Source of the DNA: an uncultured Erythrobacter sp.
GTDB lineage: Bacteria; Pseudomonadota; Alphaproteobacteria; Sphingomonadales; Sphingomonadaceae
Direction: 5' to 3'
Assembly: GCA_913055155.1 (NCBI GenBank)
Contig: CAJXJR010000005.1
Span: 1-64,000 of the forward strand
Length of the DNA: 64,000 nucleotides
Shown: piece by piece, positions 1-64,000 of the stretch
How positions within the stretch are numbered: position 1 is the first letter of the stretch
Layout of the letters: each line of letters begins with the position of its first letter
The notes under the pieces: generated by a model
The model's database searches: none
Seen by the model: the letters and a program-made list of their open reading frames with translations, nothing else
What the model was told of the DNA's origin: nothing
Position numbers and translations under genes: made by a program

Positions 1-704
1 CGGCGGAGGCGGAGGCGGCGGCGGCGGCGGGGCCGGCTCTTCACCGCCCAGCTTGAACCGCAGGCCGGCAACGCCGAGTGCGTCTGCACGTCGTAGGAAT
101 TGTCGCGACCAAGCGAATCGCGGATCTCGAACTGGCCCGTGTCGAGATAGCGATACTTCAGCGCGAGCTCGGCATTGTCGGACACGGGCAGGCGCACCTG
201 CGCGATTGCCTGCCACGACCAAGCGTGGTCTTCATCGTCCATCAGGGGGCCGCCCGGCAACACGGGGTTGATGGTATCGACACCCATCCAGGTGTGGCCG
301 AAGCCACCGCCGGCAGAGAAGGCAACGCCGTCTTCGCCGCCCATGTCGAGCAGGGCATTAGCCATGACCGAAGTCAGGCGCTGCTCACCCGGCTAGGGCA
401 GCGTGGCCGGCGTGGCAGGGCCGTTCACGGATACGCTGGTGATGGTGTCGGTATCGGCTTCCTTGTACGAACCTTCCAGCTCGGTGCGGATAGGGCCCCA
501 GTCGTAACCGACCACGGCGCCCAGTTCCCAGCTGGTGTCATACTCGACCGTAGCACTGCGGCCGCCGCTGATCAGGATCTGGGAATCCTCGTAAACCACG
601 GCGCCGGCATCGACACCGATATATCCCTCGCCGTCCCTCGCCATGGCAGGTGCGGCGATTGCGGACGCTGCAACGCCAAGCGCCAAAGCAGTCTTACGCA
701 TCAT
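1..704 (-). pseudogene. OmpA-family outer-membrane beta-barrel gene, disrupted and truncated by the window edge
   Basis: The gene starts at ATG 704, with GGGG eight bases upstream, and encodes a signal peptide (MMRKTALALGVAASAIAAPA, cleavage near AMA-R) followed by a beta-barrel. The frame reaches a TAG at 393-395 after 103 codons. The same frame continues past the TAG with clearly related barrel sequence (SVMANALLDMG, GGGFGHTW, ALKYRYLDTG) down to about position 75. There a one-base shift is needed to continue as GVAGLRFKLGGEEPAPPPPP, the usual barrel end and Pro-rich linker of sphingomonad OmpA proteins. The peptidoglycan-binding OmpA domain should lie beyond position 1. Two lesions are therefore visible, a nonsense codon and a frameshift. 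Either the gene is decaying or the sequence contains errors; I cannot tell which. Confidence 0.75.
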
Positions 705-967
705 TCGTATTACCCCTTAAATTGTTCGCCTCGCGACATAAAAGGCCCGCGAGTCCGTGACAACGGGCGCGTGCACCCGGCAAGAGATGCCAGGCCCGGC
801 GCCAGCATGGCAGCGCCTAGCACAGCAATGCTTTACAAATACTGCCCACAGCCCAGAATCTTTATAATTCAGTTATTTGAGCGTCGGAGGCAACAGTCTG
901 TTGCACGAATGTCACGAGTTTGACACTAGCGATGAACGGCCCGGAGGCGGCGGCCTGTGCCGCACGG

Positions 968-1363
<396 letters not shown>

Positions 1364-1404
1364 CTAACCAAGGAGGCGGGGCGGCTGGCAACAAAAAAAT
1401 GGGC

Positions 1405-1438
1405 AAAAAAAGGGGCCGGAGCTTTGCGGCTCCGGCCC
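1405..1438 (-). terminator. Rho-independent terminator after amtB
   Basis: On the minus strand, a perfect 10-bp stem GGGCCGGAGC/GCTCCGGCCC (1413-1438, six-base loop) is followed by seven T residues, and a second T run lies a few bases on. It sits 90 bases past the amtB stop and separates glnK-amtB from glnB. Confidence 0.9.
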
Positions 1439-1528
1439 GTTCAAGTTGTACGTTCGCAGGAGGAACGAGTGTTGGCGGGGTCGGGGGGAGAGGAGGAGAG
1501 GTCCCGCCCCCGCCAATTCGGTGATGGA

Positions 1529-2854
1529 TCAGGCCTTGGCGGCCAGGTCCGGATAGGCTTCCACGCCGATCTCGTGGATATCCAGGCCGGCGATCTCGAC
1601 TTCTTCCGAGGGGCGCAGGCCCATGGTCGCCTTGAGGATGAACCAGATGACTGCCGAGGCAACCGACACCCAGACCATGGTGAGCAGGACGCCCACGAGC
1701 TGGCCCATGAAGGTGGCATCGCCCGTCCAGGCCACGATCAGTGTGCCCCAGATACCGGCAACCAGGTGGACCGGGATGGCGCCGACGACGTCGTCGATCT
1801 TGAACTTGTCGAGCAGCGGCACGGTGAATACCACGATGGCGCCACCGATCATGCCGATCAGGATCGACTGGCCCACGGTCGGGGCCAGCGGCTCTGCAGT
1901 GATCGACACGAGGCCGGCCAGTGCGCCATTCATGGCCATGGTCACGTCGGCCTTCTTGTAGCGCAGCTGCGTCAGGATGATCGCGACCACCACGCCGCCA
2001 CAGGCAGCCATGTTGGTGTTGACGAAGATCTTCGACACGTCCGACACGTCACCCACGGTGCCCATCGCCAGCTGCGAGGCGCCGTTGAAGCCGAACCAGC
2101 CGAGCCACAGGATGAAGGTGCCCAGCGTTGCCAGCGGGATGTTGGTGCCCGGGAACACGTTGACCTTGCCATCGACATAGCGACCGAGACGCGGGCCGAG
2201 GATCAGCGCACCGACGAGGGCAGCCCAGCCACCGGTGGAGTGCACCAAGGTGGAACCGGCGAAGTCGGAGAAGCCCCAGGCACTGTCGAGGTAGCCGCCA
2301 CCCCATTCCCAGCTGACCACGACCGGATAGATCACGGCAGTCAGCACGGTCACGAAGATGAAGAACGGCACGATCTTGATGCGTTCGGCCAGCGTGCCCG
2401 ACACGATCGAGGCAGTGGTAGCGCAGAAGACCATCTGGAAGAACCAGTCGGATGCCACCGAATAGCCGGTGTCGAGGTCGGCTTCGCCAACGCCCTGCAT
2501 GCCGTAGGTGGTGCCGGCCATGCCGAACAGGCCAAGGCTGTCCTCGGCGAAGCCGGGATAGGCAATGTTGTAGCCGATGATCCAGAACATCAGGCCGGCG
2601 ATGGAATAGAGGCCGATGTTCTTGAGGCACTGGGTGGAGGTGTTCTTGGCGCGCACCAGGCCCGCTTCGAGCATGGCGAAACCGGCCGCCATCCACATCA
2701 CCAGGAAGCCGCCGATAAGGAACAGCAGCGTGTTGAAGATATAGGCCGTTCCGCCGCTTACGGCATCAGCCGCAGGCGCGGCAGCGAAGGCCGGGCTCGA
2801 TGCGAGCAGCGCCGTCGCACCGACAGCGCCCGTCTTGAGAATTGCAGATTTCAT
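1529..2854 (-). CDS. amtB: Ammonium transporter AmtB
   Basis: This 441-residue inner-membrane channel conducts ammonium/ammonia. It begins with a cleavable signal peptide (MKSAILK...SSPAFA), as is usual for long bacterial Amt proteins, followed by about 11 hydrophobic segments. The family signature DFAGSTLVHSTGG and the later IPVHLVAGIWG carry the two pore histidines. ATG 2854 is preferred over the in-frame GTG 2875, which overlaps the glnK stop, because GGGGG lies nine bases before it. Only 17 bases separate it from glnK, so the two are co-transcribed from the sigma-54 promoter near 3265. P-II proteins of the GlnK type plug AmtB when ammonium is plentiful, which explains the pairing. Confidence 0.95.
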   Translation of the reverse strand: MKSAILKTGAVGATALLASSPAFAAAPAADAVSGGTAYIFNTLLFLIGGFLVMWMAAGFAMLEAGLVRAKNTSTQCLKNIGLYSIAGLMFWIIGYNIAYPGFAEDSLGLFGMAGTTYGMQGVGEADLDTGYSVASDWFFQMVFCATTASIVSGTLAERIKIVPFFIFVTVLTAVIYPVVVSWEWGGGYLDSAWGFSDFAGSTLVHSTGGWAALVGALILGPRLGRYVDGKVNVFPGTNIPLATLGTFILWLGWFGFNGASQLAMGTVGDVSDVSKIFVNTNMAACGGVVVAIILTQLRYKKADVTMAMNGALAGLVSITAEPLAPTVGQSILIGMIGGAIVVFTVPLLDKFKIDDVVGAIPVHLVAGIWGTLIVAWTGDATFMGQLVGVLLTMVWVSVASAVIWFILKATMGLRPSEEVEIAGLDIHEIGVEAYPDLAAKA

Positions 2855-2871
2855 TTTGTCAGACCCCCTGA

Positions 2872-3219
<348 letters not shown>

Positions 3220-3258
3220 CTATGACTTGCCGGGTCGCTCCCGGCCGCCATGGTGCAA

Positions 3259-3274
3259 TGCAACAGCCGTGCCA
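3259..3274 (-). promoter_or_regulatory. Sigma-54 (RpoN) -24/-12 promoter of glnK-amtB
   Basis: The minus strand reads TGGCACGGCTGTTGCA, an exact match to TGGCAC-N5-TTGCA with the required GG/GC spacing. Predicted initiation is near 3247, giving a leader of about 37 bases before the glnK ATG at 3210. Activator (NtrC-type) sites could not be identified with confidence. Confidence 0.88.
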
Positions 3275-3361
3275 GAAGTAACGAAACGTTAGTTTTCCGG
3301 AGCTTGGGACGAGGTCGGTGCGCATCGGCAGCGCATCGCGCTCAATTTGCAGGCAGGGTGC

Positions 3362-4057
3362 CTAAGATTCGTGCAGGGCCAGTGCCGCCTTTATGGGCAG
3401 GTGGTCGGACGCCTGCCGCGCCAGCGGGGTGGCGTGCACGCCGGCCTGCTCCAGCCGCCAGTGCGGGGTGTGCATCATCCGGTCCAGCGCCAGCAAGGGA
3501 CGGCGCGCCGGGAAGCTGCGACCTGGCTCCACCATCTCCCAATGCGCCGCCAGGCCACGCTCGCCGCCGATCGGGCGGATCCACTCGTTGCAGTCGCCCA
3601 GCATCACCGCCGGCAGCCCCGGCGCGCGGCTGGCGTTGCAGACGTGGGCGAACTGCCGCTTGCGCCTCAGGCCGGTGAGGTCGAGGTGCATGCCGGTGAC
3701 GCAGATCTCCTGCCTTCCGCTGCGCAAGGTGGCGCGAATGGCGCCGCGCGGCTCGACCTGCGGCAGATGGTGGGCATCGACATCGACGATCTCCAGCCCC
3801 TTGCGCACCAGCAGCGCGTTGCCGTGCCAGCCCATGCTGGCAGGCTTCGTCGGCTTGCTGGCCACCTGGTAGCCTGCCTGTGCCAGCGCATCGCAATCGA
3901 GCACTGCGCGGCGATTGCCGAACCGCTCGTCCACCTCCTGCAAGGCGACGACGTCGGCGTCCAGCTCCTCGATCACCTCGACGATACGATCGGGATCGCG
4001 GCGCCCGTCGGCACCCACGCCCTTGTGGATGTTGTAGCTGGCGAAGGTGAGCTGCAT
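3362..4057 (-). CDS. Endonuclease/exonuclease/phosphatase-family protein
   Basis: This 231-residue protein belongs to the DNase I-like EEP superfamily of Mg-dependent phosphodiesterases. The family motifs appear in order: YNIHKG near the N terminus, the metal-binding Glu in LQEVD, GMHLDL, GDCNEW and the C-terminal SDHLP catalytic Asp-His. There is no signal peptide, so it is probably cytoplasmic. The substrate (nucleic acid or phospho-lipid head group) cannot be told from sequence. ATG 4057 is chosen over GTG 4060 because GGAGG is correctly spaced for the ATG. It overlaps the preceding gene by one base (TGATG), implying translational coupling. Confidence 0.85.
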   Translation of the reverse strand: MQLTFASYNIHKGVGADGRRDPDRIVEVIEELDADVVALQEVDERFGNRRAVLDCDALAQAGYQVASKPTKPASMGWHGNALLVRKGLEIVDVDAHHLPQVEPRGAIRATLRSGRQEICVTGMHLDLTGLRRKRQFAHVCNASRAPGLPAVMLGDCNEWIRPIGGERGLAAHWEMVEPGRSFPARRPLLALDRMMHTPHWRLEQAGVHATPLARQASDHLPIKAALALHES

Positions 4058-4629
4058 CACCCCTCCGTCGCGGTGTCCCCGGCGATATAGCGGTCGGTCG
4101 TGCGGGTAGGCAGGCCGTCAATGCTCTCGCGACGGCGTTTGGCCTTGCCCGCCCATTCCAGCGGATCGACATTGCTGTGCGCTTTGAGCAGCGTGTTACG
4201 TTCGCGCTCGAACTGCATGAAAGGCACGCCCCAGCCGCAGCTGGTCTGTACGCTTTCCACCTCGATATCGAAGATCTGCCGGGTGCCGGGCAGCAGGGTG
4301 AAGTGCTGCGCGATCTCTTCCCACCCGCTTTCCCACGTTAGCACCGGCTTGCCTTTGCCATAGATGCGCAAGATCAGCGCGGGCTGCTGGAAATTGCAGA
4401 ACATCACGGTGATGCGTCCGTCCGCCAAAAGATGAGCGTTGGTTTCGTTGCCCGATCCGCCAAGATCGAGATAGGCCACCCGGGTGGGCGAAAGCACGCG
4501 GAAGGCGTCATAGCCCTTGGGCGATAGGTTGATCCGCGCATCGGGCGCGGCGGTGGCAACGAAGAAGACCGGCTGGGCCTCGATCATCGCGATATGCTTG
4601 TCGGTCAGGGCATCGAAGAAATCGGACAT
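4057..4629 (-). CDS. Pyridoxamine 5'-phosphate oxidase-family protein
   Basis: This 190-residue protein has the split-barrel flavin-binding fold of the PNPOx-like family. Visible elements are FFVATAAPDARINLSPKG, LDLGGSGNETNAHL and RITVMFCNFQ, typical of the uncharacterised branch of about 180-200 residues rather than true PdxH. Such proteins bind FMN, heme or F420; the ligand here is unknown. It ends in the start codon of the EEP-family gene, so the two are one transcription unit. The region from about residue 150 to the end is basic and probably disordered. Confidence 0.8.
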   Translation of the reverse strand: MSDFFDALTDKHIAMIEAQPVFFVATAAPDARINLSPKGYDAFRVLSPTRVAYLDLGGSGNETNAHLLADGRITVMFCNFQQPALILRIYGKGKPVLTWESGWEEIAQHFTLLPGTRQIFDIEVESVQTSCGWGVPFMQFERERNTLLKAHSNVDPLEWAGKAKRRRESIDGLPTRTTDRYIAGDTATEG

Positions 4630-4660
4630 GGACCCAGACTAGGCCCAAGCTGACCGCCTG

Positions 4661-6196
4661 TCACCGCTCCTTGGTGGCGGAGAATGTCAGGTCGGGGTTC
4701 TTCTCTTCCTGGTATCCCACGTCCCAGGCGCTCTTGGCCATGAACACCAGGTCGCCGTCGCGGTCGCGCGCGAGGTTGCCCTGGTTGAACCTCTCGAACT
4801 CCCTCAGGGCCGCGTCGGTGCCTTTCAGCCACCGCGCCGTGGCAAACGGCGATGCTTCCAGATTGGCCTCCACCTTGTATTCCGCCGCCAGCCGCGAGAC
4901 GAGCACGTCGAGTTGCAGCTGGCCGACCACGCCGACGATGCTCGATCCGCCGATCTCGGGGTAGAACACCTGGATCACGCCTTCTTCGGAAAGGTCGTCC
5001 AGCGCCTTCCTCAGCTGCTTTGTCTTGGTCGGATCCTTCAGCTGCACACGGCGCAGGATTTCCGGCGCGAAGTTGGGCAGCCCGGTGAAGCGCACATCGT
5101 TCTTTTCTGACAGCGTATCGCCCACGCGCAGCGTGCCGTGGTTGGGAATGCCGATGATATCGCCCGGCTCGGCGGTGTCGGCGATCTCGCGGTCCTGCGC
5201 GAAGAACAGGATCGGTGAATGCACGGCGATCGGCTTCCCCAGTCCGCTCGGGATCAGCTTCATGCCGCGTTTGAAAGTGCCCGAGACCTGCCGCATGAAT
5301 GCGATGCGGTCACGGTGGTTGGGGTCCATGTTGGCCTGCACCTTGAAGATGAAGCCGGTCACCTCGTCGCGATCGGGGCTGATCTGCTCTTCGCCCGCGG
5401 GCTGCGGGCGCGGCGGCGGGGCATAGCGGGCAATGGCGTCGATCAATTCCTCGACACCGAAGTTCTTCAGCGCCGATCCGAAATAGACGGGCGTCAGGTC
5501 GCCGTTGCGATAGGCCTCCAGGTCGAACTCGGGATAGCCCGCCTGCGCCAGTTCCGCCTCTTCCGCGTACTGTTCGGGGATGTCGGCGTCCTTCTCGCGC
5601 TTGCCGAGATATTCCTTGGAATCCCCTTCGGGCCGCGCCACTTCACCGGTGCGGAAGTCCAGCAGGCCTTCGAACAGGCCACCCATGCCGATGGGCCACA
5701 TCTGCGGAGACACGTCCAGCGCCAGCATGTCGGCCACTTCGTCCAGCGTCTCGAACGGGTCGCGCCCTTCGCGGTCCACCTTGTTGACGAAGGTGATGAT
5801 CGGCACGCTGCGCAGGCGGCAGACCTCGAACAGCTTGCGCGTCTGCGGCTCGATACCCTTGGCCGCGTCGATCACCATGATGGCGGAATCGACGGCGGTC
5901 AGCGTGCGATAGGTGTCTTCGGAGAAATCCTCGTGCCCCGGCGTATCGAGCAGGTTGAAGGTGATGGTCTCGCCATCGAACTCCTTCTCGAAGGTCATCA
6001 CCGAACTGGTGACCGAGATGCCGCGCTGCTGCTCGATCTTCATCCAGTCCGAGCGCGCCCGCCGCGCTTGCCCACGCGCCTTCACCAGCCCTGCCTGGTG
6101 GATCGCACCACCTTGCAGCAGCAGCTTCTCGGTCAGCGTGGTCTTACCCGCATCAGGGTGCGAGATGATCGCGAAGGTACGGCGATTGGAGGTCAT
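4661..6196 (-). CDS. prfC: Peptide chain release factor 3
   Basis: RF3 is a translational GTPase that removes RF1/RF2 from the ribosome after peptide release. The 511-residue length is close to that of characterised RF3 (about 530). The GTPase motifs are complete: HPDAGKTT (residues 13-20), DTPGHEDF and NKVD. Domain II and the C-terminal RF3 domain (GGSSIVGVVGQLQLDVL) follow. It lies three bases downstream of pheT on the same strand, so it could be read from the pheS-pheT transcript. Confidence 0.95.
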   Translation of the reverse strand: MTSNRRTFAIISHPDAGKTTLTEKLLLQGGAIHQAGLVKARGQARRARSDWMKIEQQRGISVTSSVMTFEKEFDGETITFNLLDTPGHEDFSEDTYRTLTAVDSAIMVIDAAKGIEPQTRKLFEVCRLRSVPIITFVNKVDREGRDPFETLDEVADMLALDVSPQMWPIGMGGLFEGLLDFRTGEVARPEGDSKEYLGKREKDADIPEQYAEEAELAQAGYPEFDLEAYRNGDLTPVYFGSALKNFGVEELIDAIARYAPPPRPQPAGEEQISPDRDEVTGFIFKVQANMDPNHRDRIAFMRQVSGTFKRGMKLIPSGLGKPIAVHSPILFFAQDREIADTAEPGDIIGIPNHGTLRVGDTLSEKNDVRFTGLPNFAPEILRRVQLKDPTKTKQLRKALDDLSEEGVIQVFYPEIGGSSIVGVVGQLQLDVLVSRLAAEYKVEANLEASPFATARWLKGTDAALREFERFNQGNLARDRDGDLVFMAKSAWDVGYQEEKNPDLTFSATKER

Positions 6197-6199
6197 GAA

Positions 6200-8590
6200 C
6201 TAGCCGCGCAGCTCCGCACCCTGCTTTGCCGCGGCAGCCACCACCTTGTCGGAAATCGCCTTCAGCTCTTCGTCCTTGTAGCTCTTTTCGCCCGGCTGCA
6301 GCGTCACTTCGATGGCGACGGACTTCTTGCCTTCGGGCACGCCCTGCCCTTCGAACACGTCGAACACGCGGGCATCGACGATATTGGCCTTGTCCGCGCC
6401 TTTGACCGCGCGCAGCAGGTCGCCAGCAGCCAGATCCTGCGGCACGAGGAAGGCGAAATCGCGTTCCACCGATTGCAACGCGGGAGGGGCGTAGGCCGGC
6501 TTCTCGAAGCCGGACTTGCCCTTCTTCGCCGGGATGGCGTCGAGGTAGATCTCCGCCGCGACAACGGGCCCGTCGATGTCGAACACGTCCAGCGTTGACG
6601 GATGCAGTGCGCCGAAGCGGGCGAGCACGTTTTTCGGACCAAGCCGCAAGGTGGCGGACTGGCCAGGGTGGAACTGGCCACCAGCCTCGCCAAACACCAT
6701 CAGCTTGTCTATCGGCGCGCCGGCCTGCGCCAACAGCGCCTCGGCCTCGGCCTTGCCGTCGAAGGCGTCGACCATTTGCGCCTTGCCGGTGGCCCAGCCG
6801 CGCGAGACCTTCTCACCCGCCAGCAGCACGGCCAGCGTCGGATGTTCGTCGCTGGAGCCATCCTTTGCACGCAGGTAGCGGCGACCGATTTCGAACAGGC
6901 GCGTGCCCGCAGCGCCGCGATCGGCATTGCGCTTGGCCGCAGCCAGAAGGCCGGGGATGAGCGAGGGACGCATGGCCTTCATGTCCTCGCTGATCGGGTT
7001 GTCCAGCACCCACAGCGGCTGGCCATCGGCAAAGTGCTCGGCCTGGTCGGTGGGCAGGAAGGACCAGGTCACCGCCTCGTTCAGCCCGCGCGCGGCAGCC
7101 GCGCGGCGCAGGCGGCGTTCCAGCGCCTGCATCGGCGTGGCGGTGGGACGGGCAACGCCGTCCATGCGCGGCAGCGCCACGCTTTCCACGTTGTCCAGCC
7201 CGTGGATGCGCACCACTTCCTCGACAAGGTCAGCCGCGCCTTCGATATCGTGGCGCCGCGTGGGGCAGGTGACCTGCCAGTCAGCAGCCACGCCGAAATC
7301 CAGCGCTTCGAGGATGCGCTTCTGCTCATCCTCTGCCACGTCTACGCCGCCAAGGCGCGCGGTCAGGCCGGGATCGAAAGCGATAACCTTGGGCTCTGTC
7401 GGCGGGGTTCCGGCGCGCACGATCTCGCTCGCCTCGCCGCCGCAGAAACGCTGGATCAGGCTGGTGAGGCTTTCCAGCCCCTCGTCCAGCCAGGCCGGGT
7501 CCACCCCGCGCTCGAACCGCGTGCGGGCATCGGTGGCAAGGCCCAGCTTGCGCCCCGTCACGCCGATGGCTTCGGGATCGAAATAGGCAATTTCCAGCAG
7601 CACGTCGGTCGTCTCGGGCTGTACGGAGCTATGCTCGCCCCCCATGATGCCGGCGATATCGTGCACGCCGTTATCGTCGGCGATCACGGTCATGCTGGAA
7701 TCGAGCGTGTAGGTCTTCTCGTTCAGCGCCAGCACCTGCTCGCCGTCCCTGGCGCGGCGGGCGACCACCGGGCCGGAAAGCTTGTTCAGGTCATAGACGT
7801 GGGCCGGACGACCGAAGGCGAGCATCATGTAGTTGGTGATGTCCACCAGCGCGCTGATCGGGCGCTGGCCAGCGGCCATCAAACGCTGCTGCATCCATTC
7901 GGGGCTTTCGCCATTGGTTACGCCGCGCACCACGCGGCCGTAGAAGGCAGGGCACCCCTGCGGATCGTCGGTGCGGATTTCCACCGGGCAGGGGAATGTC
8001 GCTTCGATGTCGTGCTGGCGCAGCGGCTTGAGCGTGCCCATGCCGGCTGCCGCCAGGTCGCGCGCAATGCCGTAAACGCCCATGCAATCGGGCCGGTTCG
8101 GCGTGATCGCCACGTCGAACACCGGCGAAGCACCGTGATATTCGGCAAAGGCCTCGCCCACCGGGGCGTCCTCGGGCAGTTCGATGATACCTTCGTGATC
8201 GTCGCCCAGTTGCAGCTCGCGCACGGAACACATCATGCCGTTCGATTCGACGCCGCGAATTTCCGACTTGCGCAGCTTCATCCCGTTGGCGGGCACTTCC
8301 GCGCCAGGCAGGCCGAGCACGCCCTTCATCCCTGCGCGCGCATTGGGCGCACCGCAGACGACCTGCAGCGGATCGCCTTCTCCGGTGCTGACGGTGAGCA
8401 CCTGCAAGCGATCCGCATCGGGGTGCGGCTTGGCAGTCAACACTTCGGCCACGCGGAAGCCGTCCAGCGTGGCACGGGGATCCTCGATGTCTTCCACTTC
8501 GATGCCGATGGCGTTCAGCTTGGCGGCGATTTCGGAGGTGCTGGCCTCGGTCTCGAGGAAATAGGTCAGCCATTCGAGCGTGAACTTCAT
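6200..8590 (-). CDS. pheT: Phenylalanine--tRNA ligase beta subunit
   Basis: This 796-residue beta chain of the alpha2-beta2 PheRS has the expected order of domains: a short N-terminal helical part (MKFTLEWL), a tRNA-binding OB domain (about residues 40-150, [11 protein letters not shown]), B3/B4 editing domain ([11 protein letters not shown]), B5 metal/DNA-binding-like domain, and the C-terminal ferredoxin-like anticodon-binding domain ([10 protein letters not shown]). The start at 8590 is fixed by the family N terminus and by the ATGA overlap with the pheS stop; an open frame extends 55 codons upstream but lies inside pheS. Confidence 0.96.
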
Positions 8591-9687
8591 GCGCGCGCTC
8601 CTACACCGGCGGAAAGGGTGGGCTGGTCGAACGGGCTGAAGCCGTAGTGCGACAGCCAGCGGGTATCGCCGTCGAAGAAGGCGCGCAGGTCGTCCATCCC
8701 GTATTTCAGCATGGCAAGGCGATCGACGCCGACGCCGAAGGCAAAGCCCTGCCATTCATCGGGGTCGAGGCCGCTCATCTCGATCACGCGGCGGTTGACC
8801 ATGCCGCTGCCCAGCAGTTCCATCCAGCCGTGGTCCGGCGCATCGCCGCTGCCACCCAGGATGCGCTTGCCGTTCTCGATGGCGAAGCCGACGTCCACTT
8901 CCACGCTGGGTTCGGTGAAAGGAAAATAGCTGGGGCGCAGGCGCAGCACGATATCCTCGGTCTCGAAAAAGGCGCGCAGGAAGGTCTCCAGCGTCCATTT
9001 CAGGTGGCCGAGGTGGATACCCTTGTCGATCACCAGGCCTTCGACCTGGTGGAACATCGGCGTGTGGGTGGCATCGCTGTCGCTGCGGTAGACGCGACCC
9101 GGCGCGATGATGCGCACCGGCGATCCCTCGGCCAGCATGGTGCGCACCTGCACGGGCGAGGTGTGGGTGCGCAGCAGCATCTTGCCGCCTTTCGGAGCCG
9201 TATCCGGGAAGTAGAAGGTATCGTGCATCGCCCGCGCCGGATGGCTTTCGGGCATGTTGAGCGCGGTGAAGTTGTACCAGTCGTCCTCGATCTCCGGCCC
9301 GGTGGCAACGGCGAAGCCAAGGTCGGCGAAGATCTCCGCCAGCTCGTCCATCACCTGGCTGACCGGGTGCACGCTGCCTTGCGGCGCGGCGGGCGCAGGC
9401 AGGGTGAGGTCAAGCGTTTCGGTGGCGAGGCGCGCTTCCAGTTCGGCCGCTTCCAGCGCGTCCTTGCGCTCTGCGGTGGCGTCCGCCACCGACTGGCGCA
9501 GCGCCTGAATGGCGGGCGCCTTCTCCTGCCGTTCCTCGGGGCTCATCTTGCCCAGTGTCTTGAGCAGGGCGGAAATGCTGCCTTGCTTGCCAAGGTATTC
9601 GACGCGCAGGGCTTCCAGCGCGGTCAGGTCCTCGGCAGCGGCGATGCGCGAAAGCGCTTCTTGCGCGGTTTGTTCGTGTTCGGACAT
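8587..9687 (-). CDS. pheS: Phenylalanine--tRNA ligase alpha subunit
   Basis: This 366-residue alpha chain carries the class II synthetase active site. The N-terminal coiled-coil (about residues 1-90) is followed by motif 2 ([18 protein letters not shown]) and motif 3 ([16 protein letters not shown]). It is the first gene of pheS-pheT, coupled by a 4-bp overlap so that the two subunits are made together. No leader-peptide attenuator with a run of Phe codons was evident in the 95 bases upstream, although only a short non-coding stretch is available. Confidence 0.96.
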
Positions 9688-9782
9688 GGGTGCTTCGAGT
9701 AGTTATGCGTTCAGGCCGCGCCTGTTAGCCGCCATGCCGCCTGTCCCCAAGCCCTAATTCGGTCGAACCTCGCCCGGAGGGC

Positions 9783-10664
9783 CTACTGGGCGCCCTGCTC
9801 GGCCAGACGCTGGGCGAAAATGCTCTCGAGGATGGGGTGCGGCATCTGCGCGTATTCGCTGGGCGTCATGCCCATGAAACTGCGGAAGTCGCGCACGAAA
9901 TGCGCCTGGTCGACATAGTGGCCGTCCAGCGAGGCGCTCCAGCTGCGGTCAGGGTCGATGGTGAACTTTCCCAGGCTGCGCACGAACCGCTGGCGGCGCA
10001 GCAGCAGCTTGGGCGGGAACCCGAAATAGCGCGACGAGAGACGCTCCAGCGTCCGCCGGCTGACACCCACGCGTGCGACCAGCGCCTCAACATCGCCGAT
10101 GGCCGGGTCGCGCAGGCCGTCGTGCATGGCGGCGATCTGCTGTTCGTGGTTGCTGCGGCTCTGGCGGACATCGCACAGGTACTGCGCAATGCGAAGGGCC
10201 GTGGCGTCGTCGTCGCCTGACCCGTCGCGCACGATATCGAGGATCGGCGCAAGGCGCCTGAAGCTGGGGTGCGTCGAGCCATCGACCATGGTGTTGGCCA
10301 CCGCGTTGGCCGGCCCATCGGCAAAGCGTGACCAGCCAAGCGGATTGAGTGCCAGGCTCCACGACTTCGAACCGCCCGTCTGCAGGCACATGGCCTGGCT
10401 GGTGGGACCGTTGGCGGCAAAGGGGGCGCACTCGTGCGGCGCTCCATCGCCGATGCTGATCCACGACGTTGCACCGTCGGCATTGAAATGCAGCCCCGCC
10501 CAGTCCGGATAGATGCAGTCGCTGGCGCCCGCCCCGTCAGGCGCGGTGACCTTGTAGCAATAGAGCGCCGAGAAATAGCGCTGCAGTTCCGGTGCAAAGC
10601 CGAAGGAGCGAATCTCTACCTTGCAGCCAGGTCTGGAATCGTTGGAAATGCCGTGCCCCCACAC
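9783..10664 (-). CDS. AraC-family transcriptional regulator
   Basis: This 293-residue protein has a C-terminal AraC DNA-binding domain of two helix-turn-helix units (about residues 185-275). The first runs through VEALVARVGVSRRTLERLSSRYFG and the second ends in DQAHFVRDFRSFMGMTPSEYA, the usual AraC signature. The N-terminal 170 residues resemble the unassigned effector domains of this class and give no ligand. The gene stands between rplT and pheS on the same strand, after a strong rplT terminator, so it should have its own promoter in 10665-10751. Its target is unknown. Confidence 0.85.
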   Translation of the reverse strand: MWGHGISNDSRPGCKVEIRSFGFAPELQRYFSALYCYKVTAPDGAGASDCIYPDWAGLHFNADGATSWISIGDGAPHECAPFAANGPTSQAMCLQTGGSKSWSLALNPLGWSRFADGPANAVANTMVDGSTHPSFRRLAPILDIVRDGSGDDDATALRIAQYLCDVRQSRSNHEQQIAAMHDGLRDPAIGDVEALVARVGVSRRTLERLSSRYFGFPPKLLLRRQRFVRSLGKFTIDPDRSWSASLDGHYVDQAHFVRDFRSFMGMTPSEYAQMPHPILESIFAQRLAEQGAQ

Positions 10665-10751
10665 AAAGACGTATTGCCGCTGTAATCAACGCATGGTCCG
10701 AAGCTTACACTGCGACAGAAGCAAATAACCAAAGTCTATCTGAATCGTTCC

Positions 10752-10795
10752 AAAACAAAACAAAAGGGCGCGGATGGAAAGTACCATCCGCGCCC
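10752..10795 (-). terminator. Rho-independent terminator after rplT
   Basis: On the minus strand, a perfect 12-bp stem GGGCGCGGATGG/CCATCCGCGCCC with a six-base loop is followed by TTTTGTTTTGTTTTG. It lies 29 bases past the rplT stop and closes the rpmI-rplT operon. Confidence 0.92.
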
Positions 10796-10824
10796 TCTGG
10801 CTCTGTAGGACAGAGATTCTTGTC

Positions 10825-11184
10825 TTAGGCGGGCAGTGCTGCCTTGGCCTGCTTCACGATCGCGCTGAACGCTTCGGCTTCGTTCATGGCCAGGTCGGCC
10901 ATAACCTTGCGGTCCAGTTCGATGCCGGCCAGCTTCACACCGTGCATGAACTGCGAATAGGTGAGCCCTTCGGGACGCACGGCAGCGTTAATGCGCTGGA
11001 TCCACAGGGCGCGGAAGTTGCGCTTTTTCACCTTGCGGTCGCGATAGGCATACTGGCCGGCCTTTTCGACGGCCTGACGGGCGACGCGGATGGTGTTCTT
11101 GCGACGGCCGCGGTAACCCTTGGCCTGGTCGAGAATGCGCTTGTGCTTCTGGCGGGTGGTCACACCACGTTTAATGCGAGGCAT
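10825..11184 (-). CDS. rplT: 50S ribosomal protein L20
   Basis: This is a 119-residue L20, which binds 23S rRNA early in 50S assembly. The basic N-terminal extension ([18 protein letters not shown]) and globular domain ([13 protein letters not shown]) match the family throughout. It follows rpmI by 23 bases. In other bacteria L20 can repress its own operon by binding the mRNA leader; no such structure was demonstrated here. infC, often the first gene of this operon, is absent from this locus. Confidence 0.98.
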
Positions 11185-11207
11185 ATCTTAGTCTCCTTGA
11201 ACCCGGC

Positions 11208-11411
11208 TCAATCGAGGCCGTAGGGCGCCCACTTCTTCACGGCAGCCTGGTCGGCCTTGGCCAGGACCTTGGTGCCGCGCTGCTGGCGGATATACTTGGC
11301 ATTGTGGCTGATCAGGCGGTGGCGCTTGCCGGCGACACCATGCTTGACCTTGCCGGTGGCGGTGAGCTTGAAGCGCTTCTTCACGCCGCTCTTGGTCTTC
11401 AGCTTGGGCAT
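11208..11411 (-). CDS. rpmI: 50S ribosomal protein L35
   Basis: This 67-residue, very basic L35 ([20 protein letters not shown], then [14 protein letters not shown]) is of normal length. A GGGGAGAAC ribosome-binding region precedes ATG 11411. It heads a two-gene operon with rplT, transcribed from a likely promoter near 11515-11542. Confidence 0.97.
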
Positions 11412-11514
11412 TTTCGTTCTCCCCTAAAAGGATGTGGGTCAGAAACACGTCCAACCAGCCCTGGCAGCCCTTTCAGCCAGACCGGAAGATGATCACGTGT
11501 CAGTGAAGGGCGCG

Positions 11515-11542
11515 CACATAGCGATTCTGCGGGGGAATGCAA
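11515..11542 (-). promoter_or_regulatory. Probable housekeeping promoter of rpmI-rplT
   Basis: The minus strand shows TTGCAT, a 16-base spacer and TATGTG, followed by a GC-rich discriminator (GCGCCC). Initiation near 11508 would give a leader of roughly 95 bases. A GC-rich discriminator is typical of stringently controlled ribosomal promoters. The -10 match is weak and rests on context. Confidence 0.42.
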
Positions 11543-11689
11543 GCGCGAAGCGGCTAATGTGGAGCACATGGAGCACTGTCCTGAAGCGAAAGGCGAGGGG
11601 CTCTTCGCACGGGAGGCGGAACGGCCTGGAGAGCGGGATCGCAGACATGACCGCTGCCTGCCCTGCGGGGGGACGGGTAGGAAAGCCCG

Positions 11690-12118
11690 TCAGCGCAGGC
11701 CGATCGGCTGGCGACCCGTATCGGCCAGCCACCGGGCGAAACTGCCACAAGTGATCGGCTCGGCTTCTTCAGGCACTTGTCGCGCATAGCAATAGGCCTG
11801 CGCCGCAAGCGTGGAACCATCGGACCGGGTCACGACCAGCGGCAGGCGCCGATATTCGGGGTCGGGTCCATCGAGCGCGTCCTCGAATTCGTCCATGCCG
11901 GCCCAGTCGACACCGCTGGCTTCGTGGACCACGCCGTGCACCTCGCCAGCGTCAGCATCAGGCAACAGGATCGGATACCAGCCGCCATCCTTGCCCTGCA
12001 GCGCATGGAGCGCTCCGCGAACCGTGGCGGGCGCGCCAGGGCCAAGCGGTGCGATCAGTTCCGCCGCGCGTCCGGTAGCGAGTTCACGGATCAACACGCC
12101 GTAGGCAAACAGGTGCAC
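11690..12118 (-). CDS. Gamma-glutamylcyclotransferase (AIG2-like) family protein
   Basis: This 142-residue protein begins VHLFAYGVLIREL, the family's opening strand and glycine-containing loop, and contains GVDWAGMDEFED, where the conserved acidic residue of the family sits. Members release 5-oxoproline from gamma-glutamyl compounds, but many act on other substrates. The start is taken as GTG 12118, directly after the hisN stop (12120), because the frame upstream lies inside hisN and the homologous N terminus begins here; GGGCGGG lies a few bases before it. It is the last gene of the prs-cupin-hisN run. Confidence 0.75.
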   Translation of the reverse strand: MHLFAYGVLIRELATGRAAELIAPLGPGAPATVRGALHALQGKDGGWYPILLPDADAGEVHGVVHEASGVDWAGMDEFEDALDGPDPEYRRLPLVVTRSDGSTLAAQAYCYARQVPEEAEPITCGSFARWLADTGRQPIGLR

Positions 12119-12119
12119 C

Positions 12120-12899
12120 CTAGTGCCCGCCCATCGCTTCGAGCACGTCCTCCAGCCGCGCGGGATCGCCCAGCGCCAGCACGCTACCGTCCGAATCGGC
12201 ATGCAGCGGCTCGCCCGCCCAATCGCACATCATCCCGCCTGCGCCCTCCACGATCGGCACCAGCGCGGCGAAATCGTGCAGCTTCAGGCCCGCCTCGCAC
12301 ACGATATCCAGCTGGCCCGAGGCAAGACAGCCGTAGTTGTAGCAATCACCGCCCATCACCATGCGCTTGTGGTCGGTCTTGGCCGCCAGCATCATGAAGA
12401 TATCGCCTTCGGTCTGGCTGAAGTACTGCGGCCCGGTGGTGGCAAGGCTAGCCGAAGAAAGCTCACGGCAGCGGCGCGTCTGCACCTGCTTGCCGTTGAA
12501 CGTGGTGCCTTGCCCCATCACCCCCAGCCAGCGTTCGGAATTGATCGGCTGGTCGATCATGCCGAGCACGGGAAAGCTTTCCACCACCAGCGCAATCAGC
12601 GTGCCGAAGATCGGTCGTCCGGCGAGGAAGGCGGTGGTGCCGTCGATCGGATCGAGCACCCATTGCCGGCCCGAGACGCCGTCCTTCACCCCGTGTTCCT
12701 CGCCGACAATGCCGTCAGCGGAAAACTCCGCCTCGATCAGGCGGCGCATGGCTTCCTCGGCATTGCGATCGGCAATGGTGACAGGCGTGGCGTCGTCCTT
12801 CGCCTCGCTATCCAGCTCGGCACGGAACAGCGGGATGATTTCCTCGCGCGCAGCGTCAGCCAGGCGGTGGGCAAGGGCGATTTCGCGGTCGAGGTTCAT
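12120..12899 (-). CDS. hisN: Histidinol-phosphatase of the inositol monophosphatase family
   Basis: This 259-residue enzyme has the Mg-dependent IMPase fold. The metal-binding motifs are GEEHG (Glu), DPIDGT and, towards the C terminus, KLHDFAALVPIVEGAGG. The last motif and the length fit HisN, which dephosphorylates L-histidinol phosphate in histidine synthesis, better than SuhB, where the loop usually reads WD. Substrate assignment is from these features only. It overlaps the cupin gene by ATGA (12896-12899) and lies two genes downstream of prs, whose product PRPP starts histidine synthesis. Confidence 0.85.
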   Translation of the reverse strand: MNLDREIALAHRLADAAREEIIPLFRAELDSEAKDDATPVTIADRNAEEAMRRLIEAEFSADGIVGEEHGVKDGVSGRQWVLDPIDGTTAFLAGRPIFGTLIALVVESFPVLGMIDQPINSERWLGVMGQGTTFNGKQVQTRRCRELSSASLATTGPQYFSQTEGDIFMMLAAKTDHKRMVMGGDCYNYGCLASGQLDIVCEAGLKLHDFAALVPIVEGAGGMMCDWAGEPLHADSDGSVLALGDPARLEDVLEAMGGH

Positions 12900-13339
12900 T
12901 CGGGCACGTCCACGTTGACACGCTCCGGATCGCCTTCGTCGTGCACGCGCACCACGATGGCGCGCACCCCGTCCGGTCCGGCGCGGGGCGTGTGAATCGC
13001 CTCACGCGGAATCACCACGGCATCGCCGGGACCAAGCTCGCGTGGCTCCTCGCCGTCGATTTGCAGGATCGCGCTGCCGCCCATGACATAGAGGTATTCC
13101 TCCCACGGGTGGTAATGCGGCGCGCCCACAGCCTCGGGGCCAAGGAACAGGTCGGTGACGATCAGCTCGTGCCCCGGTGCGGCGGCGGTCACTTCGCGGA
13201 AGACCGGGTTCGGCCCAAGCTCCGGCTGGAACATGGCCATTTCGCCATCGCCCTCAATGGCGGCGGGATCGATATCCGGCGCCTGCTGCTGGCACCCGGC
13301 CAGCGCGACGACGGCCAGCAAGGCAGCAGCGGCGCGCAT
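12896..13339 (-). CDS. Cupin-domain lipoprotein
   Basis: This is a 147-residue protein with a lipoprotein signal peptide (lipobox LAGC, Cys19) and one cupin barrel. The metal-binding motif is visible as HYHPWEEYLYVMGG and, after PGDAVVIP, the distal His in AIHTPRA. It should be anchored to a membrane facing the periplasm. Whether it is an enzyme or a ligand sensor cannot be told. It is translationally coupled on both sides: TGATG with prs and ATGA with hisN. Confidence 0.8.
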   Translation of the reverse strand: MRAAAALLAVVALAGCQQQAPDIDPAAIEGDGEMAMFQPELGPNPVFREVTAAAPGHELIVTDLFLGPEAVGAPHYHPWEEYLYVMGGSAILQIDGEEPRELGPGDAVVIPREAIHTPRAGPDGVRAIVVRVHDEGDPERVNVDVPE

Positions 13340-14274
13340 CAATCGAACAGGCTCGAGACCGAGCTTTCGTCGGCGATGCGGCGGATCGCTTCGCCTAGCA
13401 GCGGGGCGATGGGCAGGATGCGGATGCGGTCCGAATCCTTGGCCGCATCGGTCGGCTGGATCGAATCGGAGATCACCAGTTCCTTCAGCGCCGACTTGTT
13501 CACCCGCGCCACCGCGCCGCCCGACAGCACGCCGTGGGTGATATAGGCGGTCACGCTTTTCGCGCCCTGGTCCAGCAGCGCCTGCGCCGCATTGCATAGC
13601 GTGCCGCCCGAATCGACGATGTCGTCGATCAGGATGCAGCAGCGATCCTTCACGTTACCGATGATGTTCATCACCTCGCTTTCGCCGGGGCGATCGCGGC
13701 GCTTGTCGACGATGGCCAGCGGCGCGTTGTCGAGCCGCTTGGCCAGCGCACGGGCGCGCACCACGCCGCCCACGTCGGGGGAGACGACCATCAGGTCCTT
13801 GTCGCCATACCGCGCCTGGATATCGGCGGCCATCGTCGGCGCGGCATAGAGGTTGTCGGTGGGGATATCGAAGAAGCCCTGGATCTGGCCTGCGTGCAGG
13901 TCCACCGCCAGCACGCGGTCGGCGCCTGCCTCGGTAATCAGGTTGGCCACCAGCTTGGCACTGATCGGCGTGCGCGGGCCGGGCTTCCGGTCCTGCCGGG
14001 CATAGCCGAAATAGGGCACCACGGCGGTGATGCGCTTGGCCGAGGCCCGGCGCAGCGCATCGATACCGATCAGCAGTTCCATCAGGTTGTCATTGGCCGG
14101 GAAGCTGGTCGACTGGACGATGAACACGTCCTCGCCGCGCACGTTCTCGTGAATCTCGATGAACACCTCTTCGTCGGCAAAACGGCGCACGCTGGCATCG
14201 GTCAGCGGGACTTCGAGGTAACCGGCAATGGCGCGGGCGAGCGGCAGGTTGGAATTGCCGGACATGATTTTCAT
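13339..14274 (-). CDS. prs: Ribose-phosphate pyrophosphokinase
   Basis: PRPP synthetase makes the activated ribose used for nucleotides, histidine and NAD. The 311-residue protein opens [13 protein letters not shown] and shows the ATP-binding flexible loop region [13 protein letters not shown] and the PRPP-binding loop [11 protein letters not shown]. Length and motifs fit the class I enzyme regulated by phosphate and ADP. It is first in a tightly overlapping run (prs, cupin, hisN, gamma-glutamylcyclotransferase-like). Confidence 0.97.
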
Positions 14275-14379
14275 GGGTGCGAATCCCTGTCAGGTGCTGG
14301 TGGCTCCGCCCTAGCCGAGCGTCATGGAATTGCAACGGAGGGCGGGGTGGTTGTCGTCAGGCTGGCAAACGCAGGTCGT

Positions 14380-15537
14380 TCAATCCCGCGCCTCCACCCG
14401 CGTTCCATCCGCCAGCGCACCGCCGGGGTTGAGGATGACGGTATCGCCCTCTTCCAGCCCGGCCAGGACTTCGGCATGTTCGTCGTTCAGGTGGCCAAGC
14501 GTCACCTCCCGCTCGACCGCGCGCCCGGCTTCGATCACGAAGACGCGCCAGTCGCCACCGGCACTGCGGAACAGTGCCCCGATGGGTACCCTGAGCGCGT
14601 CGTCGCTGTTCCACAGGACGAAGGTCGCATCGACCTGGTAGCCATGCCCCAGCCGCGCGAGCTCGGCTGCCTGTTCGGGATCGAAGCCGACGATCACGTT
14701 GACCCGCTGCTCCTCGATCCCGAGTGCGGAAACCTTGAGCCTGCCGAACGGCTCCACCTGCGTCACGTGGCCGGTGATCGTCGCATCCCCGCCCCATTGC
14801 GTTATCAGGACCCGGTCGCCCACGCTGACTCGCGCCGCTTCGCGGGAAATCAGGTCCACCACCGCTTCGATCCGCCGTGGGTCGCCGATGGTCATCAACT
14901 GGGTGCCCTGCGCGATCACGCCCTCGCTCTCGGTAATCACCGACATCACCGACCCGCTGGTGGGTGCGCGGACGGCGACCGGGGTCCCCGCGCCGGCACC
15001 GGCAGGCTGGCCAAGCAGGGCCTCGATGCGTCGCCCTTCGGCCCTTGCCTGGTCGAGCTGGGCGCGGCCATTGGCAACGCGCGTGCGCGCCGCCTCCAGC
15101 TGGGCACGGGCCAGGAAACCGCGCCCGGCCAGCTCTTCTGCACGGGCAAGGTCGCGTTCCGCCTGTTCGACCGAGGCCCTCGCACCGCTCTCGCTGGCGC
15201 GTGCCGCAGCCAGCGCCGCGCGCAGTTCGCGCTCGCTGCGCGGATCGAGCGGGGTGGCGGGAACCCCGGTCATCCGGGTAATCAGGTCGCCGCGCGCCAC
15301 CGCGTCACCGGCCTCCAGCTCGATCCGGGCAAGGTACCCCGTCACCGGCGCCGAGACGACGTAGTACTCTTCCGCCCGCGTCACGCCGTCATCGGTAATG
15401 CCCACGGCCATCGGGCCGCGGGTTACCTCGCCGGTATCGACCGGCAGGTTTTCCGGCCAGAAGGCGAACAGCAGGCCTGCCGCCAGCAGCAGCGCGACCA
15501 GCAGGGCCCAACGCCAGCGTTTGACCAGCGCCGCCAT
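14380..15537 (-). CDS. HlyD-family periplasmic adaptor of an ABC exporter
   Basis: This 385-residue protein has one N-terminal membrane anchor (about residues 9-29), a first lipoyl half (VVSAPVTGYLARIELEAGD), a long Ala/Glu/Arg-rich coiled-coil hairpin (about residues 95-170), the second lipoyl half (VRAPTSGSVMSV), a beta-barrel and a C-terminal membrane-proximal domain. It should link the inner-membrane permease to an outer-membrane channel. It is the third gene of ATPase-permease-adaptor, coupled to the permease by TGATG at 15537. No TolC-type partner is in the window, and the cargo is unknown. Confidence 0.85.
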   Translation of the reverse strand: MAALVKRWRWALLVALLLAAGLLFAFWPENLPVDTGEVTRGPMAVGITDDGVTRAEEYYVVSAPVTGYLARIELEAGDAVARGDLITRMTGVPATPLDPRSERELRAALAAARASESGARASVEQAERDLARAEELAGRGFLARAQLEAARTRVANGRAQLDQARAEGRRIEALLGQPAGAGAGTPVAVRAPTSGSVMSVITESEGVIAQGTQLMTIGDPRRIEAVVDLISREAARVSVGDRVLITQWGGDATITGHVTQVEPFGRLKVSALGIEEQRVNVIVGFDPEQAAELARLGHGYQVDATFVLWNSDDALRVPIGALFRSAGGDWRVFVIEAGRAVEREVTLGHLNDEHAEVLAGLEEGDTVILNPGGALADGTRVEARD

Positions 15538-17900
15538 CAATCGTGCGCCTTCAGCACGCGCACCATGTCCAACCGCGCCACCCGCATGGCAACGCCGATT
15601 GCAGTGAGGGAAGCGGCGCCCAGCACCACCAGGCTGGCAACGCCGTAGGTGGCACGCGAGGGTGCGAAGGGAAGGCGAAACAGGTCCGAGGCGAACATCG
15701 CGGTCATGAACTGGGCCAACCAGTAGCCGAGGATGCACCCGACAGGAACCGCGACGACCACCAGCAGTGCCAGCTCGCCCAGCAGGACAATGCCGACCTC
15801 GCTGCGAAAATAGCCGAGCACGCGCAGCGTCGCGAGTTCGTGGGCGCGTTCGGAAAACAGGATCCGGGCGCTGTTGTAGACCACGCCGACGGAAATCGCC
15901 GAAGCGAAGGCGATGTAGAAGAACAGCATGGTGTTGATGTTATCGTCGATCAATTCTTCGAACCGCTCCATCGAGGCATCGCGCTCTGTTACGCCAAGCA
16001 CGCCCGGCATGTCTTTGAGCTGGGTCAGAATAGAGGCCCGTTCGGCCGGATCGACCCGCAGCAGTGCCGCCCCCACCGGCGAGGCGTCCCGCGTGAGGCG
16101 TTCGACCACGCCTTGCGTGGCATAGGCGCGCTCGCCGACGAACTCGTCGACCACGCCGGCAACGGTCATGTCCAGCTCGGTCTGCCGCCCGCCCAGCAGT
16201 TCGACATGGACGGTATCGCCGGCAGACAGGCCGAGCTTGTCGGCCAGGCGCCGGCTGAGCATCAGGCCTGCAGGCGGCAGGCCCAGTTCGTTGCCATCGG
16301 CATCGATGCGCGCGGAGAGCATCCCGTCCTCGGCGGTGCTTTCGATCGCCGTGCGTTCGGTGTGGTTGGTGAAGCTCAGCTTCACCGGCACGGCGCGCAC
16401 CGCCTCTGCCCGCAACACGCCGGGTATCTGCTCCAGCTCGAACAACACGTCCTCGTTGCGCGGCTCGACAAAGGTCACGGTCATGTCCTGCCGCTGGGCG
16501 CGCAGGAAATAGGAATCGAGCATGGTACGGCTGGAATCGAGGAATTGCAGCGTGGCAAACAGCAGCGCAATCGAAAGCGAGACGCCCAGCACGGTGATCG
16601 CCGAGCGAATGGGCCAGCGGGCAATGTGCCGGGCGATCATGTGCCCGGTGGCGCTGAAGCCTCCCCAGGTGCCGAACCGTTCCAGCATGCCGGCGCGATA
16701 GACCGGCGGTGGCGGGGGCGACATCGCGACGGCAGGGTTCAGCCGGACCGCGGTCCGCATGCCGCCCATGGCGCCCAGCGCTGCCGCCCCGAAGGACAGC
16801 AGCGCCGCCCCCAGGAAAACGCTGCCGGAAACGCGGTATTCGAGGAACGGAAAGCGGAAGAACTCGAGATAGAGCTCGGTCATCGCCCGTCCCATCCAGA
16901 TGCCCGCCAGCGCCCCGCCCAGCGTTGCCAGCCCGGCGACCACCAGCGAGAATTTCAGGTAATGCGCGGCAATGGCCCAGTCGGAATAGCCAAAGGCCTT
17001 CAGCAACCCGATCTGCGTGCGTTCGGTGCGGATCAGCCGCCCCAGCACGATGTAGACGAGGAATGTCGCCACGATCAGGAACACCGGCGGGATGACCTGC
17101 GTCATCGCATCGAGCTGCGCCATCTCGTTGGCAACGAAGGCGTGCGAGACATGGTCCGCCCGGCCATAGGCGCCGGCACCGCCATAGGGTGCAACGATAT
17201 TGTCCACCTTGCGGATCACCTCCGCTTCCGAAGCTCCGCGCTGCAATGTCAGCGAAAGCGAATTGATCGCCTCCTTGCGGTCCGTCGCCGCTTCCAGTGC
17301 CTCCTCGCCCATCCAGAAGATGCCTAAGCGCGTGTTGTCGGGCACAAGGTCGCCCGGCGCCAGCGAATAGATGAAGTCCGGCGCCAGCCCGATCCCGACG
17401 ATGCGCAGCGGCTGGCGGCTGCCGTAGATCAGCGCGGCAACATCGTCGCCGATGCCCAGCGCGTTGGCCTGGGCAAAGGCTTCGTCCACCACCACTTCCT
17501 GTGGCGCACCGGCACGCGGCAAGCGCCCCTCGCGCAGGGTGATGAGGTTGAGACGGTTGTAGCCGTGCTCGTCGACCGAGTTGATCAGGGCCCGCACCGG
17601 GATGATCCGCCCCGGCATGTCGAGCGAGGCATATTGCTGGATACGCCCCTCGACTTGCCCGACACCTTCGATGGCGGCGATCCGGTCCACCACGCTGCGC
17701 GGCGCGCGCGTCATTTCCACGAAGACATCGGCGAAATTGTTGCGCGAGTAGTAGGCGTCGCGCGTCTCCGCCAGCGAGCGGCTCACGCCCATCGACAGCA
17801 CGAAGGTGGAGGTGGCCGCAGCCAGCACCAGCGCGATTGCCAGCGCCTGCCCGCGCAAGCGCCACAGGTCGCGCAAAAGCTTGAGGTCGAGCGCCCTCAC
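15537..17900 (-). CDS. FtsX-like ABC transporter permease
   Basis: This 787-residue permease has the duplicated FtsX layout: an N-terminal membrane segment, a large periplasmic domain (about residues 45-255), three membrane segments (about 260-380), a fourth near 430, a second periplasmic domain (450-660) and three final membrane segments. Such permeases work mechanically, exporting or extracting lipids, peptides or siderophores instead of importing. It starts at GTG 17900, overlapping the ATPase stop (GTGA). The three genes are strictly coupled and form one exporter. Confidence 0.88.
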
Positions 17901-18607
17901 CAGCTGATTTCCGCAGGGTCGATCGGGCTTTCATTGATCTCCACGCTGGCGATGCGCCCGTCGAGGAAGTTCAGCACGCGGTGCGCCATCGCCGCGATGC
18001 CGACATTATGCGTGATGATGACAACGGTGGTGCCAAGTTCGCGGTTGGCCAGCGCCAGCGTTTCCAGCACGCGCGCGCCGGTCTTGCTGTCCAGCGCGCC
18101 TGTCGGCTCGTCGCACAGCAGCACGCCGGGCTGCTTGGCAACTGCCCGGGCAACCGCCACCCGCTGCTGTTCGCCGCCCGACAGCTGGGCCGGATAGTGA
18201 TCCGCCCGATCCTTCAGACCCACCAGGTTCAGGGCTGCCATGGCGTCCATCGGGTCTTGCGCGATGTCGGTCACCAGCTGCACGTTCTCCTTGGCTGTCA
18301 GGCTGGGGATCAGGTTGTAGAACTGGAAGATGAAGCCGATGTTCGCCCGGCGGAAGCGCGTAAGCTGCCGGTCGTCGAGCGCGACGAGATCGGTATCGTG
18401 ATAGTAGAGTTCGCCGGAGGTTGGCCGGTCCAGGCCGCCGACAATATTGAGAAGGGTCGACTTGCCGCTGCCCGAGGGACCGAGCAGGACGAGCAGTTCT
18501 CCCGATGGAATTTCGAGATCGGCACCGCGCAGGGCGTGAACCTGGGTTTCCCCGGTCTGGTAGATCTTGCTCAGGCCGATACCGTGAAAGGCAAGCTCCT
18601 TCGCCAT
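17897..18607 (-). CDS. ABC exporter ATP-binding protein
   Basis: This 236-residue ATPase is of the LolD/MacB type. Walker [10 protein letters not shown], the Q-loop ([15 protein letters not shown]), signature [14 protein letters not shown], Walker [12 protein letters not shown] and the H-loop ITHN are all present. ATG 18607 ([14 protein letters not shown]) is selected from homology; the frame is open for 76 more codons upstream but that stretch is Arg/Gly/Pro-rich and unlike a protein. It is the first gene of the exporter operon. Confidence 0.92.
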
Positions 18608-18978
18608 CAGCCCTCTCGCGTTTGCCGGCAGCCCGGCAGACCTGCCGCCATGGGCCGCATCATTGCACGGACCGGGCCCCCGCTCAAAGCCGATCGCGGG
18701 GTTGTCTGCGCAGCGGCGCCCGATCGCCACGCTGCCACCCCCCGGCACCGGCCGGGCGATCCATTCGGCGAGATCGGGTCGACCCACCGGGCTGACGACA
18801 TCGGCCTTCCTTTCCAACCGCGGGAACGCGAACACAGGCCTGCAGCATGGACGAACCTCTCCCGGCCTGCCTTGTCACAGGTCAATAGGTCGGCAGCGCG
18901 GCTTCGGGGCGCGCAAAGGCCGTGATCGAACGGGCCCGGGGGTGCGTCGCCTGCCGAATGGGCGATTCCGCCCGGAAG
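18608..18978. other. 371-bp intergenic region between glpX and the exporter operon
   Basis: I see no convincing gene here. On the minus strand there is a TTGACC at 18880-18885 without a good -10 partner, so the exporter promoter is probably in this stretch but is not defined. The glpX stop is followed on the minus strand by a small GGGCG/CGCCC hairpin without a T run, too weak to call a terminator. Confidence 0.5.
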
Positions 18979-19977
18979 CTAGATCCGGTGTTCGCCCTTC
19001 ACCCAGCGCACGGTGCCCGAAGAAGCCCGCATGACCACGCTCTCGGTGGTCATGATCCGCTCGCCGTTGGGGCGGCGGATGCGCTTGACCCCGTCAAGCA
19101 GCGAACCGTCGGTCACGCCGGTGGCGGCGAAGATGCAGTCGCCCCTGGCAAGGTCGTGCAGCTTGTAGATGCGGTCGAGATCCTCGATGCCCCACTTGGC
19201 GGCACGGCGGCGTTCGTCGTCGTTGCGGAACAGCAGGCGGCCGTTGAACTGCCCGCCCACGCAGCGCAGCGCGGCCGCAGCCAGCACGCCTTCGGGCGCG
19301 CCGCCTGATCCCATGTACATGTCGATGGTGGTGTCCTGGTCCGTCGTGGCGATCACGCCCGCCACGTCGCCATCGCCGATCAGCACCACGCCGCAGCCAA
19401 TGCCGCGCAGTTCGGCGATCAGTTCGGCATGGCGCGGACGGTCGAGCACGCAGACGATGATATCCTTGGGCTCCACACCCTTGGCCGCAGCCACGGCCTC
19501 CACATTCTCGGTCGGCGTCCTGGCCAGGTCGATAATGCCTTCGGGATAGCCGGGGCCGACAGCCAGCTTGTCCATGTAGACATCGGGCGCGTTCAGCAGG
19601 CAGCCTTCTTCCGCTGCCGCCAGCACGGCCAGCGCGTTGGGCCCGGCCTTGGCGGTAATGGTGGTGCCTTCCAGCGGGTCCAGCGCGATGTCGATCTTGG
19701 GGCCCGTACCGGGCGCACCGCCCACCTTCTCGCCGATGTAGAGCATCGGCGCTTCGTCGCGTTCGCCTTCGCCGATGACCACGGTGCCATCGATGTCGAG
19801 CGTATCGAAGGCCTTGCGCATGGCTTCCACGGCGGCGTGGTCGGCGGCCTTCTCGTCACCACGCCCGACAAGGTCGGATGCAGCCACGGCAGCCGCTTCG
19901 GTGACGCGCACCAGTTCGAGGACAAGGACCCTGTCGAGGACGCTGCCCGTGGTCTTGGCGGTCTTGGACGAATTCAT
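18979..19977 (-). CDS. glpX: Class II fructose-1,6-bisphosphatase
   Basis: This 332-residue GlpX-type FBPase removes the 1-phosphate of fructose bisphosphate in gluconeogenesis; some members also accept sedoheptulose bisphosphate. Family motifs include GEGERDEAPMLYIGE near residue 70, the metal site DPLEGTT near 100, and YMGSGGAPEGVLAAAALRC. It lies on the hom strand but is separated from hom by an oppositely oriented gene (20030-20515), so it needs its own promoter within the 52-bp divergent gap at 19978-20029. Confidence 0.95.
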   Translation of the reverse strand: MNSSKTAKTTGSVLDRVLVLELVRVTEAAAVAASDLVGRGDEKAADHAAVEAMRKAFDTLDIDGTVVIGEGERDEAPMLYIGEKVGGAPGTGPKIDIALDPLEGTTITAKAGPNALAVLAAAEEGCLLNAPDVYMDKLAVGPGYPEGIIDLARTPTENVEAVAAAKGVEPKDIIVCVLDRPRHAELIAELRGIGCGVVLIGDGDVAGVIATTDQDTTIDMYMGSGGAPEGVLAAAALRCVGGQFNGRLLFRNDDERRRAAKWGIEDLDRIYKLHDLARGDCIFAATGVTDGSLLDGVKRIRRPNGERIMTTESVVMRASSGTVRWVKGEHRI

Positions 19978-20029
19978 AGGTAATTCAGGCTCCGAACTGG
20001 ATGTCGGCTGCCGCGCTTAAGTCGGAGGG

Positions 20030-20515
20030 ATGACATTGTCGAGGCGGCTGGCCGTGTTTTCTGCAACCGTCCTGATGGCATCCGGCGCCGCCGCGCAGGA
20101 TGTCTACGGCCCGACCGACTTCGCCAGCGAAAGTCCGGACGAAGGCCCCGTGCCGCTGGTGGAGCCCGAACCGTGCGAAGAGGAAGTGCGCGAGGACGGT
20201 GCCATCGTGGTATGCCGCGAACTGCCCGAATCGGAGCGCTGGATGTCCCCTTTGCCCAAGCCGGTGGAAGTGTACGTCAACCAGGTGGATGGCCTGCGCC
20301 GCCCGCCCTGCTGGGTGAACGACCCCCGGCCACCGGGCTGCTTTCGCATCGGCTCCGTACCGCCCTATCCGCCGCTGATCGACACCAGCGCCTTCCCCGA
20401 ACCGCTGAGCGCCGAGGAGGCCGCCGCCATCACTGCCGTGGCGCCGGACGAGGAAGGCGAGGCGAATGTGCGGCTGGGCGAACGCGTGACGATCGACCTG
20501 TCGGAAGAAGACTAG
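20030..20515 (+). CDS. Exported protein of unknown function
   Basis: I do not recognise a family. The 161-residue product has a clear Sec signal peptide (about residues 1-22, ending SGAAA-Q), then a very acidic, Pro-rich chain. Two cysteine pairs stand out, CEEEVREDGAIVVC and CWVNDPRPPGC, which in the periplasm could form two disulfides. The first resembles a D-x-IVVC motif I associate with small exported sphingomonad proteins, an inference from memory. The gene is divergent from glpX and its stop overlaps the 3' end of hom by four bases, convergent. The signal peptide and cysteine pattern support a real gene despite the opposite strand to its neighbours. Confidence 0.7.
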   Translation: MTLSRRLAVFSATVLMASGAAAQDVYGPTDFASESPDEGPVPLVEPEPCEEEVREDGAIVVCRELPESERWMSPLPKPVEVYVNQVDGLRRPPCWVNDPRPPGCFRIGSVPPYPPLIDTSAFPEPLSAEEAAAITAVAPDEEGEANVRLGERVTIDLSEED

Positions 20516-21822
20516 CCGATCAGGCGCATCACCAGCGGCGCTTCCACCAGGCTGGGCGATCCTTCGAGCAGGTCGAGCGCAGCGGCAACGGCGCTTTCGG
20601 GCCCTTCGTGGGTGACGATGGCCACCAGCACCGGCTCGTCGCCCTCTTCCTCCGGGTGGCCGTGCTGGATCATGCTTTCGATGGAGACGCCGGCATCGCG
20701 CATGGCGGCGGTAATCTCCGCCAGCACGCCGGGACGGTCAGCCACGGTGAAGCGCAGGTAAGCGCGGTTGCGGCGATTGCCCGGATCGGCGGGCGTGCTG
20801 GCCGCCAGCGAGGCAACCGGCTGCGAGAATGGCGCCATGCGATTGCCGCGCGCGATATCGACAAGGTCTGCCACCACCGCGCTGGCCGTGGGCCCGTCGC
20901 CTGCGCCGGCACCTTCGAACAGCAGCCGCCCGACGTGGTTGCCTTCCACCACCACGGCATTGGTCGGCCCATCGACGCTGGCCAGCGGATGCCGGACCGG
21001 CACGAGGCACGGCGCCACGCGCTGGAACAGGTGGCGCTGGCCATCCTGGTCCGCGCAGTCGGACAGGCCGATCAGCCGAATCACGTAACCCAGCGCACGC
21101 GCCTGGGCGATGTCGGCAGCGCGAATGCGGCTGATGCCGCTGGTATCGACCGCGGCGAAATCCAGCTGCGTGCCATAGGCCAGGCTGGCAAGGATGGAGA
21201 GCTTGTGCGCGGCGTCCACCCCTTCGATGTCGAAGGTGGGATCGGCCTCGGCATAGCCCAGTGCCTGCGCATCGGCGAGGACTTCGCCGAAGTCGCGGCC
21301 GGTCGTCTCCATTTCGGATAGGATGTAGTTACAGGTGCCGTTGAGGATACCGTATATGCGCTCGATACGGTTGGCGGCGGCGCCTTCGGCCAGGCCCTTG
21401 ATAACGGGGATGCCGCCGGCAACCGCGGCTTCGTATCGCAGCGGCGTGTCGCTCGCCTCGGCCAGTTGGGCCAGTTCCAGCCCGTGGTGCGCGACCATCG
21501 CCTTGTTCGCGGTGACCAGGCCCTTGCCGCCGCCCAGCGCCTTGCGCGCCAGGGCCAGCGCCGGACCGTCCGAACCGCCGACCAGTTCCACCACCACGTC
21601 GACATCGTCGCGCGCGGCGAAGGCGGTCATGTCGTCTTCCCATGCATAAGGTGAAAGGTCGACGCCGCGATCCTTGGAGCGATCGCGCGCGGAAACTGCC
21701 ACCACCTCGATGGCGCGCCCGGCACGCGCGGCGATCAGGTCACCGTTCTCTGCCAGCAGGCGCAGCACGCCTGCACCAACGGTGCCAAGCCCCGCCAAAG
21801 CGATTCGCAATGTGTCTGCCAT
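20512..21822 (-). CDS. hom: Homoserine dehydrogenase
   Basis: This 436-residue enzyme reduces aspartate semialdehyde to homoserine on the way to threonine and methionine. The NAD(P)-binding loop GLGTVGAGV is at residues 11-19, the nucleotide domain contains TANKAMVAHHG, and the catalytic domain holds GILNGTCNYIL and EADPTFDIEGVDAAHKL. A C-terminal ACT domain (RFTVADRPGVLAEITAAM) suggests feedback control by threonine, as in the family. Its 3' end overlaps a convergent gene by four bases. Confidence 0.96.
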   Translation of the reverse strand: MADTLRIALAGLGTVGAGVLRLLAENGDLIAARAGRAIEVVAVSARDRSKDRGVDLSPYAWEDDMTAFAARDDVDVVVELVGGSDGPALALARKALGGGKGLVTANKAMVAHHGLELAQLAEASDTPLRYEAAVAGGIPVIKGLAEGAAANRIERIYGILNGTCNYILSEMETTGRDFGEVLADAQALGYAEADPTFDIEGVDAAHKLSILASLAYGTQLDFAAVDTSGISRIRAADIAQARALGYVIRLIGLSDCADQDGQRHLFQRVAPCLVPVRHPLASVDGPTNAVVVEGNHVGRLLFEGAGAGDGPTASAVVADLVDIARGNRMAPFSQPVASLAASTPADPGNRRNRAYLRFTVADRPGVLAEITAAMRDAGVSIESMIQHGHPEEEGDEPVLVAIVTHEGPESAVAAALDLLEGSPSLVEAPLVMRLIG

Positions 21823-21912
21823 GGTATTTCTCGTCCTGAACTTTTGCGGCGCACGCGTTAGGCAGTGCGGCGCCGCTTGGCCAGTGCGCTTTTGCCCCGG
21901 TTCGGGGAAGAG

Positions 21913-22791
21913 TCAGGTAAAGCGGCGCTCGCAAGGACCCAGTTCGGACAGGATGAAGGCATAATCCTCGCGCGCCTGGTCCTGCGAAGCGCGGTCGCGC
22001 TGCAGGAACGAATCGGCAGGCAGTTCGCGTGGCAGGAAACAGGCGAACTGGAACCAGGCAAGCGATTCGCGCTCAGGCGGGCGAGCCGAGGCATCGACCA
22101 GTTCGCCCAGCGACACGCCCCATTGCGGCTTCATCCCCGGACGGCGAATCACCGTGAGCGAGACAGGCGCGCCGGTCTCGGTCTCCACGAACATCTGTGT
22201 TTCCGATTCGCCGGCGAGGTTCCCCGGCACGGAAATCACGTCGCGCAGTCCGGTAATCGCCGGAGGCACGTCGGCAGCCGCCAGCTGGGTCAGCACGCGG
22301 CGCACGCGCGCCTCGATCTGCGGGCCTGCGGGCAGCATCGAATCGGATGATAGGAGTTGCAGCGCGCCCGGCTGCCCCGGCGCCAGGTCGCCGAACAGCA
22401 GGAAACGGCGCTCTTCCAGGTCGGGCGGATCGCCATCGGCATCGCGGCGCTGGTCGACCACGAACACGAGCTGGCTGCCCACCGCTTGCGGGGCGCTCAG
22501 CAGGCTTTGCGTCAACGATTCGACATAAAGCCGCACTTCGTCCGGCGGCACATTGGGTGCACGCTCGGGAGGAAAGGGAATCTGCTCCTCCACGGCGACG
22601 ATCGCCACGGTATCGGCGGCCATCGCCATGGTGACGAGATCGGCATAGGTGGGCGCCTGGCCCGGCGGCAGTTCGGGGGCCGGCAGGTCTTGCGACATGG
22701 CCGGGCCGGGACTGGCGCAGGCAGCGGCAGCGCAGGCCAGCAAGCCTGCCAGCACGGCACGGAAAGCGGGGAAACGTGATCGGGTGGACAT
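21913..22791 (-). CDS. Exported protein of unknown function
   Basis: No family was recognised. The 292-residue product has a Sec-type signal peptide with a possible lipobox (LLACAAAACASPG), then a soluble domain of about 250 residues with no membrane segment. It contains PTYADLVTMAMAADTVAIVAV, LVFVVDQRRDADG and a C-terminal Cys-containing segment. The start at ATG 22791 is chosen because AAGGA is well spaced for it; ATG 22797 overlaps that AAGGA. It is divergent from tonB across a 348-bp gap and lies 90 bases upstream of hom. Confidence 0.65.
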   Translation of the reverse strand: MSTRSRFPAFRAVLAGLLACAAAACASPGPAMSQDLPAPELPPGQAPTYADLVTMAMAADTVAIVAVEEQIPFPPERAPNVPPDEVRLYVESLTQSLLSAPQAVGSQLVFVVDQRRDADGDPPDLEERRFLLFGDLAPGQPGALQLLSSDSMLPAGPQIEARVRRVLTQLAAADVPPAITGLRDVISVPGNLAGESETQMFVETETGAPVSLTVIRRPGMKPQWGVSLGELVDASARPPERESLAWFQFACFLPRELPADSFLQRDRASQDQAREDYAFILSELGPCERRFT

Positions 22792-23139
22792 GGTCATCCT
22801 TATGCTCGCGCGGGCCGGGCGCGACAATGCGCAATGCCGCAAAGCGACTCGGTCCGCAGCAATGACAGTGCTTTGGCCAACTGAATCCGGGCTTAATCAA
22901 CAAAGGGTTTGCCCCAGCCCTTCGAGACCGTTAAGAGCCGCCCAAGTCTGTCCGGGAAAAACATACAAAATCTCCCGTTGTGACGTTTTTGGCACATTAT
23001 CGGTTGTGCTGCATAAATGTCACAAGGTATCATGCGATAGGCAACAATTCATGCGGGATTGCGCGGGCCCTTATCCGTGCGATCTCAGGAGGGCCGGGTT
23101 TTTGATTCGGCCGGACGAAAAACGGAGTGAAGGGACTGG
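22792..23139. promoter_or_regulatory. Divergent promoter region of the tonB operon
   Basis: This 348-bp stretch holds no gene. It contains a local AT-rich patch with nested inverted repeats: TTGTGAC (22978-22984) pairs with GTCACAA (23019-23025), and inside them GCACA (22992-22996) pairs with TGTGC (23005-23009). This is a candidate operator or promoter region. A GAAGGGA ribosome-binding site precedes tonB at 23140. No Fur-box consensus was recognised. Confidence 0.4.
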
Positions 23140-23802
23140 ATGGCTTACGCTGACCAAGAAATGAGCGGCAGTCGAGTTGTATCGATTGTCATCGTTGTCC
23201 TCATCCACGTGGCAATTGGCTATCTGCTGATTTCCGGACTCGCCATGTCGGCGGTGAAAGAAATCGCGGAGCGGGTGACCACCGTGGACATCGAGGAACC
23301 GGAACCCGAGCCGGAGGAGGAGCCCCCGCCCCCGCCCGAGCCGGAAACTGCACCGCCACCGCCGGTTGCGCCGCCGCCGCCGATAAGCATCGCGCCGGCT
23401 CCGCCGCCGATCCAGACCCAGACGAACATCCCGCCGCCAGCACCGCCGGCGCTGATCGTCCCGCCGCCGGCTCCGCCCGCGCCGCCTCCGCCGCCGCCGC
23501 CGCCTTCGCAGGCGCGCCCGGCACGCCCGGACGGCCAGGCCCGTTGGCAGCGACGTATCATCGAGAACTACCCCTCGCGCGCCCTGCGCCGTGAAATCGA
23601 GGGTACGGTCGGTGTGTCCGTGACCGTCAATGCAGATGGCCGTGTGGCCGCCTGCCGGGTGACGCGTTCGGCAGACCCGATCCTGGACGAGGCCGCGTGC
23701 GACGACATGACGCGCTACGCCCGTTTCGAGCCTGCGCTGGACGACGCCGGCAACCCGACTACGGGTAGCTGGTCGACCAATATCGTTTACCAGATCAACT
23801 GA
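23140..23802 (+). CDS. tonB: TonB energy transducer
   Basis: This 220-residue TonB has a cytoplasmic start (MAYADQEMSGSR), one membrane anchor (about residues 11-32), a periplasm-spanning Glu/Pro then Pro-rich region (about 45-125, with runs of up to nine prolines), and a C-terminal TonB fold (about 135-220) containing YPSRALRREIEGTVGVSVTV and a Cys pair. It transmits proton-motive force from ExbB/ExbD to outer-membrane TonB-dependent receptors, none of which is encoded here. It heads tonB-exbB-exbD-exbD. Confidence 0.93.
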   Translation: MAYADQEMSGSRVVSIVIVVLIHVAIGYLLISGLAMSAVKEIAERVTTVDIEEPEPEPEEEPPPPPEPETAPPPPVAPPPPISIAPAPPPIQTQTNIPPPAPPALIVPPPAPPAPPPPPPPPSQARPARPDGQARWQRRIIENYPSRALRREIEGTVGVSVTVNADGRVAACRVTRSADPILDEAACDDMTRYARFEPALDDAGNPTTGSWSTNIVYQIN

Positions 23803-23839
23803 TCACACTGAATTTTCTCTAGGAAGAGGACTTAACCGC

Positions 23840-24622
23840 ATGCTTATCGAAATTCTTGCCGCGGCGGCCGAAGCGCCGACCCAGAACTTTGGCTTCATGG
23901 AAGCTATGGAACAGGGCGGCCCCGTCGCCTGGTCGATCCTTGCCATTCTCGTCATCCAGTCGGTTGGCTCGTTCTACATCCTGTTCACGAAGATCTTCGA
24001 ACAGAACAAGGTGATGAAGGAATACCGCACCAACCGTGCCGCTTTCTGGCGTGCCAGCTCGCTAAAGGAAGGCGCCGCCAAGTTCGACAAGAACAGCGCC
24101 TGGCGTCAGCTGGTCGACGACGGCATCCGTGCCGGCGACGAAGCCGAGAAGATGGACGACAGCCTCGAATCGCACGACTGGCTGCACGGCACCCTGTCGC
24201 GTTCCGAAAGCGCCATCATGGCTCGCCTCAACGGCGGCCTGCCGTTCCTCGCTACCGTGGGTGCAACCGCTCCGTTCGTCGGCCTGCTCGGCACGGTGAT
24301 CGGTATCTACCGCGCACTGATCAACATCGGCATGTCCGGGTCGGCCTCGATCGACAAGGTCGCCGGCCCGGTTGGTGAAGCCCTGATCATGACCGCTATC
24401 GGTCTGCTGGTGGCTGTGCCTGCCGTGTTCGCCTACAACTACCTGATGAGCCGCAACCGCAAGATCCAGTCGATGCTTTCGGGCTTCTCGACCGATCTGC
24501 AGGCCAACATCACCTCGAGCGGCCAGGTGAAGCCGGCCATGCAGGCTCCGAAGGCTGCTGCCAAGGCTCCGGCTTCCAAGCCCGCCACCACCACCGGTGG
24601 TGCCGCGCCGAAGAAGGCCTGA
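23840..24622 (+). CDS. exbB: ExbB / MotA-TolQ proton-channel protein
   Basis: This 260-residue ExbB-like protein has three membrane segments (about residues 28-50, 130-160 and 170-205), with the conserved channel segment GGLPFLATVGATAPFVGLLGTV and GPVGEALIMTAIGLLVAVPAV. An AGGAAGAGGA ribosome-binding site precedes it. Compared with short ExbB proteins it carries a C-terminal Ala/Lys/Pro-rich tail of about 35 residues. It assembles with ExbD and TonB in the inner membrane. A strong hairpin follows its stop before the first exbD. Confidence 0.93.
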   Translation: MLIEILAAAAEAPTQNFGFMEAMEQGGPVAWSILAILVIQSVGSFYILFTKIFEQNKVMKEYRTNRAAFWRASSLKEGAAKFDKNSAWRQLVDDGIRAGDEAEKMDDSLESHDWLHGTLSRSESAIMARLNGGLPFLATVGATAPFVGLLGTVIGIYRALINIGMSGSASIDKVAGPVGEALIMTAIGLLVAVPAVFAYNYLMSRNRKIQSMLSGFSTDLQANITSSGQVKPAMQAPKAAAKAPASKPATTTGGAAPKKA

Positions 24623-24645
24623 GCGCACAGCGCATAACCTGAACC

Positions 24646-24677
24646 TGGCGGGCGCTTTCGCATGCGAGCGCCCGCCA
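24646..24677 (+). promoter_or_regulatory. Intercistronic hairpin between exbB and exbD
   Basis: A perfect 11-bp stem TGGCGGGCGCT/AGCGCCCGCCA encloses a ten-base loop that itself holds the palindrome CGCATGCG. There is no T run, so it is not an ordinary terminator. It could protect the upstream tonB-exbB message or lower read-through into exbD, matching the higher ExbB:ExbD ratio of the complex. Function is inferred. Confidence 0.55.
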
Positions 24678-24710
24678 CCAAGTTACGTAACCTGAGATAG
24701 GACTAGAGAC

Positions 24711-25250
<540 letters not shown>

Positions 25251-25299
25251 TCCAGCCCTTCACACCGACGCGGACGCAAGACTTAAGGAGTAAGCTACC

Positions 25300-25737
25300 A
25301 TGGCAATGTCAGGCGGCAGCGATGATGGCGAACCGATGATGGACATGAACATGACGCCGTTGATCGACGTCCTGCTCGTGCTGCTCATCATGTTCATCAT
25401 CACCATCCCGGTGGCGACGCACGCGGTCAATATCGACCTGCCTTCGCCGAGCAACAACCCGGACACCCCGGATGTCGACCCGATCAAGAACAAGATCGTG
25501 CTGACTCCGAATGGCGAAATCCTCTGGAACGCAGAGGCCATCAGCCAGGGCGAACTGGTGAGCAACCTGCAGCAGTCCCTCACCTTCGCGGTCGAGCCGG
25601 AACTGCAGTTCGAGCCCGAAGCGAATGCCAGTTACGACCTGGCGGCGCGCGTCTTGAACATCATCAAGGCCAGCGGCGTCACCAAGTTTGGCTTCGTCGG
25701 CAACGAGAAGTACCGCAGCTTCGGCAAGGGCGAATAA
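25300..25737 (+). CDS. exbD: ExbD-family proton-channel protein, second copy
   Basis: This is a 145-residue, standard-length ExbD. The membrane signature is MNMTPLIDVLLVLLIMFII and the periplasmic domain ends in FEPEANASYD and FGFVGNEKYRSF. The start is preceded by AAGGAG. It is the last gene before a strong terminator. Its C-terminal half is much closer to the third ExbD (25897-26346) than to the first, so the second and third probably arose by duplication. Confidence 0.92.
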   Translation: MAMSGGSDDGEPMMDMNMTPLIDVLLVLLIMFIITIPVATHAVNIDLPSPSNNPDTPDVDPIKNKIVLTPNGEILWNAEAISQGELVSNLQQSLTFAVEPELQFEPEANASYDLAARVLNIIKASGVTKFGFVGNEKYRSFGKGE

Positions 25738-25768
25738 CGCTCTTCCGAACCGGCACCGAATACAAGAG

Positions 25769-25794
25769 GGGGCGGAGCGATCCGCCCCTTTTTT
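25769..25794 (+). terminator. Rho-independent terminator of the tonB operon
   Basis: The stem GGGGCGGA/TCCGCCCC with a GCGA tetraloop is followed by six T residues. It lies 31 bases past the second exbD stop and separates it from the third exbD. Confidence 0.92.
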
Positions 25795-25836
25795 GTGCCC
25801 GCCATCTGCGCTGGCCTGCGCCATCCCCTGCCCGGC

Positions 25837-25866
25837 TTGACAACCCCTTCAGACATGTGATGTTAT
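25837..25866 (+). promoter_or_regulatory. Probable promoter of the third exbD
   Basis: TTGACA (exact -35) is followed after 18 bases by TGTTAT (four of six -10 bases). Initiation near 25873 leaves a short leader with a GGGGAGAGGAG ribosome-binding site before ATG 25897. Its position directly after a terminator supports independent transcription. Confidence 0.6.
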
Positions 25867-25896
25867 GTTGTTGCGCGAAGGGGAGAGGAGAATGTC

Positions 25897-26346
25897 ATGG
25901 CCATTCGTTCCAGGATGCTCGACCGCAGCTACAACACGCTGCCCCAACCGATGAGCGATCTGAACAACACCCCATTGATCGACGTGCTGCTCGTCCTGCT
26001 GGTGATGATCATCATCTCGATCCCCATCGCGGCGCACAAGCTGGACGTGGGCCTGCCCGGCCCGCCCCGTCCGGGTGATGCCCCGCCAACTTACGAAACC
26101 GTCTCGCTGGTCGTGCAGCAGAACGGCGCGGTACTCTGGAACGGCGAGAGCGTCTCGCGCCAGCAGCTCGACGCCCGCCTGGCCGCCGCTGCCGCGCAGC
26201 CGGAAATGCCGCTGATCCGCTTCGAACCCGAGGCCAATGCCAGCTATGACGCCAGCGTGCAGGTCATCAACGCCGTGGCCGACGCCCATCTCGACAAGTT
26301 CGCCTTCATCGGCAACGAACGCTATCGCGAGTTCGATGCGGAGTAG
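25897..26346 (+). CDS. ExbD-family protein, third copy with its own promoter
   Basis: This 149-residue protein has the ExbD signature DLNNTPLIDVLLVLLVMIII with the conserved Asp. The periplasmic domain shares FEPEANASYD and FAFIGNERYREF with the second ExbD. It lacks a partner ExbB of its own nearby. It is separated from the tonB operon by a terminator and a TTGACA promoter, so it could be expressed under different conditions and swap into the same ExbB complex. That role is an inference. It converges on the helicase gene 14 bases away. Confidence 0.88.
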   Translation: MAIRSRMLDRSYNTLPQPMSDLNNTPLIDVLLVLLVMIIISIPIAAHKLDVGLPGPPRPGDAPPTYETVSLVVQQNGAVLWNGESVSRQQLDARLAAAAAQPEMPLIRFEPEANASYDASVQVINAVADAHLDKFAFIGNERYREFDAE

Positions 26347-26360
26347 GTGCTATTGCCGGA

Positions 26361-28820
26361 TCAGTCCGCGAACTCGTCCGGCAATTCATCCACTCGCATA
26401 GCCGCACCCGCCAGCGTTTCCGCCTCCAGCAGCAGTTCGTCGTCCTGCGCACCCTGCGGCACGCTTTCGCGCCCGATCATCACCATCACCGGCACCGCCA
26501 GCGGGCTGACGCGGTCGAGCTGCACGTGGTCGAGCCGCTCGGCTGCCGTGTCCAGAACCTCGGCCAGTCGGGCGATATCGGTCATGCGCGACCGGGCATC
26601 GGCCCAGGCCGCTTCGATCAACACGTGGTCGGGCTCGTACTTGCGCAGCACGTCGTAGATCAGGTCGGTACTGAAGGTGACCTGTCGTCCGCTCTTCTTC
26701 TTGCCGGGATGCTGCCGCTCCACCAGCCCGCCGATCACCGCCACTTCGCGAAAGGCGCGGCGCAGCAGGTGCGAATCCTGCACCCAGTCGACAAACTCCT
26801 CGGTCAGGATATCGGGTGATAGCAGCGGACGGGGGTCTTCCACCGGCTTCAGGCCCCATACCGCCAGCGAATAGTCATTGGCCACGAAACCACCGGGCAT
26901 CAGACCCATGGCTTCCATGCGCGCGGTGATCAGCATGCCCAGCGACTGGTTCGCATTCCACCCGGTGAAGGTGTAATAGACGGTGTAGTGCCGCTTGGCG
27001 TGCGGGAAGCTTTCCACCAGCAGGTTGTCCGGCCCCGGCAGGTGGCTGCGCCAGTCCTGCACCTCCAGCCATTCGCGCACGTCGTCGGGAAAACGCGCCC
27101 AGCCCGCGCGATCCACCAGCAGCGCACGCACCCGGTCCGCCAGGTGGGTGGTGAGCGGCAGGCGCAACCCGCCGTAAGACGGGATCATCGCCGCCTTTGA
27201 ACTGGCGCGCACGATCAGCTCCATGTCCTTCAGCTGCTCCACCTCCAGGTTCACGCCGGCAAACTGGAAGGTATCGCCGGGGCGCAGTGAAGCGGCAAAG
27301 CGTTCCTCCACCTTGCCCAGCGATCGCCCGTTGCGAAAGCGGACCTCTAGCATCTCGGCATCGACGATGATCCCGGCATTCATGCGGTGCCGCTGCGCCT
27401 GCTCGGGGTGCGTCAGTCGCCATACGCCATCCCGATCACGGGTAATGCGCTTGAACTTGTCGTAGGCCTTGAGCGCGTAACCACCCGTTGCCACGAATTC
27501 GAGCACGCGGTCGAAGGCAGGCTTGTCGATCTGCGCATAGGGCCAGCACGAACGCACCTCGGACAGCAAGGCATCTTCGTGGAAAGGTGCGGCACAGGCG
27601 CAGGCCATCACGTGCTGGGCGAGCACGTCGAGCCCGCCGGGGCGGAATTCCTCGCCATCGCGCTGGCCTTCGTCCACCGCCTGCATGGCTGCGGTCGCTT
27701 CAAGGAACTCGAAGCGGTTGCCCGGCACCAGCAGCGCGCGGCTGGGCTGGTCGAGCCGGTGGTTGGCGCGCCCGATCCGCTGCAGCAGGCGGCTGGAACC
27801 CTTGGGCGCACCCATCTGCACCACCAGGTCGATATCGCCCCAGTCCACGCCAAGATCGAGGCTGGCGGTGCACACCAGTGCACGCAACTCGCCGCGTGCC
27901 ATCGCCGCTTCCACCTTGCGTCGCGCCTCTTTCGACAGCGAGCCGTGGTGGATGCCGATGGGCAGGTTGTCCTCGTTCGCGTCCCACAGGTTCTGGAAGA
28001 TGTACTCGGCCAGGAACCGCGTATTGGTAAACACCAGCGTGGTGTTGTTGGCGCGGATGCGCTCGTACAGCTGCGGGATAGACCACGTCGCCGCGTGTCC
28101 GCCCCATGGCACGCGCTCCTCTTGCGGCAGCAGGATCTCGACTTGCGGCTCGGCCCCCGCTTCGCCCTGCACGAGGTCAACGCTGTCGATATCGCCCCAT
28201 GGTGCGATCCAGGCGCGAAAACCCTCCGGATCGGCCACTGTGGCCGACAGCGCCGCGCGCTGCATATCGGGCGCGATCGCCTGCAGCCTCGACAGGGCCA
28301 GCGCCAGCAGGTCGCCGCGCTTCTGCGTCGCGAAGGCGTGGATCTCGTCCACCACCACGCGTTTCAGCCCGGCGAACAGCGTGAAGCTGTCTTCGAAGCT
28401 GAGCAGCAGCGAAAGGCTCTCGGGCGTGGTCAGCAGCACGTTGGGGGGGCGCGAGCGCTGCCGCCGCTTGCGATCCGAAGGCGTATCGCCGCTGCGCGTC
28501 TCGATCCGGATATCAAGGCCCATCTCCTCCACCGGCGTGACGAGGTTGCGCTGCACGTCGTGCGCCAGCGCCTTCAGCGGCGAGATATAGAGCGTGTGCA
28601 GGCCATCGGGACGTTCTCCCTGGCCTATCCGCGAGGGGCAGAAGGCGGCCAGCGTCGGCAGGAACCCCGCCAGCGTCTTGCCCGCCCCGGTATCGGCCAC
28701 CAGCATGGCGTGCTTTCCGGCATCGCTGGCAGCCAGCATGTCCACCTGGTGACGGCGCACGCGCCAGTCACGGGTGGCGAACCACTGGCTGATTTCGGGC
28801 GGGATGGCTGGGGTAGTCAC
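26361..28820 (-). CDS. Lhr-type DEXH-box helicase (ligase-associated branch)
   Basis: This is an 819-residue superfamily 2 helicase. Motif I ADTGAGKT, the DEIH box (VVVDEIHAF), motif III SAT and the C-terminal helicase motifs (VFTNTRFLAEYIF, QRIGRANH) are followed by the Lhr winged-helix and DEAD/H-associated domains. Its length and layout fit the branch that in many proteobacteria accompanies an ATP-dependent DNA ligase and a metallophosphoesterase in DNA damage response. Those partners are not in this window, so the pathway is inferred. It unwinds nucleic acid in the cytoplasm. Confidence 0.9.
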   Translation of the reverse strand: MTTPAIPPEISQWFATRDWRVRRHQVDMLAASDAGKHAMLVADTGAGKTLAGFLPTLAAFCPSRIGQGERPDGLHTLYISPLKALAHDVQRNLVTPVEEMGLDIRIETRSGDTPSDRKRRQRSRPPNVLLTTPESLSLLLSFEDSFTLFAGLKRVVVDEIHAFATQKRGDLLALALSRLQAIAPDMQRAALSATVADPEGFRAWIAPWGDIDSVDLVQGEAGAEPQVEILLPQEERVPWGGHAATWSIPQLYERIRANNTTLVFTNTRFLAEYIFQNLWDANEDNLPIGIHHGSLSKEARRKVEAAMARGELRALVCTASLDLGVDWGDIDLVVQMGAPKGSSRLLQRIGRANHRLDQPSRALLVPGNRFEFLEATAAMQAVDEGQRDGEEFRPGGLDVLAQHVMACACAAPFHEDALLSEVRSCWPYAQIDKPAFDRVLEFVATGGYALKAYDKFKRITRDRDGVWRLTHPEQAQRHRMNAGIIVDAEMLEVRFRNGRSLGKVEERFAASLRPGDTFQFAGVNLEVEQLKDMELIVRASSKAAMIPSYGGLRLPLTTHLADRVRALLVDRAGWARFPDDVREWLEVQDWRSHLPGPDNLLVESFPHAKRHYTVYYTFTGWNANQSLGMLITARMEAMGLMPGGFVANDYSLAVWGLKPVEDPRPLLSPDILTEEFVDWVQDSHLLRRAFREVAVIGGLVERQHPGKKKSGRQVTFSTDLIYDVLRKYEPDHVLIEAAWADARSRMTDIARLAEVLDTAAERLDHVQLDRVSPLAVPVMVMIGRESVPQGAQDDELLLEAETLAGAAMRVDELPDEFAD

Positions 28821-28853
28821 GATGGCACCGGAGTGCCATGCGCCGCAGTGTCT

Positions 28854-30197
28854 TCACAAGCCCTGGAATGCGCCCGCTGGCGCTTCGTCGCTGCGCGCCA
28901 GCAGGGCGCCCAGCACGGCAATCGTCGCATCGCAGCGGGTGGGCAGCGAGCGATCCCCCAGCGCTTCGCCAATGGCCTGGCCCGAAAGGCCGGAGGTGCC
29001 GGCAGCATCGGCAATGGCCCAGTTGGGCACGTCCGTGGTTTGGGGAGGCGGCGGTTCGTCGGCAAGTTCGCCGGACAGCAGCAGAGTGGCGGCAAGGCTG
29101 CGCTCGAAAGCGATCCAGTCGTCGCGCATCTGCGGAACACCGTTCAGGAAGGCGTGATCGGTCACTTCCATGCAGGCCTCTGCGCCCGCCTCCCGCGCCG
29201 TGAGCAGCCATGCCTCGTAAAGCCGCGCGATTTCCAGCTGGTGTTCGCGCGAGACGACGGTTCGCGCCTCGAGCATGGCGCGGCGGACTGCGCCGCGGCG
29301 GTTCCCCATGCTCCTGCCGTCATCGCCCATGCTATCTGCCAGCCGCAGCGACAGCGCCGGAGCCAGTTCGCGCACCTGTTGCCAGGCGACAGCCTCGCCA
29401 AACAGTTCACGCGCGGCACGTTCGGCACGCCGTGCATCGCCGGGCATGGCGGCAGGCCAGGGATAGTCGGGCAGGACCATTGGCGCAGCAGTCTCTGCCG
29501 CCACGGGCTCGCGGGCGCGCGCGGGCGTGGGTGAATCGTCCTCTTCCGGCTCGATCGCCGTGCAGAAGCTGAGCAGCAACAGGAAGCCGCCCAGCCACCA
29601 GACGCCGTACTTGTTCAGCGAGTAGCGCCGGATCGTGTCCTCCAGCCCGCCCGGTTGGCTTTCACCAGGCTGCGCAGTCGCAAGGGCTGCGTGCGGCGAA
29701 GGCGAAAAGTCGCGATCCTCTATCGGCGCATATTCGGGATCGTAGGGTTCTTCGGATGTGAAACCATGGGAGTACACCTGCTCATCCGGCGGCAGCGTGT
29801 CGAGAATGTCGGTCTCGTCGGCAAAGCGCCCCGCTGGCTCCCACATTTCTTCCGGCTCCGGCTCCGGTTCGGGTTCGGGTTCGGGTTCGGGTTCGGGTTC
29901 GGGTTCGGGTTCGGGTTCGGGTTCGGGTTCGGGTTCGGGTTCGGCAGGTGGCTCCGGCGCAGCAGGCTGCGGGTCAAGCGGCTCCTGCACCCTGCGCGCA
30001 GCTTCGCGCTGCATTTCGGATGCAAGGAACAGCGCCTTGCCGCGTGCAGCGGTCAGGTCGGCAAAGGCCGAGATCGAACCGCCTGCATCAAGCTGGGCGC
30101 GCTGCGCCTCGTAAGCCTCGTGGATCGCCTGCTTGTCAGCTGTGGGCGCTATTTCCAGCGCAAGCCAGGGCCAGGCATCCGCCCCCGGCCCTGCCAT
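28854..30197 (-). CDS. J-like membrane protein with a Pro-Glu repeat
   Basis: I do not recognise a named family. The 447-residue product starts with about 65 residues resembling a degenerate J domain (WPWLALEIAPTADKQAIHEA), without an HPD motif. A run of alternating Pro-Glu follows (about residues 83-117), then an acidic linker, one membrane segment (about 196-214, WWLGGFLLLLSFCTAI) and a C-terminal domain of about 200 residues rich in Ala, Arg and Leu. The likely topology puts the J-like part and PE rod in the cytoplasm. It follows the phosphomannomutase gene by four bases, and a true J-domain protein lies upstream of that gene. A chaperone-related role is a guess. Confidence 0.7.
   Translation of the reverse strand: MAGPGADAWPWLALEIAPTADKQAIHEAYEAQRAQLDAGGSISAFADLTAARGKALFLASEMQREAARRVQEPLDPQPAAPEPPAEPEPEPEPEPEPEPEPEPEPEPEPEPEPEPEEMWEPAGRFADETDILDTLPPDEQVYSHGFTSEEPYDPEYAPIEDRDFSPSPHAALATAQPGESQPGGLEDTIRRYSLNKYGVWWLGGFLLLLSFCTAIEPEEDDSPTPARAREPVAAETAAPMVLPDYPWPAAMPGDARRAERAARELFGEAVAWQQVRELAPALSLRLADSMGDDGRSMGNRRGAVRRAMLEARTVVSREHQLEIARLYEAWLLTAREAGAEACMEVTDHAFLNGVPQMRDDWIAFERSLAATLLLSGELADEPPPPQTTDVPNWAIADAAGTSGLSGQAIGEALGDRSLPTRCDATIAVLGALLARSDEAPAGAFQGL
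29868..29939. repeat. Perfect hexanucleotide tandem repeat
   Basis: Twelve uninterrupted TTCGGG units (CCCGAA on the coding strand) encode alternating Pro-Glu in the J-like protein; imperfect units flank both ends (29850-29945). Because the unit is six bases, changes in copy number alter rod length without breaking the frame. Such purity in a coding tract suggests recent slippage. Confidence 0.97.
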
Positions 30198-30201
30198 CAG
30201 G

Positions 30202-31632
30202 TCAGTGCCCCACGCTTTCGCCGCGTTCCAGGCCGGAGAGCGCCAGCTGCTCGTCGATCTGCGCCATCAGCCGTTCGAGGCCTTCCTCGCTGTCGCTTTC
30301 GGCGCGGGCGACCAGCACATCCTGCGTGTTGGAAGCGCGCAGCAGCCACCAACCATCGGGCGTGTTCACCCGCACGCCATCGGTGGCGTTGACTTCGATG
30401 CCTGCGGGCACGTCGTCGCCGGTCAGGCGCGCTTTCACTTCGTCGATGGCAGCAAACTTGCGGCTCTCGTCCACCTGGAAGCGCATTTCCGGGGTGTTGA
30501 GCATGGCCGGCATCTCGCCGCGCAGCTGCGTGACCGACTTGCCCAGCCGCGCCGAGGCCGCCAGCAGCCGCACGCCGGCATAAAGCGCATCGTCGAAACC
30601 GTAGTATTCGTCGGCGAAAAACACGTGGCCGCTCATTTCCCCGGCCAGCGGCGAGGAAACTTCCTTCATTTTGGACTTAATCAGCGAGTGACCTGTCTTC
30701 CACATCAGCGGCTTGCCGCCGCACTTTTCGACATGGTCGAACAGCGCGCGGCTGGCCTTCACATCGGCGATAATCGTGGAACTAGGTAGTCTTGCGAGGA
30801 GGTCCTCGGCGTAAATCATCAGTAGTTGATCCCCCCAGATGATCCGGCCTTCGCCGTCGATCGCGCCGATCCGGTCGCCATCGCCGTCGAAAGCCACTCC
30901 GAAGTCGAGGTTCTTCTCGGCGACAAGCGCACGCAGGTCGGCAAGGTTGGCCTCGACAGTGGGATCAGGATGATGATTGGGAAAATTACCGTCGACCTCA
31001 GTGAACAGCAGGTGGTGCTCACCCGGAAGGCGCTTGGCGAGGAGCTCGAGCGCGGGGCCGGCAGCTCCGTTGCCCGCGTCCCAGCCGACCTTGAGGCCGG
31101 ACAGTGCGCCTTCGTCCACCCCGTCGAGTGCAGCCAGCAGACGCTCGACATACTCTTCGATGATGTCGAGGCTTTCGACGCTCCCCGTCCCGTCGACCCA
31201 GTCCCCCTGCACGGCCATTTCGCCGAGCCGCTGGATATCAGTGCCGAAGAACGGTCGGCCCCGAAATACCATCTTGAAGCCATTGTAATTGGCGGGATTG
31301 TGGCTGCCAGTTATCTGAATGCCGCCATCTACCTCTTCGGTTGAGGCCTCCGCATAATAGAGCATGGGGGTTGGCCCCATGCCGATCCGGCGCACGTCGC
31401 AGCCGGTGGAGGTGAGCCCTTCGACCAGCGCATGTTCCAGCATCGGCGAGCTGACGCGCCCGTCGTAGCCCACGGCCACCTTGGGCGCGCGGTCCATCCC
31501 TTCCATGTCGCGCACCAGCAGCGTGCCGAACCCGCGCCCGATCGCGCGGGCATCGTCGGGGCCCAGCGTTTCGCCGATGATCCCGCGGATATCGTATTCG
31601 CGCAGCACGGTAGGGTGGAAGGTGTGGCTCAT
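30202..31632 (-). CDS. Phosphomannomutase/phosphoglucomutase
   Basis: This 476-residue alpha-D-phosphohexomutase interconverts hexose 1- and 6-phosphates through a phosphoserine. The active-site loop is QITGSHNPANYNGFK, the metal loop DGDGDR, the sugar-binding loop GEMSGH, and the C-terminal phosphate-binding domain contains DGVRV. TGSHNP is the normal form in AlgC-type enzymes. Products feed GDP-mannose and UDP-glucose for exopolysaccharide and LPS. It sits between two J-type genes on the same strand. Confidence 0.92.
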   Translation of the reverse strand: MSHTFHPTVLREYDIRGIIGETLGPDDARAIGRGFGTLLVRDMEGMDRAPKVAVGYDGRVSSPMLEHALVEGLTSTGCDVRRIGMGPTPMLYYAEASTEEVDGGIQITGSHNPANYNGFKMVFRGRPFFGTDIQRLGEMAVQGDWVDGTGSVESLDIIEEYVERLLAALDGVDEGALSGLKVGWDAGNGAAGPALELLAKRLPGEHHLLFTEVDGNFPNHHPDPTVEANLADLRALVAEKNLDFGVAFDGDGDRIGAIDGEGRIIWGDQLLMIYAEDLLARLPSSTIIADVKASRALFDHVEKCGGKPLMWKTGHSLIKSKMKEVSSPLAGEMSGHVFFADEYYGFDDALYAGVRLLAASARLGKSVTQLRGEMPAMLNTPEMRFQVDESRKFAAIDEVKARLTGDDVPAGIEVNATDGVRVNTPDGWWLLRASNTQDVLVARAESDSEEGLERLMAQIDEQLALSGLERGESVGH

Positions 31633-31662
31633 TTCACGTCCTCGGGCTTGGTCTTCCAGCGT

Positions 31663-31947
31663 CTATTCCACGCTGTCGGGGAGTTCGTCCAGCAGCAAGT
31701 CACGCGCGGCATTGGCCTCGTGCACCTGTGCGTTGGTGCCGCCCCTGTCCGGATGGACCATGGCGACCAGGCGCTTATGCGCGGCAATTATTTCAGTTCG
31801 GTTGGCAAAGCGCGACACGCCAAGCGTCTCGCGCGCATTGATGATCGCCTGTTCGCGCGCCGATATCTTGGGCTGCCACGGCCAGCGCTTGAAGATCCAG
31901 TAATAGAACAGCACCACGGCCGCGATGACGACGAGGAACTTGGTCAT
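31663..31947 (-). CDS. Small membrane-anchored J-domain protein
   Basis: This 94-residue protein has an N-terminal membrane segment (about residues 3-20, FLVVIAAVVLFYYWIF) and a C-terminal J domain. The HPD tripeptide that stimulates DnaK is intact (MVHPDRGGTNAQVHEANAARDLLL). The order and size recall TIM14/Pam18-like and DjlA-like bacterial J proteins. It should recruit DnaK to the inner membrane. It lies five bases after the MipZ/ParA gene and 30 before phosphomannomutase. Confidence 0.88.
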   Translation of the reverse strand: MTKFLVVIAAVVLFYYWIFKRWPWQPKISAREQAIINARETLGVSRFANRTEIIAAHKRLVAMVHPDRGGTNAQVHEANAARDLLLDELPDSVE

Positions 31948-31952
31948 GGCGT

Positions 31953-32783
31953 TCAGGCCGGCTCGACCAGCGGCGTGGTGGCCGGTTTCGCCACCTCCTC
32001 ATCACGCTTGGGCACCCGCAGGTTGAGATTGGCGACGAGGTTGCGCAGCTCCTGGCGCGCGACCAGGTGGCTGGTGCCCAGCTCGCCCAGGTGCCCCTTG
32101 TCGAGCAAGGTGAGGCCCGAGGGGAACAGTTCGCGATAGATTACGCGTTCCGACAGGCCCTGCACCGCGCGGAAGCCCACGCGCTTGGAAAGCTCTGTCA
32201 GCGCCTCGTCGATGCGGCGTTGGTTGCGCGCATCGGTATAGCCGGTGCGGTTGCGCACCACGACCCAGTCCATCTCGCGCTTCTGCTGTTCGATCTGCGC
32301 GCGGCTGCGCTTGATCCGTGCTTCCCAGATCAGCTCGGCATAGAAGCTGAGCTTACGGACCTTGAAGCTTTCGGCATCGACCTGACCGATCAGGTCGAAA
32401 TCGACGAAGCTGTCGTTCATCGGCGTCACCAGCGTATCGGCGCTGGCGGCGACGTGGCGAGCGAAGGGATCGTCGCGGCCGGGCGTGTCGAAAAGCAGGA
32501 AATCCACCCCTTCGCCGATCCGGGCAGCCTCTTCCTCCAGTTCCTCCACGCTGTCGCCGTGGCACACGTCGAACACCGGGCCGGGCAGCTGCACGCCGCG
32601 GCGGCGCTGCGTCTCGGCGCGGTTCTCGCAATAGCGGTAGAAGGTGCGCTGGCGCGTATCGAGATCGAGCGCGGCGACCTTCGCCCCCTGGTAGGCCAGG
32701 GCCACGGCGACATGCACGGCGGTGGTGCTCTTGCCGGTGCCACCCTTCTCATTGGCGAAGACGATGCGATGCGGGGCTGTCAC
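31953..32783 (-). CDS. MipZ/ParA-type ATPase
   Basis: This 276-residue deviant Walker A ATPase begins near HRIVFANEKGGTGKSTTAVH, with the two lysines of the ParA/MipZ family, and has DFLLFDTPGRDD as its switch II region. The MipZ-like length and C-terminal half (MDWVVVRNRTGYTDARNQRR) fit the alphaproteobacterial protein that binds ParB and blocks FtsZ assembly near the poles. No ParB is encoded here. GTG 32783 is preferred because it falls just before the conserved start; TTG 32801 in frame has no ribosome-binding site. It is divergent from panC. Confidence 0.85.
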   Translation of the reverse strand: MTAPHRIVFANEKGGTGKSTTAVHVAVALAYQGAKVAALDLDTRQRTFYRYCENRAETQRRRGVQLPGPVFDVCHGDSVEELEEEAARIGEGVDFLLFDTPGRDDPFARHVAASADTLVTPMNDSFVDFDLIGQVDAESFKVRKLSFYAELIWEARIKRSRAQIEQQKREMDWVVVRNRTGYTDARNQRRIDEALTELSKRVGFRAVQGLSERVIYRELFPSGLTLLDKGHLGELGTSHLVARQELRNLVANLNLRVPKRDEEVAKPATTPLVEPA

Positions 32784-32852
32784 GGGCGGTCTTTCTCTCA
32801 AGAGGTTGTGGCGCTAGGCCATGGAAACGCAGTCTATCGGAGCCTTGCTGCC

Positions 32853-33704
32853 ATGCAAACCGTCACCACCCTGCCAGAGCTGCGCCAAGCTGTGGATGAA
32901 TTGCGCAAAAGCGGCTCCATTGCGCTGGTGCCGACGATGGGCGCGCTGCATGAGGGGCACCTGACACTGGTGCGCGAAGCGGCGAAGGTGGCCGACCACG
33001 TGGCCGTGTCGATCTTCGTGAACCCCCGGCAATTCGGCGAAGGCGAGGACCTGGACGCCTATCCCCGGCAACTGGCGCAGGATTCGGCCAAGCTGGTGGC
33101 CGAAGGCGTGGCCCTGCTGTGGGCGCCCGGCGTGGAGGCGATGTACCCGCAAGGCTATGCCACCAACATTTCGGTGAGCGGTGTCAGCGCCGGGCTGTGC
33201 GGCGCTGACCGTCCGGGCCATTTCGATGGGGTGGCGACGGTGGTGTGCAAGCTGTTCAACCAGGTGCGGCCCGACATGGCGCTGTTCGGCGAGAAGGACT
33301 GGCAGCAGCTGGCGGTAATCCGCCGCATGGCGCGCGACCTCGACCTGACGCAGCCGCATGTCGATGCCATCCACGGCGTGCCCATCGTGCGCGATCCGGA
33401 TGGCCTGGCGATGAGCAGCCGCAATGCTTATCTATCGACCGAGGACAGGGCCGCGGCAGCCGCCTTGCCACACGCGATGGACACAGCGATCGCCGCTATC
33501 CGCAACGGGCAGGACGCCGCGTCCGCACTGGCCGCCCTGAAGGACGCCTTGCACGAAGCAGGCTTTGCCAGCGTCGACTACGCCGAACTGCGCGATGCCG
33601 ATTCCATTGCCCTGCTCGAAGGCGATAATGGCAATGCCCGCCTGTTCGTCGCCGCACGCATCGGCGGGACACGGCTGATCGACAACAAGGCGGTTTCCAC
33701 GTGA
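32853..33704 (+). CDS. panC: Pantothenate synthetase
   Basis: PanC joins pantoate and beta-alanine with ATP to make pantothenate for coenzyme A. The 283-residue protein shows the nucleotidyltransferase motif PTMGALHEGHL, IFVNPRQF, and LFGEKDWQQL with the KMSKS-like loop near AMSSRN. ATG 32853 (MQTVTTLPEL) is taken from the family N terminus. The open frame upstream overlaps mipZ on the other strand and is not coding. Its last bases overlap the GTG of the DUF4403 gene. Confidence 0.95.
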   Translation: MQTVTTLPELRQAVDELRKSGSIALVPTMGALHEGHLTLVREAAKVADHVAVSIFVNPRQFGEGEDLDAYPRQLAQDSAKLVAEGVALLWAPGVEAMYPQGYATNISVSGVSAGLCGADRPGHFDGVATVVCKLFNQVRPDMALFGEKDWQQLAVIRRMARDLDLTQPHVDAIHGVPIVRDPDGLAMSSRNAYLSTEDRAAAAALPHAMDTAIAAIRNGQDAASALAALKDALHEAGFASVDYAELRDADSIALLEGDNGNARLFVAARIGGTRLIDNKAVST

Positions 33705-35197
33705 TCTTTCGCCGTCCGGCACGGCTGGCGGCATGTATCGCCGCGTGCCTGTTGGCGGCGGGGTGTTCACATGAAATAGAGACCGAGGCGCCGCCGCGCG
33801 TCGAAACCGCACCGGACCTGACAGGCGTCGTCTCCACCATGACGGTGCCGGTGGCGATCCCGCTTGACCAGTTGCAGGCCGCGCTGGAACGGCGTGCCCC
33901 ACGCCGGTTGTGGGAAATGCACGAGCGCAAGGCCAACTGCATCCCGGCGCAGAGCGTGCGCCCCCTTGGCATCGATATCGAACTGACGCCCGACGTGCCC
34001 TGCACGATCATCGGCGAAGTCACGCGTGGACGGGTGCGCCTGTCCGGCGGCGGCGAGCGGCTGACGATCGGCTTTCCCACCAGCGCCACGATCCGTGCCG
34101 AGGATATCGGCGACATCCTGGAAGGCGAAACCGCGACCGGCTCGGCCGACGTGGCGCTGAACGCGCGATTGCGTGTCACGCCGCAGTGGCGCATGGCCGC
34201 CGACCTTGACCTGAATTACCGCTGGAGCCGCGAGCCGGGAATCGAATTCCTTGGCCAGCGCATCGAATTCACCCGCCAGGCCGATGGCACGCTGACAGGC
34301 ATGGTGGCAGACCTGGAGCAGGAGCTGGAAGGCGAAGTTGCGCAGCTTTCCTTGCGCCCGCTGGTCGAGCGCGCGTGGCAAAACGGCTTCACCGTGGTCT
34401 CGCTCAATGCAGACAATCCGCCTGCATGGCTGCGCATCACGCCGCAGCAGCTGGGCGTTGCCGGATACCACGTGCAAGGGCGGCAGATGCTGGTCGATAT
34501 CGCCTTGTCCGCGCGCATGGAAACACGCGTGGGCGCAAGGCCGGACAATCCCGAACCCGTGCCGCTGCCACCGCCTGTGCCGGACCTTGGTAGCGAAGGC
34601 CTCTCGGTCGAAGTGCCGGTGATGGTCGATTACGACCAGCTGGAAGGCGTGGTGATGCGCGCTCTGGCCGATTTTGCGAAAGACGGCGTGACCCTGCCCG
34701 GCGTGGGCACGGTGGATGCCGAGTTCCATGCCGTGGAAATCTACGCCACCGAGAACCGCCGGATCGCCGTGGGCATCAATGCCACGGTGACTCCGCGCGA
34801 GGGGCTGTCCGCACGTTATGGCAGCGCCGATGGGCAGGCGTGGCTGACGGGCCTGCCCTACAACGCCGAAAACAGCGCTGTGCTGGCGATCCGCGACCTG
34901 GCCCTGGCAGGCGATACCGACCGGCGCACGGTCGACCTGCTGCTGGCGCTGTTCGCAAACGAGCAGGTGCGCGCCACCATCGAACAGGCGCTGGTGGGCG
35001 ATTTCAGCGCGCACTATGCCCGCATTGTCGAACATGCGCGCGAAGCCGTGGCCGACATCGAAGGCGATGGCCTGGCGCTGTCGATCACCATCGACGAGGT
35101 GCGCCATGGCCGCGTGCAGGCCACCGGGGCAGGGCTGTTCCTGCCAGTGGCGGTGCGCGGCGAAGGCCGGCTGGCTGTCGATCTGGAAGGGATATGA
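33701..35197 (+). CDS. DUF4403-family lipoprotein
   Basis: This 498-residue protein has a lipoprotein signal peptide (lipobox LAAGC, Cys22) and a long soluble part of repeated beta-rich modules (TMTVPVAIPLDQLQ near residue 47 and SVEVPVMVDYDQLE near 305 are similar, suggesting an internal duplication). This arrangement resembles DUF4403 proteins, which recall the lipid-binding TULIP folds; their function is not established. It starts at GTG 33701, overlapping the panC stop, and shares ATGA with the next gene. Confidence 0.75.
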   Translation: MIFRRPARLAACIAACLLAAGCSHEIETEAPPRVETAPDLTGVVSTMTVPVAIPLDQLQAALERRAPRRLWEMHERKANCIPAQSVRPLGIDIELTPDVPCTIIGEVTRGRVRLSGGGERLTIGFPTSATIRAEDIGDILEGETATGSADVALNARLRVTPQWRMAADLDLNYRWSREPGIEFLGQRIEFTRQADGTLTGMVADLEQELEGEVAQLSLRPLVERAWQNGFTVVSLNADNPPAWLRITPQQLGVAGYHVQGRQMLVDIALSARMETRVGARPDNPEPVPLPPPVPDLGSEGLSVEVPVMVDYDQLEGVVMRALADFAKDGVTLPGVGTVDAEFHAVEIYATENRRIAVGINATVTPREGLSARYGSADGQAWLTGLPYNAENSAVLAIRDLALAGDTDRRTVDLLLALFANEQVRATIEQALVGDFSAHYARIVEHAREAVADIEGDGLALSITIDEVRHGRVQATGAGLFLPVAVRGEGRLAVDLEGI

Positions 35198-35583
35198 CCA
35201 TGACCGAAGACGATTTCCGCACTTATGTCGCCGCCTTCAACGCGGCCGATTTCGACGGCTTCGGGCGCTTTTACGCCGACGACGTGGTGTTCGAACTGGG
35301 CAGCCGCAAGCGGATCGTCGGTCGCGACGATATCCTTGCCTTCTACCGCAAGGTGCGCGCGCACCTGGACGAGCATATCGATCTGCGCGGCGTGCTGGTG
35401 GGGCCGCGCCATGTCGCCATGTATTGCCGCACCGTGTTCACCACGCTGGTCGACTGGCCGGATTACGAATTCGGCGCGACGGTAAAGGGCGACGTGCGCG
35501 AGGTGGAGACCATCGCCTGGTACGATCTCGACAAGGGCGGGCAGCGCTTCACCCATATCCGCGGCGGGCGGTTCAAGCCCTGA
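35194..35583 (+). CDS. SnoaL/NTF2-like protein
   Basis: This 129-residue protein has the cone-shaped NTF2-like fold suggested by DFRTYVAAFNAADFDGFGRF at the N terminus, FYADDVVFELG and a C-terminal strand (RFTHIRGGRF). Members of this size are ketosteroid isomerase- or polyketide cyclase-like enzymes, or bind small hydrophobic ligands. No substrate can be named. The start overlaps the DUF4403 stop (ATGA), so the two are translationally coupled. Confidence 0.78.
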   Translation: MTMTEDDFRTYVAAFNAADFDGFGRFYADDVVFELGSRKRIVGRDDILAFYRKVRAHLDEHIDLRGVLVGPRHVAMYCRTVFTTLVDWPDYEFGATVKGDVREVETIAWYDLDKGGQRFTHIRGGRFKP

Positions 35584-35646
35584 AGCACACAGCGTCTGGA
35601 CTTGCCGCGCCGACGGCCTAGTCTTGCGCACCGGAGGGGAGAGCAC

Positions 35647-37233
35647 ATGATCTTACGTTTGGGAATTGCTATCGCGGCACTGGGCCTCGCTGCCTGCGCA
35701 CCGCAAGCCACGCCCGATGCCGCCGCGCCCGAAGCAGCGCAGCGCCCCAATATCCTGCTGATCATTTCCGACGATGTCGGCAGCGACGTGACCAGCGGCA
35801 TGTTCCCCGGCATCATCGACGAATTGCAGCGCACGTACGGTCCGCAGGGCTGGAACCACCCGCAAGTCGACCGGATCGACGGCCACCCGGCCTCCACCCC
35901 GGTGCTGAACGGGCTGGCCGACAGCGGCATGACCTTCAGCCAGACCTGGGCGCAGCCGTTCTGCTCACCCACTCGCGCCAGCCTGCTGACCGGGCTGAAC
36001 GTTCGCGAGCATGGGGTGGCCACCTATGCCGATGCTCTCGATAGCTCGCACACCAGCTTCGTGCAGGCACTGCATGACGCGGGCTATGCCACCGCCGTGT
36101 TCGGCAAGTGGCACATGGCAGGCCTGCCCGATCCGGATGGCGAGGACTATCCGGGCATGAAACCGCTGCAAGCTGGGTTCGACTATTTCGCCGGCAACCT
36201 GCACGCGGCGCTGCCCACCTTCTGGGATTGGGAACTGCAGGTACAGGACGAAACGACCGGCCCTGACAGGTGGCGTACGAGCCCTGCGCCCGCACGCTCG
36301 CTACCCGGCGTGGCGCCCACCACCAATGCCGCCGTGGTCAAGACCGCTCAGCTGATCGACTGGATGGAAGAGCGCGAAGCGGAGGAGCCCGACCGCCCGT
36401 GGTTCGGCTGGTTCGCCTTCAACCTCAGCCATGCCACCATCGACCAGGACCCCAGCGCCATGATGATCCCCGAGGCGGACCTATTGGACGAGGGAACGCG
36501 CGCCGAGGTGGAGGCTTGCGGCGGCACCTATGCCAGCCAGGACGTGGGCGAGTGTTCGGGCGAGGCGACCATGCGCTTCATGACCAATGCCCTCGACACG
36601 CTGATCGGCCACGTGCTGCGCGCCGTGCCGGAGAACACATACGTCATCTACGTCGGCGACAACGGCACGCCGATGTACGGGCGACCGCAGCTCGACTATA
36701 TCGACAATCTGTACATCACCCGCGAGGCGCGCGGCAAAGGGACTGCATGGCAAGGTGGGGCATGGGTGCCGCTGGTAATCGCCGGGCCAGGCATCGAACC
36801 GGGCGGGCGCAGCCGCGCGCTGAGCCACGTGGCGGACCTGTTTCCCACGATCCTGCAACTGGCCGGGCTTTCCGTGCCAGACAGGGTTTCGGGCGGCGCG
36901 GCAGGCGGCAACATTCCGCTGGCGGGGCGCTCTCTCGGCCCGGTGCTGTTCGACGGTGCACGCCACGTGCGCGAACCCGAAACCGGCGTGGTGCTGACCG
37001 AAAGCGTGAACCTGATGACCGGCGGCACGCGCGTGGTGGGCGTGCGCAACGACCGCTACAAGCTTGTCTGCGCAGACCGGGTGGAGGATTGCCTCTACTT
37101 CGATCTCGCCGCCGACCCGCTGGAGCAATATCCGCTGGAGCAGCACACCGCTTGCACGGTTGAGGATGCAGATGGCGTCGACCGCAACTATTGCCTGCTG
37201 CGCCAGGCACTGGCCGAGCATAGCATCCTCTAG
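35647..37233 (+). CDS. Lipoprotein sulfatase (type I, formylglycine-dependent)
   Basis: This 528-residue enzyme of the alkaline phosphatase superfamily has a lipoprotein signal (LAAC, Cys17). PNILLIISDDVGSD supplies the first metal-binding aspartates, and FCSPTRASLLTG carries the C-x-P-T-R motif whose Cys must be converted to formylglycine. GKWHMAG and YVGDNGTP supply further active-site residues. It needs a maturase (FGE or anSME), which is not in the window. The natural sulfate ester is unknown; arylsulfatase-like is the safest label. GGAGGGGA precedes ATG 35647. It converges on the next gene with a 4-bp gap. Confidence 0.88.
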   Translation: MILRLGIAIAALGLAACAPQATPDAAAPEAAQRPNILLIISDDVGSDVTSGMFPGIIDELQRTYGPQGWNHPQVDRIDGHPASTPVLNGLADSGMTFSQTWAQPFCSPTRASLLTGLNVREHGVATYADALDSSHTSFVQALHDAGYATAVFGKWHMAGLPDPDGEDYPGMKPLQAGFDYFAGNLHAALPTFWDWELQVQDETTGPDRWRTSPAPARSLPGVAPTTNAAVVKTAQLIDWMEEREAEEPDRPWFGWFAFNLSHATIDQDPSAMMIPEADLLDEGTRAEVEACGGTYASQDVGECSGEATMRFMTNALDTLIGHVLRAVPENTYVIYVGDNGTPMYGRPQLDYIDNLYITREARGKGTAWQGGAWVPLVIAGPGIEPGGRSRALSHVADLFPTILQLAGLSVPDRVSGGAAGGNIPLAGRSLGPVLFDGARHVREPETGVVLTESVNLMTGGTRVVGVRNDRYKLVCADRVEDCLYFDLAADPLEQYPLEQHTACTVEDADGVDRNYCLLRQALAEHSIL

Positions 37234-37237
37234 GCCA

Positions 37238-37540
37238 TCACAAGTTCTGCATCACTCCCAGGGCACCGCCCAGCACGGCAAGGCCGAACACCAGCGCGCG
37301 CTTGCCACTGCCCTGCCCGCGGAGCGCGGTGAAGTTCAGCGCCAGCCAGACCAGCAAGCCAATCCCGCCGCCATAGCCGATGGCAAAGCCGACATCCTGG
37401 CCAGGGCGCAGGAAGACCTGGTCTGCCCCGGCACCGCTGATCACGGCGATCGAAAAAGCCAGCGCGGCCCCGGCGAGGCCGGCTGCCCAGGCCTTCCAGC
37501 CGTCGGCCTTGTCCCGCTCGATGATTTCTCCCTTGCCCAT
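37238..37540 (-). CDS. Small membrane protein of unknown function
   Basis: This 100-residue product (MGKGEIIERDKADGWKAWAA) has three hydrophobic segments (about residues 18-38, 45-65 and 75-95) and no recognised domain. The start at ATG 37540 is chosen because the 15 codons upstream are not hydrophobic or conserved-looking; the exact start is uncertain. It lies downstream of tRNA-Gly on the same strand. Confidence 0.6.
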   Translation of the reverse strand: MGKGEIIERDKADGWKAWAAGLAGAALAFSIAVISGAGADQVFLRPGQDVGFAIGYGGGIGLLVWLALNFTALRGQGSGKRALVFGLAVLGGALGVMQNL

Positions 37541-37637
37541 GGTCTGTACCCCCGTCGATTCCTGACAGGGGGCATGGTCTCGCATCGCCGGGCGCAGCGA
37601 AATGCCACAATGATGGTAGGCCGCATTTGGAGGGGGC

Positions 37638-37711
37638 TGGAGCGGGTAGCGGGAATCGAACCCGCATAACCAGCTTGGAAGGCTGGGGCTTTACCACTAA
37701 GCTATACCCGC
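37638..37711 (-). tRNA. tRNA-Gly (anticodon TCC)
   Basis: The minus strand folds as a full cloverleaf: acceptor GCGGGTA/TACCCGC, D arm with GTGGTAAA, anticodon stem CCAGC/GCTGG around CTTCCAA (TCC), T arm CGGGTTCGATTCCCG, discriminator T and encoded CCA (37638-37640). The length is 74 bases with CCA. Confidence 0.96.
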
Positions 37712-37727
37712 CCGCTCAAGGGTGGCC

Positions 37728-37756
37728 GATTGCCACCGCAGAAGGCCTTTCGTCAA
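37728..37756 (-). promoter_or_regulatory. Possible tRNA-Gly promoter
   Basis: The minus strand has TTGACG (37751-37756), a 17-base spacer and GCAATC (37728-37733). The spacing is right and initiation would fall about ten bases before the tRNA, but the -10 match is poor. The -35 overlaps the stop codon of the ompA-like gene at 37753. Confidence 0.35.
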
Positions 37757-38394
37757 GCGTCCTGATCGTCCCCGGCACTTTCCTCGTCCGCTTCGTCTTG
37801 CGCGGCTGGTGGCGCCACGCGGATATCCACGCGGCGGTTGGCCCGGCGCCCCTCTTCGTTGGGCGTGCCATCGGGCAGGGCGTTGGGCGCGATGGGGTTC
37901 TGCTCACCGAAGGCGATCACCTCGATACGGTCATCGTCGACGCCGCGTTCCACCAGCCAGGCAGCCACGGCTTCGGCCCGCGCGCGCGATGCGCGCAGGT
38001 TGGCCTGGTCGTTTCCGCCTGAATCGGTGTGGCCGGAGAGGATCACCGGCCAGTCTTCCCGGACAATCGCCGGGGCGCGCAGCAGCGCGGCCAGCTGGCG
38101 TTCGGCCGCAGGGCTGATGTCGCTGCCCTCGGGGAAGGGTAGCATCAGCACGACTGGCTCGACCACCGGTTCGGTTTCGGTGGCGACGGGCGTGGGCACG
38201 GCGTCCTCGCGGATGATCGACGCCGCCGGGGAAGCGCTCTCGCTGGGTTCGGGCGAAGGCTCGGGCACCGGGCTTTCGGGTGTTTCGGTGGGCGGCGGGA
38301 CCGGGGCATCCTCTGCTCCTTCGCGGCGCACTTCGCAGGCCGACAGGGTCAGGGCCAGCGCGGTGCCGGCGGCTAGGGTGAGAAGGGTCTTCAT
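37753..38394 (-). CDS. OmpA-domain lipoprotein (Pal-like)
   Basis: This 213-residue protein has a lipobox (LSAC, Cys20), an acidic Pro/Glu/Ser-rich linker (about residues 25-75) and a C-terminal OmpA peptidoglycan-binding domain. Within it LSGHTDSGGNDQANLRASRA and NEEGRRANRRVDI carry the Asp and Arg that bind diaminopimelate. It should tether the outer membrane to the wall. It is not the canonical pal of the tol operon by position. It follows the antiporter gene by 11 bases on the same strand. Confidence 0.85.
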   Translation of the reverse strand: MKTLLTLAAGTALALTLSACEVRREGAEDAPVPPPTETPESPVPEPSPEPSESASPAASIIREDAVPTPVATETEPVVEPVVLMLPFPEGSDISPAAERQLAALLRAPAIVREDWPVILSGHTDSGGNDQANLRASRARAEAVAAWLVERGVDDDRIEVIAFGEQNPIAPNALPDGTPNEEGRRANRRVDIRVAPPAAQDEADEESAGDDQDA

Positions 38395-38405
38395 GGGCGG
38401 CATCC

Positions 38406-40259
38406 TCATGCAGGTTGCGGCTTCGAGCCATTGCGGGCTGCGCGCCGGGCCGCCTGCTCTTTCGACTTTTCGCTGCGTGGCGGCGAGTAGGAGACGATTG
38501 TATCGCCTGCCTTGGGTTCGGGCGCGGCGGCGTGAGTGAAGAAGCGCAGGTCGCCGTCGGGCTCCACCAGCAAGAGCATGTTGGTCGCCTCGGGCAGGTT
38601 CTCGGCGGCGTCTTCCAGGTCGTATTTCTTGGACAGCTTCGTGCGGCGGAACACCCAGCCCTCAAGCTGCCTCTGCTCCACGTCCTCGACCCCGAAGCCG
38701 GAGCGGAACAGCGCCCGCCCGCGCAGGGTGTCCGGCAAGGCGCGGTGATCGTCGTCTTCGCCCCCCTTGCCCAGCTGGTAGACGCGATCGGTACCCATCT
38801 CGGGCGCGAATTCGGAACAGACCAGCGTGTTGTAGGCCTCGTTATCGGTGGCCGCGATCAGCACCTGGTAGGGCGAGAGATCGAGGTTGTGCCCGGTCGC
38901 CTCGTTCAGGATTTCGCCGTGATAGGTTGGCAGGCCGGCCACGCGGGCGGCCTTCAGCTTCTGCCAGCTCGAATCCACCAGCATGACCGGCGTACCAAGC
39001 TCGTGCATCTGGCGGGCAAGGGCAATCGTCCATGGGGTGGAACCGACGATCAGCAGGCCGGGGCGAGAGGCGCCCTTCACCTTCAGCAGCCGCGCGACCA
39101 GGTCGATGGTGAAGCCATGGGCAACGATCGTGGTGACCACCACGGCAAAGCTCAGCCCGATCAGGATCGTGCCGTCGCCGTAGCCAAGTTCCTCCAGCCG
39201 CAAGGCGAACAGGCCGGAGATCGCCACCAGCACGATGCCGCGCGGCGCGATCCAGGCGAGGAACAGCCGCTCGTTCCACGGCACGTCCGAGAACAGCAGG
39301 CTGATCAGCACTGTGGCCGGTCGCACGAGGAACAGCAGCGCCAGCAGGAACAGGCCGAATTGCCATTCGAACTGGCGTAATTGGTCGAGGTCGAGGCTGG
39401 CGGAAAGCAGGATGAAGATGCCCGAGACGAGCAGCACGGCCACGTTCTGCTTGAACGGGTGGATGCTGCGCAGGCTGGCAACATGCATGTTCGCGAGCGC
39501 AATGCCCATCACGGTGACAGCCAGCAAGCCGGCCTCATGCTCGATCTGGTTGCACAGCACGAAGGTGCCCACCACCACCACCAGCAGGACCGGCACCTTG
39601 AGATATTCGGGGACGAATCCGCGCGGGAAGCTCCACCCGATTATCCACGCCGCGGCAAAGCCGATCAGGCCCGAAAGCCCGGCCGCGATGGCGATTTCGG
39701 GGACCACCTCGAAGGCGCCGCCGCCGGTGGTGGCCGTTGTTCGGAAATATTCGTAGGCGATCACCGCGCACAGCGCGCCAAGCGGATCGTTGACGATCGC
39801 TTCCCAGCGCAGCAGCGCGGCGGGGCGTTGCTGCACCTTCGATTGCCGCAGCAACGGCATCACCACGGTCGGCCCGGTTACCACCAGGATGCCCGCGAAC
39901 AGGATAGCCACGGGCCAGACGAGGCCGGCGACGTAGTAGCCCGCCAGCGAGCCGAAGAGCCAGCCCAGCGGCACGCCCAGCAGCACCATGCGCCAGACCC
40001 CACCGCCATACTTGCGCAGTTCACGGAAATCGAGGCTGAGACCGCCTTCGAACAAGATCAGAGCGACGCCGATGGAGATCATCGGTTCCAGCAGGTCACC
40101 GAAAACGGCCTCGGGATCGAAAACGCCCAGCACCGGGCCGGCAACCACGCCGGCGGCCAGCATCAGTACGATGGCAGGCCAGCCCGTGCGCCAGGCAATC
40201 CATTGGGCACCGATGCCAAGAACACCGACGAGCGCGATGACAAGCGCCTGTTCTTCCAT
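38406..40259 (-). CDS. CPA1-type cation:proton antiporter with C-terminal TrkA-N domain
   Basis: This 617-residue protein has 12-13 membrane segments in the first 390 residues (Na/H exchanger fold, with ILFEGGLSLDF and NDPLGALCAVIAYEYF, where the conserved acidic exchange residues lie). A cytoplasmic Rossmann/TrkA-N part (LLIVGSTPWTIALARQM, LIAATDNEAYNTL) follows and probably senses nucleotide. Na+ versus K+ selectivity is not visible. ATG 40259 (MEEQALVIALVGVLG) is used because it directly precedes the first membrane segment. Confidence 0.88.
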   Translation of the reverse strand: MEEQALVIALVGVLGIGAQWIAWRTGWPAIVLMLAAGVVAGPVLGVFDPEAVFGDLLEPMISIGVALILFEGGLSLDFRELRKYGGGVWRMVLLGVPLGWLFGSLAGYYVAGLVWPVAILFAGILVVTGPTVVMPLLRQSKVQQRPAALLRWEAIVNDPLGALCAVIAYEYFRTTATTGGGAFEVVPEIAIAAGLSGLIGFAAAWIIGWSFPRGFVPEYLKVPVLLVVVVGTFVLCNQIEHEAGLLAVTVMGIALANMHVASLRSIHPFKQNVAVLLVSGIFILLSASLDLDQLRQFEWQFGLFLLALLFLVRPATVLISLLFSDVPWNERLFLAWIAPRGIVLVAISGLFALRLEELGYGDGTILIGLSFAVVVTTIVAHGFTIDLVARLLKVKGASRPGLLIVGSTPWTIALARQMHELGTPVMLVDSSWQKLKAARVAGLPTYHGEILNEATGHNLDLSPYQVLIAATDNEAYNTLVCSEFAPEMGTDRVYQLGKGGEDDDHRALPDTLRGRALFRSGFGVEDVEQRQLEGWVFRRTKLSKKYDLEDAAENLPEATNMLLLVEPDGDLRFFTHAAAPEPKAGDTIVSYSPPRSEKSKEQAARRAARNGSKPQPA

Positions 40260-40355
40260 CAGTCTCCTGCTTTCGTGATAGTCCGTCCAGACTGTATCAA
40301 TGCCCGAAACGGGCAAGCTTTCCCATACCCGCTGCGAAAGTCCGGCAAAACCGGC

Positions 40356-40928
40356 TCAATGGCCGTCGAATTCGATAAGCGCATGGGTGCGCAAGTGCTC
40401 TTCGGCCAGCGCCTTTGCCCCGCCCAGTTCGGGCAGGTCGATGACGAACAGCGCGTCTGTCACTTCTGCGCCTGCACGGCGCAGCAGGCGGGCGGCGGCG
40501 ATGGCGGTGCCGCCGGTGGCGAGCAGGTCGTCCACCACCAGCACCTTTTCACCAGGCGCGATGATCGAGGGGTCGAGTTCCACGCGCGCTTCGCCATATT
40601 CGAGCGAGTAGTCCTCGCCGATGCACTCGACCGGCAGCTTGCCTTCCTTGCGCACGGGCACGAAGCCCACGCCCAGGCGCAATGCCAGCGCGGTGCCGAA
40701 GATGAAGCCGCGCGCTTCGATCCCGGCTACCTTGCTGGCACCCAGGCCGGTCGCGACCTCTGCCAGCAGGTCGATCGATGCGGATAGCCCCTCGCCATCG
40801 GCAAGCAGCGTGGTGATGTCGCGGAACTGGATGCCGGCAGAGGGGAAATCCGGGACTGTGCGGATCAGCGCTTTAAGCGCGTCACGCGACAGTCCCGGTT
40901 TCAGGCCCGGATGTTCTCCACCGGGCAA
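40356..40928 (-). CDS. apt: Adenine phosphoribosyltransferase
   Basis: Apt salvages adenine with PRPP to AMP. The 190-residue protein has the type I PRTase fold: FPSAGIQFRDITTLL, GIEARGFIFG and the PRPP loop VLVVDDLLATGGT. The start is uncertain. TTG 40928 is seven bases after the cytochrome c1 stop with AAGGA about ten bases upstream, while CTG codons further in would give a length nearer to other Apt proteins (about 175-180). It is probably read from the petABC transcript. Confidence 0.92.
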   Translation of the reverse strand: MPGGEHPGLKPGLSRDALKALIRTVPDFPSAGIQFRDITTLLADGEGLSASIDLLAEVATGLGASKVAGIEARGFIFGTALALRLGVGFVPVRKEGKLPVECIGEDYSLEYGEARVELDPSIIAPGEKVLVVDDLLATGGTAIAAARLLRRAGAEVTDALFVIDLPELGGAKALAEEHLRTHALIEFDGH

Positions 40929-40934
40929 GGGCTA

Positions 40935-41786
40935 TCAGTCCTTGCGGCGCTTGGCACCGGCCCAGATTTGCTTCTTGGCCAACCAGGCAAGGATCGTTGC
41001 GAACAGCAGGAAACCGAGCACCGGCCAGCCGGTCTGCTTGCGCTTGATCAGCTGGGGTTCGGCAGTCCAGGTGAGGAAGGCTGCCACGTCCTGCGCCATC
41101 TGCGAGATGGTCGCTTCGGTGCCGTCGGCATAGGTCACCTGGCCATCCGCGGTCAGCGGCGGGGCCATCGCCAGGTTGAGGTTGGCGAAATAGGGATTGT
41201 AGTACAGGCCCGGCGCAGGCGTTGCATCGGGAAATTCCTCGCGCAGCTGGGCCGGCACTTCCTGGTATCCCGTCAGCAGCGAATAGACATAGTCGCTGCC
41301 GTGGTGACGTGCCTTCGTCATCAACGAGAGATCCGGCGGGATCGCGTTGTTGTTGGCGGCAGCCGCGGCCACGCTGTTGGGATAGGGCGACGGGAAGTAG
41401 TCGGTCGGCAGGGCCGGACGCATCGTGTCTTCCCCGGTGTCGGGGTTGATGCCCGGCACCTGGAAGGAGGCGGCCTCGGCCTTCACCTGGTCTTCGGAAT
41501 AGCCCAACTGCTCCAGGTCGCGGATGGCGACATAGTTCAGCGAGTGACAGGCCGAACAAACTTCCTTGTAGACCTGGTAGCCGCGCTGCAGCTGGGCCAA
41601 GTCCCATGTGCCGAAGGGGCCATCGAAGGAATAGCCGGCTTCGGGGCCGTGGGCCGTTTCGTGGAAGACGGATTCGGCGGTTTCGGCCACTTCCTCGGTC
41701 GACCAGGTATAGGCGCCGGTGACGAAGGCGAGCAGCACCACGAAGGTGAAGCCCAGACCGATCAGGATACCAACAAGGCGGATCAT
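40935..41786 (-). CDS. petC: Cytochrome c1
   Basis: This 283-residue heme subunit of the cytochrome bc1 complex has an N-terminal signal/membrane segment, the heme-c site CSACH near residue 80, the Met ligand in NLAMAPPL, and a C-terminal membrane anchor (about residues 250-270, WPVLGFLLFATILAWL) ending in a basic tail. It passes electrons from the Rieske protein to cytochrome c in the periplasm. It is third in petA-petB-petC. Confidence 0.96.
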   Translation of the reverse strand: MIRLVGILIGLGFTFVVLLAFVTGAYTWSTEEVAETAESVFHETAHGPEAGYSFDGPFGTWDLAQLQRGYQVYKEVCSACHSLNYVAIRDLEQLGYSEDQVKAEAASFQVPGINPDTGEDTMRPALPTDYFPSPYPNSVAAAAANNNAIPPDLSLMTKARHHGSDYVYSLLTGYQEVPAQLREEFPDATPAPGLYYNPYFANLNLAMAPPLTADGQVTYADGTEATISQMAQDVAAFLTWTAEPQLIKRKQTGWPVLGFLLFATILAWLAKKQIWAGAKRRKD

Positions 41787-41813
41787 TTTAGTCTTTCCCC
41801 TAAACTCGGTCGG

Positions 41814-43106
41814 TCAGGCTGCCGTCGGGGCGGCATCGCCCGCTGCAGCTTCGTCGTCGGAACCCAGCACGGCCTCGGTGATCGAGAACGGCAGCGGATC
41901 GGGCCGTTCGATCGAGGAGACGATCGGCAGGATCACCAGGAAGTGCAGGAAGTAGTAAGCCGTCGCGATCTGGCTGATCATGACGTAGGGCTCTTCGGCC
42001 GGGGCACCGCCGCAGTAGAACAGAACCGCCATGACCGGGATCAGGCCGAACCAGAAGAATTTGCGGAACAGCGGGCGATAGTGGCCGCTGCGCACCGGCG
42101 ACTTGTCCAGCCAGGGCAGGAAGAACCACACCAGGATGGCGCTGAACATGGCCAGCACGCCCCACAGCTTCGCCGGCAGGATGAAGTCGAAGGTGAAGGC
42201 GCGCAGGATCGCGTAGAACGGATAGAAATACCATTCGGGCACGATGTGCGCCGGGGTCGAAAGCGGGTTCGCCTCGATATAGTTGTCCGGGTGGCCCAGC
42301 GCGTTCGGCAGGAAGAACACGAAGGTGAAGAACACCAGCAGCGCCACGCCCAGACCGAAGCCGTCCTTGGCGGTGTAGTAGGGGTGAAACGGCAGGGTGT
42401 CGCTCTCGCTCTTCACTTCCACGCCGGTGGGGTTGCTCGAACCGGGGATGTGCAGCGCCCAGATGTGCAGGATGACAGCACCCAGGATCACGAAGGGCAG
42501 CAGGAAGTGCAGGCTGAAAAAGCGGTTGAGCGCGGCATTGTCAGGCGCAAAACCGCCCAGCAGCCAGGTCTTCAGCGGCGGGCCGACGACCGGAATGGCC
42601 TCGAACAGGCCGGTGATCACCTGCGCGCCCCAGAAGCTCATCTGGCCCCACGGCAGCACGTAGCCCATGAAGGCGGTGGCCATCATCAGCAGGAAGATGG
42701 TGACGCCCAGCAGCCAGATCATCTCGCGCGGCGGCTTGTAAGAGGCGTAGAACAGGCCGCGGAAGATGTGGATGTAGACCACGACGAAGAAGAAGCTTGC
42801 GCCGTTGGCGTGCGTGTAGCGCATCAGCCAGCCCCAGTTCACGTCGCGCATGATGTGCTCGACCGTGCCGAAGGCGACTTCCGTGTTCGCCGCATAGTGC
42901 ATCGCCAGCACCACGCCGGTGACGATCTGCAGCATCAGGAAGAAGCCGGCGAGAACGCCGAAATTCCAGAAGTAGGAAAGGTTGCGCGGCACCGGGTAGC
43001 CGGCGCCCACGGCGTTATAGACGAAACGCGGCAACGGCAGCTTCTCGTCGAAGAAGCGCATCACCGGATGCTTCGGGGTGTATTCCTTGGCCCAGGGAAA
43101 GCTCAT
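41814..43106 (-). CDS. petB: Cytochrome b of the bc1 complex
   Basis: This 430-residue integral membrane subunit carries hemes bL and bH. The histidine pairs lie in VVLAMHY and [20 protein letters not shown], the Qo-site motif is [15 protein letters not shown], and eight to nine membrane segments are visible. It oxidises quinol at the Qo site. It lies 16 bases downstream of petA and 27 upstream of petC on the same transcript. The C-terminal tail is Ala/Asp-rich. Confidence 0.97.
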
Positions 43107-43122
43107 GTTCTTCTCTCTCGCC

Positions 43123-43707
43123 TCAGCCGATCACGATGGTCGTGTCGGAAGTGAATTCATAGTCGGGAACGACGAGGTTCGCCGGTGCCGGACCCTTGCG
43201 GATGCGCGCCGCGGTGTCGTAGTGCGAACCGTGGCAGGGGCAGAAATAACCGCCGAACTCGCCCTTGTTCTCACCCTCGGCAGCGCCCAGCGGCACGCAG
43301 CCCAGGTGGGTGCACACACCCATTACCAGCAGCAGGTTGTGGTGGCCGGCCTTGGTGCGCTCTTCCAGCGTTTCCGGATCGCGCAGCGAGCTGATGTCCA
43401 CCGCGTTGGCGGCGTCGATCTCGGCCTGCGTCAGGTGGCGAACGAACACCGGCTGCTTGCGGAACACCGCCTTGATCGACTGACCGGCCTCGAGCGAGGA
43501 AATGTCCAGCTCGGTGGTGCTTTCGGCCAGCACGTCTTTGGACGGTGCCATCTGGCTGACCAGCGGCAGCAGCGTGACGAGACCGCCGACGCCAGCCGCG
43601 GAAACAGCCGCAATATTGATGAAATCGCGGCGGCGGACGCCGTCTTCGCCTTCAACCCCGTCGGTATTCACCGGAGTCGCATCAGCATTAGCAGTAGTGG
43701 ATGCCAT
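43123..43707 (-). CDS. petA: Ubiquinol-cytochrome c reductase Rieske iron-sulfur subunit
   Basis: This 194-residue protein binds a 2Fe-2S cluster through CTHLGC and CPCHGSHYD. The N terminus has [18 protein letters not shown], a twin-arginine-type signal that stays as the membrane anchor. ATG 43707 ([11 protein letters not shown]) is preferred, with AAGGG just upstream, over an earlier in-frame start at 43770 whose extension is unlike the family. It heads petABC-apt. Confidence 0.95.
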
Positions 43708-43891
43708 ACCCTTGCCTTGCCTGTTGCCGCCGGTGAAGGTTGCAGTCCCCGACGACGATAAGAACGTCAAAAAGCCGCACGACGAACCGTTGCCGGGCGG
43801 CGGCTGCGCGGCTGATAGACCAGCAAAGTCGCGCTGCCAACCCGCCTTTTGGCGCTAATGTGACATGCGGGCCTCGACGAGGCGCAACAAG

Positions 43892-44575
43892 CTAGTTTGG
43901 CAGCGCAACCAGCGAGACCTGCCGCCCCTGCGTAGAGGTTCCACGATGGGTGGCGCGGCGATAGGAATGGAAGCGGCGCGGATTGGCATAGGTATCCATC
44001 TCCAGCGCGCAGATCGATTCGATTCCTGCCGCGGAAAGCCGCGCGGCGACGAGCCCTTCCAGGTCGAAATGCCACTTGCCGGGGCCGGTCGCCTGGAAAA
44101 AGGCATGGTCGGCTGCGGCAAAGTGCGCGCGCATGTCTGCGCCCACCTCGTAACTGTCCTGCGCGATACACGGGCCGATGGCGGCGGCGATACGTTCGCG
44201 CTGCGCGCCCAGTTCCACCATGCGCGCCACCGTGGCTTCGATCACCCCACCCTGTGCGCCGCGCCAGCCGGCGTGAGCGGCGCCGATGACGCCGGCGGCC
44301 TCGTCCGCCAGCAGGATCGGCGCGCAATCGGCGCTTACGATCGCCAGCGCGAGGCCAGGGGTGGCCGTGGCCATGCCGTCGACCTCGGGCCATTGGCCCT
44401 CGGCAAAGGGCGCGGTGACAGTGATGGCGACGGGAGAATGCACCTGCTTCACGAAGACCGGCGCGGCATCTCCCACCGCCAGGGCAAGGGCATGGGCATC
44501 GCTTTGCCCGGCATCGAGGAAGCCGTGCGGCAGGCCGATGTTCTCCGCCCGGATGACCTTCGCCGAGCTACCCAA
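43892..44575 (-). CDS. pgeF: Purine nucleoside phosphorylase / polyphenol oxidase-like (YfiH/LACC1 family)
   Basis: This 227-residue protein has the multicopper-oxidase-like YfiH fold, with Zn-binding residues in VKQVHSPV, SADCAPILLAD and GAAHAGWRG. Family members act as purine nucleoside phosphorylases/deaminases or as a peptidoglycan-editing factor; which applies is not visible. The start is probably TTG 44575, overlapping the end of pepN by eight bases, with AGGTGA upstream. No ATG is available in a suitable place. Confidence 0.82.
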   Translation of the reverse strand: MGSSAKVIRAENIGLPHGFLDAGQSDAHALALAVGDAAPVFVKQVHSPVAITVTAPFAEGQWPEVDGMATATPGLALAIVSADCAPILLADEAAGVIGAAHAGWRGAQGGVIEATVARMVELGAQRERIAAAIGPCIAQDSYEVGADMRAHFAAADHAFFQATGPGKWHFDLEGLVAARLSAAGIESICALEMDTYANPRRFHSYRRATHRGTSTQGRQVSLVALPN

Positions 44576-47222
44576 GACTGCGGCTCACCTGTTCATAGGT
44601 GTCGCGCGACAGCTTGGGCGCGGCGGCGATCCGCTCCAGTTGCGCCTTCATCAGCGCCGACCGCTTCGGCTCGATCCGCCGCCAGCGGCCCAGCTGCGGC
44701 ACGAAGCGCGCCGCTGTCTGCGGGTTGATCGGGTCGAGCTCCAGGATCACGTCGGCGATCAGGCGATAGCCTTCGCCGTCCTCTGCATGGAAGGCGTGGG
44801 GGTTATAGGCAAAGGCCATGTACAGCGAACGCACGCGGTTCGGGTTCTTCAGGGTGAAATCGGGATGGTCCGCCAGCGCCTTCACGTGCTCGATTGTCTT
44901 GGGGTGCATGGAGCTGGCCTGCAGCGCGAACCACTTGTCCACCACCAGCGCATTGCCCTGGTAGCGGTTGTAGAAATCCAGCAGGGCATTGGTGCGTTCG
45001 ATGCCGTCCATGCCGGTGAGCACCATCAGCGCGCCTTGCCGGTCGGTCATGTTGTTCGCGCCGTTGTACTGTTCCCACGCCAGCTTGCGGCCGGCATCGG
45101 GATTTCCCGCTGCCAGGTACAGCAAGGCCTGCGTCTTCACCTTGCGTGCGCCGCGCGCCTGGGCGGACAGGCTGTAGGGTACGCCAGCGGCGCGGGCATA
45201 GAGTGCGGAAAACTCGGCTTCGAGCGCGGAGCCGAGCGCTGCGCGCAAGGCCTGGCGTTCCGTGTGGATACGGCCCGGGTCGGCCACCGCCATGGTCTCT
45301 GCCAGGTAGGTCTCGCTCGGCAGCACCAGCAGTTCGCCGCGCATCAGGTCGTCCAGGCTGTCGTCTTCCAGCACCGCCCTCATCGCGCCGCCGATGGCGT
45401 TGCGCGCCTTGTTCCTCGCGGCCTCGTCCAGCGCCCCTCCGACCGCCTGCTTCAGGTGGGTGACGACGAGGTCCTGCAAGGCCTCGTACCGGGCGAAGGG
45501 ATCGTCGTCGTGCGCCGCGAGGAAAACGAGGTCTTCGGTGGACACCTCGCGCTCGATCACCACCGGGGCCGAGAAGGTACGGTTGATCGACAGCACGGGC
45601 TTTTCGGCAAAGCCTTCGAACACGAAGCTGGCCTCGGCGCTGTCGAGCACGACCAGTTCCTCACCCTTGTGCGTGCCACTCGCGCGGTCGAACAGCGCCA
45701 GCTTGAGCGGGATCGGCATGGGTTGCTTGTCGGGCTGGCCAGGCGTGGGCGGCACTTGTTGCGACAGGTGCAGCGTGGCGGTGTCGCCTTCGTGCTCCAG
45801 CCGCACGGTCACTTTCGGCGTGCCCGCTTGGGAGTACCACAGGCGGAACCGGGTGAGGTCCATCCCCGCCCCATCTTCGATCGCCTTGACGAAATCCTCG
45901 CAAGTTGCGGCCTCGCCGTCGTGGCGCTCGAAATAGAGGTCGGTGCCCTTCCGGAACCGCTGCTCCCCGCACATGGTGCGCATCATGCGGATGACTTCGG
46001 CGCCCTTGTTATAGACCGTGGCGGTGTAGAAATTGCTGATCTCGCGGTAGCTGTCGGGCCGGATCGGGTGCGCCAGCGGGCCGGAGTCTTCGGGGAACTG
46101 CGCCCCGCGCAAGATCCGCACGTCCTCGATCCGCTTCACCGGCTCCGATCCCATGTCCTGCGAAAACAGCTGGTCGCGCAGCACGGTGAAGCCTTCCTTC
46201 AGGCTCAGCTGGAACCAGTCGCGACAAGTCACGCGGTTGCCCGACCAGTTGTGGAAGTATTCGTGCGCGATCACGCCTTCGACGCCGTCGAAATCGCCAT
46301 CGGTGGCGGTGTCCTCGTCCGCCAGCACGTATTTCGTGTTGAAGACGTTGAGGCCCTTGTTTTCCATCGCCCCCATGTTGAAATCGCTGACGGCGACGAT
46401 GTTGAACAGGTCGAGGTCGTATTCGCGGCCGAACACCTCCTCGTCCCATTTCATGCTCTTCTTGAGCGATTCCATGGCGTGGCCGGTGCGCTCGAGGTCA
46501 CCTTCGCGCACGTAGATGTTCAGCGTGACTTCGCGCCCGCTCATGGTGGTGAAGCTGTCGGTATTGGCAACAAGCTGGCCCGCGACCAGCGCGAACAGGT
46601 AGCTGGGCTTGGGCCAGGGATCGTGCCATTCGGCCCAGTGCGTGCCGTCCTCGTTCGCACCGCTGGCGATCAGGTTGCCGTTGCACAGCAGCAACGGGAA
46701 GGTTGCGGCATCGCCTTGCATCTTTACCCGGTAGGTGGAGAGCACATCTGGCCGGTCGGGGAAGAAGGTGATGCGGCGGAAGCCCTCGGCCTCGCACTGG
46801 GTGCACAGCATTCCGTCACTGGCATAGAGGCCCATCAGCTGGGTGTTGGCCGACGGGTCGATCTCTGTGGACACGGTGATCTCGTGCGCATCGCCCGGCA
46901 GGGTGATGATGAGGTCGTCGTCGTCCATCGCCCAACTGGTGCTGGGTTCGCCGTCGACCGTAACCGACAGCACCTCCAGCCCGTCGCCGTTCAGGCGGAT
47001 GGTGTTCGAGCGATCTGCCTTGGCATTGCGCGCCACTGTCAGCGTGGCGACCACGCGCGTGGCCTCGATCCCGAGGTCGAAATGCAGGCTGACTTCGGGC
47101 ACCAGCCAGGGGAAGGGCCGGTAATCCTCGCGCCGGATCACCGGCGGATCGTGCGGTGTGGGCGCGGCATCGGCCAGCTGCGGATTGTCTTCGGGCGTTT
47201 CGGGTGTGCGTGCGATATCCAT
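44568..47222 (-). CDS. pepN: Aminopeptidase N
   Basis: This 884-residue M1-family zinc metallopeptidase trims N-terminal residues from peptides in the cytoplasm. The substrate-recognition motif GAMEN and the zinc site HEYFHNWSGNRVTCRDWFQL (HExxH with the downstream Glu in LKEGF) are intact, followed by the beta-sandwich and the large helical C-terminal domain. ATG 47222 is used; a TTG two codons earlier is open. It is divergent from the epimerase gene across 53 bases, and pgeF overlaps its stop. Confidence 0.96.
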   Translation of the reverse strand: MDIARTPETPEDNPQLADAAPTPHDPPVIRREDYRPFPWLVPEVSLHFDLGIEATRVVATLTVARNAKADRSNTIRLNGDGLEVLSVTVDGEPSTSWAMDDDDLIITLPGDAHEITVSTEIDPSANTQLMGLYASDGMLCTQCEAEGFRRITFFPDRPDVLSTYRVKMQGDAATFPLLLCNGNLIASGANEDGTHWAEWHDPWPKPSYLFALVAGQLVANTDSFTTMSGREVTLNIYVREGDLERTGHAMESLKKSMKWDEEVFGREYDLDLFNIVAVSDFNMGAMENKGLNVFNTKYVLADEDTATDGDFDGVEGVIAHEYFHNWSGNRVTCRDWFQLSLKEGFTVLRDQLFSQDMGSEPVKRIEDVRILRGAQFPEDSGPLAHPIRPDSYREISNFYTATVYNKGAEVIRMMRTMCGEQRFRKGTDLYFERHDGEAATCEDFVKAIEDGAGMDLTRFRLWYSQAGTPKVTVRLEHEGDTATLHLSQQVPPTPGQPDKQPMPIPLKLALFDRASGTHKGEELVVLDSAEASFVFEGFAEKPVLSINRTFSAPVVIEREVSTEDLVFLAAHDDDPFARYEALQDLVVTHLKQAVGGALDEAARNKARNAIGGAMRAVLEDDSLDDLMRGELLVLPSETYLAETMAVADPGRIHTERQALRAALGSALEAEFSALYARAAGVPYSLSAQARGARKVKTQALLYLAAGNPDAGRKLAWEQYNGANNMTDRQGALMVLTGMDGIERTNALLDFYNRYQGNALVVDKWFALQASSMHPKTIEHVKALADHPDFTLKNPNRVRSLYMAFAYNPHAFHAEDGEGYRLIADVILELDPINPQTAARFVPQLGRWRRIEPKRSALMKAQLERIAAAPKLSRDTYEQVSRSLG

Positions 47223-47275
47223 GGGCAATCACTTGGGTCCTTATATTCAGCCTGTCGAGAGGCTAAACGCACCAC

Positions 47276-48058
47276 ATGGCGCATCTGTTCATTTTCGGTC
47301 TCGGATATACGGCAAAACGCATCGCGGCGAGAGCGCGGTCGCTGGGCTGGGAGGTTTCCGCAACGGGATCGGACGGCGACCTCGATTTTGCCAACGAGAC
47401 GGCCGTGACCCGGCGGCTGGATTCGGCGACGCATGTCCTTTCATCCGTGCCGCCAGAGCGCGAGAGCGGCGCAGACCCGGTGCTGCATGCCTATGGTCAC
47501 GCGCTGGATCGGCAATGGCTCGGCTACCTGTCGTCTACCGGGGTCTACGGGGACACAAAGGGGGCCTGGGTCGACGAAAGCGCACCTACGGGCGCCGGCA
47601 GGCGCTCTGCACGGGCGGATTGCGACGCGGCATGGCTGGATCGCAACGCGCGGGTATTCCGCCTGCCGGGAATCTACGGCCCGGACCGCAGCGCCTTCGA
47701 TCGCATCAGGGCAGGCAAGGCGCACCGGATCGACTTGCCGGGGCAAGTCTTCAGCCGGGTGCATGTGGACGATATCGCCAGCGGGGTGATGGTTGCGCTG
47801 ACCAGCGATGGACCCGCCGGGGCCTACAACCTCGGCGATGACCTGCCGACCAGCCAGAACGCGGTGATCGAATACGCCTGCCAGTTGCTGGGCGTGGAGC
47901 CGCCGCCCTTGCAGAGCGTCGAGGAAGCAGGCCTCTCGCCCATGGCGCGCGGCTTCTATGCCGAAAATCGCCGGGTGGCCAATGGCAAGGCGAAGCGGGT
48001 GCTGGGCTGGCAGCCGCTATATCCCACCTATCGCGAAGGCCTCGCCAGTCTCGCCTAG
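47276..48058 (+). CDS. NAD-dependent epimerase/SDR-family protein (YeeZ-like)
   Basis: This 260-residue Rossmann-fold protein has a shortened glycine motif FGLGYTAKRIA at the N terminus. YLSSTGVYGD carries the Ser and Tyr of the active site, although the usual YxxxK lysine is not obvious. FRLPGIYGPDRSAFDRI and SRVHVDDIA match extended SDR proteins of the YeeZ type, whose substrate is unknown. Its end overlaps the convergent DMT gene by four bases. Confidence 0.8.
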   Translation: MAHLFIFGLGYTAKRIAARARSLGWEVSATGSDGDLDFANETAVTRRLDSATHVLSSVPPERESGADPVLHAYGHALDRQWLGYLSSTGVYGDTKGAWVDESAPTGAGRRSARADCDAAWLDRNARVFRLPGIYGPDRSAFDRIRAGKAHRIDLPGQVFSRVHVDDIASGVMVALTSDGPAGAYNLGDDLPTSQNAVIEYACQLLGVEPPPLQSVEEAGLSPMARGFYAENRRVANGKAKRVLGWQPLYPTYREGLASLA

Positions 48059-49035
48059 TCGGCCGCGCTGTCATCGATCGGGTGACGCAGGCTTGCCGAT
48101 TGCTGCACCTGCACGCCTTTCTGCCGCCGTGCGCGCAGTGCCAGCACCATGCCGAGCAGCGCCAGCCCCATCCCCGTCGCCGTCAGCCAGGTCCAGCGAT
48201 AGCCTTCGAACAGCGTCGAGAGCAGCATGGCGACCGAAATCGTGATGATCGAGTTGTAGGCCGTGCGCCCCGCGCCGATCTCGCGCACCAGGTTGTAGTG
48301 CAGCGGGAAGGTGACCACAGATCCCACCAGCGCAAGGTAGACGATGCCGCCCCAGTAGCTCGCGCCGCCGGGCACGGGCGGCGGCCCGGCGGTAACCCAG
48401 GCAAAGCCGAGATCGAACAGCGTGCCATAGAGCATGGCCCAGGCCAGCAGGCTGACCATCGGCACGCCGCGTCCGGTGGGATTGGCCTGGATCACGTTGG
48501 CCACCGATGCGGCCAGGATGCCGACAATCGCCAGCATGATACCCAGCCCCACGTTGCCGCCGATCACCCCGGCATCGGGATTGGCCTGCCATTCGTGCCA
48601 CAGCAGGAAGCTGACGCCCACGATCGCCACTGCGCTGCCCAGCACGAAGCCGCCCTGCACCCGCTCGCCCAAAAAGACCCGCGCGAACACGGCGTTGGGC
48701 ACCATCAGCAGCGCGAACATCATCGCGACCACGCCCGAGGTGACGTAAAGCTCCGAATGGTAGACGAACAGGAAGTTGCCGCTGAACTGCGCCAGCCCAA
48801 CGCCCACCGCCAGCAGCTGTTCGGAGCGATTGAGCCGCAGCCGCCGCCGCATCAGCGTGGCGACCAGGAACAGCGCCGGGGTGGCCAGCGCAAAGCGATA
48901 GAACACCGACCAGGCGGCAGGCACGCCGTCGATCTGGCCGGTGATGACGAACCAGGTCGATCCCCAGATCGTGCCGGTCAGCACGAACGGCAGGATCACC
49001 CGCCATCTCAGCATGTCGGACTGGGCTGCGCTCAC
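48055..49035 (-). CDS. DMT-superfamily (EamA) permease
   Basis: This is a 326-residue membrane protein with ten hydrophobic segments and two EamA repeats. The first opens FVLTGTIWGSTWFVI and the second begins around LLAWAMLYGTLFDL. Such permeases export amino acids or metabolites; the substrate is unknown. GTG 49035 has a weak GAGAA site just upstream and is used, but ATG 49014 is an equally plausible start and would remove seven residues. It lies seven bases after the threonine aldolase gene, suggesting amino-acid export as a joint theme. Confidence 0.82.
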   Translation of the reverse strand: MSAAQSDMLRWRVILPFVLTGTIWGSTWFVITGQIDGVPAAWSVFYRFALATPALFLVATLMRRRLRLNRSEQLLAVGVGLAQFSGNFLFVYHSELYVTSGVVAMMFALLMVPNAVFARVFLGERVQGGFVLGSAVAIVGVSFLLWHEWQANPDAGVIGGNVGLGIMLAIVGILAASVANVIQANPTGRGVPMVSLLAWAMLYGTLFDLGFAWVTAGPPPVPGGASYWGGIVYLALVGSVVTFPLHYNLVREIGAGRTAYNSIITISVAMLLSTLFEGYRWTWLTATGMGLALLGMVLALRARRQKGVQVQQSASLRHPIDDSAAD

Positions 49036-49042
49036 GGGGTTC

Positions 49043-50038
49043 TCACAGCGCGGCGATGGCCTTGCCCAGCGCTTGCGCATGGGCGGGATCGGTGGCCCAG
49101 CTGGTGACGAGGCGCACGCAGGCCTCGTCCCAGTCGTAGAAGGCAAAGCCTTGCGCCCGCAGCGCGGCGCGTTCCTCTGCATTCACCGCCACGAACAGCT
49201 CGTTGGCTTCGGCCGGGTAAAGCAGGCGATCACCCGCCGCCACGGCAATTTCCGCAGCCGCTGCATTGGCCGCGCGGGCATTCTCCAGCCACAGGTCGTC
49301 ATCCAGCATGGCGAGGATCTGCGCCGCGAGATAGCGCCCCTTGCTTTGCAGGTGGCCCGCGCGCTTGCGGCGGTAGCGGATCATCTCGGCCTTTTCGGTG
49401 TCGAACAGGATCACCGCTTCGGCACCCATGCCGCCGTTCTTCACGAAGCCGAAGCTGAGCGCGTCGACCGGCCGGGCCACTTCGGCAGGTGCGGCATCGA
49501 GGAAGGCGCAGGCATTGCCGAACCGCGCGCCGTCCATGTGCAAGCCCAGTCCGTGATCCTTCGCCAGCGCGCCGATGGCGGCAAGCTCGTCCGGACGGTA
49601 GACCATGCCGTATTCGCTCGCCTGGGTGATCGAAATCGCTTGCGCAGGCACCTGATGCACGCCGCGGGTGATGCCTGCCAGCACCTCGCCAATCGCCTCC
49701 GCGCTCAGCTTCGCACCTGCGCCCGGTGCCAGCAGCAGCTTTGCCCCGTGCAGGTAGAAGCCCGGCGCGCCGCATTCGTCCATCTCGATATGCGCCTCTT
49801 CATGGCACACCACGCCGCCGTGCGGATCGACCATCGTGGCCAGCGCCAGGCAATTGGCCGCCGTGCCCGTCGCCACCCACAGCGCCGCACATTCGCGCCC
49901 GAACAACGCAGTGAAACGCGCATCGAGCTCGCGGCTCAGCGCGTCGGTGTCATAAGGCGTATCGGGCGCGTCGGCGGCGCGCATGGCCTCCCACAGGCGG
50001 GGATGGACGGGGGCTGCATTGTCGGACAGGAATTGCAT
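49043..50038 (-). CDS. Low-specificity threonine aldolase
   Basis: This 331-residue PLP enzyme of fold type I cleaves threonine/allo-threonine to glycine and acetaldehyde. The PLP lysine lies in SFGFVKNGGMGAEAV, the phosphate-binding and ring-stacking elements in VATGTAANCLAL and HEEAHIEMDECG, and the Asp in GLHMDGARFGNA. Stereospecificity is not visible. ATG 50038 (MQFLSDNAA) is taken from the family N terminus. It is divergent from the GNAT gene by 50 bases. Confidence 0.9.
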   Translation of the reverse strand: MQFLSDNAAPVHPRLWEAMRAADAPDTPYDTDALSRELDARFTALFGRECAALWVATGTAANCLALATMVDPHGGVVCHEEAHIEMDECGAPGFYLHGAKLLLAPGAGAKLSAEAIGEVLAGITRGVHQVPAQAISITQASEYGMVYRPDELAAIGALAKDHGLGLHMDGARFGNACAFLDAAPAEVARPVDALSFGFVKNGGMGAEAVILFDTEKAEMIRYRRKRAGHLQSKGRYLAAQILAMLDDDLWLENARAANAAAAEIAVAAGDRLLYPAEANELFVAVNAEERAALRAQGFAFYDWDEACVRLVTSWATDPAHAQALGKAIAAL

Positions 50039-50088
50039 CGCGGAACGCCATGGCCTTGGCCAGCGTTCAGCGCAAGAAGGAGAAATTG

Positions 50089-50385
50089 ATGGCCAAGATC
50101 GCAATCGACGATGAAACGACCCATGGCGCCTATCGCATGGAGGTGGAAGGCAGCGCAGAGCCGGCGGAACTGACATGGCGCGCACGGGGCAAGGCCCGCA
50201 TCGCCAACCATACCTTCACCCCGCCCGCGGCGCGCGGCAAGGGCATTGCCCGCGAACTGGTCGAGTTCATGATTGCCGACGCGCGCGACAAGGGCTTCAC
50301 CATCGTTCCGCAATGCTCCTATGTCGCGGCACAGTTTCGCAGGCACCCGGAATGGGCAGACGTGCGCGCCGACAGCGCGAGCTGA
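50089..50385 (+). CDS. Short GNAT-like N-acetyltransferase (YjdJ type)
   Basis: This 98-residue protein keeps only the core of the GNAT fold: an N-terminal strand pair, the acetyl-CoA loop in PAARGKGIARELVEFMIADA and a final segment CSYVAAQFRRHPEW. These are hallmarks of the small COG2388-type group, whose substrate is unknown. AAGAAGGAG precedes ATG 50089, which is preferred over the open codons before it. Confidence 0.85.
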   Translation: MAKIAIDDETTHGAYRMEVEGSAEPAELTWRARGKARIANHTFTPPAARGKGIARELVEFMIADARDKGFTIVPQCSYVAAQFRRHPEWADVRADSAS

Positions 50386-50417
50386 GCGGCAAGCATCAGG
50401 AAAACAGCGCTTTTTTC

Positions 50418-50443
50418 GGAACATCGCTGTGGGGGCAAGCATT
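50418..50443 (+). promoter_or_regulatory. Possible EcfG-type general-stress promoter
   Basis: GGAAC (50418-50422) is followed after 17 bases by CATT, close to the alphaproteobacterial EcfG consensus GGAAC-N16/17-CGTT, with one mismatch in the -10. It would drive the PRC-barrel gene 166 bases downstream. The match is suggestive, not decisive. Confidence 0.35.
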
Positions 50444-50608
50444 GATTGGGTGAACAGGCCGATGGCGTCGCTCGACGCGCGGCAGCTTCCGCTCCCCGCC
50501 CTTTGCGGGTCGCAGCGTTCCTGCCGCGAAGGCAATCTTCCGGGACAGTTCCCGGCGACCCGATAGCCCGCCGTCCCGTCATCGGCTCCAACCCGAAGGA
50601 GGAGCTTC

Positions 50609-51046
50609 ATGACCCAGACGCAAACCTTGAAAACCCGCAACGACTTTTCCGACACCGAGCTGGAGCGCCGCGCGCAATTCGACCGCTCGCGCCCGCTCGA
50701 GCGCGACGAGACCCATAACCTGATCTCGTCGAGCAAGGTCGAGGGCACTGCGGTATACGCAACCGATGGCGAAAAGCTGGGCTCGATCGATCACGTGATG
50801 ATCGGCAAGCGGTCCGGACGTGCCGAATATGCGGTGATGAGCTTCGGCGGTTTCCTGGGCATCGGCGAGGATTACCATCCCGTGCCGTGGGATGCCCTGG
50901 ACTACGACACCGAACGCGGCGGCTATGTCGTCAATATCGACAAGTCCCGCCTCGCAAATGCACCGTCATACGCTCGCGATGCGCAGCCGATGTTCGACAG
51001 GCAATACGGTGAAACCGTCTATGCCTATTATGGCTTGGTCTACTGA
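50609..51046 (+). CDS. PRC-barrel domain protein
   Basis: This 145-residue cytoplasmic protein has a charged N terminus (about 40 residues) and a PRC barrel (about residues 42-112: SSKVEGTAVYATDGEKLGSI, YAVMSFGGFLGIGEDYHPVP, YVVNIDKSRL). This form is common as a stress-associated protein in alphaproteobacteria; it may bind RNA or membranes, which is not established. AAGGAGGAG precedes ATG 50609. It stands alone between a possible stress promoter and a strong terminator. Confidence 0.85.
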   Translation: MTQTQTLKTRNDFSDTELERRAQFDRSRPLERDETHNLISSSKVEGTAVYATDGEKLGSIDHVMIGKRSGRAEYAVMSFGGFLGIGEDYHPVPWDALDYDTERGGYVVNIDKSRLANAPSYARDAQPMFDRQYGETVYAYYGLVY

Positions 51047-51070
51047 TCGCTGACCGAGACGGACACGAGC

Positions 51071-51100
51071 AAAAGGCCCCGGCGTGCGCCGGGGCCTTTT
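51071..51100. terminator. Bidirectional rho-independent terminator
   Basis: AAAAGGCCCCGGCG/CGCCGGGGCCTTTT is a perfect 14-bp inverted repeat around TG, with A and T runs at its two ends, so it can stop transcription from both sides. It lies between the convergent PRC-barrel gene (stop 51046) and the PH-domain gene (stop 51115). Confidence 0.93.
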
Positions 51101-51114
51101 CTCGTTGCGCGAAA

Positions 51115-52689
51115 TCAGCGCGGCAGGTGCGCGAAGTCGACTGCGGCAATCGAATCGAGAACGGCGGCGCGCATCGCCCGCGCATCGTCCAGGCTCAGCC
51201 CACGGAACGACAGCCGCCCGCCTGCCAGGCCAAAGCGCAAGGTGCAGTACCCGCGCCTGCGTGCCAGCGGCCCCTGTGCGATCTCGACCGAATGCAGCTT
51301 TACCCGGTTGGCGATCTGCCAGCGCGGCGCCAGCCAGCCCACGCGGCTCATCACCTGTTGCGGATCCAGCGCATGACGCACGAAGCGCCAGAGGAAATAC
51401 TCGCCGACCACCAGCACCCCGGCCAGCGCCGCCAGCAGCAGGCCGACCAGGGTATAGCCCAGCACGATAGCTGCCATTGCCGCCGCGCCCGGAACCAGCG
51501 CCTGCAACACTGCCCGGTCAAAGTAATAGTCGGCGCTGGCGCGGTGCCAGTCCGCACTTTCGCCGGGCAGGGTAAAGCCCGCTTCGCGCGCAATCGGTGC
51601 AATCTCTTCCATCTTCGCAAAGGGCGCGACGTCGTGGTTGGCGCTGCCCGCATCCTGCGCCAGGCTGATGAAAGACAGGCCATACCAGCCGAACCGGCGA
51701 CGGATTATCCCGGTTTTCAGCACCAGGGCCTGCACGCGGTGGACGGGCATCACCACGTCGGTCCTGGTCAGCAGGCCGCGGCGCCTGCGAAAGCCCTTGG
51801 CCGTGCGGTCCAGCCGGAATTGCCAATCCTGTACGAAGGTGCGCACCACGCCCGAAGCCATGCCCACCACCACCACGGCGACAACGGCATAGGCAATGGC
51901 GGCGATCTGCGCGACGAGGGTGTACCCGGCCAGCGCGTCGCCCGCCTGGGCAATCGTGTCCTGCCGGAACAGGTCCGCCAGGTAATCCCACAGGTCGAAC
52001 GGCAGCAGGAACTCGAACTGCTGCAGCGCGCCGATCAAGACGGCGAATACCACCAGCGAGAAGTTGAACAGGCCGAATACGAACAGTCGCCTGGTATCCA
52101 TCGCGAACAGCGTTTCGCCAGTCGGCTCCGCAGCGGGTTCGCCCGCTTCGCCTGCTGCGGCAACGGCAGGCGCGGCGGTCTCGCCTTCCACTAGGGCCCG
52201 CACCGTTTCGCGCAGCTTCTCGCCTTCGGCTTCGGAAACGTAGGAGAGCTTCAGCTCCTCCTTGCCGCCGGCGCCGGTTTCGAACTTCACTTCGACCAGG
52301 CCCAGCAGGCGCGGAATCAGCTTCTGTTCGAGGCTGACATCCTGGATTCGCTCGTACGGGACAGAGCGCGCCTGGCGGCTGAGGATGCCCTGCTCCACCC
52401 GCACGTCGGCCTCGCCCACGCGGTAACGCAGCCGCACCCAGCCAAGCCATGCGCCCAGCAGGTTGACACCGATGATCACGACCAGAACCGGAATGATCCA
52501 CGGCGCGATCTCGGCAAACTTTTCCGAGTCCTGCGTGCCTGCGCCAAAGATCACGAAAGCCGCAGGCACGATCGCGCTGCCCAGCGTGCGCAGCATCTGC
52601 ACAGCCATCGACAGCGGGTTCACCCGCAGCCACTCGTGCATTTCCACCTCCGGCGTGGAGGCGTTGTCCGTAGCGTCCGCTTCGCTCAC
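51115..52689 (-). CDS. Membrane protein with repeated bacterial PH (bPH2) domains
   Basis: This 524-residue protein alternates membrane segment pairs (about residues 30-80, 205-280 and 390-430) with soluble bPH2 domains. The repeats are recognisable by VRVEQGILSRQARSVPYERI near residue 97, RRGLLTRTDVVMPVHRVQAL near 305 and RVKLHSVEIAQGPLARRRG near 468. It corresponds to the larger partner of YdbS/YdbT-type pairs, which are linked to lipid handling or resistance but whose mechanism is unknown. Its start overlaps the end of the smaller PH gene (ATGA). Confidence 0.85.
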   Translation of the reverse strand: MSEADATDNASTPEVEMHEWLRVNPLSMAVQMLRTLGSAIVPAAFVIFGAGTQDSEKFAEIAPWIIPVLVVIIGVNLLGAWLGWVRLRYRVGEADVRVEQGILSRQARSVPYERIQDVSLEQKLIPRLLGLVEVKFETGAGGKEELKLSYVSEAEGEKLRETVRALVEGETAAPAVAAAGEAGEPAAEPTGETLFAMDTRRLFVFGLFNFSLVVFAVLIGALQQFEFLLPFDLWDYLADLFRQDTIAQAGDALAGYTLVAQIAAIAYAVVAVVVVGMASGVVRTFVQDWQFRLDRTAKGFRRRRGLLTRTDVVMPVHRVQALVLKTGIIRRRFGWYGLSFISLAQDAGSANHDVAPFAKMEEIAPIAREAGFTLPGESADWHRASADYYFDRAVLQALVPGAAAMAAIVLGYTLVGLLLAALAGVLVVGEYFLWRFVRHALDPQQVMSRVGWLAPRWQIANRVKLHSVEIAQGPLARRRGYCTLRFGLAGGRLSFRGLSLDDARAMRAAVLDSIAAVDFAHLPR

Positions 52690-53150
52690 AGCGATTCGCG
52701 CTTCACATGGGCGCGAATCGCCTCGCGCATGGTGATCGCATTGTCATGCGCCAGCCCAGGCAGCGTGACGGAGGCATTGTGCGTGCCCGCCGTGTGCAGG
52801 ATCAGCCGGGCAATGCCGAACATGCGCTCCAGCGGGTTCTGCTCCACGTCCAGGTGCTGCACCCGGCTGAACGGCACGACGGTATCGGCGTGGAACATCA
52901 CGCCCTTGACCACGCGCAGCCGGTCGTCGCTGATATGATAGCCGCGACTGCGATAACGTTTCATCGGCAGGTAGAAGACCAGCACCAGCGCCGCAATCGC
53001 CAGCGCGATACCGGGCACCCACGCCGGAACCTCCGCAGCGACATACAGCGCAATGCCGGCGATCAGCAGCGGGATAAGCGCCAGCACCCCCTCGATCCGC
53101 ATGACCGTGGAGTAGGAGGGATCGAGCTTGGTGAGCGGTTCTGTGTCCAT
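52686..53150 (-). CDS. Small bacterial PH-domain membrane protein (YdbS-like)
   Basis: This is a 154-residue protein with two membrane segments (about residues 22-40 and 46-64) followed by one bPH2 domain (YHISDDRLRVVKGVMF, VVPFSRVQHLDVEQNPLER). It pairs with the larger PH protein downstream, as YdbS does with YdbT. Neither ATG 53150 (MDTEPLTKL) nor ATG 53159 has a good ribosome-binding site; 53150 is chosen tentatively. The hairpin element at 53188-53430 lies immediately upstream. Confidence 0.82.
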   Translation of the reverse strand: MDTEPLTKLDPSYSTVMRIEGVLALIPLLIAGIALYVAAEVPAWVPGIALAIAALVLVFYLPMKRYRSRGYHISDDRLRVVKGVMFHADTVVPFSRVQHLDVEQNPLERMFGIARLILHTAGTHNASVTLPGLAHDNAITMREAIRAHVKRESL

Positions 53151-53187
53151 AAGGTGCATTATAGGGGCAACACACTTTCTTTGAAAG

Positions 53188-53430
53188 CCCTCAGGAGCCG
53201 GGCGGGGCGCGTCCGCGCCCCTTGGCTCCTCGTAAAAGCTCGGGCGGGCGTTCGCCCTTGCGGGCTGCTGATCGCAGCCCGTTTCCAGTGCCTTGCTTCT
53301 CGATTGGCGCATCTCTCGGTCGCGACCAGCGACCGAGAGCAAGCGAACGCGCAGCCCGCAGGTGCCCCGAAATGAAGGCGAAGCCGAATGAAGGGAATAG
53401 CACCGAGGACGTTTTCGCGGAGGCGAAAAC
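53188..53430 (+). repeat. Structured intergenic repeat element, copy A
   Basis: This copy has three conserved hairpins. H1 (53194-53229) has outer stem GGAGCC/GGCTCC and inner GGGGCGC/GCGCCCC around GTCC. After a variable middle of 83 bases with two further hairpins comes H2 (53313-53339), an 11-bp stem CTCTCGGTCGC around GACCA. A conserved single-stranded stretch (GCAGGTGCC, then GAATAGCACCGAGGAC at 53395-53410) leads to H3 (53411-53430), GTTTTCGC/GCGAAAAC around GGAG. Orientation is arbitrary. It lies between tRNA-Thr and the small PH gene. See copy B at 62666-63010. Confidence 0.85.
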
Positions 53431-53442
53431 GAAAAGCAAAAA

Positions 53443-53517
53443 TGGTGCTGCTGGGGAGGATTGAACTCCCGGCCTCACCCTTACCAAGGGTGCGCTCTAC
53501 CACTGAGCTACAGCAGC
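53443..53517 (-). tRNA. tRNA-Thr (anticodon GGT)
   Basis: The minus strand folds as a cloverleaf: acceptor GCTGCTG/CAGCAGC, D arm with CAGTGGTAGAGC, anticodon stem CACCC/GGGTG around TTGGTAA (GGT), T arm CGGGAGTTCAATCCTCC (allowing the usual mismatch), discriminator A and encoded CCA (53443-53445). A T-rich stretch follows its 3' end. Confidence 0.96.
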
Positions 53518-53561
53518 ATCCGGGCCCGAAGGCGAAACAGGTGTCGCCGGGCAGGCGCGCG

Positions 53562-53589
53562 CTATTGTCGCCAGCTACGCGAAAGTCAA
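53562..53589 (-). promoter_or_regulatory. tRNA-Thr promoter
   Basis: The minus strand has TTGACT, a 16-base spacer and CAATAG, followed by a GC-rich discriminator (GCGCGC). Initiation near 53555 gives about 38 bases of 5' leader before the tRNA. The GC-rich start region is typical of stable-RNA promoters under stringent control. Confidence 0.6.
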
Positions 53590-53633
53590 GCCAAGCTTGA
53601 GTGAAGGCGCGCCTTGCGCCAATTATGTGGCCC

Positions 53634-53789
53634 ATGAGCAAGGATTTGTCCCGCGAAGAACGCCTCGCCGCGCAGCTGCGCGCGAACCTGAAACGGCGCA
53701 AGGCGCAAAAGCGGGCGATGGCGCCCGCCGCCGACCCCGGCGGGGACGCCGATTCGCAAGACCTTTCCAATCGCGCCGACGAGGGCTAG
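53634..53789 (+). CDS. Small basic conserved-type protein upstream of gpmA
   Basis: I do not recognise a named family. The 51-residue product begins [20 protein letters not shown] and continues with a strongly basic, probably helical segment (RRKAQKRA), ending in an acidic tail. Such small proteins with the [15 protein letters not shown] pattern are familiar to me from sphingomonad genomes; a nucleic-acid-binding role is only a guess. ATG 53634 is chosen over ATG 53625 and the open codons further upstream. It precedes gpmA by 37 bases and may share its transcript. Confidence 0.65.
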
Positions 53790-53826
53790 GGCGCGGCCTC
53801 CTGCTACACGAAGAGAGAGACGACCC

Positions 53827-54513
53827 GTGCCCAAGCTGATCCTCGTCCGTCATGGCCAGAGCGAATGGAACCTCGCCAACCGGTTCACCGGCTGGTGGGA
53901 TGTCGACGTCACCGAAAAGGGCGTGGAAGAAGCGATCGCTGCAGGAAAGCTGCTGAAGGAAAAGGGCGTGCTGCCCACTGTCGCCTTCACCAGCGTGCAG
54001 AAACGCGCGATCAAGACGCTACACCTGGCGCTGGAATATTGCGACCGGCTGTGGATCCCGGAAACCAAGGACTGGCGCCTGAACGAACGCCACTATGGCG
54101 GCCTTACCGGCCTCAACAAGCGGGAAACGCGCGAGAAGCACGGCGACGAGCAGGTCCACATCTGGCGCCGCAGTTTCGACGTGCCGCCGCCGCCGATGCC
54201 CAAGGACGACCAGTACGATCCGGGCAACGATCCGCGCTACGAAGGTATCGACGTGCCGCAGACCGAAAGCCTGAAGCTGACGATCGAGCGCGTGCTGCCC
54301 TATTGGCAAAGCGACATCCTGCCCAAGCTGGCGGCGGGCGAGACGGTGATCATCTCCGCCCACGGCAACAGCTTGCGCGCGCTGGTGAAGCACCTGTCGA
54401 ACATCTCCGACGACGAGATTACGCGCCTCGAAATCCCCACCGGCCAGCCGATCATCTACGAATTCGACGGCCTCGCCCCCTCGGGCGAGCGCTATTACCT
54501 GAAGGACAGCTGA
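53827..54513 (+). CDS. gpmA: 2,3-bisphosphoglycerate-dependent phosphoglycerate mutase
   Basis: GpmA interconverts 3- and 2-phosphoglycerate in glycolysis. The 228-residue protein has the catalytic phospho-histidine motif [18 protein letters not shown] near residue 8, [12 protein letters not shown], and the second histidine in [13 protein letters not shown]. The start is GTG 53827, supported by AGAGAGAGA upstream and the family N terminus. It is separated from purE by four bases. Confidence 0.96.
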
Positions 54514-54517
54514 GCTT

Positions 54518-55021
54518 ATGAGTGCTCCCGTCGCAATCGTCCCGGTCGCAATCGTCATGGGCAGCCAGTCGGACTGGCCCACCATGCGCAAGGCCGCAGA
54601 AGTGCTGGACCAGTTGGGCGTCGCCTACGACGCGCGCATCGTCTCCGCTCACCGCACGCCGGACCGGCTGCACGCTTTCGGCAAGCATGCGGCGGAGGAA
54701 GGGTTCAAGGTGGTGATCGCCGGTGCGGGCGGGGCAGCGCACCTGCCCGGCATGATTGCCGCGCTCACCCACCTGCCGGTGCTGGGCGTGCCGGTGCAAA
54801 GCCGCGCGCTTTCCGGCCTCGATAGCCTGCTGTCAATCGTGCAGATGCCCGCCGGCGTGCCCACCGCCACGCTGGCCATCGGCGAAGCCGGCGCGACCAA
54901 TGCGGGAATCCTGGCTGCCTCGATCCTGTCGCTGGGCGACGATGCGCTGGCCGAACGCCTGCAGGCCTTCCGCCAGGCGCAGACCGACAAGGTGGCCGAA
55001 AAGCCATCCGACGACGCATGA
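54518..55021 (+). CDS. purE: N5-carboxyaminoimidazole ribonucleotide mutase
   Basis: PurE converts N5-CAIR to CAIR in purine synthesis. The 167-residue class I enzyme has [24 protein letters not shown] and the conserved [16 protein letters not shown]. The N terminus is odd: a 12-base direct repeat GTCGCAATCGTC (separated by CCG) encodes VAIVPVAIV, so the first strand is duplicated. The protein is otherwise of normal length. It is coupled to purK by ATGA. Confidence 0.96.
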
Positions 55022-56076
55022 GCGCACTTCCTCCCGGCTCCACCATCGGTATCCTCGGCGGCGGGCAGCTGGGCCGCATGCTGGCCATGTCTGCCGCGCA
55101 GCTGGGCTACCATTGCCATATCTACGCGCCCGAGCGCGAAAGCGTGGCGGCGGAAGTCTCTGCGAAATTCACCAATGCCCAATGGCACGATTCCGAAGCA
55201 CTGATCGGCTTCGCGCGCGATTGCCAGGTCATCACCTACGAGTTCGAGAACGTGCCCGTCGCGCCGCTAAGCAAGCTGCCGCAGGAACTGCTGGCGCCCG
55301 GCACCCGCGCGCTGGAAGTGGCGCAGGACCGGGTGCGCGAAAAGCGCTTCATCGAGGAAGCAGGCGGGCGCCCGGCGGAGTTCGCAGCGGTGGGGCACGA
55401 TAGCGAACTGGCTGACGCGGTGGACCGCATCGGCGTGCCCGGCATCCTGAAAACGCGCCGCGACGGCTATGACGGCAAAGGCCAGTGGGCGATCAATTCC
55501 AGCGCCGATGCACAGGGCGTACGCATTCCCGAAAGCGGCTGCGTCTACGAAGCGCGCCTGAATTTCGAGTGCGAGTTCTCGGTCATCCTCGTGCGCGGGC
55601 GCGACGGCGAAGTGCGCTTCTGGGATTCGACTCGCAACAAGCACACCGATGGCATCCTCTCGCACTGCGAACTGCCCGCGCCAGCCATCGTCGGCGAGCA
55701 AGTGGATGCCGCGCGCGACATGGCGGCCAGGGTGGCCAAAGCGCTTAACTACGTCGGCGTGCTGACGCTGGAATTCTTTGCCACCGCCAATGGCCCCGTC
55801 TTCAACGAAATGGCCCCGCGCGTGCACAATTCGGGTCACTGGACGATCGAGGGCGCGGTCACCAGCCAGTTCGAAAACCACATCCGCGCCATTTGCGGCC
55901 TGCCGCTGGGCGAGACCGAAAGCCTGGCGACCAGGATCGTGATGGACAACCTGATCGGCGAGCAAGCGCTCGACCTGGTCGGCCACCTGTCCGACACCCG
56001 CGCGCACGTGCACCTCTATGGCAAGTCCGAAGCGCGCGCGGGGCGCAAGATGGGCCATATTACGCGGGTGGGATGA
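55018..56076 (+). CDS. purK: N5-carboxyaminoimidazole ribonucleotide synthetase
   Basis: PurK makes N5-CAIR from AIR, ATP and bicarbonate, supplying PurE. The 352-residue ATP-grasp enzyme begins with [12 protein letters not shown], has the ATP-binding segment [15 protein letters not shown], and the Mg-binding [18 protein letters not shown] motif. It overlaps purE at the start and folA at the stop, both by ATGA. Confidence 0.97.
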
Positions 56077-56573
56077 CCATGGCAGACATGCTCTTCATCG
56101 TGGCCCGGGCAACCAATGGCGTGATCGCCAAGGACGGCGATGTGCCCTGGCAGATCAGCGAAGACCTGAAACGGTTCAAGAAACTCACCATCGGCAAGCC
56201 GATGATCATGGGGCGCAAGACTTTCGAGGCGCTGCCGGGCGTTTTGCCAGGGCGGCGGCATATCGTGCTGACCCGGCAGCAGGACTGGCAGGCCGAGGGC
56301 GCGGAGGTCGCTCGGTCTGCCGAGCACGCGATGGAGATGGTGGGCGATGCCGACTGCTCGGTGATCGGCGGCGCGGAAATCTTCGACCTGTTCTGGGACC
56401 GGGCGACGACTTTCGAGCTGACCGAGGTTTTCGAGGACACGGTGGGCGAGGTTTCCATGCGCGGCCCGGCCGACGATCCGACCTGGCGCGAAGTGGCGCG
56501 TGAAAGCCGCCCGGCGGCAGACGGCTGGCCGCCCTACGATTTCGTCACCTTCGAGCGCGTGCCCGAGCGATGA
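56073..56573 (+). CDS. folA: Dihydrofolate reductase
   Basis: This 166-residue DHFR reduces dihydrofolate with NADPH. It shows NGVIAKDGDVPWQISEDL (substrate loop with Trp), KKLTIGKPMIMGRKTFEALP (NADPH-binding) and VIGGAEIFDLFW. The acidic residue of the active site follows PW as in other bacterial enzymes. ATG 56073 overlaps the purK stop; a second ATG two codons later is an alternative. thyA is not in the window. Confidence 0.93.
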   Translation: MTMADMLFIVARATNGVIAKDGDVPWQISEDLKRFKKLTIGKPMIMGRKTFEALPGVLPGRRHIVLTRQQDWQAEGAEVARSAEHAMEMVGDADCSVIGGAEIFDLFWDRATTFELTEVFEDTVGEVSMRGPADDPTWREVARESRPAADGWPPYDFVTFERVPER

Positions 56574-57748
56574 AGCGGTTCGCCATCGGCTTTGGCGGGG
56601 TGCTGCTGGTGGCGCTGGTCGCCTTCTTTGCCTTCGCGCCCGGCATTGTCGAGCGCCAGCACAATGTGATCGACGGCCAGCCGCTGCCCGAAATTTCCGC
56701 CGAGGCGCAGGCACTGCACGACACGCTGACGATTGTCGATCTGCACGGCGACACCCTGCTGTGGCAGCGCGACATGCTCGATGCCGCAGACCGCGGCCAT
56801 ATCGACTTGCCGCGCCTTGAAGCGGGCAATGTCGCGCTGCAAGTGTTCTCCAGCGTCACCAAGACGCCGAAGAACATGAATTACGACAACAATTCGGACG
56901 ACAGCGACAACATCACCCTGCTCGCCATCGCCCAGTTGCAGCCGCTGCGCACGTGGACCTCGCTGCTGGAGCGCACGCTGTGGCACGGCACGAAGCTGGA
57001 GCGCGCGGCGGCAGCGTCAGACGGTCGCCTCACGCTGGTGCGCACGGCCGCCGACATGGTGCCGGTACGCGCGCCCGACAGCGACGATCCGCCGGTCGCC
57101 GCCATGCTATCGGTCGAAGGGCTGCACGACCTTGAAGGCGATATCGATAACCTGCAGGTCCTTTACGATGCCGGCGTGCGCATGGCGGGGATCACCCATT
57201 TCTTCGACAACGAACTGGCTGGCTCTGCCCACGGGATCGAGAAGGGCGGCCTCACCCCCATGGGCCGCGAGGCGGTGCAGCGGATGGAAGCCATGGGCAT
57301 TATCGTCGACATTGCCCATTGCAGCCACCGGTGCGTGGCCGAGGTGCTGGGCATGGCCAGGCGGCCCGTCGTCTCCAGCCACGGCGGGGTGCAGGCAACC
57401 TGCCCCGGCGTGCGCAACCTGACCGACGAGGAACTGCGTGGCGTCGCGGCAACGGGCGGGATCGTGGGCATCGGCTACTGGCCCGATGCGGCCTGCGGCA
57501 CCGCGCCTGCCGATATCGTGCGCGCCATGCGCCACGTGCGCGACCTTGTCGGGGTGGAGCATGTGGCGCTGGGTAGCGATTTCGACGGCTCCGTCACCAC
57601 CCGCTTCGATACTGCGCAGCTGGTGCAGGTGACGCAGGCGCTGATGCAGGATGGCTGGAGCGAGGAAGAGATTCGCGCGGTGATGGGCGGCAATGCCCTG
57701 CGCGTGCTGGAAAACGGCCTTGAACCGATGAGGCAGCCCGCCGCATGA
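56570..57748 (+). CDS. Membrane-anchored dipeptidase (M19, renal dipeptidase family)
   Basis: This 392-residue zinc enzyme hydrolyses dipeptides, including D-amino-acid-containing ones in some members. An N-terminal membrane anchor or uncleaved signal (about residues 5-25) is followed by the metal site DLHGDTLLW, the bridging Glu in SVEGLHDL, and later IVDIAHCSH, VVSSHGGVQ and LGSDFDGS, which complete the binuclear centre. It probably acts in the periplasm. It is coupled to folA and ribF by ATGA overlaps. Confidence 0.9.
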   Translation: MKRFAIGFGGVLLVALVAFFAFAPGIVERQHNVIDGQPLPEISAEAQALHDTLTIVDLHGDTLLWQRDMLDAADRGHIDLPRLEAGNVALQVFSSVTKTPKNMNYDNNSDDSDNITLLAIAQLQPLRTWTSLLERTLWHGTKLERAAAASDGRLTLVRTAADMVPVRAPDSDDPPVAAMLSVEGLHDLEGDIDNLQVLYDAGVRMAGITHFFDNELAGSAHGIEKGGLTPMGREAVQRMEAMGIIVDIAHCSHRCVAEVLGMARRPVVSSHGGVQATCPGVRNLTDEELRGVAATGGIVGIGYWPDAACGTAPADIVRAMRHVRDLVGVEHVALGSDFDGSVTTRFDTAQLVQVTQALMQDGWSEEEIRAVMGGNALRVLENGLEPMRQPAA

Positions 57749-58686
57749 CGCGCCTTTCCCACCGTGATCCCATGCCGGAAAATCTGCGCGGCGCGATTGT
57801 GGCGCTGGGCAATTTCGACGGGTTCCACCTCGGCCACCAGCACGTGGTGCGCGCAGCGGTGGAATGGGCACGCAAAGAAGGCCGCCCGGCCATTGTCGCC
57901 ACTTTCGATCCGCACCCGGTGCGCCATTTCGCTCCGCACGTGCCGCCCTTCCGCCTTACCACGCTGGAACAGCGGCACGAGCTGTTCCGCGAAGCCGGTG
58001 CCGACGCCATGCTGGTGTTCGAATTCGACGACGATCTTGCCGCGATGAGCGCCGATGCTTTCGTGCGTGACCTGCTGGGCATCCATATCGTCGCGGCGGG
58101 CGTGGTGACAGGCGAGGACTTTACCTTCGGCAAGGGGCGCGGCGGCAATGTGCAGGTGCTGCGCGATGTCGGCGCGACTTGCGGCATCACCGCACGTGCC
58201 ATCGCGCCCGTCACCGAAGGCGGGCAGGTAGTCTCCTCCAGCCGCATCCGCGATGCGCTGAAAGCAGGCGAATGCGACGTGGCGGCACGGCTGCTGACTC
58301 GCCCTTTCACCGTGCGCGGCGAAGTGATCCACGGCGACAAGCGTGGGCGCGAGCTGGGCTATCCCACCGCCAATCTCGACATGGGCGCCTACCTGCGCCC
58401 GCGCTTCGGCATCTATGCCGTGACCGGGCGACTCCTCACCACCGGGCAGGAACTGAAAGGCGCGGCCAACCTTGGCGTGCGGCCCAGCTTCGATCCGCCA
58501 AGGGAACTGCTGGAGCCCTATTTCTTCGACTTTTCCGGCGACCTTTACGGACAGGAGATCGAAGTGGCCTTCCGCCATTTCCTGCGGTCCGAAGCGAAGT
58601 TCGACCGCCTCGATGCCCTGAAAGCGCAGATGGAAGAGGATTGCGACCGGGCGCGCGACCTTCTAGGTGCCGCCCAAACAGATTGA
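57745..58686 (+). CDS. ribF: Bifunctional riboflavin kinase/FAD synthetase
   Basis: This 313-residue enzyme phosphorylates riboflavin to FMN and adenylates it to FAD. The N-terminal nucleotidyltransferase domain has GNFDGFHLGHQ and SSSRIRDAL, and the C-terminal kinase domain has GEVIHGDKRGRELGYPTANL. It overlaps the dipeptidase stop (ATGA) and lies seven bases before ileS. The ribF-ileS-lspA order is common in proteobacteria. Confidence 0.96.
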   Translation: MTRLSHRDPMPENLRGAIVALGNFDGFHLGHQHVVRAAVEWARKEGRPAIVATFDPHPVRHFAPHVPPFRLTTLEQRHELFREAGADAMLVFEFDDDLAAMSADAFVRDLLGIHIVAAGVVTGEDFTFGKGRGGNVQVLRDVGATCGITARAIAPVTEGGQVVSSSRIRDALKAGECDVAARLLTRPFTVRGEVIHGDKRGRELGYPTANLDMGAYLRPRFGIYAVTGRLLTTGQELKGAANLGVRPSFDPPRELLEPYFFDFSGDLYGQEIEVAFRHFLRSEAKFDRLDALKAQMEEDCDRARDLLGAAQTD

Positions 58687-58693
58687 GTTCGCG

Positions 58694-61672
58694 ATGACCG
58701 ACGAGACAGCCAAGCGGGATTACCGGGACACCGTCTTCCTGCCCAAGACCGATTTTCCGATGAAGGCCGGGCTCCCGCAGAAGGAGCCGGGCATCCTTGC
58801 GCGCTGGGAAGAGCAGGGGCTCTACCAGCAGCTGCGCAAGGCGCGTGCGGGGCGAGAGAAATTCATCCTGCATGACGGCCCGCCCTACGCCAACGGCAAC
58901 ATCCACATCGGCCACGCGCTTAACAAGGTGCTGAAGGACGCCGTTGTCCGCACGCAGAGCCTGCTGGGCAAGGATGCGCCTTACGTTCCCGGCTGGGACT
59001 GCCACGGCCTGCCGATCGAATGGAAGATCGAGGAAAAGTACCGCAAGAAGAAGAAGAACAAGGACGAGGTTCCGGCACACGAATTCCGCCAGGAATGTCG
59101 CGAATACGCCGCCGAATGGGTGGCCGTGCAGAGCGAGCAGTTCAAGCGGCTGGGCGTGATGGGCGAGTGGGACAAGCCCTACCTGACCATGGCCCCCGAG
59201 GCCGAAGCGGGCATCGTTGCCGAGCTGCTGAAGTTCGCCGAAAGCGACCAGCTCTATCGCGGCGCGAAGCCGGTGATGTGGTCCCCGGTCGAAAAGACCG
59301 CGCTGGCCGAGGCCGAAGTCGAGTACGAGGATATCGTCTCGACCCAGATCGACGTGGCGTTCGAGATTGTCGAATCTCCCATCGATGAACTCGTCGGCGC
59401 GCATGCGGTGATCTGGACGACCACGCCGTGGACAATCCCGGTTAACCAGGCTTTGGCCTATGGGCCGGATGTTGAGTATGTGCTGGTCGGTCTCGATGCC
59501 AAGCCGGAAGGCTATGGTGCAGGCTCGCATCCCTCGAGCGAACCGGGCACGCGTTCACAAGTAGGGCGGCAGATGATCGTGGCGGAACCGCTTGTCGAAC
59601 AAGTCATCGCTCGCATGAAAGCCCTCGTCCACGCCAAGGTCGAAGAGAGCGACGGCGGTGATGAGAATTTGCTGGTGCCGCATATCCTGAAGCGGTTCAA
59701 AGGCTCCGAGCTCGCCGGCACCAGGGTGTTGCACCCGATGCACAAGCTCGGCGGGTTCTTCGCCGAGCCGCGTCCGATGCTGCCCGGCGACTTCGTCACC
59801 ACCGATGCGGGTACGGGTATCGTCCACATGGCGCCCGACCATGGCGAGGACGACTTCGACCTGTGCAAGGCGCACGGCATTACGCCCAAGTTCGTGGTCG
59901 ACGACGATGGCCGCTACCGCGAGGACTGGGGCTGGTTACCTCGGACGGATGAGCGGTCCGGATCGGTTATCAACCCCAAGTTCAACGCGCCTGACGGGCC
60001 GATCTGTTCGGACCTCAGGGAAGCTGGAGCTTTGCTCAGCGCATCCGCAGACTATCAACATAGTTATCCACACAGCTGGCGCTCGAAAGCCAAGGTGATC
60101 TTCCGCTGCACGCCGCAGTGGTTCGTGCCTATGGACAAGCCGCTGGGCACTTTCGACTATCCGGTGGCGATGGAAAGCCCCATCGGCGGCGCCGTGGCGC
60201 TCGCCACGCAGGCCGATCACACCGCCACCCTGCGGCAGACGGCCATGGCGGCAATCGAAGAAACCCGGTTCGTTCCGGCCAAGGGCAAGAACCGTATCGG
60301 TTCAATGGTCGAGGGCCGCCCCGACTGGGTGCTCTCGCGCCAGCGCGCCTGGGGCGTGCCGATCACGTTGTTCGTCAACCGTGAAAGCGGCGAATACCTG
60401 GTCGACAAGGCGGTGAACCGGCGCATCATCGAAGCCATCAGGCAGGACGGCGTCGATGCCTGGAGCCAGGAAAACGCCGCCCAGTTGCTCGGCCCCGACT
60501 ACGCGGTCGAGGACTACGAGATGGTCACCGACATTCTCGACGTGTGGTTCGATTCGGGCTCCACCCACGCCTTCGTGCTGGAATCGGGCACGTGGCCCGA
60601 CCTGCAATCGCCCGCCGACCTCTACCTCGAAGGCAGTGACCAGCACCGCGGCTGGTTCCAGTCCTCGCTGCTGGAAAGCTGCGCCACGCGCGGCCGTGCG
60701 CCCTACAAGCAGGTGCTCACTCACGGCTTCACCATGGCCGCCGACGGTCGCAAGATGTCCAAGAGCCTCGGCAACACCATCGACCCGCTGAAGGTGATGC
60801 AGGAATACGGCGCCGACATCATCCGCCTGTGGGCGCTTTCGGTCGACTACACCGAAGACCACCGGATCGGCCCGGAAATCCTGAAAGGCGTGGCCGACCA
60901 GTACCGCAAGCTGCGCAACACCTTCCGCTACATGCTCGGCGCGCTGGGTGGCTTCGAGGAGAGCGAACGCGTCAGCGTGGCCCACATGCCCGAACTGGAG
61001 CGCTACGTCCTTGCGCTGCTGGGCGAGCTCGACAGCAAGCTGCGCACCCACGTCGATAACTACGATTTCGACGCCTACACCCGCGCGCTGGTGGATTTCA
61101 TGAACGAAGACCTCTCGGCCTTCTTCTTCGATATCCGCAAGGACCGGCTCTATTGCGATGCGCCCGCCAGCGTGGAGCGCCGCGCCTATCGCACCGTGCT
61201 GGACGTACTGTTCGGCGCCCTGATCCGTTACGCCGCGCCGGTGCTGGTGTTCACCGCCGAGGAAGTGTGGTCCACGCGCCACCCGGAAGGCGGCAGCGTG
61301 CACCTGCTGGAATGGCCGGAAATCCCGGCAGTCGAGGCGGACGGCGAGCGGTGGGATGCCTTGCGCTCTCTGCGCGAACGCGTGATGGAAGCGATCGAGC
61401 CGCTGCGGCGCGAGAAGACCATCCGGTCGGGCCTCGAAGCCGAAGTGAAAGTGCCCGCCAAGGCCGTGCCCGAAGGCTTCTCGCCTGGCGACCTTGCCGA
61501 GCTGTTCATCACCGGTACCGTTACGCTGGGCGATGCCGACGCTATTACCGTCACCAAGTCCGGCGACGCCAAGTGCGGCCGCTGCTGGCGCCTGTTGCCC
61601 GAGGTAGCCGAGGACGGCGACCTGTGCGGTCGCTGCGAAGAGGTCGTAGCCGAACTGGGCGCCGCGCAATGA
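58694..61672 (+). CDS. ileS: Isoleucine--tRNA ligase
   Basis: This 992-residue class I synthetase has the HIGH-type motif PPYANGNIHIGHALNK near residue 58, the CP1 editing domain with TTTPWTIPVNQAL and APDHGEDDFDL, the KMSKS motif DGRKMSKSLGN, and a C-terminal zinc site CGRCWRL...CGRCEEV. ATG 58694 follows from the family N terminus. Part of the editing domain (about residues 275-330, 59515-59690) carries a long loop with codon choice less biased than the rest of the gene. It lies in the ribF-ileS-lspA run. Confidence 0.97.
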   Translation: MTDETAKRDYRDTVFLPKTDFPMKAGLPQKEPGILARWEEQGLYQQLRKARAGREKFILHDGPPYANGNIHIGHALNKVLKDAVVRTQSLLGKDAPYVPGWDCHGLPIEWKIEEKYRKKKKNKDEVPAHEFRQECREYAAEWVAVQSEQFKRLGVMGEWDKPYLTMAPEAEAGIVAELLKFAESDQLYRGAKPVMWSPVEKTALAEAEVEYEDIVSTQIDVAFEIVESPIDELVGAHAVIWTTTPWTIPVNQALAYGPDVEYVLVGLDAKPEGYGAGSHPSSEPGTRSQVGRQMIVAEPLVEQVIARMKALVHAKVEESDGGDENLLVPHILKRFKGSELAGTRVLHPMHKLGGFFAEPRPMLPGDFVTTDAGTGIVHMAPDHGEDDFDLCKAHGITPKFVVDDDGRYREDWGWLPRTDERSGSVINPKFNAPDGPICSDLREAGALLSASADYQHSYPHSWRSKAKVIFRCTPQWFVPMDKPLGTFDYPVAMESPIGGAVALATQADHTATLRQTAMAAIEETRFVPAKGKNRIGSMVEGRPDWVLSRQRAWGVPITLFVNRESGEYLVDKAVNRRIIEAIRQDGVDAWSQENAAQLLGPDYAVEDYEMVTDILDVWFDSGSTHAFVLESGTWPDLQSPADLYLEGSDQHRGWFQSSLLESCATRGRAPYKQVLTHGFTMAADGRKMSKSLGNTIDPLKVMQEYGADIIRLWALSVDYTEDHRIGPEILKGVADQYRKLRNTFRYMLGALGGFEESERVSVAHMPELERYVLALLGELDSKLRTHVDNYDFDAYTRALVDFMNEDLSAFFFDIRKDRLYCDAPASVERRAYRTVLDVLFGALIRYAAPVLVFTAEEVWSTRHPEGGSVHLLEWPEIPAVEADGERWDALRSLRERVMEAIEPLRREKTIRSGLEAEVKVPAKAVPEGFSPGDLAELFITGTVTLGDADAITVTKSGDAKCGRCWRLLPEVAEDGDLCGRCEEVVAELGAAQ

Positions 61673-62205
61673 GCGGCCTTGCCAAATCCCGCATGATCGG
61701 CCTGCTGCTGGCGCTGGCGATCTTTGCCGTGGACCAGTGGGTCAAGACATTCGTGGTCGAGGACCTCGGCCTTGTCCACGTGGGCGACCATTACCCGCTG
61801 CTGCCGTTCTTCGATCTCACCCGCACCAATAACTATGGCGTTTCGCTGGGCATGTTCGAAGCCACCAGCATGGAAATGCGCTGGATCCTGGTCGGCGTCA
61901 CCGCGCTGATCGCGATTGGTGTGCTGGTGTGGATGATGCGCGAAAGGCTGCTCGGCGAAATCGTGGCGCTGGCCATGGTACTGGGCGGGGCGCTGGGCAA
62001 TATCGTCGACCGCTTCCAGTATGGCTATGTCATCGACTATGCCGACTTCCACATCGGCACCTTCCGCCCCTTCCTGATTTTCAACATTGCCGACGCGGCG
62101 ATTACACTTGGCGTGGTGTTTATCCTTGCCCGCGCCTTGTTCATGCGCGAGAAACCGTCCAATGAGCAGGACGCTGCTGCACCCGAACAGACCGAAGGCC
62201 AGTGA
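61669..62205 (+). CDS. lspA: Lipoprotein signal peptidase
   Basis: LspA (signal peptidase II) cleaves prolipoproteins before the lipid-modified Cys. The 178-residue protein has four membrane segments. The catalytic aspartates lie in GGALGNIVDRFQYGYVIDY and in FNIADAAITLG, and the conserved RTNNYGVSLG is present. The C-terminal tail of about 18 residues is acidic and Gln-rich. It overlaps the ileS stop by ATGA. Several lipoproteins encoded in this window are its expected substrates. Confidence 0.95.
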   Translation: MSGLAKSRMIGLLLALAIFAVDQWVKTFVVEDLGLVHVGDHYPLLPFFDLTRTNNYGVSLGMFEATSMEMRWILVGVTALIAIGVLVWMMRERLLGEIVALAMVLGGALGNIVDRFQYGYVIDYADFHIGTFRPFLIFNIADAAITLGVVFILARALFMREKPSNEQDAAAPEQTEGQ

Positions 62206-62224
62206 GCCCGGAGAATTGAAGACC

Positions 62225-62632
62225 ATGACCAAGATCACCAGCGCTATCATCGCCAGCGCCGCCGCGCTTGCCCTCACCGCTTGTGGCGGCATCAACATCG
62301 CGCGCGAGCGGCCGGACGAGTTCGCCGTGCAGCGCCAGGCACCGCTGGTGATCCCGCCCGATTTCCACCTTGTCCCGCCTGCACCCGGCGCCCCGCGCCC
62401 GGCCGAAGGCACCGCCTCGCAGCAGGCGCTGGAAGCCCTGTTCGGCGGCAGCGCCCCGCGCAGCGATATCGAGACCAGCGCGCTCGACCAGGCCGGCGAC
62501 GCCGCCCCGGGCATCCGTTCGGCCATCGGCGATGCGCAGACCTATACCGTGGACAAGGGCACCGCGACGCAGGCGATCATCGCTGCGCCGGAAGGTGACG
62601 GCCAGGCCGCGCGCGTGGTCATTCCCGGTTGA
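62225..62632 (+). CDS. DUF3035-family lipoprotein (BamF-type)
   Basis: This 135-residue lipoprotein has a signal peptide with LTAC (Cys20) and a Pro-rich core (DEFAVQRQAPLVIPPDFHLV), the hallmark of DUF3035. Proteins of this family in Caulobacter are subunits of the outer-membrane beta-barrel assembly machine (BamF). The assignment here rests on the motif and on its usual position after lspA. It ends the plus-strand operon, followed by the structured element. Confidence 0.82.
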   Translation: MTKITSAIIASAAALALTACGGINIARERPDEFAVQRQAPLVIPPDFHLVPPAPGAPRPAEGTASQQALEALFGGSAPRSDIETSALDQAGDAAPGIRSAIGDAQTYTVDKGTATQAIIAAPEGDGQAARVVIPG

Positions 62633-62665
62633 GACCGGGAATAACCACGCTTCATTTGTTTTAGT

Positions 62666-63010
62666 CCCTCAAGCGCCGGGCGCAGCGCGTCCGCGCTGCT
62701 TGGCTTTCGGCCTACCGGCCGGCCCGCAGTCGCGGGCTGTCGGTCGCTTGTCGCGACCGAGACTTTCGCAAAACTCCAATGAATGCGCTGAAAACGGTCG
62801 GCGCCTAGCCGATCGCAAGGGCGAACGGCCGCCCATAGTAACAGGCTGTCGTCGCCTTTCAGGCGCCGATACTTGCGCGAATTTCGAATTGGCGCGCTAT
62901 TCTCGGTCGCGACCAGCGACCGACCGAGCGCGAACGCGCGAGCCGCAGGTGCCGCGCAGTCCGAAGGACGGAGCGAATAGCACCGAGGACGCACCCACGG
63001 AGGTGGGCGC
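62666..63010 (+). repeat. Structured intergenic repeat element, copy B
   Basis: This copy fills the convergent gap between the DUF3035 and CorC genes. H1 (inner stem 62682-62699) is GCAGCGC/GCGCTGC around the same GTCC loop as in copy A. The middle is longer (about 198 bases) and holds a hairpin TCGGTCGC/GCGACCGA at 62740-62760. H2 (62904-62922) is CGGTCGC/GCGACCG around GACCA. GAATAGCACCGAGGAC (62975-62990) is identical to copy A, and H3 (62991-63010) is GCACCCAC/GTGGGCGC around GGAG, one mismatch. Confidence 0.85.
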
Positions 63011-63020
63011 ATGAAACAAA

Positions 63021-64000
63021 CTATTCCCGGCTCACCAGCAATTTATCGATCTTGCGGCCGTCCATGTCGACCACCTCGAACCGCCAGCCCTGGTCGTGGA
63101 AGTGTTCACCCTCCGCAGGCAGGTGCTTGAGCACGAACAGCGCGTAACCGGCGGCGGTCGCGAATTCCTTGTTCTCGGGGAAGTCGATATCCAGCCGCTC
63201 GGCCAGGGCATCGGCGGCCAGCGCGCCGGAGACGAGGAAGCTGCCATCCTCGCGCTCGGTGAACATCGGCGTATCGCCTTCGTCCTGGTGGCTGGCGAAG
63301 TCCCCGGCGATGGCAGAGAGCAGGTCTGCCGTCGTCACGATGCCGTCGAGGTGGCCGTACTCGTCGTGCACCATGGCCATGCCGGTGCCCGATTGCTGCA
63401 GCACCCGCAACGCGTCCATCGCATCGAGCTGGTCGGGCAGCACCTCGCTCTTGCGAATCAGGTCGGCCAGCACCACCGGCTGCCCGCCCACCAGCAGTGC
63501 CAGCACTTCGCGCACCTTCACCACGCCCAGCACCTTGTCGGGCGAGCTTTCTGCCACCGGCAGCAGCGAGTGCGGGGATGCCGCGATGGTGGCGCGGATC
63601 TGCTCCTCGTCGGCATCCGCGTCCAGCCAGTCCACCTCGGTACGCGGTGTCATCAGTTCGCGCACCGGCCTGTCGGCCAGCCGCATGATGCCGGAAAGGA
63701 TGGCGCGCTCCTGCTCCTCGATCACGCCGGTGCGCGTGGCATCGGCGAAGATCATCTGCAGTTCCTCCGCCGTCAGGCGATGGTCGCCCTTGTTGCGGAT
63801 GCCCATCGCCGACAGCAGCAGGCTGGACGAAGCATCGAGCAGCCACACGAACGGTGCCGCCACCCTGGCCAGCAGCGCCATGGGCCGCGCCATGACGATG
63901 GAAATCGGCGTTGCCGCGCGCAAGGCCAGTTGCTTGGGCACCAGTTCGCCCACCACCAGGCTGAAGAACGTGGTGAGGCCGATGACCAGCGTGAAACCGA
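63021..64000 (-). CDS. CorC/hemolysin-family membrane protein (5' end outside window)
   Basis: The frame is open to the window edge, so the N terminus is missing. What is visible is the end of a CNNM membrane domain (VVGELVPKQLALRAATPISI and a following hydrophobic segment), two CBS domains (RELMTPRTEVDWLD and KVLGVVKVREVL to DGIVTTADLLSAI), and a C-terminal CorC/HlyC domain. Members are linked to Mg or Co transport or efflux, and the CBS pair likely binds adenine nucleotides. The name hemolysin is historical. It converges on the DUF3035 gene. Confidence 0.9.
   Translation of the reverse strand, partial: GFTLVIGLTTFFSLVVGELVPKQLALRAATPISIVMARPMALLARVAAPFVWLLDASSSLLLSAMGIRNKGDHRLTAEELQMIFADATRTGVIEEQERAILSGIMRLADRPVRELMTPRTEVDWLDADADEEQIRATIAASPHSLLPVAESSPDKVLGVVKVREVLALLVGGQPVVLADLIRKSEVLPDQLDAMDALRVLQQSGTGMAMVHDEYGHLDGIVTTADLLSAIAGDFASHQDEGDTPMFTEREDGSFLVSGALAADALAERLDIDFPENKEFATAAGYALFVLKHLPAEGEHFHDQGWRFEVVDMDGRKIDKLLVSRE

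Follow-up and report, generated by a model that had tools for sequence, protein, structure and literature searches.

The biology of REP-like repeats is best known from gammaproteobacteria with RAYTs, while mosaic palindromic intergenic repeats of alphaproteobacteria are represented by the RIME and ABC elements of rhizobia. The family analyzed here resembles RIME and ABC by description, all being mosaic palindromic intergenic repeats of alphaproteobacteria. According to the accessible parts of the literature, it also resembles the GTAG REPs, BIMEs and REPINs that occur with a RAYT, which are likewise intergenic inverted palindromes placed close behind stop codons in mosaics. However, the GTAG tag is absent here, the outer hairpin H1 being flanked by GCCGGGCG/CTTGGC and GAGGAC/CGAAAA, and a Y1 transposase (PF01797) is absent from 37 of 40 genomes of the genus, including the genome studied, and present in the other three. 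Given this genome has no Y1 transposase, a RAYT-driven REPIN was rejected.

Within the same bacterial class, the CGTC REPs (Di Nocera 2013, PMC3733652) are described in the accessible text as repeats at gene 3' ends and in convergent regions, with no dedicated transposase. Their unit is a single hairpin of 20–40 bp, with a CGTC (or TGTC/CCTC) tag, an 8–9 bp stem with an AT start, a loop of 4–5 nt and a CCA-like tail, and these units form head-to-head hetero- and homodimers with complementary stem variation and, in some cases, spacers of similar length and different sequence. As far as that text goes, the present family is alike in bacterial class, placement at gene 3' ends, dimers, stem variation, spacer lengths and the lack of an own transposase, and is thus the same kind of thing; nonetheless, the defining tag, stem start and tail are absent, as the end stems start with G-C and neither the CGTC tag nor the CCA tail is present, and the arms are about 105 nt long, with about four hairpins, loops GTCC/ATCC and GGAG/GGAT, and T-rich tips. 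The strict CGTC/TGTC motif was found just once in the loci examined (CGTCATTCCCGCGTAGGCGGGAATCCA in L138). Hence, we consider it very unlikely that the family belongs, in diverged form, to the CGTC REP superfamily known in alphaproteobacteria.

The window, i.e., the whole 64-kb stretch of DNA that was analyzed, contains two copies of the element, A and B. Over 1.7–3.9 kb, the genomes G013, G029 and G010 of its genus have sequence identical to records of Aurantiacibacter odishensis, A. rhizosphaerae and A. zhengii, which assigns the window to Aurantiacibacter or its GTDB genus (NCBI family Erythrobacteraceae). When Rfam was applied to it, just two tRNAs reached the gathering threshold, and the low-threshold matches on both copies were far below it. 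A literature text search with the motif strings, the scope of which left most subscription papers outside, returned nothing related by title. In its accessible part, RepRanger (PMC12306157) reports 3,055 REPs for Erythrobacter cryptus and gives no comparable motifs; it also cites E. coli REPs at most 15 nt from a stop codon that are able to lower translation. The accessible part of PMC2267715 names, among alphaproteobacteria, Brucella melitensis and Rickettsia conorii. The original prediction had recognized no described family, which holds within Rfam, the motif-text search and the defining features of GTAG and CGTC REPs. We therefore provisionally regard the family as undescribed as far as searched, with the CGTC REPs set apart by description.

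Anatomy of the element and its two copies in the window

A full element consists of two inverted arms flanking a centre. Read inward from its gene, an arm (about 105 nt, about four hairpins) presents a T-rich tip (TTTGTTT-like), the outer hairpin H1, and then H2, H3 and H4; in the genome studied, tip conservation stops about 14 nt outside CCTCA. Three interchangeable arm types, alpha, beta1 and beta2, occur at the same site. The alpha order is CCTCAAGCGCCGGGCG, a stem of 6–7 pairs, the loop GTCC or ATCC, and CTTGGCT. Beta arms, read outward, present GAGGAC, an 8-bp stem, the loop GGAG or GGAT, and an A-rich tip, and beta1 (GAATAGCACC) is told from beta2 (GTCTAGC) by the block that precedes GAGGAC. 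H4 takes the form of a CGG...CCG hairpin, with a stem of at least five pairs in 39 of 72 neighbor-anchored alpha arms for which pairing was not required, against 10% in shuffles. Both arms were recognized by motif in 16 of the genome's 23 elements, and a single arm in seven.

Copy A begins with an alpha arm (53176–53281, + strand) made of the T-rich tip, CCTCAGGAGCCGGGCG, H1 and the chain H2–H4, within which the alpha covariance model R1 matches 53189–53231. Its H1 (53204–53221, +), supported by the sequence and the family pair counts, has the stem GGGGCGC/GCGCCCC and the loop GTCC, and the H4 script places its left H4 hairpin, CGGGCTGC TGATC GCAGCCCG, at 53261–53281 (+). The 35-nt centre (53282–53316), whose locus-specific core occurs a single time in the genome when one mismatch is allowed, is followed on the − strand by the right H4 hairpin, CGGTCGC GACCA GCGACCG (53317–53335, by the same script), and by an inward-facing beta1 arm (53336–53440) with the constant block GAATAGCACCGAGGAC at 53395–53410, H1 at 53411–53430 (loop GGAG) and an A-rich tip. 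The whole lies between a tRNA-Thr (GGT; 53443–53517, −; Rfam), with the beta1 H1 starting 12 nt past the tRNA end, and a same-strand gene of 154 aa (52686–53150, −) that starts with MDTEPLTKLD, lies downstream of copy A and served as the anchor of locus A. A promoter-like TTCAAA-16-TATAAT (53158–53185, −) adjoins the alpha tip, and a few nt separate its end from the ATG of the MDTEP gene; by eye, relatives also have a TATA-like block ahead of the start. The second tRNA gene of the window is at 37641–37711 (−).

Copy B (62654–63020) is a composite of one full-centred element and one partial element. Its alpha arm (62654–62759, +; H1 at 62682–62699, H4 at 62741–62759) has its tip about 22 nt past the stop codon that ends an upstream gene (62235–62632, +; start set by eye), the product of which we take to resemble a DUF3035-type lipoprotein. 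The first 35-nt centre (62760–62794), with a core for which the genome likewise has one site when a mismatch is allowed, is followed by the truncated reverse arm of the first element, read from the sequence as H4' and H3' (62795–62834, −), and by the partial second element, cut by eye, with an alternative H4 (GTCGTCGCCTTTCAGGCGCCGA) and a second centre (62849–62903). The last part is a beta1 arm (62904–63020, −; H4 at 62904–62922, GAATAGCACCGAGGAC at 62975–62990, H1 at 62991–63010) that ends at a convergent gene taken from the ORF list (63021–63956, −), the anchor of locus B and presumably a CBS-domain/CorC-like gene.

In this genome, divergent stems (identity 0.578–0.628) stand beside conserved unpaired arm parts (0.845–0.915). 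The two arms of one element also differ, as with the left H4 CGGGCTGC and the right H4 CGGTCGC of copy A; one long rod formed from both arms was thus rejected, and local hairpins are what is kept. A coding origin was rejected by eye, since several overlapping ORFs in different frames cross the element. Alpha hairpins also occur two to three in a row, about 72–88 nt apart and often with differing loops (GTCC, ATCC, CTCC; L106, L094, L104). In clusters of other alphaproteobacteria (G106, G259, L058, L111), alpha hairpins follow one another at about 70–130 nt and all face the same way, whereas the window's genus has inverted pairs.

When the own centres are delimited by eye, from CCG to CGG, 17 of 19 measure 35 nt; by script, six of seven do. 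Across all loci examined, H4-pair spacing is 30–36 nt in 20 of the 24 pairs spaced 15–90 nt, a count for which H4s were preselected as palindromes and one element was counted twice (L055, L162). This near-constant length disfavors independent arms with leftover DNA between them. Centre positions 8–10 pair with positions 26–28 in 13–16 of 17 copies. The inner 15-nt core, in comparison with the unpaired arm parts, has an ungapped identity between copies of only 0.36; with gaps, the identity is 0.39 versus 0.30 for shuffles, which suggests a faint common pattern persists. Locus B cores across eight genus members are no more alike than shuffles (0.264 versus 0.245), and the centres are inherited almost unchanged within one pair of relatives, G012 and A. 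zhengii.

The element may be bipartite, i.e., interchangeable hairpin-chain arms may bracket a core of kept length (about 35 nt) and free, locus-specific sequence, but we rate this reading as improbable. If it is true, arms and core change by separate routes, or a machine that recognizes single strands measures the core; to our knowledge, such a core-measuring layout is unlike any known REP system. The near-fixed length, locus specificity and poor core conservation would also suit a trans-acting structured RNA using the 35-nt centre as a guide. The two cores tested, out of 19, have no second genome site at up to one mismatch, and we give this proposal hardly any credence.

Pairing, covariation and mismatches in the stems

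The comparison of the two window copies gave rise to the proposal that pairing is kept while the sequence drifts. All strings that the original prediction had listed as shared were found in both the 53188–53430 and the 62666–63010 regions. In alpha H1, GGGGCGC(GTCC)GCGCCCC at 53204–53221 becomes GCAGCGC(GTCC)GCGCTGC at 62682–62699, with the two compensated pairs that had been described. In the hairpin originally called H3 (the beta1 H1 above), GTTTTCGC(GGAG)GCGAAAAC at 53411–53430 corresponds to GCACCCAC(GGAG)GTGGGCGC at 62991–63010, i.e., four compensated pairs and one A.C break, again as described.

Formal covariation was evaluated on alignments anchored outside the stems, with pair counts that take sequences as independent of kinship. 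For the alpha sample, drawn from the matches listed, exact flanks and loop were demanded and the stem was left free; sets A1 and A2 comprise 52 and 55 of the 109 distinct sequences, with two odd-length sequences omitted. The beta set A3 comprises 53 of 72 anchored sites, given nine with fewer than five pairs were taken for chance anchors and removed, and a further ten were excluded by hand. The seven-pair alpha H1 alignment (52 sequences) presents 97.3% paired cells versus 65.8% when shuffled, and a covariation score of 0.711 versus 0.154; the six-pair alpha H1 alignment (55 sequences) presents 96.7% versus 69.9%, and a score of 0.587 versus 0.143; and the beta H1 alignment (53 sequences) presents 97.9% versus 67.2%, and a score of 0.743 versus 0.171. 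With all 72 anchored beta sites considered, chance anchors included, 512 of 576 pairs are formed versus 337 when shuffled, and controls with a slid partner paired at 27–57%. The count of pairs changed on both sides was not above shuffles in any of the three H1 alignments, nor was the pair-type count in the 55-sequence, six-pair alpha set.

Extra copies with uncompensated stem changes had been named beforehand as evidence against selection on pairing. The main classes are paired (424 of 447 pairs for the main alpha class under looser sampling, versus a shuffled rate of 0.603), but a GCCGGCG alpha subclass of 11 distinct sequences is often unpaired, with 40 of 55 pairs under the same looser sampling versus 0.66 when shuffled. 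Members of this subclass (L198, L202, L219, L222) present T.C stem mismatches and resemble the H2 form CCTCGCATAAGCTCGG.

Orthologous copies in G012 and A. zhengii, the flanks of which are 90–95% identical, allow a direct comparison. The beta2 stem of locus B is GAAGCCGC/GCGGCTTC in one and GCACCTGC/GCAGGTGC in the other, which amounts to three compensated pairs and zero broken ones, and the flank outside this stem is also strongly diverged. One H4 pair of locus A is G-C versus A-T, likewise compensated. Other stems of this pair of genomes present one-sided changes, one of them to a wobble and some to mismatches. Overall, the proposal that pairing is kept while the sequence drifts is borne out by copy number, range, covariation and these compensated orthologous copies. 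Nevertheless, the paired arms could be kept by templated (quasi-palindrome) correction instead of selection.

End-stem mismatches carry information on the strand involved. When oriented along the sense strand of the adjacent gene, 113 distinct end stems (beta stems needing five and alpha stems three Watson-Crick pairs) present 24 A.C, 8 G.T and 19 other mismatches (p = 0.007, the copies not being independent), and H4 stems present no such asymmetry (14 to 13). The excess of A.C over G.T in the end stems favors the opposite strand, i.e., the transcript of the far gene or single-stranded DNA, and partly opposes the simplest RNA model, in which selection acts on the adjacent gene's own mRNA.

Distribution and position at gene ends

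A covariance-model search of the own genome and of relatives had been set beforehand as a test of the original prediction, and further copies are present in both. Against the own 3.1 Mb genome, BLAST of the two copies returned 31 and 49 matches at more than 20 loci, of which 20 stretches were read. With covariance models, 22 alpha candidates were scored and 18 of them matched; for beta, all 24 that were scored matched, and the beta count (at least 24) is hence a lower bound. By both methods, the hairpins recur across the genome far above chance. Hence, both window copies are members of one dispersed repeat family: the "second copy 9 kb away" is real, but it is just one among more than 20 loci, and the span of 53188–53430 is real as well, although copy A extends slightly further, to about 53176–53440.

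Among 289 alphaproteobacterial genomes, 76 have a match to R1 at an E-value of 0.01, many of these single and near chance. Below 1e-7 there are 24 genomes from 15 families, and six genomes have at least 22 matches. Named alpha carriers among the matches listed are Azospirillum, Novispirillum, Nitrospirillum, Zavarzinia, Roseococcus, Elioraea and Sphingomonas. The beta model R2 matched two of the 289 genomes, both within the window's genus; given R2 is short and even own copies score an E-value of 7e-5 or worse, it would overlook beta arms that have diverged. Searched by motif, loci of other Erythrobacteraceae do contain beta arms. Whole-copy BLAST returned matches in the own genome, in 34 of 36 other genomes of the genus, and in three of 24 outside it.

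The elements are dispersed short palindromes that lie mainly behind coding regions and form inverted pairs, as REP/BIME-like repeats do. Of the 23 own elements, 15 are between convergent genes, seven are tandem, and one, copy A, was called divergent and is in fact tandem. Arm tips are at most 25 nt from a called gene 3' end in 25 of 39 cases in the own genome, with some gene-context distances in error where a gene escaped the caller or a tRNA, which it disregards, lies nearby. According to the heuristic ORF caller, three alpha arms out of 13 in the own genome, and 18 out of 105 elsewhere, are inside putative ORFs. The 87 alpha arms outside ORFs in other genomes are convergent (30), tandem (47), divergent (8) or without a second gene (two), and in 57 of the 87 a gene 3' end is on the tip side. 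At L017:1902-2089 of the own genome, 2 nt separate the end of a beta arm from the 3' end of a tRNA-Trp, the second tRNA backed by an arm.

The reading of the element as a REP/BIME-like repeat is supported by the many copies, wide distribution, formal covariation and compensated changes, and the sites in relatives show how it varies. At locus A, a motif-based tRNA anchor is present in 29 of 30 relatives, and an arm hairpin lies 11–33 nt after tRNA-Thr in 19 of these 29 (eight alpha, eight beta1, three beta2); six further relatives have degenerate arms by eye. At locus B, arms are present in 19 of 30 relatives and absent in 11, and the CorC-like side has seven beta2, five beta1 and one alpha. 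Thus, arms of differing types often keep to one position, and the site is the end of a transcription unit, not the stop codon as such. A whole extra beta1 arm is present at an A-rich tip in G012, and A. zhengii has the tip without that arm. In L169, the CorC-like stop of locus B is followed by a short TTGTTTGCAAATCAGG, which looks like an empty site but may instead be what remained when both arms were lost.

Intrinsic terminators are also hairpins at gene 3' ends, but the T-rich tip of this family is before the hairpin, not after it. If the arms were a dedicated terminator module, i.e., the actual terminators of the preceding genes, their position after stop codons, tRNA-Thr and tRNA-Trp and the conserved T-rich tip before alpha would be explained. 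However, H1 has the T-rich tip in front of it and is not followed by a T tract, a terminator scan of the copy A region (52900–53700) found 0 sites, and only some dozens of arms per genome were found among scored candidates, a lower bound. Moreover, 15 of 138 alpha arms are already behind a terminator-like site: 11 of 66 five-pair and two of 59 six-pair arms in other genomes, and two of 13 own arms, with a shuffled rate of 0.003 before five-pair arms. Five-pair arms behind such a site may thus be untranscribed there. We regard a dedicated terminator module as an unlikely explanation.

Mode of spread and significance

The family is likely mobile. A plasmid or phage origin was rejected given copy B has no match in plasmid and phage collections, and no target-site duplication was seen by eye at own copies or in the G012 and A. 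zhengii pair. The family could be a purely selfish folded-DNA repeat, in which a putative single-strand enzyme recognizes tip and H1, and pairing results from the need for a DNA hairpin or from quasi-palindrome correction. Presence or absence and differing arm types at orthologous sites, the inverted T-rich and A-rich tips, the strand asymmetry of end-stem mismatches, and the alpha clusters and arms behind terminators in other genomes are in line with this account. However, the search, which covered the Y1 family, found no transposase in the own genome and one in only three of 40 in the genus; duplicated targets were not seen by eye; arm correction by itself would not account for the fixed loops and the unpaired blocks that stay constant; and 19 of 29 relatives have an arm behind tRNA-Thr. 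The probability of a purely selfish repeat is well short of even.

The reading we prefer, to which we give about an even chance, is that of a new REP/BIME-like family of composite palindromic alphaproteobacterial repeats, here in Aurantiacibacter, whose folded arms would act as 3'-end structures and whose spread would be non-autonomous. The family would be, or would have been, a non-autonomous repeat settling at T-rich 3' ends, and a role as 3'-end structures would be what preserves the folding of its hairpin chains. Such structures may hold off exonucleases and read-through, possibly aiding factor-dependent termination, and the inverted layout would serve both convergent genes. A transcript-end structure fits with pairing that persists although the sequence is free, with loops that stay constant, and with a 3'-end position in both directions. 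Against a 3'-end role stand the A.C excess of the end stems, the five-pair arms of other genomes behind a terminator-like site, the lack of such a site in the scanned copy A region, the 11 of 30 relatives with no arm at locus B, the poorly paired GCCGGCG subclass, and the one-sided changes.

These results extend REP-like biology to a large alphaproteobacterial family that persists or spreads without a recognizable Y1 transposase here. Its fixed loops, covarying stems and arm types that differ at one site, such as behind tRNA-Thr, amount to a natural experiment on what is essential in a REP-like hairpin, and the covariance models make further copies easy to find and test.
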